Positions 1 through 27,903 of a DNA stretch of 27,903 nucleotides are shown piece by piece. Numbering within the stretch: the first letter of the stretch is position 1; each line of letters opens with the position of its first letter. Below the pieces are notes generated by a model. It was not told the origin of the DNA, made no database searches, and saw nothing but the letters and a program-made list of their open reading frames with translations. This DNA is from a virus. The stretch spans positions 1-27,903 of the IMG/VR virus record IMGVR_UViG_3300023110_001019; one strand, written 5' to 3'. The position numbers and the translations under genes were made by a program.

Positions 1-1590
1 TGAACCTATGTTTATATCAGGAAGACCTTTCTCCCTAAATTCTTTTTTTAACTTTTCAGTTTCTTCAGCACATTCTATACCTGTCTTTACAGCCATCTCA
101 GCGTGATTAGGACAATCTAATGGTGCGTTCCAAAATGCCATAATACAATCACCCATATACTTGTCAATCGTACCACCATTTCTTAAAACAATTTGACTCA
201 TACGATTTAAGTAATCATTGATTACAGCAACCAATCCTTCAGGATCATCTTTGTTTTTATAATATTCAGAAATGGGAGTAAAACCTACTATGTCCATAAA
301 CAAAAATGACATCTCTTTTCTATCGCCACCAAGTTTTAATTTTTCAGGATTCTTTACAAGTATAGCAACTTGTCTTGGATCCAAATACTTCTCAAACTGT
401 TTTCTGATTTGTTGTTTTAATTTAAACTCTAATATAAATCTATTAAAGACACTATGAAATCCTACAACTGTAATTGTAAATATAATCCAAGTTACATCTA
501 CTAACATTAAATTTTGTTGAAAGAAATAATTAGAATAAACTATTGAGCCTAATATTGAAAATACAATTGCTAAACCTATTACCCAATATGGTGTAAATCT
601 TGTTAGAAATATTATTACTAACCCTACTACAAAAGCAACAGCCAGTTCTACAATAAATGATATATCAACTCTTGTAATATTCTTACCATCTAACACGGTT
701 GAAAGTGTTGAAGCAGTTAGTTCATAAGCATATCTTTCACCAACTGGTGTGGCAATAACACCACCTAATCCTTCAGCATTCATTCCTATAATTACTGTTT
801 TGTTGTTTAATCTAACTTCACTTGTTTCTAAATCAGCAATTGATGTAGTGATGTAACCTTTGTTCCATCTTAACCAGATACGAGCATTTGCATCTGTTTC
901 TATAGTTTTAAATCCAGGAACTCTCATTGCAATTATACCACCTTCTCCTGTTTTAACTTGATAACTTGGTGCACCTGTTGATACTCTTATAACTTCAATT
1001 GCCATTGCAGGATAAATTTCTTCACCTATTCTCATTAGTAATGGTATTCTTCTTACAACGCCATCCACTTCAGGTGCTGTGTTTGTTACACCTACACCAT
1101 CAGCGTATTCGCCAAACTCTTTGACAGGACCTAACATTCCACCCCATTCAAATAACCAAGGTAACGGGTCACCTATTTTAGCGACACCTCTTGGTACAGC
1201 ATTTTTATTTGTTTGATTTGTTCCTGTTTGTGCTATGACTACACCATTTTGATAAATTGTATTGATAAATGTTTCATCACCACCTAGTCTATCGTATTCT
1301 GAAAATAGTATAGGTATAACTATAATGCCAGCACCCCTTTCTCTTAATTGATTTACTACATCTGCTAGTACATCTCTTTTCCAAGGCCATTGTCCATACT
1401 TCTCTATGGCCTTCTCGTCTATGCTGACAATGTGTATATCTTGTGAAATTTCTTTTGGCTCTGATTGTAATAATAAGTCAAATGACTTTAATCTTAATAT
1501 CTCTTTTATCTGTGGGTCTTTTAATCCAATATATGTAACAATGAATAATGTTAAGAAAGCAAATGTCCAATGTGTTAATATTTTTTTCAT
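1..1590 (-). CDS. CHASE2-domain transmembrane class III adenylate/guanylate cyclase (C-terminus cut by window edge)
   Basis: Predicted inner-membrane receptor cyclase making cAMP or cGMP. The frame is open from ATG at 1588-1590 to base 1, so 530 residues are visible and the end is missing. Order seen: one membrane segment at about 9-25; a large extracytoplasmic CHASE2-like sensor at about 30-305, with the typical 'VSIDEKAI', 'YGQWPWKR' and 'VVRRIPL' stretches; three membrane segments at about 313-395; then a class III cyclase domain. The first metal Asp lies in FLFMDIVGFT (about 431) and the second in KYMGDCIMAFW (about 479). The Lys of DKYMGD fits adenylate rather than guanylate specificity, but the later specificity and transition-state residues are beyond the edge. 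It overlaps the stop of the upstream curlin-like gene by one base (TAATG), so it is the last visible gene of the curli operon. CHASE2 cyclases are often neighbours of FecR proteins in bacteria, as here. The family call is secure; activity and signal are unknown. Confidence 0.9.
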   Translation of the reverse strand, partial: MKKILTHWTFAFLTLFIVTYIGLKDPQIKEILRLKSFDLLLQSEPKEISQDIHIVSIDEKAIEKYGQWPWKRDVLADVVNQLRERGAGIIVIPILFSEYDRLGGDETFINTIYQNGVVIAQTGTNQTNKNAVPRGVAKIGDPLPWLFEWGGMLGPVKEFGEYADGVGVTNTAPEVDGVVRRIPLLMRIGEEIYPAMAIEVIRVSTGAPSYQVKTGEGGIIAMRVPGFKTIETDANARIWLRWNKGYITTSIADLETSEVRLNNKTVIIGMNAEGLGGVIATPVGERYAYELTASTLSTVLDGKNITRVDISFIVELAVAFVVGLVIIFLTRFTPYWVIGLAIVFSILGSIVYSNYFFQQNLMLVDVTWIIFTITVVGFHSVFNRFILEFKLKQQIRKQFEKYLDPRQVAILVKNPEKLKLGGDRKEMSFLFMDIVGFTPISEYYKNKDDPEGLVAVINDYLNRMSQIVLRNGGTIDKYMGDCIMAFWNAPLDCPNHAEMAVKTGIECAEETEKLKKEFREKGLPDINIGS

Positions 1591-2402
1591 TAATTACCTT
1601 GTGTCACCGAAACTGAACAGCCTCCTAATGTTTGACAATCTTGTGTAAGTGAATATGATTGTGCTGTACCACCTTGTTGTAGTAAATCTAAATCTGTACC
1701 GTAACTACCTGTTATTGAAACTGTGGCACTATGAGATGAACTACCCTTTTGAATCATATCAACATCATTATCAGAATTATTTATAGTCAAATTCAATGTC
1801 TTGTCCTGATTGCCCCATTGTACAGTAAAAACATCATTATAATTTCCATAAATGTAAGTTGTATTGCTATGTTCGTGTCCTGAATTATTTGACCTTTGAC
1901 TTCCTAAAAATGTATTATTTGAACCGTGAATATCTAATCTTACAAAATGACCACCATATTCGTAATCATCTATCGTATCTAATGAACCATCAGAATAAAC
2001 TCTATAACCTTGATAAAAATCCACATCATTACTATTACCTGAAATATGAAATTCAAATCTATCTCCACCACAAGGTGTTTGATTACAGTATTGTTTGATG
2101 TTTAAATTATTATCGTTACCATCTAAATCCCCACCCCAACTATATCCACTTCCCCATAATGAAGTATATCCAATATAACCATCATCACCTTTTTGTTCAA
2201 ACGTCATAGTATTATCCGTACCACCTATTGACATATCTACTTTATTGTCTTCGCCTTCTTGGTTTACATTAATGGTTGTATCATCATTACCTGTGCCAGC
2301 TTGACTAATATAAATTTCATTGGCCTTTACTTTATCTATGATAGAATAAAAAACCATCCATACAAATAACCAGATTGTTAATCTTTTTAAAAATTTATAC
2401 AT
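1590..2402 (-). CDS. Exported curlin-like repeat protein A (270 aa)
   Basis: Likely a secreted amyloid-type subunit, comparable in role to CsgA or CsgB. A basic, hydrophobic N-terminus (about 1-27) looks like a signal peptide, giving a mature start near NEIYISQ. The mature protein is rich in Asn, Asp, Gly, Ser and Thr. It carries degenerate curlin-like units of the form (I/V)-x-(Q)-x-G-x-x-N: YISQAGTGN (31-39), INVNQEGEDN (44-53), MTFEQKGDD (66-74), VDMIQKGS (214-221), LDLLQQGG (238-245) and a terminal SVTQGN. Unlike classical CsgA it contains cysteine pairs (C106/C111 and C256/C262), possibly disulfides. Its mature N-terminus matches the second curlin-like protein encoded at 3559-4272, so the two are paralogues. 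It is translationally coupled on both sides by one-base overlaps with the FecR gene and the cyclase gene. The repeats are irregular, so the curlin call rests on pattern, paralogy and the CsgG/CsgF context. Confidence 0.75.
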   Translation of the reverse strand: MYKFLKRLTIWLFVWMVFYSIIDKVKANEIYISQAGTGNDDTTINVNQEGEDNKVDMSIGGTDNTMTFEQKGDDGYIGYTSLWGSGYSWGGDLDGNDNNLNIKQYCNQTPCGGDRFEFHISGNSNDVDFYQGYRVYSDGSLDTIDDYEYGGHFVRLDIHGSNNTFLGSQRSNNSGHEHSNTTYIYGNYNDVFTVQWGNQDKTLNLTINNSDNDVDMIQKGSSSHSATVSITGSYGTDLDLLQQGGTAQSYSLTQDCQTLGGCSVSVTQGN

Positions 2403-3508
2403 TATCGTTGTAATAGGTCTATATTATTCAGACCTCCTCCATCTCCTACAATATAATCTCTTGTTATAAAATCACCTTGTGACAGATTAATAACATACTC
2501 ACTTGATTTACTTAATTTTAATCGTACAAAGTTAGTTGTATCCTCTCGTCTAAATTCCCAATATGTTCCTTGGTCAATAATAATAATACCTGTTAACTCG
2601 TCTTGTCCTACTTTTTGTTTCTTCTTTACAAATACATCTGTTAACTCACTTAAAAAACTTTCTGCTAATACTTTGTTAATTTGGTCTAATACATCTGCTA
2701 AAAAATCTTGTGCTAGATAGTCAATATCCAATTCTTCAAAGTTATCATCATCTTTTGTTGCTAGTAAATCTTCGTTTAAAACATCTATTTCTAAAAAATC
2801 AATATCTAAAACATTAGCAACAGCTTTCTTTTCTTCTACTGCCTCATCTGTATTTAAGTTTGATGGTGGTGATAAGATAAGTAGATTTGAAATCATACTT
2901 TCATCAACATCTACTAAAATAGGTTTAAATGGTTTTGCTTCTGGTGCTTCAACTCTTGTTGCTTGAAAGGCCTGATTCATTATAACTTGACCAGCATCTG
3001 ATTCTACACTTATCTCTCCTACATAACATAAACCATTTGTATCACAACTTGGTAATAATAAAATAGTAGAACCACCTAATTCATCTATAATCATAGCAAA
3101 GTCAGTACCTCTAACAGCAATTGTGGCTGTTGGTGTACTAATCTTTACATTTTGTTTTGAATTTTTGGCAATCTGACCTGAAGCATATCTTACACTTCCT
3201 AAACTTGCCTTTAATGATAACGCACCTGTGTTGGTGTTAGGGTCATAAACAAACTCGTCAATGACTAACTTTGAGTGTTCCGTTAACTCAACTTTAGTGT
3301 CATCAACAAAGGTGATACCTGTACGGCCATCACCTGTCTTTACTGTATCGTATGAAAAGACTTCAACATCTTTTTGAATAGTGATACCTTTGTCACCGTC
3401 TTTTCTATCTATTTCTGCCTTGCCTTTGTGTTCACTTACTTTACCAATAGAGGCAAGAGCAGAATTAGAAATTACGATTAATAAAATTATAAAGTTCAAT
3501 ATTCGCAT
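2402..3508 (-). CDS. Exported FecR-domain protein (368 aa)
   Basis: A hydrophobic N-terminus with an ALA-S cleavage site (about residue 19) predicts export. Residues about 45-150 form a FecR domain: 'VFSYDTVKTGDGRTGITF', a 'LTEHSKLVIDEF' strand, 'GSVRYASG' and the hallmark 'TPTATIAVRGTDF' (125-137). The rest is acidic, with a region rich in Leu, Asp and Glu at about 225-285 and no recognised domain. Classical FecR is a membrane anti-sigma regulator. This protein lacks the cytoplasmic helical part and the membrane anchor, so it belongs to the exported FecR-like group often found next to CHASE2 cyclases. Its stop overlaps the start of curlin-like gene A by one base. The 50-base gap upstream of it (3509-3558) is the only real gap in the operon, and I see no convincing promoter or hairpin there. 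It might be a periplasmic ligand or signal partner of the cyclase; that role is inference. Confidence 0.85.
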   Translation of the reverse strand: MRILNFIILLIVISNSALASIGKVSEHKGKAEIDRKDGDKGITIQKDVEVFSYDTVKTGDGRTGITFVDDTKVELTEHSKLVIDEFVYDPNTNTGALSLKASLGSVRYASGQIAKNSKQNVKISTPTATIAVRGTDFAMIIDELGGSTILLLPSCDTNGLCYVGEISVESDAGQVIMNQAFQATRVEAPEAKPFKPILVDVDESMISNLLILSPPSNLNTDEAVEEKKAVANVLDIDFLEIDVLNEDLLATKDDDNFEELDIDYLAQDFLADVLDQINKVLAESFLSELTDVFVKKKQKVGQDELTGIIIIDQGTYWEFRREDTTNFVRLKLSKSSEYVINLSQGDFITRDYIVGDGGGLNNIDLLQR

Positions 3509-3558
3509 ATACTAAAAGTCCTATAATTAATATTAAGTTTATTGTTCCAAAGTCCATA

Positions 3559-4272
3559 TTAATCCGATTGTGTTATGTCTATATCAAAACTATCGCCAGT
3601 TACATCTAAATCTACTGTATTGTCATAGATACCAGATTGTGTAACATCAATAGTTCCTCCACCGCCAGTAACATTGATTGTAATGCCGTGACCAGCACTA
3701 TCGCCATCTCCGTCAACATCTAAAGTAATAGCATTACCTTCATCTGAATTTGCTGAAGTTGTTGCTAATGATGATGAGTTATCTGAAGTTACAGATATAT
3801 TAGCACTTACACCGTCAACAGCAGCAGCGATAACGCTGTTATCTCCTGTAAGTGTAAAACTAATTGTAGATGATGAAGCGTCTGTAGTTTCACCAATATC
3901 AAAATCAAAGGTGTTGTTGTCACCTGTTGTAGTGATATTAAGTGTTACAGTATCACAATCTCCTGATGATGTAGAGCTACAAAGTAAATCAACTGTGTTT
4001 GAGTTACCTGTAAAAGCCCAAGTACCTGTATAAGTTGATCCTTTAATTGTAGCGTCAATAGTGTTTGTGTTACCTGTTTGTGTAATACTAAACGTCATAT
4101 TATCACCGTTTAAAACCATATCGGCAAGTGAATCACCGACTTCGTTATTTTGTCCGTCTTGTGTAATGTCCAAATCAAGGCCGTCTCCGACCTGTTCTAT
4201 ATAAATGTCGTTAGCATAAACGTTAAAGCATAATATACTAGCAAATAATGTAATTAACAGTTTATTTAACAT
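3559..4272 (-). CDS. Exported curlin-like repeat protein B (237 aa)
   Basis: Second predicted amyloid-type subunit. The signal peptide is about 1-20, cut at VYA-ND, giving a mature start NDIYIEQVGDG that mirrors NEIYISQAGTG of the other curlin-like protein. Curlin-like units are DITQDGQNNEV (35-45), SITQTGNTNTI (62-72), DVTQSGIYDNTV (209-220) and a terminal DITQSD. Between them are beta-prone stretches of Asp, Thr, Ser, Gly and Asn with a GDN/GNSN turn about every 20-25 residues (N57, N67, N90, N119, N144). One close cysteine pair (C98, C106) could form a disulfide. Length is somewhat above E. coli CsgA (about 150 aa). Its start lies inside the end of csgG (11-base overlap), so it is translated with the pore gene that would export it. 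An alternative reading is a generic beta-helical adhesin; the CsgG/CsgF neighbours make curlin-like the better call. Confidence 0.78.
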   Translation of the reverse strand: MLNKLLITLFASILCFNVYANDIYIEQVGDGLDLDITQDGQNNEVGDSLADMVLNGDNMTFSITQTGNTNTIDATIKGSTYTGTWAFTGNSNTVDLLCSSTSSGDCDTVTLNITTTGDNNTFDFDIGETTDASSSTISFTLTGDNSVIAAAVDGVSANISVTSDNSSSLATTSANSDEGNAITLDVDGDGDSAGHGITINVTGGGGTIDVTQSGIYDNTVDLDVTGDSFDIDITQSD

Positions 4273-5056
4273 TTACTTTTTTCTCCTCTTTAAATTTCCA
4301 AAGACCATTTTGTTGGCCTTGTAATATAATTTCTACTACGGCCTGTTCTATCGCTGCTCTTACAGCATAGTTAACAGGTTCGTTTTTTGTTACTCCTGTT
4401 TCTGTTTCTATTGCTCTTGTACCTAAATCTAAAAACTTAAATACAGATGAGCCATATGAAACAGATAATATAGTTTTTTCAACAGCAACTGTAAGTAAGA
4501 CTTCTCCTGTAGAAACACTTACTATTCTCATAGAAACAGTTACGTTATCAACTCTATATTGTTGTTGTACTCCTATGCCCAAATATCTAGCACCAGCACC
4601 ACCAGTTGCTATATTTGAGTCATAACCTACAACACCACCTTCAAGTATAAGACCAGCAAACTTTAAAGGTTTTAATCTTTTAGATTTTTCTTCTTCATAC
4701 TGTTCTCTTGTTGATCTTATCAGCTGCCTTTCTTTGATTAGATTATCTAATCCAATTCTTTCTACAACTTGAAACCAAGTCCCATTACCTACTTTTTGTA
4801 ATGCGTCTATCACCCATACTTCAGCACCTTGTGTGACAGCACTACTTAATTGTGAAAACTTATCACTTGGTTTTCTTTGACCTGTCTTATCTGTAAACTG
4901 ATATACAGCAATTGTAATTTCAGGTCCGTCTAATTTTTTTATATTATCAAATTTTTCTTGTAACGGAGATAGAGATAGTTTTGGATCCTCTATCTGAGGT
5001 ACAGTAGCGCAACCACTTAAACATATAGCTGCCAAAAATAATAATACTTTAAACAT
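4262..5056 (-). CDS. csgG: CsgG-family outer-membrane curli secretion lipoprotein (264 aa)
   Basis: CsgG forms the nonameric outer-membrane pore that exports curli subunits. The N-terminus is a lipoprotein signal with lipobox LSGC, and the acylated residue would be C16. The family pattern is clear and continuous: 'ITIAVYQFTDKTGQRKPSD' with the conserved Phe-Thr-Asp-x-Thr-Gly, 'SSAVTQGAEVWVIDALQ', 'GTWFQVVERIGLDNLIKERQ', 'REQY', 'AGLILEGGVVGYDSNIATGGAGARYLG', 'RVDNVTVSMRIVSVSTGEVL', and 'LDLGTRAIETETGVTKNEPVN' followed by a C-terminal helix. Length is close to E. coli CsgG (277 aa precursor). It overlaps the CsgF gene by one base upstream and the curlin-like gene by 11 bases downstream. No frameshift or missing motif is visible, which suggests a functional gene. 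It is clearly not a standard T4-like gene and was presumably acquired from a bacterium. Confidence 0.95.
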   Translation of the reverse strand: MFKVLLFLAAICLSGCATVPQIEDPKLSLSPLQEKFDNIKKLDGPEITIAVYQFTDKTGQRKPSDKFSQLSSAVTQGAEVWVIDALQKVGNGTWFQVVERIGLDNLIKERQLIRSTREQYEEEKSKRLKPLKFAGLILEGGVVGYDSNIATGGAGARYLGIGVQQQYRVDNVTVSMRIVSVSTGEVLLTVAVEKTILSVSYGSSVFKFLDLGTRAIETETGVTKNEPVNYAVRAAIEQAVVEIILQGQQNGLWKFKEEKKVNVK

Positions 5057-5514
5057 TAAAATCCAAAGTCCCCTATGGGCACAGTTAATGTTGTTACCGT
5101 TCCATCTTCTGCTGTAATTGTAATATTAATTGTTCCCAAATCTGTATCTTTAGTCCATACAATTTGAGCACCTTCTATTTCAGCAGTACCAGAATTTTGT
5201 CCAGTATCACTAAACATATTATCAACTAATTGTTTTGATAGATTAGCGTAAATTCTACTTTCAACGTTAGCAATAAAACGATTGATTGTCTTATTGTCTT
5301 CGTCACGTTTAGCCTGCCTTTCAGCGGCTTCTTTGTCTTCTTTTATCTTTTGTTTTCTTTGGTGTTCAAGTTGTTGTATAGATAACACGTGGTTTGAGTA
5401 ACCATTTCCACTAAAGGAAGGGTTCTTAAAATCCTGTGTCAATTCACTTGATTGTAATGATGATGAGAATAGTATAATTCCAAAGAAAGCACTTAATTTA
5501 ATTAGTGTTTTCAT
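5056..5514 (-). CDS. csgF: CsgF-like curli assembly factor (152 aa)
   Basis: CsgF binds inside and around the CsgG pore and anchors fibre nucleation at the cell surface. The signal peptide is about 1-22. The mature N-terminus contains the signature DFKNPSFSGN, matching the F-x-NP-x-F-x-GN that inserts into the CsgG channel. A charged, coiled-coil-like middle follows (about 50-80), then an 'INRFIANVESRIYANLSKQLVDNMF' helix and a C-terminal beta domain ending 'GTVTTLTVPIGDFGF'. This layout matches CsgF; the charged middle is longer than I would expect from E. coli CsgF. It is the first gene of the curli operon. A late promoter (5520-5527) lies exactly five bases upstream of its ATG. No Shine-Dalgarno fits in that space, so the transcript is predicted to be leaderless. 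Confidence 0.88.
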   Translation of the reverse strand: MKTLIKLSAFFGIILFSSSLQSSELTQDFKNPSFSGNGYSNHVLSIQQLEHQRKQKIKEDKEAAERQAKRDEDNKTINRFIANVESRIYANLSKQLVDNMFSDTGQNSGTAEIEGAQIVWTKDTDLGTINITITAEDGTVTTLTVPIGDFGF

Positions 5515-5519
5515 ACTAC

Positions 5520-5527
5520 TATTTATG
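5520..5527 (-). promoter_or_regulatory. T4-type late promoter ahead of the curli operon (CATAAATA)
   Basis: Read on the minus strand, CATAAATA matches the late consensus NATAAATA of T4-like marine phages. It occupies most of the 14-base gap between the small membrane gene and csgF, and is followed by GTAGT and then the ATG of csgF. Transcription from a T4 late promoter starts about six bases downstream of the box, which would be at the ATG itself. Confidence 0.7.
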
Positions 5528-5528
5528 T

Positions 5529-5783
5529 TTATTCGTCTTTAGTTTTCTTCTTTTCTTCTTCTCGGAGTGTCAGGACTGTGTTTAATTTTGCCTTGATTCT
5601 TATAAGGTCATTATCAAGTCTTCGTATCTTATCTAACAACATAATTAGAGCCTTATTTGCTTCTCCCAATTTACTGGTAACTTCTTGTGTTATAAAGTTA
5701 TAGATAAACCAAATAAACCAACCCATAGCAATAGCGGCCAGTGTCGCAAAACCGTATTGATTAAGTATTTCTAAAATTGTCAT
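5529..5783 (-). CDS. Small membrane protein, holin-like (84 aa), copy 1
   Basis: One membrane segment at about 13-32 (FATLAAIAMGWFIWFIYNFI) is followed by a charged amphipathic helix and a Lys/Glu tail. This layout (N-terminal membrane helix, cytoplasmic coiled coil, charged end) resembles BhlA/UviB-type phage holins. It is clearly related to the next upstream gene: both start M-x-x-x-EILxQ(Y/F)G, then an Ala-rich AA-IxMG-FI motif, then NDLI-I. It ends 14 bases before csgF and its start overlaps the stop of its sister gene by one base. An alternative role is as a membrane partner of the curli cassette or of the nuclease next door. Holin function is an inference from shape and position. Confidence 0.6.
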   Translation of the reverse strand: MTILEILNQYGFATLAAIAMGWFIWFIYNFITQEVTSKLGEANKALIMLLDKIRRLDNDLIRIKAKLNTVLTLREEEKKKTKDE

Positions 5784-6058
5784 TAGTCTTTTCTTGCGTC
5801 ATTCTTTCCATCTGATCTAGCAATTCTATCTAAATCAGGTTTGAGATGTAACGCTGATGATATTAAAGTGTCAATATGTATCAGGTCATTATTCATAGTA
5901 TCTATTCTATTTTCTAAACCCATAATAATACCGTGCAATCCTTTTACTGAACCTACAACGCCACCTAAAATATACTTTAGAATAATATAAATGAAACCAC
6001 CCATTGTGATAGCAGCTGCGACAGGTAATCCGAATTGTGTTAGTATCTCAAAAAACAT
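5783..6058 (-). CDS. Small membrane protein, holin-like (91 aa), copy 2
   Basis: Paralogue of the 84-residue neighbour. A hydrophobic segment at about 10-33 (GLPVAAAITMGGFIYIILKY) is followed by a helical region with 'NRIDTMNNDLIHIDTLI' and a charged tail. It has one-base overlaps with both neighbours, so the two copies and the nuclease gene are translationally coupled. The tandem pair probably arose by duplication. Two related holin-like proteins could act as holin and antiholin or form a hetero-oligomer, but nothing in the sequence decides this. Confidence 0.6.
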   Translation of the reverse strand: MFFEILTQFGLPVAAAITMGGFIYIILKYILGGVVGSVKGLHGIIMGLENRIDTMNNDLIHIDTLISSALHLKPDLDRIARSDGKNDARKD

Positions 6059-6477
6059 TATACTCTTTTTCTATTTCTTAAATGAGCTGCTTCAACAAGT
6101 TTTTTGTTTTGACCATAATAAGCAACAGCGTGACCTACTTTAACCATTTCTGAATTAACAGATTTGCCGTCACACCATACATCTCCAAGTATTCTACCAA
6201 ACTTACCTGTTTCTGAATTTTTGTATGTTTTAATTGTAATCTTTTTTGCTTTTTTTAATTTTTCTTGTAAAAACTTTTTAGATTTTAAACCATAAACTTT
6301 TTCTACTTTATCTCTTGTTCTACTTTCTGGTGTGTCTATACCAAATAGTCTAACTCTTTGAGCAAACAAAATGTCAAACCCCATATCTAATATAACATCT
6401 ATTGTGTCTCCATCTACAACTTTTGTAACTCGTTTTACTCTATAACTAAAGTCAGTTTTATCACCTAGTTTCGCCAT
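6058..6477 (-). CDS. Staphylococcal-nuclease-like (SNase/thermonuclease) protein (139 aa)
   Basis: Calcium-dependent nuclease of the OB-fold SNase family. It contains VVDGDTID (20-27), RLFGIDTPES (43-52) with the expected Arg43, Asp48 and Glu51, and GKFGRILGDV with Arg95. These correspond to Asp21, Arg35, Asp40, Glu43 and Arg87 of staphylococcal nuclease, so the active site looks complete. The C-terminal 'VNSEMVKVGHAVAYY' is also conserved. No signal peptide is visible, so it should act in the cytoplasm, possibly on host DNA or RNA. The start lies inside the upstream lipoprotein gene (17-base overlap). Confidence 0.92.
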   Translation of the reverse strand: MAKLGDKTDFSYRVKRVTKVVDGDTIDVILDMGFDILFAQRVRLFGIDTPESRTRDKVEKVYGLKSKKFLQEKLKKAKKITIKTYKNSETGKFGRILGDVWCDGKSVNSEMVKVGHAVAYYGQNKKLVEAAHLRNRKRV

Positions 6478-6841
6478 TTTCTACCTCGTAATATTCTTTA
6501 TACTTGTCTAGCAAGTCATTTGTTATTTTTAATTGATTTCTTATTCTTGCAAAGTTTTTTGCTAGTAATTCAAAGTCTTTATCTGTTAGTCCCCATAAAA
6601 CTGGATCAATGCCTTGTTCTTCTAGTTTCTTAAATACTTCTTCAGCATTATTAGATGTAATAATAATCCATCTTAAATTTTCTAATTCAAGTGGTGTTGG
6701 TTTTTCTAAATTTAGTTTTGCTCTAGGTACTTCTTCTTTAAATATGCTTAACTGTTTTACTCCACTACAACTAGTAAGGAATATAGTTAGGATTAGCAAT
6801 AGAAGGACATTCTGAATTAATTTCTGACTTCTTTGTAGCAT
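6461..6841 (-). CDS. Outer-membrane lipoprotein, Rz1-like o-spanin candidate (126 aa)
   Basis: Hydrophobic signal (about 10-21) with lipobox FLTSC, so C25 would be the acylated residue. The body contains 'LRWIIITSNNAEEVFKKLEEQG', 'LWGLTDKDFELLAKNFARIRNQL' and 'LLDKYKEYYE', a W-x3-T-x2-N / GL-T / N-x-x-x-I pattern that recurs in small phage lysis-region proteins. Its first 24 codons overlap the end of the upstream coiled-coil membrane gene in another frame (71 bases), the usual arrangement of Rz/Rz1 spanin pairs. Rz1 proteins are often shorter and Pro-rich; this one is longer and not Pro-rich, so function rests on lipobox and overlap. Confidence 0.72.
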   Translation of the reverse strand: MLQRSQKLIQNVLLLLILTIFLTSCSGVKQLSIFKEEVPRAKLNLEKPTPLELENLRWIIITSNNAEEVFKKLEEQGIDPVLWGLTDKDFELLAKNFARIRNQLKITNDLLDKYKEYYEVENGETR

Positions 6842-7235
6842 TCTTTTCTGCCTCAGTTAGAGGTGATCCACTTGCGATCTCAATACATCTTGTAGCAAGT
6901 GCTGACGCACCGTTTGTTATTCTTTCAATAGACTCTGTTTTCTGTATGGCTAACTTGCCAACATCTCTATTTTTTTTATTAAACCTTTTATCAAGGTCTT
7001 CTAAATCTTTTTTCAATACATTTACTAACTCGTTCATTTTTTTGTTAGCATCTAGTATTTGTTGAAAATCTTTTTTCTGATTTTCTATTAAAGTCTTTTG
7101 TTCGGATACAGCAGACTCTAGTTTAACTGCATTTGCTTTAAGTATAGTGTTGTCTTTCTGTAACTTAAAAATGTATCCACCAGCGCCGATTAAAGCGCTG
7201 ATGAATATTCCAATAAAAAATAATCTAATTCCCAT
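6771..7235 (-). CDS. Inner-membrane coiled-coil protein, Rz-like i-spanin candidate (154 aa)
   Basis: N-terminal membrane anchor at about 4-20 (RLFFIGIFISALIGAGG), then a long predicted coiled coil (about 24-105) with many Leu, Lys, Glu and Gln, and a C-terminal region with two cysteines (about 117 and 143). This is the layout of i-spanins, which span the periplasm and pair with an outer-membrane lipoprotein to fuse the membranes at lysis. The partner lipoprotein gene starts inside it. The ATG has only a weak ribosome site. A very small membrane gene lies just upstream. Confidence 0.72.
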   Translation of the reverse strand: MGIRLFFIGIFISALIGAGGYIFKLQKDNTILKANAVKLESAVSEQKTLIENQKKDFQQILDANKKMNELVNVLKKDLEDLDKRFNKKNRDVGKLAIQKTESIERITNGASALATRCIEIASGSPLTEAEKNATKKSEINSECPSIANPNYIPY

Positions 7236-7241
7236 GGTTGA

Positions 7242-7400
7242 TTAGTCTTTTTTCCAAATTGCCCATAGACCCCAAGCGATTGACGCCCATGCAGCCATTT
7301 TAGCAAAAGGTCCTGCGAATAATATAATGCAGCCCATTGCTACTAAAGCACCACCATGCCATGATGATACTTCTTTTACTCTACTTTTTAACCATTTCAT
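7242..7400 (-). CDS. Small hydrophobic protein (52 aa), possible holin
   Basis: Short open frame from ATG at 7398-7400 to TAA at 7242-7244, with a good ribosome site (AAGGAG) about seven bases upstream. Residues 17-48 are almost wholly hydrophobic (starting GALVAMGCIILFAGPFAKM and ending GLWAIW), flanked by basic ends (N-terminal MKWLKSRVKE, C-terminal WKKD). This suggests one or two membrane helices. Position directly ahead of the spanin pair and the size fit a phage holin, but I recognise no named family. Confidence 0.65.
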   Translation of the reverse strand: MKWLKSRVKEVSSWHGGALVAMGCIILFAGPFAKMAAWASIAWGLWAIWKKD

Positions 7401-7419
7401 ATAGTTTACTCCTTATATG

Positions 7420-7998
7420 TTATTTGATTGTTTCGTTTCTTTTTCTATGACCATTCCAAGCAACAAAGCCGCCTATTCTTAATGACCAATATGCTAGATA
7501 GTTCATAAAATAGAAACCGTTTACTTCTATGTTTATATCTCTAAAGATTTGATCTGCTTTTTTCTGATCAACTAATAGAAGTGAACCTGATTTATCTGCT
7601 GGTTTACAAGCAGTGTACTTGTACATATAATCGTGTACAAGGCCACCAATTAATAATACGCCAACTGGTGAAAAAAATGTTCTTAAAAATTTAGGTATAC
7701 TTGCACCGTCAAATTGAAAACCTTTTGGTATTACATACTCAGCACCGTTTATGTTATATCTCCAGTTCTTTGTTAGTTCCCAATTTCTTGTTGATAATAA
7801 CCACATTGCAATACCTTTCCAAAATCCTTTACCTTTTGTTTTAATTGGTATAGGTTTTAGTTGAGGCATTTCTTCATATTTAAATGTAATGTTACTTTTT
7901 CTTTTATCTAATAAGTTTATAAGAAAACCTATTATTACAAATAATATAAGTAATGACCATTGCCAAAATTTCATTGCTAATGCTATTAATAGTTCCAT
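7420..7998 (-). CDS. DUF1353 family protein with N-terminal membrane helix (192 aa)
   Basis: A membrane segment at about 10-29 (KFWQWSLLILFVIIGFLINL) precedes a DUF1353-like domain. The hallmarks are 'YVIPKGFQFDGASIPKF', 'FFSPVG' and 'LIGGLVHDYMYKY', with the conserved Asp and His-Asp. DUF1353 proteins are common in phages and prophages, often near lysis genes; their biochemical role is unknown. The His-Asp pair and the conserved PxGFxxDGAS loop suggest an enzyme-like site, but this is speculative. It closes the lysis-like block, one base from the next upstream gene. Confidence 0.82.
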   Translation of the reverse strand: MELLIALAMKFWQWSLLILFVIIGFLINLLDKRKSNITFKYEEMPQLKPIPIKTKGKGFWKGIAMWLLSTRNWELTKNWRYNINGAEYVIPKGFQFDGASIPKFLRTFFSPVGVLLIGGLVHDYMYKYTACKPADKSGSLLLVDQKKADQIFRDINIEVNGFYFMNYLAYWSLRIGGFVAWNGHRKRNETIK

Positions 7999-7999
7999 A

Positions 8000-8224
8000 T
8001 TAATCCTTTTTTTTTATTTTTTTTTTATTTGCACTTATCATAGGTTTATATGTTCCCATACCTCGACCATTATAAGTTGCTGATAAAGATGGCATTGTAG
8101 TTGCATATCTCCTATTTGGAAAAAATTGACTACCGCCCATAGATGACATAGGTTTAAAAGTATCTATAGGACCAATACCAAAACCTCTCATGTATTCTCT
8201 TAACTGTTTAAAAGATTTACTCAT
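8000..8224 (-). CDS. Small basic phage protein with capsid-targeting-like N-terminus (74 aa)
   Basis: No known family recognised. The protein is rich in Gly, Met, Ser and Tyr, with a strongly basic Lys-rich C-terminus (ANKKKIKKKD). The N-terminus MSKSFKQLREYM resembles the short M-(K)-x-F-K-x-x-x-E tag shared by several neighbouring genes. Its start overlaps the upstream stop by eight bases. A small, basic, tagged protein in this block could be an internal head protein that binds DNA; this is inference. Confidence 0.6.
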   Translation of the reverse strand: MSKSFKQLREYMRGFGIGPIDTFKPMSSMGGSQFFPNRRYATTMPSLSATYNGRGMGTYKPMISANKKKIKKKD

Positions 8225-8675
8225 ATTTTGTTAATAGTAATAAGGCAGCTTCGTTTCTAAATTCTTCGGATACTGTAGTTGTGATTTGATTATCTACAAC
8301 ATATCTAAATGCTTTGATACCAAAGTCTTCAGTATATGTGCCTTTTTCTTTTTTTGATTTTATATTATTTAAAATAGGTTTAATTTGAGTTTCTTCTATT
8401 TCTTGGTTTGAACAGATTTTATTAACAACGTTTTCTAATTCTACTCTATCATAGTCTTCACGTTTTAATAATTTTGTTAAATCTTTTTTCTTCTTTTTTA
8501 TATGTACGCCAGGTTCATGTGCAGGTGGCATAGCAACATTTGATCCATCACCTACTGCATTTGCGGGTGCTTCTTCAGGCACACAGTTAGGTACCATTCT
8601 GTCGCCTTTTTTCTTTTGACCAACTTGTTTATAACCTTTCCAACAAGCCTCTCTCATATCTTTAAAACTTTTCAT
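8217..8675 (-). CDS. Conserved marine T4-like phage protein (152 aa), capsid-targeting-like N-terminus
   Basis: Begins MKSFKDMREACWKGYKQVG, followed by KKKGDRMVPNCVPEE. The C-W-x-GY-K-x-x-G plus VPNCVPE motif recurs in short modules of cyanophage and pelagiphage proteins as I remember them. A basic linker (about 59-70) leads to a helical C-terminal half (about 70-152). No enzymatic motif is visible. The first nine residues fit the tag discussed for this block. It overlaps its downstream gene by eight bases and its upstream gene by one base. Function unknown. Confidence 0.7.
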   Translation of the reverse strand: MKSFKDMREACWKGYKQVGQKKKGDRMVPNCVPEEAPANAVGDGSNVAMPPAHEPGVHIKKKKKDLTKLLKREDYDRVELENVVNKICSNQEIEETQIKPILNNIKSKKEKGTYTEDFGIKAFRYVVDNQITTTVSEEFRNEAALLLLTKYE

Positions 8676-9265
8676 TAAAATTTTATCCTTTCTATGTTAT
8701 CTTCAGATACAATAATTTTTTGTTTTGTATCTTCATTAATAACATGATATAGACTTACACCAAAATAATTATCAAAAGGCTTTTGATTTTCAGTTGTATA
8801 AACAACATCACCTACATCAGCAGTTTTAGATCCTTCTAAATCTTCTAACTTATCAATCATAATATATCTACCTTCTGGCAAGTAATCAAATCCAACTGAC
8901 TCTTTTAAGTCATCATCATAAGCTACTAAATCATTTTCAACAAGATGTTTGTATAATGCTCTTTCTATTTCAATTGCATTTACATCTTTTTGTTCTTTTA
9001 ATAATAATCCTAACGCAGCTGCATATGTACCTAATTTTGATTTACCACCTGGAACAAATGCTAATAATCTTTTTAAATTAAAAACAAATCTGTGTAACAA
9101 AGTATAAGAGTCTTTTTCTTTTGACGTTCTTAACTCTCTTGCTTTTCTTAAAACTTTTCCATTATCATCAATAATTCCATACTTATAAGCTTCATGTTTA
9201 TTCCAAGGTGTAACCAATAACTTTATAACTCTATAAGTGATTAATAAGTCTATTGCTCTTCCCAT
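8675..9265 (-). CDS. Conserved marine T4-like phage protein, possible virion protein (196 aa)
   Basis: Starts MGRAIDLLITYRVIKLLVTPW and contains 'AYKYGIIDDNGKVLRKAREL', a long helical region with 'FNLKRLLAFVPGGKSKLGTYAAALGLLLKEQ', and a beta-rich C-terminus. This protein type is familiar from cyanomyoviruses and pelagiphages, where it is usually annotated as hypothetical or structural. I see no catalytic motif, signal peptide or membrane segment. It is coupled to both neighbours by one-base overlaps. Confidence 0.72.
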   Translation of the reverse strand: MGRAIDLLITYRVIKLLVTPWNKHEAYKYGIIDDNGKVLRKARELRTSKEKDSYTLLHRFVFNLKRLLAFVPGGKSKLGTYAAALGLLLKEQKDVNAIEIERALYKHLVENDLVAYDDDLKESVGFDYLPEGRYIMIDKLEDLEGSKTADVGDVVYTTENQKPFDNYFGVSLYHVINEDTKQKIIVSEDNIERIKF

Positions 9266-9627
9266 TATAATTCCTCTAAATTTGATAACAACGTTTTGTT
9301 TATTTTCACATTTGGCATTTCATCTGGCAACATTATATTTAAATACTGTAAGAAAGTTTTTAATATACCCCAATACTCTCTTTCAATTTTAAACAATAAC
9401 AGTGTAGCAGCTGCCTCGTTACCAAAAACATTTGTTAATACAATAATATGATTTAAAACTAATCTAGTTTTCAATTCACCAGTTGTTTTATATTTACGAA
9501 ATAAGCGTTTTAAGTACTTAAAACGTTTTACATCCTCATAAAACTCTTGTTCACTATCTAAATTAGGAACATTGTAGTTTTTGATGGCATAAAACAACCA
9601 ATTTTTTTTTGTTATCTTATCAAACAT
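9265..9627 (-). CDS. Conserved hypothetical T4-like phage protein (120 aa)
   Basis: Mostly helical small protein with 'WLFYAIKNYNVPNLDSEQEFYEDVKRFKYLKRLFRKY', 'TGELKTRLVLNHIIVLTNVFG' and 'LKTFLQYLNIMLPDE'. The same pattern (short helical protein with LVLNHII-L-NVFG) is common in marine T4-like phages next to the 196-residue protein type encoded downstream here. Function is unknown. One-base overlaps on both sides. Confidence 0.75.
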   Translation of the reverse strand: MFDKITKKNWLFYAIKNYNVPNLDSEQEFYEDVKRFKYLKRLFRKYKTTGELKTRLVLNHIIVLTNVFGNEAAATLLLFKIEREYWGILKTFLQYLNIMLPDEMPNVKINKTLLSNLEEL

Positions 9628-10064
9628 TAGCCAAGCTCTGCATAAACTTTAACAGCGCCGTTTTGTAATGTTTCGTATTTACCTTTTAGTTTTAACTCTT
9701 TACCTAACTTATGACTAATACCATCATCATTTATATCAGAACCGTCTGTATCTTTACCAAAACGACCACCATTAAATACTAAAGCACTTTCAAAGTTACC
9801 TTGTTTTCCTTCAATTGTTATTGAGTCTTTTAATTGCAATCCAATTGTTCTTAATTTTGTTTCCAATTGAGAAAGAGCACTTTCGGGTTGCAAGTATTCT
9901 CCGTCAGCAATAGAGCTAACAAATCTATTTGCTCTATCTAAGACTTCAGGTAGATGTATGTTGTGTATACCAATCGAACTATCCTCTGGAGAGTTAGAAG
10001 TAGTAGAACCAACTTGTCCACCCATGTAAGAGCCTTCTTTTACGTGTTGTTTAAATGTTTTCAT
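9627..10064 (-). CDS. Putative head-associated protein with capsid-targeting-like N-terminus (145 aa)
   Basis: N-terminus MKTFKQHVKEGSYMGG closely resembles the T4 internal-protein signal MKTYQEFIAE, with a Glu-Gly junction at 9-10 suitable for a gp21-like protease. The rest contains 'ADGEYLQPESALSQLETKLRTIGLQL' and a beta-rich end with 'GRFGKDTDGSDINDDGISH', whose Asp-rich turn might bind a cation. No enzyme family recognised. It overlaps the downstream gene by one base and the upstream gene by four. Confidence 0.68.
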   Translation of the reverse strand: MKTFKQHVKEGSYMGGQVGSTTSNSPEDSSIGIHNIHLPEVLDRANRFVSSIADGEYLQPESALSQLETKLRTIGLQLKDSITIEGKQGNFESALVFNGGRFGKDTDGSDINDDGISHKLGKELKLKGKYETLQNGAVKVYAELG

Positions 10065-10231
10065 TTTTCTCCTCTTTTTAATTCGTCTTTTAGTTTTTTA
10101 AAAGACTTACCACCTATAAGGTCTTCTTCAACCTCTTTCATATTATCTTCTTCTAATTTGTTGAACTGTTTATCATTTGGTGTATTATCAGCCAGTTCTT
10201 CAAAAAATTTATCTAAATTATTTTTGCTCAT
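10061..10231 (-). CDS. Small charged protein (56 aa)
   Basis: I choose the ATG at 10229-10231 (MSKNNLDKFFEELADN). The longer open frame would extend to 10327, deep into the upstream gene, with no ribosome site. With this start the overlap with the upstream gene is 14 bases, as for other neighbours. The product is highly charged, helical and ends KSFKKLKDELKRGEK. No family recognised. Confidence 0.6.
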   Translation of the reverse strand: MSKNNLDKFFEELADNTPNDKQFNKLEEDNMKEVEEDLIGGKSFKKLKDELKRGEK

Positions 10232-10448
10232 CTTCTTTTTCAACCAATAATTGTTGTTCATCTTTTGTCTTTGACGTTGATAACTTAATAAGTTTATCAG
10301 TTTGTTGAATAGCCCCATAAACAGCATTCAAATTATTTTTCATAGTAATCATTTCTTTTTCAATTGTAGAAATTTTACCAGTTAAATCATCAAAATCTTT
10401 TTTAAGTTTAATTCTTTCTTCCGTCAATGTTTTCAAATCAATACTCAT
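10218..10448 (-). CDS. Small coiled-coil protein (76 aa)
   Basis: Nearly the whole length is a predicted coiled coil with heptad Leu, Ile and Met: 'LTEERIKLKKDFDDLTGKI', 'IEKEMITMKNNLNAVYGAI', followed by a Lys/Glu tail. Such small coiled-coil proteins are common between structural genes of T4-like marine phages. AGGAG lies about 14 bases upstream of the ATG. Function unknown. Confidence 0.68.
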   Translation of the reverse strand: MSIDLKTLTEERIKLKKDFDDLTGKISTIEKEMITMKNNLNAVYGAIQQTDKLIKLSTSKTKDEQQLLVEKEDEQK

Positions 10449-10464
10449 ATTATATTATCTCCTA

Positions 10465-10929
10465 TTATGCGTTTACTGTAGCGCCATTACCTTCAGCAAT
10501 AACTTGCCATTTTGAATTTTTAAAAAGTAATGTAACTGTTTCACCTTCTTTATCTAAAGTTATTGATGAATAACCTCGTCTATTAGTTGGTGTAATAGTT
10601 TGTGCATTTGTACCTGATGATGAAACATTAATAATTGTTTTAATTTGTCCATCTGAACCATCGTTTAAACCAAATGTACCAGTTGATGATGCACCATCAA
10701 TTTCTGTAATCTGTGAAGTTACATTAATTGACTGTGATGAACCATCAGCAGTAAGTGACTCAGAAGCTTGTGCTAATCCTAGCCAACTTGGAATGTTATT
10801 GAAAACATTTTCTGCTGATATTTTTTTATTGATTGGTGTACCTGACGGATCGTCAACTACATGGAACAAGTCAGCTGATGCCAACGAGTCACCTAAATCG
10901 GTCAATGCCGTTATTTTTTTGTCTGCCAT
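10465..10929 (-). CDS. Putative virion structural/appendage protein (154 aa)
   Basis: Starts MADKKITALTDLGDSLASADLFHVVDDPSGTP, a collar typical of marine phage tail-fibre-type and decoration proteins (ADxKITxLxxL...DxxxVVDxP). Then come 'KISAENVFNNIP' and a beta-rich domain with 'IDGASSTGTFGLNDGSDGQ', 'TLLFKNSKWQVIAEGNGATV'. The last motif resembles the end of many phage fibre or needle domains. It is probably exposed on the virion. It is preceded by AGGAG and a 111-base region with three potential hairpins. Confidence 0.72.
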   Translation of the reverse strand: MADKKITALTDLGDSLASADLFHVVDDPSGTPINKKISAENVFNNIPSWLGLAQASESLTADGSSQSINVTSQITEIDGASSTGTFGLNDGSDGQIKTIINVSSSGTNAQTITPTNRRGYSSITLDKEGETVTLLFKNSKWQVIAEGNGATVNA

Positions 10930-10945
10930 TTTTTTCTCCTGTTAA

Positions 10946-10955
10946 CCCTTTCGGG
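10946..10955 (-). other. Small GNRA-type hairpin in the 5' leader
   Basis: On the minus strand this reads CCC-GAAA-GGG, a three-pair stem with a GAAA tetraloop. It lies about 17 bases before the ATG at 10929 and just upstream of the AGGAG ribosome site. It could modulate translation. The stem is very short, so chance is possible. Confidence 0.35.
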
Positions 10956-10963
10956 AATGCTAC

Positions 10964-10981
10964 TCTAGGTATTTGCCTAGA
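10964..10981 (-). other. Hairpin in the leader (TCTAGG-N6-CCTAGA)
   Basis: Perfect six-base inverted repeat with a six-base loop in the gap between two putative virion genes. No U-run follows on either strand, so it is not a classical terminator. Confidence 0.45.
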
Positions 10982-11001
10982 TCAATTTGTTCATATAGTA
11001 T

Positions 11002-11030
11002 ATATAAGGGCACTTTGAGCGCCCTTATAT
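11002..11030 (-). terminator. Strong hairpin after the 185-residue virion gene, possible terminator
   Basis: ATATAAGGGC and GCCCTTATAT form a perfect ten-base stem around a nine-base loop, starting 11 bases after the stop codon at 11041. The bases after it on the minus strand (TACTATATGAAC) are not U-rich. It may therefore be an imperfect terminator, an RNA-processing signal or an mRNA-stabilising 3' structure. Confidence 0.5.
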
Positions 11031-11040
11031 GATTTTGTTA

Positions 11041-11598
11041 TTATGCTGAAACAGTTAATGTACCTGTTTGAGCAGCGTTTGTAATTGTAGAGTTTGTTGT
11101 TGTACCAAAGTCTTTAATAGTACCACCGTTAAGTGCTACTGCGTTTGTACCAATTGATAATACATCATTTTCAGCAATACCACCATCTGCAGCACCATAA
11201 GTTGCTCTGAATACAATTTCGTTTGATCCTGTACCAGAGTTATAATCTGCTGTAAATGTAGCATCAGTACCACTACCTGTTTGGTCGTTAGTTACTGTTA
11301 CTTGTGGTGTTCCTGTAATGTCAACTCTTTCGTTAAATCTTACTCTAACGTCAATGTTTCCACCAGCAGCTGCACCGATTGATGTTGTTACAAATTCTAT
11401 TTCAGTAATATTTGCTGAACCCATATTTGTAGCTAATCCGCCGATTGCTACTAATACTTCAGGATCTGCATTTGGATTATCATTACCTGATAATACCGAG
11501 CCCGCTTCTCTTACCCAACCTTGAGCGGTTGCATAGACTTCTTTTTTTTCTTCGTCTGTAAGATTTTTAGGCTTTATATCATTTCCCCATAAAGACAT
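11041..11598 (-). CDS. Putative virion surface protein with Ig-like/beta-sandwich domain (185 aa)
   Basis: The N-terminal part (1-60) begins MSLWGNDIKPKNLTDEEKK and includes 'TAQGWVREAGS', a module seen at the start of structural proteins in T4-like cyanophages. The rest is a beta-rich domain: 'GGNIDVRVRFNERVDITGTPQVTV', 'NEIVFRATYGAADGGIAENDVLSIG', 'LNGGTIKDFG'. It resembles bacterial Ig-like or SwmB-type repeats of surface adhesins (V-V-F-x-E-x-V-x-V-T-G-x-P). Such domains decorate phage capsids or tails and may bind cell-surface glycans. It has its own late promoter (11639-11646) and a normal AAGGAG site, and ends before a strong hairpin. Confidence 0.75.
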   Translation of the reverse strand: MSLWGNDIKPKNLTDEEKKEVYATAQGWVREAGSVLSGNDNPNADPEVLVAIGGLATNMGSANITEIEFVTTSIGAAAGGNIDVRVRFNERVDITGTPQVTVTNDQTGSGTDATFTADYNSGTGSNEIVFRATYGAADGGIAENDVLSIGTNAVALNGGTIKDFGTTTNSTITNAAQTGTLTVSA

Positions 11599-11638
11599 AT
11601 ATCTCTCCTTAAATTTAATATTTGTTATATAACTCTAC

Positions 11639-11646
11639 TATTTATA
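11639..11646 (-). promoter_or_regulatory. T4-type late promoter (TATAAATA)
   Basis: Exact late consensus TATAAATA on the minus strand, 40 bases upstream of the ATG at 11598. The predicted leader of about 35 bases contains AAGGAG next to the start, so this transcript is conventional and not leaderless. Confidence 0.8.
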
Positions 11647-11649
11647 AGA

Positions 11650-12138
11650 TTAAAAACCTAGTTTTTTAAGTTCAGATATAGTTTTAGATGTGTTTGTGTG
11701 ATGTATGCCAGTACCACCAGCATTGATAAACTCTCTTATATTTTTCTCGTAATCGTCTATAAGAATAGCAGGTTGGCCTCTTTTTGCAAAGAGTTTCTTT
11801 TCTTTTCTTCGTACTAGGTTGATTTTTTGTTTATTTGTCATACCTGCGTTTCTTCTTAACCATTCAGTTTTACCAGGTATACAGTTTGGATCGTAAGTTT
11901 CTTCTACGTAAGCTGATAAGATATGTGGATCAAATTTTGATATATAAGACCAAAGTTGTTTACCACCAGGCATCCAAGGTAGAGTTTGCCAGAAATCTTT
12001 TTTTGCTTTAATAAGTGACCACTTGTCTTTACCCATTGACATCCATTTGTTAATGGACATCTTTGTAGTCTTTTGAGCACCTGTTTTAAAGTCTGCAAGT
12101 ACTCCGTCCATATCGCAATATATGATAGGTTTGTTCAT
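11650..12138 (-). CDS. HAD-superfamily 5'(3')-nucleotidase-like phosphatase (162 aa)
   Basis: Begins IIYCDMDGVLADF with the HAD motif I Asp9-x-Asp11-G-V-x-A-D-F, typical of NT5C-type deoxyribonucleotidases. The C-terminal 'AKRGQPAILIDDYEKNIREFINAGG' supplies the acidic motif IV (IDD) and the usual 'W/F-x-x-AGG' ending; Lys residues in the middle can supply motif III. It probably dephosphorylates nucleoside monophosphates, or trims nucleic-acid ends as in Pnk-like phosphatases. It has its own sigma70-like promoter directly upstream, so it is likely expressed before the surrounding late genes. Confidence 0.8.
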   Translation of the reverse strand: MNKPIIYCDMDGVLADFKTGAQKTTKMSINKWMSMGKDKWSLIKAKKDFWQTLPWMPGGKQLWSYISKFDPHILSAYVEETYDPNCIPGKTEWLRRNAGMTNKQKINLVRRKEKKLFAKRGQPAILIDDYEKNIREFINAGGTGIHHTNTSKTISELKKLGF

Positions 12139-12158
12139 AGTGTTTTCCTTATACTATT

Positions 12159-12187
12159 ATACTATCATATAATAGCTGTTTTGTCAA
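12159..12187 (-). promoter_or_regulatory. Sigma70-type promoter for the nucleotidase gene
   Basis: Minus strand TTGACA (12182-12187), 17-base spacer, TAGTAT (12159-12164); an overlapping TATAAT (12156-12161) gives a 20-base spacer. The -35 box forms half of the 12-base palindrome TGTCAATTGACA (12182-12193), which could be an operator. It lies in the gap between two genes, 21 bases before the ATG. Confidence 0.7.
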
Positions 12188-12204
12188 TTGACAGAATGTC
12201 GCAC

Positions 12205-12864
12205 TTATACAGGTATTGCTCTAGGTTCTACGTCAACTGCACCAGCTTCTTTGCCTGTTGCTGTTTTTCCTTTGTCGCCTAATTTAATTACTTTTGTTTC
12301 AGTTCTTAAATCAGAAAAAGTTTTTTTACTTTCACCCATACAATTTGAAGCATTGATTTTATTTGCATGATCTTTACCACATTTAGAACAAATTTGTTCC
12401 ATATGATATCCTTTATCTTTACAATGACTACAACCTTCACCTTCACATTTAGAACATTCTACTTTTTCTTCGTTCTTAGGTTTCTCGCCTTTTTCTTTTT
12501 TAGAAATTGCTATTGCAGCCTGTTGTGCAGGACTGATTGCTTCAGATGTAGCTTTTGAAATTGCAGCTCTTCTCTTATGAAGATACTTATCTGTAGAGTC
12601 TGTATCACCATCGTTGTCAATATCTTTATCTTTTCTGTCGTCAAACTTTTTCTTTACAGCATCTTTGTTTACTGGATCTAAAGCTTCAGAAACGATTTTG
12701 GCAGCAACGTCTGAAATTGATCCTGGTTTAGTTTCAAAATATGTTTTTTCTGCTGTTAATTTTACATTTGGTTCTTGTTTTTTGATAGACTGTTGTTCAG
12801 TAGCGATTTGAGTAATCTTTTCTTCTATACTGCCAGTCTTTGTTTCAAAATATTTTTTGTTCAT
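12205..12864 (-). CDS. Zinc-cluster and EF-hand-like phage protein (219 aa)
   Basis: Modular protein. Two copies of a short repeat, KYFETKTGSIEEKI (4-17) and TYFETKPGSISDVAAKI (41-57), are followed by an EF-hand-like loop DIDNDGDTDSTD (81-92). A helix 'KYLHKRRAAISKATSEAIS' comes next, then a DnaJ-like zinc region: CSKCEGEGCSHC (137-148), then CSKC (159-162), His and Cys175. The F-x-T-K-x-GS repeat and the D-x-DNDGD loop are familiar from cyanophage proteins of unknown function. Cysteine spacing suggests one or two zinc ions. It is coupled to the upstream DUF5824 gene by a one-base overlap. Possible gp21-type junctions (SEA-LDP, SEA-ISP) occur. Role unknown; a head-core or assembly chaperone function is a guess. 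Confidence 0.7.
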   Translation of the reverse strand: MNKKYFETKTGSIEEKITQIATEQQSIKKQEPNVKLTAEKTYFETKPGSISDVAAKIVSEALDPVNKDAVKKKFDDRKDKDIDNDGDTDSTDKYLHKRRAAISKATSEAISPAQQAAIAISKKEKGEKPKNEEKVECSKCEGEGCSHCKDKGYHMEQICSKCGKDHANKINASNCMGESKKTFSDLRTETKVIKLGDKGKTATGKEAGAVDVEPRAIPV

Positions 12865-14012
12865 TATTTTTTACTCCTTACTTTTTTAGCTAAATCACTA
12901 TCTGCACCACCCCAAGTACCACTTGATTTGGTTACAAAACTATTTACTCTTGCCAGCGCCCATTGTTGTGGTGTTGTTCCTGGTCTATGACCACCTTTCC
13001 ATGCAGCCATACCCCTATCATATACTTTTTTTAATATCGAATAAGGCATACCTGTTTTTTCTGCTTTGTTTTTAACAGCTTCAATTGCTTCTATTAATGC
13101 CTTTGCAGGATGTACCTCTTCTTTTTGAGTTTTATTTTTTAGTTGATCCATTTTCATTTGTATATTTTCTAAATCATTTTTAGTTATTGCAATTGGTGTT
13201 TTATCTTTAGGATCACCTACATCTAAATCTTTTAATTTAGTTTGTAATGCCATTTGCCTAACTCTCATTTTAGCCATCTTTTCAGAGTCAGTTGTTTCTT
13301 CTTTTACGCTGTGTGTCTTATGACTACCTGCGTGTTTTGTATCGCCAGACTTTCTTCTCATTGCGACACTTCTTGCCATGTTAGATACAAAGTTTATACC
13401 TGATTGTGCCAGTTGCATTAAAGTATCTGTAGAATATTTGTCTAAAAAGTTTTTTAATGTTTTTACTTTTTCAGGTGACATAAGTTTTATATCTGACCAA
13501 CTATCTTTTAACTTTTTAATTTGTTCAGGACTCATTGCCTCATCTAAATCTTCTTTCATTTTAGGATTATACATCATATAATCTGAAACTGAATTGATAT
13601 AGTCTTTTGCTTTTGTAATTTTAGATTGTACCCAAGCCTCTAAAGGATTACCCTCATCTGATTTGCCTTGAAGAGCACCAGCAAGTTGAGTGGCCTTATC
13701 TGCGATGGCCTCTAACTCACCTCTTGCCATAGAAACTTCATGGTCAGACTCTTCTTTTTGCATTCCTTTTATATCAGGTCCGCCATCTTTAGCCCACTTA
13801 ATATTTCCTCTTAATGTATCTTGTGTAACCGATACTTCAGAATTACCTTGTGATCTTAATTCTTTTGCTTTCTTTTCAGCAGAGTCTTTTGTTTTAAAAG
13901 GTGATGCATATCTTTTACCATCTTTACCTTTCCATCTTGCTACGTGAACAAGTGTAAACTCGTTCATTTGCTCTTGTATTTCTGACCAACTTGTTCTATA
14001 TCTTGTTACCAT
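12864..14012 (-). CDS. DUF5824-containing phage protein (382 aa)
   Basis: The N-terminal part carries a short beta module, 'EFTLVHVARWKGKDGKRYASPFKTKDSAEKKAKEL'. A long Lys/Glu/Met-rich helical middle follows (about 90-300). The C-terminal domain matches DUF5824: 'MPYSILKKVYDRGMAAWKGGHRPGTTPQQWALARVNSF' (about 323-360), ending KKVRSKK. DUF5824 is common in large phages; the conserved RG-x-AAW-x-x-GHRPG-x-x-QQW-x-x-AR-x-NSF motif suggests a nucleic-acid or head-core role, but none is proven. The start overlaps the upstream 923-residue gene by seven bases. Confidence 0.78.
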   Translation of the reverse strand: MVTRYRTSWSEIQEQMNEFTLVHVARWKGKDGKRYASPFKTKDSAEKKAKELRSQGNSEVSVTQDTLRGNIKWAKDGGPDIKGMQKEESDHEVSMARGELEAIADKATQLAGALQGKSDEGNPLEAWVQSKITKAKDYINSVSDYMMYNPKMKEDLDEAMSPEQIKKLKDSWSDIKLMSPEKVKTLKNFLDKYSTDTLMQLAQSGINFVSNMARSVAMRRKSGDTKHAGSHKTHSVKEETTDSEKMAKMRVRQMALQTKLKDLDVGDPKDKTPIAITKNDLENIQMKMDQLKNKTQKEEVHPAKALIEAIEAVKNKAEKTGMPYSILKKVYDRGMAAWKGGHRPGTTPQQWALARVNSFVTKSSGTWGGADSDLAKKVRSKK

Positions 14013-16777
14013 TTTTTACAACTCCAATATCTTGCTTTCCATTTAGGTCCTGGATTATCACAGTTGTGTCTTGCTCTAAAGCTTCTTCTTCTAGCAGGAT
14101 TATCTCTTTTAATTTCCATATTAGGATCACCAAATGATACTTTTACTACGTTACCTTTTTCGTTTTTTGTATAAACGTAAAACTTTTTAGAACCACCTCT
14201 TACAGGTTTATTCAAGGTTACTGTTTTACCTTGATAATCTGCTTCATTTATTTGAGATGGATAAATACCCCACTCGTCAGCTTCTTCATTCATAAAATCT
14301 TTAAATGATAATTTAAAGCCTTCACTTGCACCCAAGTCTTTTCTCATTTCTGCTTTAGATTTGTTGTATTTTCTTTGAAATTCTTCCGCATCCAATCCAC
14401 CTTCTTCTTTTGATTTAAGGTCAATAGCGATGTCTTTCATTCTTCCTTCTTGCATATTTGTATTGGTGTCAATCACTTTGTTAAACATTTTATTGTATGT
14501 TTCTTCAATTTTAGATTGCCACTCTTCCCCATATCTTTCCTTATATTTATTAATCGTTTCTTCTTTAGTTGCCCATTCTTCTATATCTTTTAACTCAACT
14601 TTTTTATTCATTGGTTTCATATCCTTATCTGCATTAACATTAATTAAATTATCACTATGTTTACTTGGTTTGTAAGGACCACCTTGGAATTTTGAACTAT
14701 AATGTTTTTCTCCAGGTGTTAATAATGAAGTATATTTTGCATAATCGTGGCCTATATCGTATGCCTCTGGCATTCCTGTATCGCTAAATTCATTACCTCT
14801 ATGATGAGGTTCTTTTTCGTTTTTTGTTTTTAACTCACCATACATTTGTTTGAAACGCTTTGTATGTTTACTAGGTTTTGTTTTTGCCACTTTGTCAGCG
14901 GGTGATTGTTTGTAAGCACTCTTATCACTATCAGACTTTTTACCTTGTTTTTCTAAATGTCTATCGTGTGCTTTCTTTTCTTTATCACTTAAACCAGCAA
15001 CATATTTTTTAGGTTGATCTGTTTCTTTATCATATTTTAGTTTTCTTGCTCTTTCCTCTAACTTAATAGGGTAGACAGGAGTTTCCATTATATTGTAAAG
15101 CCATGATTTATGTAATTTCATATTTTCGTCCTCTAAGGTAACATAGTTTGTTCCTCTTCGTACTATGACACCAGTAATGTTTGTTTCAACATCATCAACT
15201 ATATCTCCTACATCATATAGATGCTCTGAAATATATTTGTCCCTTAGTGTCATTTTTTCTAACTCCTCTTTTGTGGAGGCAGTTATAAATGGTTTGAATC
15301 TAAATGCACCTGCACCATGATCTATGGATGCAGCTAACATCATTCCTTTTCTTACATTTTTAAATAGGTCTTGTGCATTTTTTGAATTAGCAAAACTTGA
15401 TGGTAGACCTTTTTTAAATGTATCAAAGTCTTTATCTTTAGCAGCTGCTCTCATTTTACTTGCACTCATACCTGTTGCACCATCAGCATCTGGATCTCTT
15501 TCTCCTGCTGATGCCACATTTATACTATCAAAGTCATATAGACCGTGTCGGCTCTTAACGCCGTTATATTTTTTTAAGATAGTATCAAATTCTCTTACTC
15601 TATCTGAACCTGCAACAAACGTAACATTAGAATAACCTTTTTTGTATAGTTCAGTAGCAATATCTAATATCATATTTGAAGGGTTTAACATTATGTTTCT
15701 AGCGTGTCTAGGAAACATTTGTTTCATTGTTGCAAGTTTAACTCTTGCGTTCAATGGATTTTTACTTGTGTCTTCACTCTTACTTAAATAAATTTTGTAA
15801 TCATCTGTTCTTTGTTGTGCCACTTTGTTAATAAGTTTTTCGTGTCCTATTGTTGGTGGATTAAATCGGCCAAAGGTAAATGCAATTGATCTACCCTTGG
15901 CCTCTTTTATTTTTGATAATGATTTCAGTTCGTCTGGTGATATTTTGCCATCTTCCATAATCTCTTTCAACTTTTTGAAAAATTTGAGATAATGATACTT
16001 TTCTAACATTTTATAAATCACATTCTTGGGAAGTCGGTTCTTTATACCAAACTTTCTGATTTCGTCTGGTGACATATCTGTACTAAAAGCATCCTTTCGG
16101 TCTGCAATAGTTTTGTCACCAATATCAATTAGAGTGTTAATAGAAGATTTAATTTCGTCTAACTTTTTTGAAACTAAACTTGACAAGTTCTTTATGTCGT
16201 CACCTGTTAAGTCTTTTAGTTCCTCATAATCAATCATATCTCTTACAAGTTCACCTTTAACAACATCTATTTCAGAAACACGCTTCTGAAAATCCGTAAC
16301 GTATTTTTCAGGTTCAAAGGTGCCAGGTTCTGGTTTTTTGATCCACTTGTTAGAGTCGATATCAAAAGTACCATCAGCCATGTCCCTTGCCTTATTAAAT
16401 GTTACAGGATCTATGATGGAAAAGTAGTTGATAGGATGCTGTGTGCCTGGTATGTTTTTACCGTTTATCTGTCCTTGATATTCTCTAATCTCATCATGTA
16501 CCTTTTCTTGTTCTTCTTTTGAACCAGGTATATCAAATAAGATATTAATGTCAAGGTCTGCATCAGCTCTATATTGTTTTGTAAGTATTGAACCAATTAA
16601 GGTATACTTAACTACTTTACCAAATTTTTCAAATGTCTTTATACCATCTAATACTAATTTTTTTACTGATGGTTTTAATACTGGATTAGGAGTATCTGCT
16701 TTATCAAATACACCTTTTGCATATGTTTGTCTTGGTATGTCAATTATAGACTCTTTTAAAAAATCTTTAAATCTCAT
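14006..16777 (-). CDS. Giant fusion: nucleotidyltransferase + NMN-adenylyltransferase-like + C-terminal phage modules (923 aa)
   Basis: Domains in order: the tag MRFKDFLKES (1-10); a pol-beta-type nucleotidyltransferase (about 30-150) with GS at 62-63 and DLD at 74-76; a helical linker; and a cytidylyltransferase/NMN-adenylyltransferase-like domain (about 290-450). That last domain has 'FGRFNPPTIGHEKL' (TxGH signature), 'VAGSDRVREF' and 'MSASKMR' near 436, the counterpart of ISSTxxR. Next come a small beta module 'DVGDIVDDVETNITGVIVRRGTNYVTLED', a Lys-rich region, an internal tag-like 'LSFKDFMNEEADEWG' with INEA, and a C-terminal 'SFRARHNCDNPGPKWKARYWSCKKW'. The last motif recurs at the end of T4-like marine phage proteins. 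Both catalytic signatures look intact. It may act in NAD metabolism or nucleotidyl transfer on RNA or protein. Tag and internal Glu-Ala junctions suggest processing by the prohead protease; this is inference. Confidence 0.8.
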   Translation of the reverse strand: MRFKDFLKESIIDIPRQTYAKGVFDKADTPNPVLKPSVKKLVLDGIKTFEKFGKVVKYTLIGSILTKQYRADADLDINILFDIPGSKEEQEKVHDEIREYQGQINGKNIPGTQHPINYFSIIDPVTFNKARDMADGTFDIDSNKWIKKPEPGTFEPEKYVTDFQKRVSEIDVVKGELVRDMIDYEELKDLTGDDIKNLSSLVSKKLDEIKSSINTLIDIGDKTIADRKDAFSTDMSPDEIRKFGIKNRLPKNVIYKMLEKYHYLKFFKKLKEIMEDGKISPDELKSLSKIKEAKGRSIAFTFGRFNPPTIGHEKLINKVAQQRTDDYKIYLSKSEDTSKNPLNARVKLATMKQMFPRHARNIMLNPSNMILDIATELYKKGYSNVTFVAGSDRVREFDTILKKYNGVKSRHGLYDFDSINVASAGERDPDADGATGMSASKMRAAAKDKDFDTFKKGLPSSFANSKNAQDLFKNVRKGMMLAASIDHGAGAFRFKPFITASTKEELEKMTLRDKYISEHLYDVGDIVDDVETNITGVIVRRGTNYVTLEDENMKLHKSWLYNIMETPVYPIKLEERARKLKYDKETDQPKKYVAGLSDKEKKAHDRHLEKQGKKSDSDKSAYKQSPADKVAKTKPSKHTKRFKQMYGELKTKNEKEPHHRGNEFSDTGMPEAYDIGHDYAKYTSLLTPGEKHYSSKFQGGPYKPSKHSDNLINVNADKDMKPMNKKVELKDIEEWATKEETINKYKERYGEEWQSKIEETYNKMFNKVIDTNTNMQEGRMKDIAIDLKSKEEGGLDAEEFQRKYNKSKAEMRKDLGASEGFKLSFKDFMNEEADEWGIYPSQINEADYQGKTVTLNKPVRGGSKKFYVYTKNEKGNVVKVSFGDPNMEIKRDNPARRRSFRARHNCDNPGPKWKARYWSCKKW

Positions 16778-17463
16778 TTTCTTTTTCTAGCCTCTAATTC
16801 TTTTTTCATCCATTGTTTTGCAATATAATTTTGTACAGGTTGTCTTAAAAATCCTCTTACTACTTTACCTATTCTGTTCATGGTTAAAGTAACTAATTCC
16901 AAATCTGATTTGTTATTATCAACAACCAAAAAGTTACTCATACCAAATAGTTTTTGAAACTTACCAATGTTATCTTGTACACCTTTCCAACTTGACTTTG
17001 TAATATATTCAGGTATACTTCTTTCACGTCTAGCATTTCTTGCCAAGGCCACATCTAAAGTTGTATTTACAAATACCATATAACAATCATAACCCATTTG
17101 TTTTAACATATTGTGTTGTCTAGCAACCATATCATAATCTCTTCCTGTACTGTCAACAACTAAACCAAGTCTACCTTCTACATATTTATCTAACTGTGAG
17201 ATAGCAACTCTTTTAGCAGCCTTTCTTACAATATCTCTAAAATATGTTTCTTCATCTGGCATACTCAAAGATAAGTTTGCCTTTTTTAAATTTCTTTCAA
17301 AAGCAATATCTGAATTTACAACTTTTAATCCTGTACCAGAAAACGTACTTTGTGTTACAAATGTTTTACCTGAACCAGGACCACCAGCAAGAAAAAATGC
17401 TTTAAATATTCCTGGGTCGTAAACACCCTCTGCTAAATGTTGTATAAAACTATTTACTTTCAT
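16774..17463 (-). CDS. Zeta-toxin-like P-loop kinase with capsid-targeting-like N-terminus (229 aa)
   Basis: P-loop GGPGSGKT at 27-34, then 'VVNSDIAFE' (a substrate-binding Asp typical of zeta-toxin and polynucleotide kinases), 'LVVDSTGRDYD' and 'NARRERSIPEYI', which provides lid arginines. The C-terminus is basic (KKELEARKRK). Zeta-type kinases phosphorylate UDP-N-acetylglucosamine or other small molecules; related phage kinases act on nucleic-acid ends. The substrate cannot be read here. The N-terminal MKVNSFIQHLAEG, ahead of the kinase fold, resembles the block's shared tag with a junction at LAE-G. It overlaps the upstream adenylate kinase gene by 14 bases and the downstream fusion gene by four. 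Confidence 0.82.
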   Translation of the reverse strand: MKVNSFIQHLAEGVYDPGIFKAFFLAGGPGSGKTFVTQSTFSGTGLKVVNSDIAFERNLKKANLSLSMPDEETYFRDIVRKAAKRVAISQLDKYVEGRLGLVVDSTGRDYDMVARQHNMLKQMGYDCYMVFVNTTLDVALARNARRERSIPEYITKSSWKGVQDNIGKFQKLFGMSNFLVVDNNKSDLELVTLTMNRIGKVVRGFLRQPVQNYIAKQWMKKELEARKRK

Positions 17464-18037
17464 TTTCTATTCTCTTAATAATTTCGTTAGCAGTTTCTTC
17501 AGGTGTACCACCTTCTGCTTTTATTTCTAAAAATCCTGGTTTCTTTTTTAAATATTCTATTACAGGACCTGTTTCTTTTTTATATAATTCTATTCTGTTA
17601 CCTATAATTTCTTCCGTATCGTCTGCACGACCTCTTGCAAGTAATCTTCTCATTACTTCTTCAGTACTAACATCTAAAAATACAGCATAGTCATATCCTA
17701 TTTCTGATTTTTCCATATCTTGTACTTGTTGCATATATCTTGGCCATCCATCTAATACATAACCTTGTGGTGATTGTTCTACTTTCTTTTTAATTAATTC
17801 TAATACTATCTCATTAGGAACAAACTCACCTTTTGATACTATATCTTTTGCAATCTGTCCTATTTCTGTACCTTTTTCAATTTCTTTTCTTAACATGCCA
17901 CCTGGATAAATGTGTGTAATATTAAAGTGTTTAATTAAGTATTCTGTATAGGTCGATTTACCTGACCCAGGGCCACCTAACATAATAATTCTCATTCGGC
18001 CTAATTTTTCAAATATAAAATCTCTAAAACTTTTCAT
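17450..18037 (-). CDS. adk: Adenylate kinase, short form, with 14-residue N-terminal tag (195 aa)
   Basis: Interconverts ATP + AMP and 2 ADP. GGPGSGKST (21-29), 'YPGGMLRKEI' (AMP-binding), 'GEFVPNEIV', 'GYVLDGWPR' and 'RLLARGRADDTEEIIGNRI' are the canonical ADK motifs; the large lid is replaced by a short loop. Ordinary adenylate kinases start right at the first strand, which here is MRIIML at residue 15. The extra MKSFRDFIFEKLGR is therefore an addition, and it matches the tag on neighbouring proteins (I/L-x-E junction at FIFE). Starting at residue 15 is possible, but the longer start gives the usual one-base overlap with the preceding stop, so I keep it. Confidence 0.9.
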   Translation of the reverse strand: MKSFRDFIFEKLGRMRIIMLGGPGSGKSTYTEYLIKHFNITHIYPGGMLRKEIEKGTEIGQIAKDIVSKGEFVPNEIVLELIKKKVEQSPQGYVLDGWPRYMQQVQDMEKSEIGYDYAVFLDVSTEEVMRRLLARGRADDTEEIIGNRIELYKKETGPVIEYLKKKPGFLEIKAEGGTPEETANEIIKRIENESK

Positions 18038-18840
18038 TATGCGTTATCTACCAATACAATTGTAAAGTCTCCTGATATTGTTGCGTTAGAAGAACCTTTT
18101 ACTCTTAAATCAATATCAGTTTTTTCTGTTAATTTTAATGGCACAGGAAAATCAATTGATTGATTACCTTGGTTTAGTGACAAAGTTGATTGTACTCTAA
18201 ACGCACCACCAAATGGTCGTTGAAATAAAAATAAATCAACGACTTGGTTTTTAGATGCACTAGCATTTATGTTCATTAAATAACCTGTCTTATCTGCTGG
18301 TATTGTATAGATACATTGTAATGTTTGTCCCATATCAGCTGCAATTTCTGTTACAATTGTTGAACCTCTTTTAACGTGAATATCACCAACATTGGTAGCA
18401 GTTACCATAAAAGCACGATTAACTCTGGAGAAAGTTTGTGTACCTGAAACTGGTGTTGAACCTGTCAATGTTAATGTTTCTGTAGCTTCTTCATAGTTTT
18501 CATCTAAACCTGTAATGGTTACATCTGTTGTATCTGAACCTGATGAGGATTCTACCGTAATTGTACCTGCTGAATATGTCCAATCATATAAAGCATTTGC
18601 TGTTGTATCTGCTCTTGTCCATACAGTTGACATTGTAGATACAGCGGTTTCAAAAACAGCTCCATATTTGTGAATACCTGAATATCCGTCAACTAATCCA
18701 GCTGCAATCGGTACATTCGAAGCCGCACCAAATGTATTAATAATATTACCGTCTTTATCAGCAAGCATTTGAACCTCAAAAACCGTTCTATCGTGTCCAA
18801 AAGGTCCGTATTGTTGTAAGTCTTTTCTCCAGTTTGCCAT
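18037..18840 (-). CDS. Putative virion structural protein (267 aa)
   Basis: Starts MANWRKDLQQYGPFGHD and is almost entirely beta-rich: 'VESSSGSDTTDVTITGLDENYEEATETLTLTG', 'FMVTATNVGDIHVKRG', 'IPADKTGYLMNINASASKN', 'VDLFLFQRPFGGAFRVQ' and a final 'DFTIVLVDN'. This type is common in marine T4-like phages and usually annotated as a structural or capsid-decorating protein. It has no tag or signal peptide. It follows the ligase-like gene by five bases and is coupled to adk by one base. Confidence 0.75.
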   Translation of the reverse strand: MANWRKDLQQYGPFGHDRTVFEVQMLADKDGNIINTFGAASNVPIAAGLVDGYSGIHKYGAVFETAVSTMSTVWTRADTTANALYDWTYSAGTITVESSSGSDTTDVTITGLDENYEEATETLTLTGSTPVSGTQTFSRVNRAFMVTATNVGDIHVKRGSTIVTEIAADMGQTLQCIYTIPADKTGYLMNINASASKNQVVDLFLFQRPFGGAFRVQSTLSLNQGNQSIDFPVPLKLTEKTDIDLRVKGSSNATISGDFTIVLVDNA

Positions 18841-18845
18841 ATTTT

Positions 18846-20069
18846 TTATCCTTTAATCCAATTTTTTGCTAAAGTAAAGTTTGCGGTACTAAACTCTAGT
18901 CTATCTACTAATTTTACTGCGTTGCCCATTCTATCTACAGCAACATAACCTTCAGGATTTGTTACTTCAAACCCATTACCTTTTTGTAAGAAAGTTCCTA
19001 TTGATTTAATTTGATTCATTTTACTTACAAGATAATTTTTAACTCTTTGTAAAGTTACATAACTTGCAATCGCAAAATATATTTCATTATCATATCTGTC
19101 AATAAATTTTAAACCATCATCTCTTATTGTTTTGTATTTACTTTTTGCAGCTTCTGTTTTTTTACTTGACATTTCATCATCTAAAACTGAAGCATAGTAC
19201 TTTCTAAAATCTGATTGTAAACCTTTTACGTTACCTATAGTTTGACCTTCTCTTATTTTTGTATTGAAGAAAATCTTTAGTCTTGCACCAACTGATAACA
19301 TATTAGTTTGTCTTTTTAATAAATCTAAAATAACTTTACCTTTTGAAATTGATCCCATTGCCATTCTTAACATACCATCATACTGATCACTTTCAGCAGT
19401 TGTAAATGTAGCAACACCAGACGAGTCTTTATAACTTGCGTCATCAAAGAATACTGATGGCGTCTTTGTAAAACGATTTACATTGACGCCAAAGCTTGCT
19501 TTTAGGTTAGACATCTTTCGGCCATTGTAAGTAGTGTGAAAGATTATGCCTAACTTAGCTTTTTTAATTCTTTTAGCAAGATCAGTATTTTCTGGAACAG
19601 CATATGTTATAGTGTTTGGTGTAAACGCAATAGCATCTTCACCTCGTATAGATACCGACTTAATATCTCCTGATGTAAATAACAAGTCACCTTGTACGAC
19701 ACCTTGTATACCAAGTTTAGGTAATTCTTTTAAACAGATTGATAATTTATCTACTAAACCACCAGAGTGATTTTTTCTTATATCTGCTTGAGTGTAATTG
19801 ATTTTAGGAGTAACGTTGAATACAGATTTTGATCCAACAAAGAATTTGCCATTTTCAGGATTGATACCACAAAATACTGCTGGTGCACCATCCCATTTAA
19901 CGGATACGTTTAATTTTCTACGAGATGAACCAGTCAGCATATTTCTTAATGATTTAAGAAATTCTACTGCGTTAAGGCCACCTTGGTAACCGTTATTAAT
20001 AATTTCGTCTTCTAAATGTTCTAAATGAGTATTTTTTGCCTCATTAAGATATTGTTTAAAACTATACAT
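18846..20069 (-). CDS. Ligase-like covalent nucleotidyltransferase with capsid-targeting-like N-terminus (407 aa; DUF6267-like)
   Basis: The motif VSVKWDGAPAVF (55-66) matches motif I (KxDG) of DNA/RNA ligases and capping enzymes; Lys58 would carry the nucleotide. 'GKFFVGSKSVF' (about 74-84) fits motif III and 'GVVQGDLLF' (123-131) resembles motif IIIa. Later motifs are less clear. Proteins of this form in cyanophages are annotated as unknown function (DUF6267, from memory). The substrate may be RNA or a nicked nucleic acid. The N-terminal MYSFKQYLNEAKN is a strong tag match with an LNE-A junction. It is headed by both a perfect sigma70 promoter and an upstream late promoter, with GGGAG next to the start, so it may be made early and late. 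Confidence 0.75.
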   Translation of the reverse strand: MYSFKQYLNEAKNTHLEHLEDEIINNGYQGGLNAVEFLKSLRNMLTGSSRRKLNVSVKWDGAPAVFCGINPENGKFFVGSKSVFNVTPKINYTQADIRKNHSGGLVDKLSICLKELPKLGIQGVVQGDLLFTSGDIKSVSIRGEDAIAFTPNTITYAVPENTDLAKRIKKAKLGIIFHTTYNGRKMSNLKASFGVNVNRFTKTPSVFFDDASYKDSSGVATFTTAESDQYDGMLRMAMGSISKGKVILDLLKRQTNMLSVGARLKIFFNTKIREGQTIGNVKGLQSDFRKYYASVLDDEMSSKKTEAAKSKYKTIRDDGLKFIDRYDNEIYFAIASYVTLQRVKNYLVSKMNQIKSIGTFLQKGNGFEVTNPEGYVAVDRMGNAVKLVDRLEFSTANFTLAKNWIKG

Positions 20070-20087
20070 TTGTCTCCCACTATATCC

Positions 20088-20116
20088 ATTATATCAAAAA
20101 ATTACGCTTTTGTCAA
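20088..20116 (-). promoter_or_regulatory. Perfect sigma70 promoter for the ligase-like gene
   Basis: TTGACA (20111-20116), exactly 17 bases, TATAAT (20088-20093) on the minus strand: full consensus. The -35 box lies within a small inverted repeat CGCTT-N5-AAGCG (20105-20119). Start of transcription would be near 20081, with GGGAG just before the ATG. Confidence 0.88.
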
Positions 20117-20121
20117 GCGAA

Positions 20122-20151
20122 AAATCACTATATTCCATACATAAATCACTA
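20122..20151. repeat. Direct repeat AAATCACTA, 21-bp period
   Basis: AAATCACTA occurs at 20122-20130 and 20143-20151, two helical turns apart, between the sigma70 promoter and the late promoter of the minus-strand operon. Repeats phased by 21 bp usually mark sites for a dimeric or cooperative regulator. Confidence 0.5.
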
Positions 20152-20161
20152 CTTACTAGAC

Positions 20162-20169
20162 TATTTATA
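20162..20169 (-). promoter_or_regulatory. T4-type late promoter (TATAAATA) upstream of the ligase-like gene
   Basis: Exact TATAAATA on the minus strand, 92 bases before the ATG at 20069 and upstream of the sigma70 promoter. This gives the long minus-strand operon a second, late start. The predicted leader would be about 85 bases and would contain the AAATCACTA repeats. Confidence 0.7.
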
Positions 20170-20193
20170 ACACCTATAAACCTTGATTTTATT

Positions 20194-20223
20194 AAGTGAA
20201 AAATATTGAATGGTTTTTCACTT
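20194..20223. repeat. Perfect 10-bp inverted repeat in the divergent control region
   Basis: AAGTGAAAAA (20194-20203), ten-base spacer, TTTTTCACTT (20214-20223). The right arm touches the -35 box of the plus-strand promoter, as expected for an operator. In RNA it would form a weak AT-rich hairpin. The arms share TCACT with the nearby direct repeats. Confidence 0.6.
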
Positions 20224-20250
20224 GAATTCCTGCTTTTTCTGATGTATAGT
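20222..20250 (+). promoter_or_regulatory. Sigma70 promoter for the plus-strand gene
   Basis: TTGAAT (20222-20227), 17-base spacer, TATAGT (20245-20250). It is the only plus-strand promoter I recognise and lies about 35 bases ahead of the chosen start codon. Confidence 0.75.
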
Positions 20251-20285
20251 AGCAGTATATGTTAAACAATATGAAAGGATATAAA

Positions 20286-20474
20286 ATGACAATTCAAAAA
20301 GACTATGATGTTATGAAAAACAAAGTTGATAAATTATTAGAAAAAATAGATACTTTAGTTGGTGATTTTGATGAAAAGTATGATGTTAATTTATCTAATG
20401 ATTTAAACTATAAATTAGATGAAGTATCTGATATGATTGATGACAATTATTCTGATACTGATTTTGAAGACTAA
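20286..20474 (+). CDS. Small acidic protein on the opposite strand (62 aa)
   Basis: The only plus-strand gene. I choose ATG at 20286 (MTIQKDYDVMKN) because AAAGGAT lies eight bases upstream; two earlier in-frame ATGs (20259, 20271) lack a ribosome site. The product has 15 Asp and 4 Glu against 7 Lys, net charge about -12, and two helical stretches with no other motif. It ends SDTDFED. Its own sigma70 promoter and divergent position fit an early host-takeover protein. Strong acidity could suit a DNA-mimic or an RNA-polymerase-binding protein, but no family is recognised. Its stop lies five bases from the convergent stop at 20480. Confidence 0.72.
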   Translation: MTIQKDYDVMKNKVDKLLEKIDTLVGDFDEKYDVNLSNDLNYKLDEVSDMIDDNYSDTDFED

Positions 20475-20479
20475 TTATA

Positions 20480-21739
20480 CTATTTTGCTATTATAAACTT
20501 ACCAGATTTAATGGTTCTACTTGATGTGTATTCAATAAAAGCTTGAACCATTTTATCATTTAATTTTTTATTTTTTTTATCAGTTTCATTTTTTTTAAAC
20601 CACTTATAGATAACTGGCATTATAGAGTTTGCTACATACAAAGCACTTAAAGTTGCTCGTTCAGCATCATATTTACTTTTAGCAGGATCTTTTAATTTTA
20701 TACCTGATTTAATTTTAAATTTTTTATTTGTTAATGCAATTTGTCTAGTGTATTCACTTATTCCTTTATTAAAAGCTGATGTTAAATTTTTAGCAAAATC
20801 AGAGTCAACAGTTGAAATTATACGAGCTATTAAAGGAATACCTACAACAGATCCACCTCTACCACCAGCACCTGTTACTTCTATTTCACATTTAACCGCT
20901 TTATTTACTCCGTAATTAGCACTATAAGCATCGTGTCTAATTTTTATTTTTTCTTTTTTGTTAGCACTAAAATATATTTTTATATCTCTTGTAATTGGTT
21001 TTGCTCTTGTATATAATTTACTCCAATCACTTACACCAAAATATTGTAAACTTGATAGATATTTTTCTTCGTCAGACCTAACAAAATTAACATTAACAAT
21101 ATTCACATTTTTTTCTGCCTTTTTTAGAGATAATGGTAACAAATCTCCTGAAGTTACAAGTTCCGAAGTAAGTTTATTTAAATCTGAAAATTTATAAGAT
21201 TTTTTTAATTTAGTTGAGGCTAACTCTACATCTTCAAGTATAATCTCGTTTGCCTTTTTTGACACAAAATAAATGTCAGCAGGACTCCATTTGTTTATAT
21301 CACCAAAATAATTTTTTTCATTAGTGTTGGCTAGATCAAAAAGATAAGATATATGCTCCATTGCATTAGCATCTCTACCCTTTTCTTTTTTAGCACCTCT
21401 TACATAAACTATATCTTGTAGTTTAGGACTTTTTATCTTTTTAAATTTACCACTAATTTTTTGTATATCGTTTAATAACTTTAAGGCAATATTAATTGAT
21501 GACTCATACCATCCATCTGCCTTTGTTAAAAAGGTCTCTATTTGAGATAATGTTATTTGGGGTGTATCTAATTTACTAAAAATATCTTCAATAACCTTTT
21601 TGTGTGTTTCTTTAAACAACGCATAGGTTGGATATTTTAAAAGGTCAAACTCTTGTTTAGTTGTGTTTATACCAAGATAATCTGCTATAGCACAAAATAA
21701 CGCTTGAGCTGCCTCTCCTTCTTTGGGTGAATCTGCCAT
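20480..21739 (-). CDS. Unknown phage protein (419 aa)
   Basis: Starts MADSPKEGEAAQALFCAIADYLG. The N-terminal half is helical with many Lys. The middle has 'FGVSDWSKLYTRAKPITRDIKIYFSA' and 'AVKCEIEVTGAGGRGGSVVGIPLIARIIS'; the Gly-rich loop could be a binding turn but is not a P-loop. The C-terminal part is helical and basic. No family recognised. A late promoter lies exactly five bases before the ATG and no ribosome site is present, so the message should be leaderless. It is therefore probably a late protein. Confidence 0.75.
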   Translation of the reverse strand: MADSPKEGEAAQALFCAIADYLGINTTKQEFDLLKYPTYALFKETHKKVIEDIFSKLDTPQITLSQIETFLTKADGWYESSINIALKLLNDIQKISGKFKKIKSPKLQDIVYVRGAKKEKGRDANAMEHISYLFDLANTNEKNYFGDINKWSPADIYFVSKKANEIILEDVELASTKLKKSYKFSDLNKLTSELVTSGDLLPLSLKKAEKNVNIVNVNFVRSDEEKYLSSLQYFGVSDWSKLYTRAKPITRDIKIYFSANKKEKIKIRHDAYSANYGVNKAVKCEIEVTGAGGRGGSVVGIPLIARIISTVDSDFAKNLTSAFNKGISEYTRQIALTNKKFKIKSGIKLKDPAKSKYDAERATLSALYVANSIMPVIYKWFKKNETDKKNKKLNDKMVQAFIEYTSSRTIKSGKFIIAK

Positions 21740-21744
21740 ACATA

Positions 21745-21752
21745 TATTTATA
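21745..21752 (-). promoter_or_regulatory. T4-type late promoter (TATAAATA), five bases before a start codon
   Basis: Exact TATAAATA on the minus strand followed by TATGT and the ATG at 21739. It fills most of the 18-base gap to the preceding gene. The surrounding TATATATA stretch leaves some chance of coincidence. Confidence 0.65.
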
Positions 21753-21757
21753 TATAT

Positions 21758-22066
21758 CTATCGGCCAGTTCTTTGTGTACTTGTTCTAGGATTGTAGTTA
21801 GACCTACCTTTATCTAACAGTTTTTCTTTTTCACCTCTACAATCAAAGAAAGGTGGAAAACCAAACACACCAAATGTCTTATGTTTATTTTGAAATTTAA
21901 CAATTTCTTTTACATCTTCTTCAAAGAAGGACTCTTTTATTACTAACTTACTAGGCATTTCTACAGCTCGCCAAAGTATTTCGTCTTTTACTTTAACCAT
22001 TTCAGTTTTGTAGTATATTGATGGTTGTCTTTTTCTTACCTGATTATGATTGTATTTTTTTATCAT
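21758..22066 (-). CDS. Small unknown phage protein (102 aa)
   Basis: Begins MIKKYNHNQVRKRQPSIYY. It carries a beta/alpha core, 'LVIKESFFEEDVKEIVKFQN', 'FGVFGFPPFFDCRG', and a basic, Arg-rich disordered end (NYNPRTSTQRTGR). No family recognised. The start overlaps the helicase stop by four bases (ATGA), so it is co-translated with the helicase and may be a replication accessory protein. Confidence 0.68.
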   Translation of the reverse strand: MIKKYNHNQVRKRQPSIYYKTEMVKVKDEILWRAVEMPSKLVIKESFFEEDVKEIVKFQNKHKTFGVFGFPPFFDCRGEKEKLLDKGRSNYNPRTSTQRTGR

Positions 22067-23454
22067 ATTTTAAAATCCGAAAACTTATCATAAACTTCAG
22101 CAGGTTGTGGTCCTGATGGCTTTTCAAGTTTTTCTTTTGTTTCTTGGTTACTATCTACAATCTGTTGAGCTGATTGTTCTACATCATACAATCTCATTCT
22201 ACTTCTATCAACACCAATTATAAATGCACGATTAACAGCAGGATCATTGTAACGATTTTTTAATTGTTTTACTTTAATTTGATTTAGTTCTTCAAGTTCT
22301 TCATTCGATATTAAAGCAAACATAAAGTCAGCAGTTGCAGGAAGACCAAATGATTCTGATGTATCTTCTAAACCAACATCACTTGACATATAACCAGTTC
22401 TTGTTGTTTGTGTAGCCGATACAATAGGAACATTATACTGAACAGCGAGTCCTCTTAATTCTTCAGCAATCGCTTTGATTAAAAAATAAGATGATATATT
22501 ACCACCTTTAAAACGACTACTAGTACATATATTTAAATAGTCAATGAATACTATATCAGGTTTAAATGATTTCTTTAATGCAAGTTCATCAATCAGTCCT
22601 TTAAAATGACCACTATGAGCAGACGCAGTAGGATATTCTTTAATAATTAATTGACCATTTACTTTGTTTTGTAATTTAGAAATTTTATTATCATAAACTT
22701 CTTTAGGCATTTCATAAAGATCATCTATTGTTACATCTAATAAATTAGCATCAATTCTTTCAGCAATTCTTTCTTCAGCCATCTCTAAAGTAATATACAA
22801 TACATTACGACCTTGTGTTATAGCGGCCGCAGCCATATGACACATAAACAAGGACTTACCAACACCTGTACCTGCAAGTGCTACGTTTAAAGTCTTAGGT
22901 GGTAGGCCGCCTTTTGTGATACGATTAAAATAATTTAAATCGAACTTTAATCGTTCTTCAGTTCTATGATAATATTCAAATCGGTCATCTGTTTGATTTA
23001 GATAATCATGTCCTATGTGTCTATCAAATGAAACACCAAGTGCTTCAGATAATATACTTGGTATGGCCTCTGGTGTGTGCTTATTGTCTTTACCATCTAT
23101 AATCTTAATACCTTTTAGTACAGCATTATAGACAGCACGATCTTTACAAAACTTTTCAGTTGTATCTAACAGCCATTGTTGTTCAACTTCTTCATGTATT
23201 AAACTATTTAATAAAGTTTTTGTATTTTTATATTCATCTTCGGTAAGTGTCTTGTTATTAGACAACTCAATAGCAATTGCTTCTTTTGTTGGGAGGTTAT
23301 TATATTTTACAACAAAGTCATTAATAATATTAAATAAAGTTATCTCATCTCTATTTCTAAAAAAATCTTGTTTTATAAAAGGAATAACTTTACGAGTAAA
23401 ATCTTCGTTATGTATTAGATTGGATAAAAGTGTTTTTTCAAATTGATCAGACAT
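22063..23454 (-). CDS. 41: gp41-like replicative DNA helicase, DnaB family (463 aa)
   Basis: Unwinds DNA at the fork together with primase. The N-terminal helical domain (1-150) is followed by a RecA-type motor: 'GGLPPKTLNVALAGTGVGKS' with Walker A AGTGVGKS (194-201), 'LYITLEMAEERIAERIDANLL', Walker B 'IVFIDYLNI', 'SATQTTRTGY' and 'IIGVDRSRMRLYDVEQSAQ'. Length (463) is close to T4 gp41 (475). It overlaps the oxygenase gene by eight bases. The downstream unknown gene is coupled by ATGA. Confidence 0.93.
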   Translation of the reverse strand: MSDQFEKTLLSNLIHNEDFTRKVIPFIKQDFFRNRDEITLFNIINDFVVKYNNLPTKEAIAIELSNNKTLTEDEYKNTKTLLNSLIHEEVEQQWLLDTTEKFCKDRAVYNAVLKGIKIIDGKDNKHTPEAIPSILSEALGVSFDRHIGHDYLNQTDDRFEYYHRTEERLKFDLNYFNRITKGGLPPKTLNVALAGTGVGKSLFMCHMAAAAITQGRNVLYITLEMAEERIAERIDANLLDVTIDDLYEMPKEVYDNKISKLQNKVNGQLIIKEYPTASAHSGHFKGLIDELALKKSFKPDIVFIDYLNICTSSRFKGGNISSYFLIKAIAEELRGLAVQYNVPIVSATQTTRTGYMSSDVGLEDTSESFGLPATADFMFALISNEELEELNQIKVKQLKNRYNDPAVNRAFIIGVDRSRMRLYDVEQSAQQIVDSNQETKEKLEKPSGPQPAEVYDKFSDFKI

Positions 23455-24013
23455 AATGTAGATAACTTCCTATAATGTACTTTGGTTGATTGATTGGTTT
23501 TTCTCCTGCATGTTTAAATGGCCATAATGGTGGGAACATTAAAACTTTACCTGCCTCTGGTTTAATCTTAATATCATAATCAGGAAATGTTGTTTCGCCG
23601 CCATCATTATTATTTAAATACATAAAAAAAACTAAAAATCTTCTAGCACTGTTATAGTTAGTCACATCTACATGTGTCTTAAATTCATCTTCACCGTTAG
23701 GTTCATATTTTTTAAATCTTATTTGTTCAAAACCAAATTTCTCTGGCCATTGTTTTATATCATCTATTTTAACATCTTTTGTATATTTGTCAACAAGCTC
23801 TCTAAACTTAGGAAAAAGAATATCAGAATATTCTTGCCAATCATTATGCATACTAATATTGATTTCTGTAAATGACATATGATTATCTAATATTGTTTTG
23901 ACTTGTTGTGAAGCTGAGTCTTCAAACTTATCAATTAAATGTTGGCATTGATCTTTTGTCAATACATTATCATATGTTTTTATATAATTATTTTTCAAAT
24001 TTAATTGTTCCAT
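23447..24013 (-). CDS. 2OG-Fe(II) oxygenase, prolyl-4-hydroxylase-like (188 aa)
   Basis: Double-stranded beta-helix dioxygenase using Fe(II) and 2-oxoglutarate. FKTHVDV gives iron ligands His114 and Asp116, FKHAG gives His168, and Lys178 in 'PKYIIGSYLHY' would bind 2-oxoglutarate. 'LVFFMYLNNNDGGETTFPDY' is the classical strand with GGET. All catalytic residues are present. Such enzymes are frequent in marine T4-like phages; targets may be protein residues or modified bases. It lies between uvsX-linked and helicase genes, with a 26-base overlap with the upstream gene. Confidence 0.92.
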   Translation of the reverse strand: MEQLNLKNNYIKTYDNVLTKDQCQHLIDKFEDSASQQVKTILDNHMSFTEINISMHNDWQEYSDILFPKFRELVDKYTKDVKIDDIKQWPEKFGFEQIRFKKYEPNGEDEFKTHVDVTNYNSARRFLVFFMYLNNNDGGETTFPDYDIKIKPEAGKVLMFPPLWPFKHAGEKPINQPKYIIGSYLHYV

Positions 24014-24275
24014 TTTCTAATTGTTTTTCAACTACTTCAATTAATATATCACCTATATAGTTTCTAAAATCAATACTTGTGGTATCAACATCATTAGGAT
24101 TCTTTTTAATATCATAATCAAACTTTAAAGGCAATTCACCTCGTTCATTTTCTTCAGAAGCAAACTTTACATGGCCATATGTGTATATGATATCCTTGTA
24201 AGGACCCTCCGTAATCTTTATACAACTGTAATCGTCAACATCACGTTGAGCAAAAACAAATCTATTCTGCGCCAT
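23988..24275 (-). CDS. UvsX-linked conserved phage protein (95 aa)
   Basis: I choose ATG at 24273-24275 ([21 protein letters not shown]). The longer frame to 24380 would lie mostly inside uvsX, and cyanophage relatives that I recall begin at this point. Features: '[19 protein letters not shown]', '[17 protein letters not shown]' and a helical end '[20 protein letters not shown]'. It overlaps the end of uvsX by 14 bases. Function unknown; conserved linkage suggests a recombination or replication accessory role. Confidence 0.75.
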
Positions 24276-25281
24276 AGAGGAATTCTTTTTTGGCTGCCTC
24301 GTCAATTTGAGCGAGAATATCTTTAGTAAAGAATTTATCAGGTTCATTATTGATAGTTTTAGCATATTGTTTTGATCCATCTGGTAGTTCTATTCTAGTA
24401 GAAACAGATTTAAATATGTTATGTTTGATAGCAAGGTCTAATAACCCATAATACTTATCAAGGCCATCTTTATATGTTAATCTAACATCTATTAAAGCAT
24501 TCTCTTTTGTTAGCCTTGACTTATAGTTTTTACAATGTATGATGTTACCAACAACTTCTTTACCATCTTTTTCTTTACGTTTGGATAGATAGACAATATT
24601 TGAAGCAGCGTATTTTAATCCAGAACCACCACCCATTTCTTTTTGTGGAAACATTGAACCAATAACATCATAAGTGTGATTGGTCATAATCATTGGTACT
24701 TTTGCCTTACCAAGTTTAAGTGTTAATACTCTAAATGCGGCCTTGACAATTTGACTTCTTGTCATATCTCTTGTTTCTTTACCGTCAGCAGTATCTTCCA
24801 TTTCTTTTGTAGTAGATAACATTCCTAAACTATCTAATACAAACATTAAAGGTTTTCTATTCTTCTCATCTTGTTCAAGGTATTTGTCAATCACTTTGAT
24901 AGATTGATGTCTAAATTCTTGTACTGTCGCAACTGGTACTATGACCATTCTCTTACTATCAATGCCTCTTGTTTCAACTAAATCTTTTGTTAACGCACTT
25001 TCTGATTCAAAGTAAATCACACCTGCGTCTTTGTTTTTATCTAAAAATGCTTTTACAATACCTAATGCAAAGAAAGTTTTACCTGTTGCAGCTTCACCTG
25101 CAATTGCTGTTATTTTGTTTGATGGCATACCACCAAAGATAGAACCTGATAATAAAGCATTAAAGGCGTGTGAACCTGTATCTATAAAACTATCTACATC
25201 ACCTGCTTCTACACCCTCACTTACTAGGGTTGCATATTCATTACCTGTTTCTTTAATTATTTCTTTTAAAAAGTCACTCAT
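24262..25281 (-). CDS. uvsX: UvsX RecA-like recombinase (339 aa)
   Basis: Strand-exchange recombinase for recombination-dependent replication and repair. Walker A GEAATGKT (62-69), '[12 protein letters not shown]' (catalytic Glu), Walker B '[11 protein letters not shown]', '[36 protein letters not shown]' and '[20 protein letters not shown]' match T4-like UvsX. Length is in the range of cyanophage UvsX and somewhat shorter than T4's (391). A perfect sigma70 promoter and AAGGAG precede it, so it should be expressed early. Confidence 0.94.
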
Positions 25282-25305
25282 TCATTGTCTCCTTATTATG
25301 TGTCT

Positions 25306-25334
25306 ATTATATCAAATCATCTTTACTTTGTCAA
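25306..25334 (-). promoter_or_regulatory. Perfect sigma70 promoter for uvsX
   Basis: TTGACA (25329-25334), 17-base spacer, TATAAT (25306-25311). The -35 lies inside the last codons of the upstream gene. It shares CGCTTGACAAA and TTTGATATAAT with the promoter at 20088-20116. Confidence 0.9.
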
Positions 25335-25605
25335 GCGTTTTTGGATCAGGTTTACCTTCCCAATCAAATCTATATTTTTCATCTTTAGGTATCCAACCTT
25401 TTATAGGTTTTTCATAATCATCACTTGTCATTTTTGACCATACTTTATCAAACATTTCATTTACATCAATTGTTCCGTAATGACTAACAATACTAGTTTC
25501 AACACGATTTAATCTTTTTTCTAATAGTTCTCTATTGTATTCAAGTAGTCTTTGATAATCCCAATATTCTTTGAGGTCTTTGTAGGATGTTTTTGATATG
25601 GCCAT
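25312..25605 (-). CDS. Small unknown phage protein (97 aa)
   Basis: Starts at the second of two close ATGs, giving MAISKTSYKDLKEYWDYQRLLEYN. This start lies exactly five bases after an AATAAATA box; the first ATG (25609-25611) would overlap the box. Features: an N-terminal helical segment, 'VETSIVSHYGTIDVNEMFDKVWSK' and a Trp/Lys-rich end 'IKGWIPKDEKYRFDWEGKPDP'. No family recognised. Its last codons contain the -35 region of uvsX. Confidence 0.65.
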   Translation of the reverse strand: MAISKTSYKDLKEYWDYQRLLEYNRELLEKRLNRVETSIVSHYGTIDVNEMFDKVWSKMTSDDYEKPIKGWIPKDEKYRFDWEGKPDPKTLDKVKMI

Positions 25606-25610
25606 ACTCA

Positions 25611-25618
25611 TATTTATT
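25611..25618 (-). promoter_or_regulatory. Late-type promoter (AATAAATA), five bases before a start codon
   Basis: AATAAATA on the minus strand followed by TGAGT and ATG (25605). It overlaps the stop codon of the methyltransferase gene. It fits NATAAATA; its location ahead of an early/middle gene makes it less certain than the others. Confidence 0.5.
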
Positions 25619-26882
25619 AGAACAATGTTGCCCTCCTACTATGCCTAAAGTAATCTAATTTTTCTTTAGAAAAACACCAAACGTTTTCAATATATATTCG
25701 ATTCATAAACTCAGCTTTTTCTTCTTCACTTTCAAATAGTTTATCTGATTTAGGTCTTTGCATTATTCTCATTCCTATTTGACCAACAAAGTGTTCTTTT
25801 AAACTATCAACAAGTTCATCGCCACTATAATATCTTGTACCTTTAATTGTAGGATCCATAATGTTAATAAACAGATGGCCTTTGTCTGATAAAGATTTAA
25901 AACTATTGATTGAAACTGGTAAATAAAAATCATCACGCCATTTGTCATATTCATTAAACTTAAACCAAGATTGATTTTCTTGTTTTTCACCACCTTCGTT
26001 ATATCGTTCAGTAGAAAAATATGGTGGACTTGTAAATGCACAATCAATATCTTTTATTGTATCCCAAGGTAAATCTTCAGCACCTGTATTATAGATTGTA
26101 ACTTTTTTAGGTTTAGATAAGAAACTATTATAAGTTTCTATTTGTTTCATATATTGTTTGTAAGTATTAGGATTTGGATCACAACCAATATATTCTTCAG
26201 CATCACTGGCAAAGAAACCAGCAAGTCTATCACCCCAACCACAAGAAGTATCTAATACTTTTTTAGCATTGGTCATTTGATATATTGTTTTGGCAACATT
26301 GGGTTTAAACTGTGTGGCGATATAAGTTTGTAATCTAAAAGCAGATACATAACTTTTATCTGTTAATGCACCACCTCTTAATTCTTCTTTGCCATCTACC
26401 ATTACTGGTTTCATACCATTGATTCCACGCCAGATGGGGCCAAGACATCTCCATATATCTTTTGCTGTACCATTGTACCATACATCTAATGGTGATTTAA
26501 AACTATAACTTGAACAATTTAATCTTAAAGATTGATGAAAATAATTTGATACATCATTGTAAATAGATGGTGCGTCTATAATACCTAAACCATATTCTTT
26601 AAAGTTATATTTGTAATCGTCATATTTTTCTTTGACATTTTTTTCTAATTGTTCAGCAGGTTTTACATATTGCCATACATCTTGTTTTTGTAAACCTTTA
26701 AATGCCTGACGCATTATATCGTAAGATATTTCTTTTAAAGGAAACTCTGGTCTATGTTTAGCAATATAGTCTGCTAAATCTAATCTAAACTGTTCTTTGC
26801 CTATATCGTTTGTAACACGTTCAAACGTTTGTTTATCCATTATAGGCAGTTTGCCATTGTACTTATTTAAATAATGACTCAT
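25617..26882 (-). CDS. DNA methyltransferase-like protein (421 aa)
   Basis: SAM-dependent methyltransferase of the N4-cytosine/N6-adenine type. Motif I 'VLDTSCGWGDRLAGF' (209-223), 'YIGCDPNPNTYKQY' (acidic ribose-binding Asp) and catalytic TSPPYF (284-289). The N-terminal 180 residues form an extra helical domain, perhaps for target recognition; it contains 'RLNCSSYSFKSPLDVWYN'. No restriction endonuclease is nearby, so it is an orphan enzyme, probably protecting or marking phage DNA. It overlaps the cupin gene by four bases. Confidence 0.85.
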   Translation of the reverse strand: MSHYLNKYNGKLPIMDKQTFERVTNDIGKEQFRLDLADYIAKHRPEFPLKEISYDIMRQAFKGLQKQDVWQYVKPAEQLEKNVKEKYDDYKYNFKEYGLGIIDAPSIYNDVSNYFHQSLRLNCSSYSFKSPLDVWYNGTAKDIWRCLGPIWRGINGMKPVMVDGKEELRGGALTDKSYVSAFRLQTYIATQFKPNVAKTIYQMTNAKKVLDTSCGWGDRLAGFFASDAEEYIGCDPNPNTYKQYMKQIETYNSFLSKPKKVTIYNTGAEDLPWDTIKDIDCAFTSPPYFSTERYNEGGEKQENQSWFKFNEYDKWRDDFYLPVSINSFKSLSDKGHLFINIMDPTIKGTRYYSGDELVDSLKEHFVGQIGMRIMQRPKSDKLFESEEEKAEFMNRIYIENVWCFSKEKLDYFRHSRRATLF

Positions 26883-27217
26883 TTTCTTATTATATCTTCT
26901 TCAATACAGTTTGTTCCGTATTGTATCTCTACAATTTTTAAATTTATATCTTGCTCATTTACTAATTGATGCCATTGTTCTAAATCTATATGCAAACTCT
27001 CATGTTTTTTATATATTCCACGTTTTTCATACAATTCAGTATCTTTACTTACGGTATACACTGTTGCCACACCCTCAACTATAAACCAATGTTCAGCTCT
27101 TTTAAAATGCTTTTGCATTGAAAGTTTTTTGCCTGGTAAAACAACCAATTCTTTTACTTTTACCTCGTTTGAATTTTCATATAATACTTTATAATATCCC
27201 CACTGTCTTTTTGTCAT
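26879..27217 (-). CDS. Cupin, mannose-6-phosphate isomerase type II-like (112 aa)
   Basis: Single cupin domain like the C-terminal part of ManC/AlgA. 'RQWGYYKVLYE', 'KVKELVVLPGKKLSMQKHFKRAEHWFIVEG' with metal ligands His-x-His type (H-F-K-R-A-E-H), then 'HIDLEQWHQLVNE' and 'LKIVEIQYGTNCIEEDIIR'. I choose ATG at 27215-27217 because GGAG lies just upstream; the longer start at 27250 lacks a ribosome site. It could isomerise mannose-6-phosphate for sugar-nucleotide synthesis, or bind a sugar. The usual nucleotidyltransferase half is absent from the window. It has its own sigma70 promoter. Confidence 0.85.
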   Translation of the reverse strand: MTKRQWGYYKVLYENSNEVKVKELVVLPGKKLSMQKHFKRAEHWFIVEGVATVYTVSKDTELYEKRGIYKKHESLHIDLEQWHQLVNEQDINLKIVEIQYGTNCIEEDIIRK

Positions 27218-27268
27218 TTCTTCTCCTTGTTCCATTTTATTAATAACCATATTATAAAACTGTATATT

Positions 27269-27297
27269 ATTATAACATAAAATATTGATAAAGTCAA
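27269..27297 (-). promoter_or_regulatory. Sigma70 promoter for the cupin gene
   Basis: TTGACT (27292-27297), 17-base spacer, TATAAT (27269-27274), in the 87-base gap after the MT-A70 gene. One mismatch from full consensus. Confidence 0.85.
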
Positions 27298-27304
27298 TTC
27301 CATA

Positions 27305-27844
27305 CTAAAATTTATCTGTTTGATTTCCCCAACTATCCCAACCATTTCTTTGTGTTCTAGCAAACAGTTCTATATAAGGTCCTTCTAATAAGTTCTCTAT
27401 ATGATTATACATTATATCTGGTTTTCTACTATGTTCTCTACGTTGTTCTACAACTAATTGAGGTACTGATTTACTAATTCGTTTTGGTTTACCTTTTGTT
27501 GCAAGTAAACACATTTCAGGATTGCCTCGTGTCCAATAACCCAAACCTGTAAAATAACCTTCAGATTTTCTATTTGTTTTTGCCCAAGTAAATCCTACAG
27601 TTTTATATTTAAATCCCCAAGCATTGATTACTTGAAAGGCCTTATCTAATAAAGGATCAACAACCCACATTAACAATACTGAATCATCATTTGCTATGTT
27701 ATTTACAGGTAAATTACAAATATCTTGTAAACTCATAACACTATAATGATTTTCAGGACTTCTATCTTTACCTTTACTAGAATACGTTTTAAAAGACCAT
27801 GGTGGGTCAGCGTAAATTACACTATACTTTTTATCAATGTCCAT
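27305..27844 (-). CDS. MT-A70 family N6-adenine methyltransferase (179 aa)
   Basis: SAM-dependent methylation of adenine N6 in DNA or RNA. 'YSVIYADPPWSFKTYS' with catalytic DPPW at 13-16, 'DDSVLLMWVVDPLLDKAF', 'YKTVGFTWAKTN', 'YWTRGNPEMCLLATKGKPKR', 'REHSRKPDIMY' and 'YIELFARTQRNGWDSWGNQ'. These are the full MT-A70 motifs of phage and bacterial enzymes, at normal length. The ATG lacks a clear ribosome site, and the 59 bases before it (27845-27903) show no convincing promoter. No matching endonuclease is nearby. Confidence 0.92.
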   Translation of the reverse strand: MDIDKKYSVIYADPPWSFKTYSSKGKDRSPENHYSVMSLQDICNLPVNNIANDDSVLLMWVVDPLLDKAFQVINAWGFKYKTVGFTWAKTNRKSEGYFTGLGYWTRGNPEMCLLATKGKPKRISKSVPQLVVEQRREHSRKPDIMYNHIENLLEGPYIELFARTQRNGWDSWGNQTDKF

Positions 27845-27903
27845 ATCAATAATATAATAATTAAAAATCTAGGAATACTCCAATCAGTTTTAATTGCAAG
27901 TAT

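Follow-up and report, generated by a model that had tools for sequence, protein, structure and literature searches.

Here we show that an IMG/VR virus contig (IMGVR_UViG_3300023110_001019, positions 1 to 27,903; hereafter the window) carries what is, as predicted from its genes, a complete phage-borne type VIII (curli-like) secretion cassette. Viruses that infect the ocean's most abundant bacteria appear to supply their streamlined hosts, which themselves lack such a secretion system or fibres, with a whole secretion system and putative amyloid-like surface fibres, with possible effects on aggregation, superinfection, and carbon export. The whole cassette, FecR and cyclase genes included, was already published between 2020 and 2022. 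To this our analysis adds a re-reading of the FecR-domain protein, two small membrane proteins (S-A and S-B) without a kinase domain, the judgement that cAMP-CRP control is unlikely, and a Hyphomonas MAG cassette lying inside the phage clade. Two of the published parts seem to have been misinterpreted: the "iron regulator" is apparently a component of the fibre machinery, and what was labelled a "kinase" is not one. Reading them as a fibre protein and a linked small membrane-protein pair shifts which experiments merit doing, and iron/cAMP regulation is no longer the default story.

Cassette organization and integrity

A first-pass annotation had described six coupled genes as a phage-borne curli-type secretion operon kept by selection. 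All six ORFs (csgF, csgG, curlin 1, FecR-domain, curlin 2, and CHASE2-class III cyclase) are present and open on the minus strand (window 1-5514), the cyclase being cut by the contig end, and neighbouring genes overlap by 1-11 bp or are separated by gaps of 14-50 bp (Table 1). The six-gene extent holds, but csgF is not the first gene, as two small membrane-protein genes (5529-6058) also belong to the cassette. Viral markers in the window include UvsX, a DnaB-type helicase, and spanins; the first two, T4-type replication/recombination genes, support a T4-like (Kyanoviridae) assignment, and the relatives HTVC008M and Melnitz are Kyanoviridae. The survey of related phages proposed with the first-pass annotation recovered the gene order SA-SB-CsgF-CsgG-CUR-FecR-CUR-AC in many IMG/VR loci and in HTVC008M and Melnitz.

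Table 1. Features of the cassette in the window.
Feature	Position	Strand	Properties
CHASE2 sensor + class III nucleotidyl cyclase	1..1590	-	530 of about 641 aa in window; Pfam CHASE2, Guanylate_cyc
CURb, exported curlin-like fibre subunit 2 (putative)	1590..2402	-	270 aa; conserved position between FecR and cyclase; C-terminal motif
Exported FecR-domain protein, curlin-like half-repeat at its C-terminus (residues 344-367)	2402..3508	-	368 aa; Pfam FecR only
CURa, exported curlin-like fibre subunit 1 (putative)	3559..4272	-	237 aa; predicted beta-solenoid-like; Curlin_rpt 25.0 bits
csgG, outer-membrane secretion pore lipoprotein	4262..5056	-	264 aa; PF03783 191.8 bits; PDB CsgG profile match
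csgF, extracellular pore cap/chaperone	5056..5514	-	152 aa; signal peptide; FKNPSFSG; PF10614 61.1 bits; 127 phage orthologues
S-B, S-A paralogue	5529..5783	-	84 aa; phrog_18771; cassette-linked; conserved LDNDLIRL core
S-A, single-span membrane protein, C-terminal coiled-coil-like segment	5783..6058	-	91 aa; phrog_18771; cassette-linked

Values of dN/dS lay between 0.01 and 0.27 in all cassette comparisons but one, the outlier being CURb against locus L002 (0.50), where pS was 0.006 and very few changes were present. By these estimates the cassette genes are under purifying selection, and no gene was decayed in close relatives. A chimeric assembly or a decaying relic is accordingly very improbable: while the cyclase gene is split by an insert in the L014/L015 clade, its halves in L014 are still open, and the same cassette occurs in two cultured phages with complete genomes (HTVC008M and Melnitz) and in many contigs, which, with the dN/dS values, rules out this explanation in the main.

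The first-pass annotation also placed export late in infection, a timing that found no backing, as the operon contains no T4-type late promoter (TATAAATA) upstream of the cassette. The motif was not over-represented and was set aside as timing evidence; scans for sigma-70 promoters and terminators gave results near chance.

Relation to published systems

The supposition that the whole cassette with cyclase and FecR was undescribed is wrong. The pelagiphage T8SS module (Wittmers et al. 2022, PMC9599517; Zaragoza-Solas et al. 2020, PMC7029224) has the same genes in the same order in the same phage group, with FecR and adenylate cyclase included, and was reported as HK-CsgF-CsgG-CsgA/B-FecR-CsgA/B-AC in podo- and myo-pelagiphages (PMC9599517). 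Gene content is identical and only the reading differs: the published "HK", which we matched by position, lacks a kinase domain here, and the published "FecR regulator" has a curlin-like end. The Melnitz/HTVC008M operon (PMC9004378; GenBank MZ577097, KC465899) likewise comprises CsgF-CsgG-curlin-FecR-curlin-cyclase, with CsgG about 54% identical (53.5% for HTVC008M). The text of Buchholz et al. 2022 covers CsgGF only and states that curlins are lacking (PMC9004378), whereas the Melnitz GenBank record from that same study annotates the curlins and the same gene order.

Alphaproteobacterial curli operons (Erythrobacter, Sphingomonas, Azospirillum, Roseovarius) also place CsgF-CsgG before the curlin genes and lack CsgE, but their curlin arrays are larger and, in the loci examined, FecR, cyclase, and S-A/S-B went unmatched within about 8 kb. 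Burkholderia BiofilmReg (PMC5192318) and Sinorhizobium CHASE2 cyclases (PMC13001267) belong to FecR-CHASE2 sensory operons, which resemble the phage cassette in pairing an exported FecR-domain protein with a CHASE2 membrane sensor and differ from it in lacking a curli pore. Output in Burkholderia is through a histidine kinase (PMC5192318), while the Sinorhizobium cyclases feed a CRP-type regulator (PMC13001267) that SAR11-type hosts mostly lack.

The CsgG:CsgF pore

Pfam profiles supported CsgF (E = 1.6e-16), CsgG (E = 1.2e-56 across the full profile), FecR (E = 6.3e-10), CHASE2 (E = 2.7e-41, 142 bits), and the upstream curlin CURa, which exceeds the Curlin_rpt cut-off of 20.7 bits; the downstream curlin CURb, at 16.6 bits, does not. 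The CsgG profile matched PDB CsgG 3x2r/6l7a (E = 4e-73), and a PDB search with CsgF gave no match. CsgF contains FKNPSFSG, which we take, by E. coli CsgF, to be the pore-insertion motif. That CsgG keeps all family motifs was nearly right: the LSGC lipobox is present, but the E. coli constriction residues N55/F56 are Q/L here. Since these positions are also variable among alphaproteobacterial CsgGs, the change is uninformative as a sign of repurposing.

The cassette thus encodes a full-length CsgG with lipobox, a CsgF with the pore-insertion motif, and at least one exported curlin-repeat subunit, the components by which a type VIII (curli) system is recognised. Among the cassette ORFs no CsgE or CsgC accessory protein was matched and no E. 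coli client tag (N22) was recognisable; Alphaproteobacteria are reported to lack CsgE and CsgC (PMC9599517), which are therefore not defining for this type.

Curlins and the FecR-domain protein

CURb holds the conserved second-curlin position and has a C-terminus of the same type as that of CURa, which ends in DIDITQSD. The AF2 model of CURa (mean pLDDT 83.5) is all-beta, with a single globular beta-solenoid-like fold of low similarity to any solved structure; Foldseek returned beta-solenoid matches only, all insignificant. This model, together with repeats that are degenerate in the middle of CURa, speaks for a non-amyloid surface coat, in which the three exported beta proteins would act as adhesins or mask receptors, using CsgG without polymerising. 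We consider such a coat unlikely, as curlin repeats with Q/N ladders are kept at both ends of CURa.

The FecR-domain protein has a cleavable-type signal peptide with the FecR domain directly after it, and in its AF2 model this domain (20-200) is joined by a linker to a C-terminal beta domain (301-367). Residue Q367 is present in 44/44 FecR proteins, and a curlin-type half-repeat (G-x2-N-x-I-x-I-x-Q) is common to FecR and both curlins. When a profile of the FecR tail only was run over 18,200 ORFs, the three best non-FecR matches were curlin ORFs, the first two of which align at their C-termini; Pfam Curlin_rpt did not detect the FecR tail. The terminal motif hydrophobic-x-hydrophobic-x-Q-x0-4-end was found in 43/47 FecR, 32/37 CURb, and 14/32 CURa divergent tails (shuffle expectation 4.8, 3.8, and 2.0, respectively), compared with 6/134 tails in a CsgG+CsgF+AC comparison set (Fisher p = 2e-30, 2e-23, and 1e-7, the sequences not being fully independent). 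Judged by sequence, the two curlins and the FecR-domain protein are three Sec-exported proteins with a common curlin-type C-terminal strand.

All 44 family members match Pfam FecR, with no regulator domain above chance level, and the anti-sigma/iron-regulator layout (cytoplasmic anti-sigma N-terminus, membrane span, FecR domain) was not found. Exported, with FecR as its only Pfam domain and no regulator part, the protein is unlikely to be an iron regulator and is instead a candidate fibre subunit or anchor. The domain fold resembles a cell-surface anchoring domain (5ix9; 27% identity, TMt 0.75) and also FecR/PupR, the anti-sigma FecR match in Foldseek being the stronger.

Proposed cyclic-nucleotide signalling

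The class III cyclase domain (Guanylate_cyc, E = 5.8e-06) continues beyond the window end, and a full-length orthologue is available in locus L003. Residues D433, K477, D481, and R562 are invariant in 51-52 sequences and N558 is present in 46/51, which provides the two metal Asp, purine Lys, and transition-state Asn/Arg of class III cyclases; the gene is therefore predicted to encode a CHASE2-class III cyclase of the inner membrane whose active site is intact. CsgG and cyclases are missing from the host-labelled genus. Because class III cyclases occur in 0/101 Pelagibacter-labelled genus genomes, and 91/101 lack a cNMP-binding domain, as does every phage record checked, cAMP-CRP control of the cassette is unlikely.

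The same counts weigh against another reading, raised among the options in Wittmers et al. 2022 (PMC9599517), in which nutrients or siderophores enter through CsgG, with FecR and the cyclase as iron/cAMP regulators. The names of these two proteins and the FecR/PupR-like fold speak for uptake, but the signal peptide and sole FecR domain speak against it, and we regard it as improbable.

S-A and S-B

Upstream of csgF lie the paired membrane proteins S-A and S-B, which, inferred from position, correspond to the published "histidine kinase(s)". They are 91 and 84 aa long, respectively, and had no HisKA or HATPase match at E up to 10, and a histidine kinase identity was rejected. Each has one N-terminal span and a charged tail; phrog_18771 is of "unknown function", and no Pfam holin match was obtained. 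Among named phages they occur only alongside the curli cassette. In ten records with S-A/S-B and no CsgG within reach, a search for CsgG found nothing; as short contigs or contigs truncated at an end, they do not demonstrate S-A/S-B without the cassette.

Proposed function and evolutionary passage

On balance we favour, with some reservation, a joint reading in which curli-like export yields amyloid-like fibres, the FecR-domain protein serves as anchor or nucleator, the CHASE2-cyclase reports state, and the host surface is changed. In the infected cell, subunits would be exported through CsgG:CsgF to form amyloid-like surface fibres; the FecR domain would be the periplasmic or outer-membrane anchor or nucleator, its curlin-like tail joining the fibre; and CHASE2 would sense envelope or export state, the cyclase signalling by cyclic nucleotide. 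For the phage, the most plausible benefit would be a changed host surface, with superinfection blocked or new hosts retained.

Buchholz et al. 2022 proposed a "secretin/pinholin" role for CsgG:CsgF (PMC9004378), that is, a gated pore in the outer membrane that sets the time of lysis, the remaining genes being accessories or relics. In the window's clade the cassette does follow a spanin pair and holin-like S-A/S-B in one co-directional run, and Melnitz infections showed no clumping (PMC9004378). However, in HTVC008M and Melnitz it adjoins an ssDNA-binding protein gene and no recognised lysis module, S-A/S-B follow the cassette rather than the lysis genes, and selection has preserved the curlins, FecR, and cyclase, with a common export-type C-terminus, which is unexpected if the pore alone mattered. 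A lysis pore is thus unlikely.

A more specific version of the fibre-export reading, advanced only tentatively, makes FecR a third fibre protein whose domain sits in the outer membrane and whose tail seeds or caps the fibre, S-A/S-B a dedicated inner-membrane pair, and the CHASE2-cyclase a monitor of export; all three (the FecR-domain protein, the S-A/S-B pair, and the CHASE2-cyclase) would be components missing from ordinary curli operons. It would also entail at least one passage of the phage-type machine into a bacterial chromosome, that of Hyphomonas sp. TMED17. This MAG chromosome (L048) carries the cassette, with a FecR that has no curlin tail. A bacterial donor of the full cassette was rejected, as this only real bacterial copy found sits inside the phage clade (AU p 0.04, the group having been defined after inspection of the tree); being so nested, the Hyphomonas chromosome looks like a recipient.

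Gene content and prior description of the cassette

The window record, a 27.9-kb viral sequence, carries the T4-type genes UvsX and a DnaB-type helicase in addition to the curli-type cassette, whose CHASE2-cyclase gene is truncated at the contig end (see table below). Profile searches bore out the family assignments of the first-pass annotation for all genes except the second curlin, which scored 16.6 bits against a Pfam cut-off of 20.7 bits; this gene nevertheless occupies the conserved second-curlin position and shares the C-terminus of curlin type. Pairwise comparisons of the window with near relatives gave dN/dS values of 0.01-0.27 for S-A, S-B, csgF, csgG, the first curlin (CURa), FecR, and cyclase, and 0.50, based on almost no changes, for the second curlin (CURb). 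The spanin-nuclease-cassette layout is shared by a number of close relatives (L003, L004, and L118-L121).

Coordinates of cassette genes, neighbouring genes, and features of related loci
Record	Positions	Strand	Feature
Window	1-5514	minus	csgF, csgG, curlin, FecR-domain, second curlin, and CHASE2-cyclase genes; all open
Window	5529-6058		S-A and S-B (both phrog_18771), before csgF
Window	6058-7235		Spanin pair and nuclease gene, beyond S-A/S-B
Window	6461-7235		Overlapping i-spanin/o-spanin genes (PHROG Rz-like spanins), immediately upstream of nuclease gene and cassette
L048	7459-13482		Phage-type CsgF-CsgG-curlin-FecR-CHASE2/cyclase genes, Hyphomonas sp. TMED17 (705-kb chromosomal contig)
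L036	7860-8750		Very divergent CsgG-like protein, giant Brevundimonas phages (Kabachok and relatives)
L014/L015	15408-18371		CHASE2-cyclase gene interrupted by an insert of about 0.9 kb between its sensor and cyclase halves
L014	19225-19649		tmRNA (permuted type) adjoining cassette, phage contig
L229	1299-7915		Dense cluster of >20 tRNA genes, cassette-bearing phage contig

Pelagimyophages with CsgF/CsgG and unknown partners were described by Zaragoza-Solas et al. 2020 (PMC7029224), CsgF/CsgG were found in the phage Melnitz by Buchholz et al. 2022 (PMC9004378), and the full module, HK-CsgF-CsgG-CsgA/B-FecR-CsgA/B-AC, was reported from podo- and myo-pelagiphages, distributed and expressed world-wide, by Wittmers et al. 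2022 (PMC9599517). Given these reports and the copies in the cultured phages HTVC008M and Melnitz, which share the same gene order, the cassette is already known, and the earlier suggestion that the whole set with FecR and cyclase was undescribed does not hold.

The FecR-domain protein

The 368-aa FecR protein begins with a signal peptide followed by its FecR domain; in the AlphaFold2 model, a linker of low confidence then leads to a distinct beta domain at the C-terminus (residues 301-367). Among 44 relatives, tail residues are kept at Q344 (43), N361 (39), I363 (42), I/L/V365 (44), and Q367 (44), with 23 residues between both glutamines, and correspond to the second half of the curlin consensus repeat, G-x2-N-x-[AI]-x3-Q. 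In divergent tails the terminal motif was present in 43/47 FecR, 32/37 CURb, and 14/32 CURa sequences, and in 6/134 tails of CsgG, CsgF, and cyclase combined, although p-values for these counts are inflated because the sequences are related. A profile of the FecR tail only, searched against 18,200 ORFs, returned curlin ORFs as its top three non-FecR matches (E 0.013, 0.17, and 0.92), the first two aligning at the curlins' own C-termini; the tail did not match the Pfam curlin model.

The FecR domain resembles the FecR/PupR signalling fold as well as the 5ix9 surface-anchoring domain, and its distant relatives in Alphaproteobacteria are mostly large and surface-protein-like, presumably adhesins. 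We infer that the FecR protein is a fibre anchor or minor subunit rather than an iron regulator.

Proposed mechanism

Building on gene content, conservation, active site, and tails, all read from sequence, we infer the remaining steps: most likely, the three beta proteins would be exported by Sec and then cross CsgG:CsgF, the FecR protein would hold fibres at the surface, and CHASE2 would sense the envelope. The alternative proposed for Melnitz by Buchholz et al., that CsgG:CsgF forms a lysis pore, accords with the spanin genes near the cassette in the clade of the window, but not with the gene order in HTVC008M and Melnitz, and retention of the exported proteins runs contrary to a pore-only role.

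S-A and S-B are small paralogues, each with a single hydrophobic span at the N-terminus and, in alignments, a coiled-coil-like segment that is conserved. Their position and length suggest that they are the "histidine kinase" (HK) of the published module; no kinase domain was matched in either at E up to 10. Among 50,697 phage records they occurred in HTVC008M and Melnitz only, the only two cassette-bearing phage types in that set. At 116 IMG/VR loci carrying S genes, a sample biased by ranking on window similarity, CsgF/CsgG were also present at 94 and cyclase at 3 more, the remainder being mostly truncated. S-A/S-B were not found at the bacterial curli loci examined, and may be holin-like or a secretion-assisting pair.

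Bacterial copies and origin

True alphaproteobacterial curli loci consist of CsgF-CsgG-curlins and, unlike the phage cassette, are without FecR, cyclase, and S genes. Hyphomonas sp. TMED17 was the sole cassette carrier among 105 family genomes searched. Its copy falls inside the phage clade (bootstrap/SH-aLRT 100/98; AU test, post hoc, p 0.04) and is flanked by ordinary metabolic genes; phage-to-bacterium transfer is the best reading, while the locus may instead reflect MAG chimerism. Several other 'bacterial' matches are phage-like contigs binned into MAGs. Eight contigs with cassette and S-A/S-B (L038, L039, L041, L044, L046, L051, L070, and L088), labelled as Rhodobacteraceae, Flavobacteriaceae, Sphingobacteriales, Saprospirales, and Synechococcus MAGs, look like mis-binned phage contigs. 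The Brevundimonas phages lack the remaining cassette, and a 1.5-kb unverified 'Salmonella phage' record (L037; OR851715.1) bears an enterobacterial-type csgG that is probably contaminating host DNA.

Cyclase and hosts

The cyclase keeps its catalytic residues. In a host panel of 101 genomes, many of them incomplete MAGs, from the genus of one MAG titled 'Candidatus Pelagibacter', class III cyclases were found in 0/101, a cNMP-binding domain in 10/101 (within an 870-aa protein), and CsgG in one, on a short phage-looking contig. No cNMP-binding domain was detected in seven checked records (two complete phages, four phage contigs, and one MAG). Owing to this scarcity, a cAMP-CRP circuit is unlikely in most hosts.

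The insert in the cyclase gene of L014/L015, which lacked an Rfam intron match, contains two ORFs, one GIY-YIG endonuclease-like; both gene halves are open, and the locus was found in two metagenomes.
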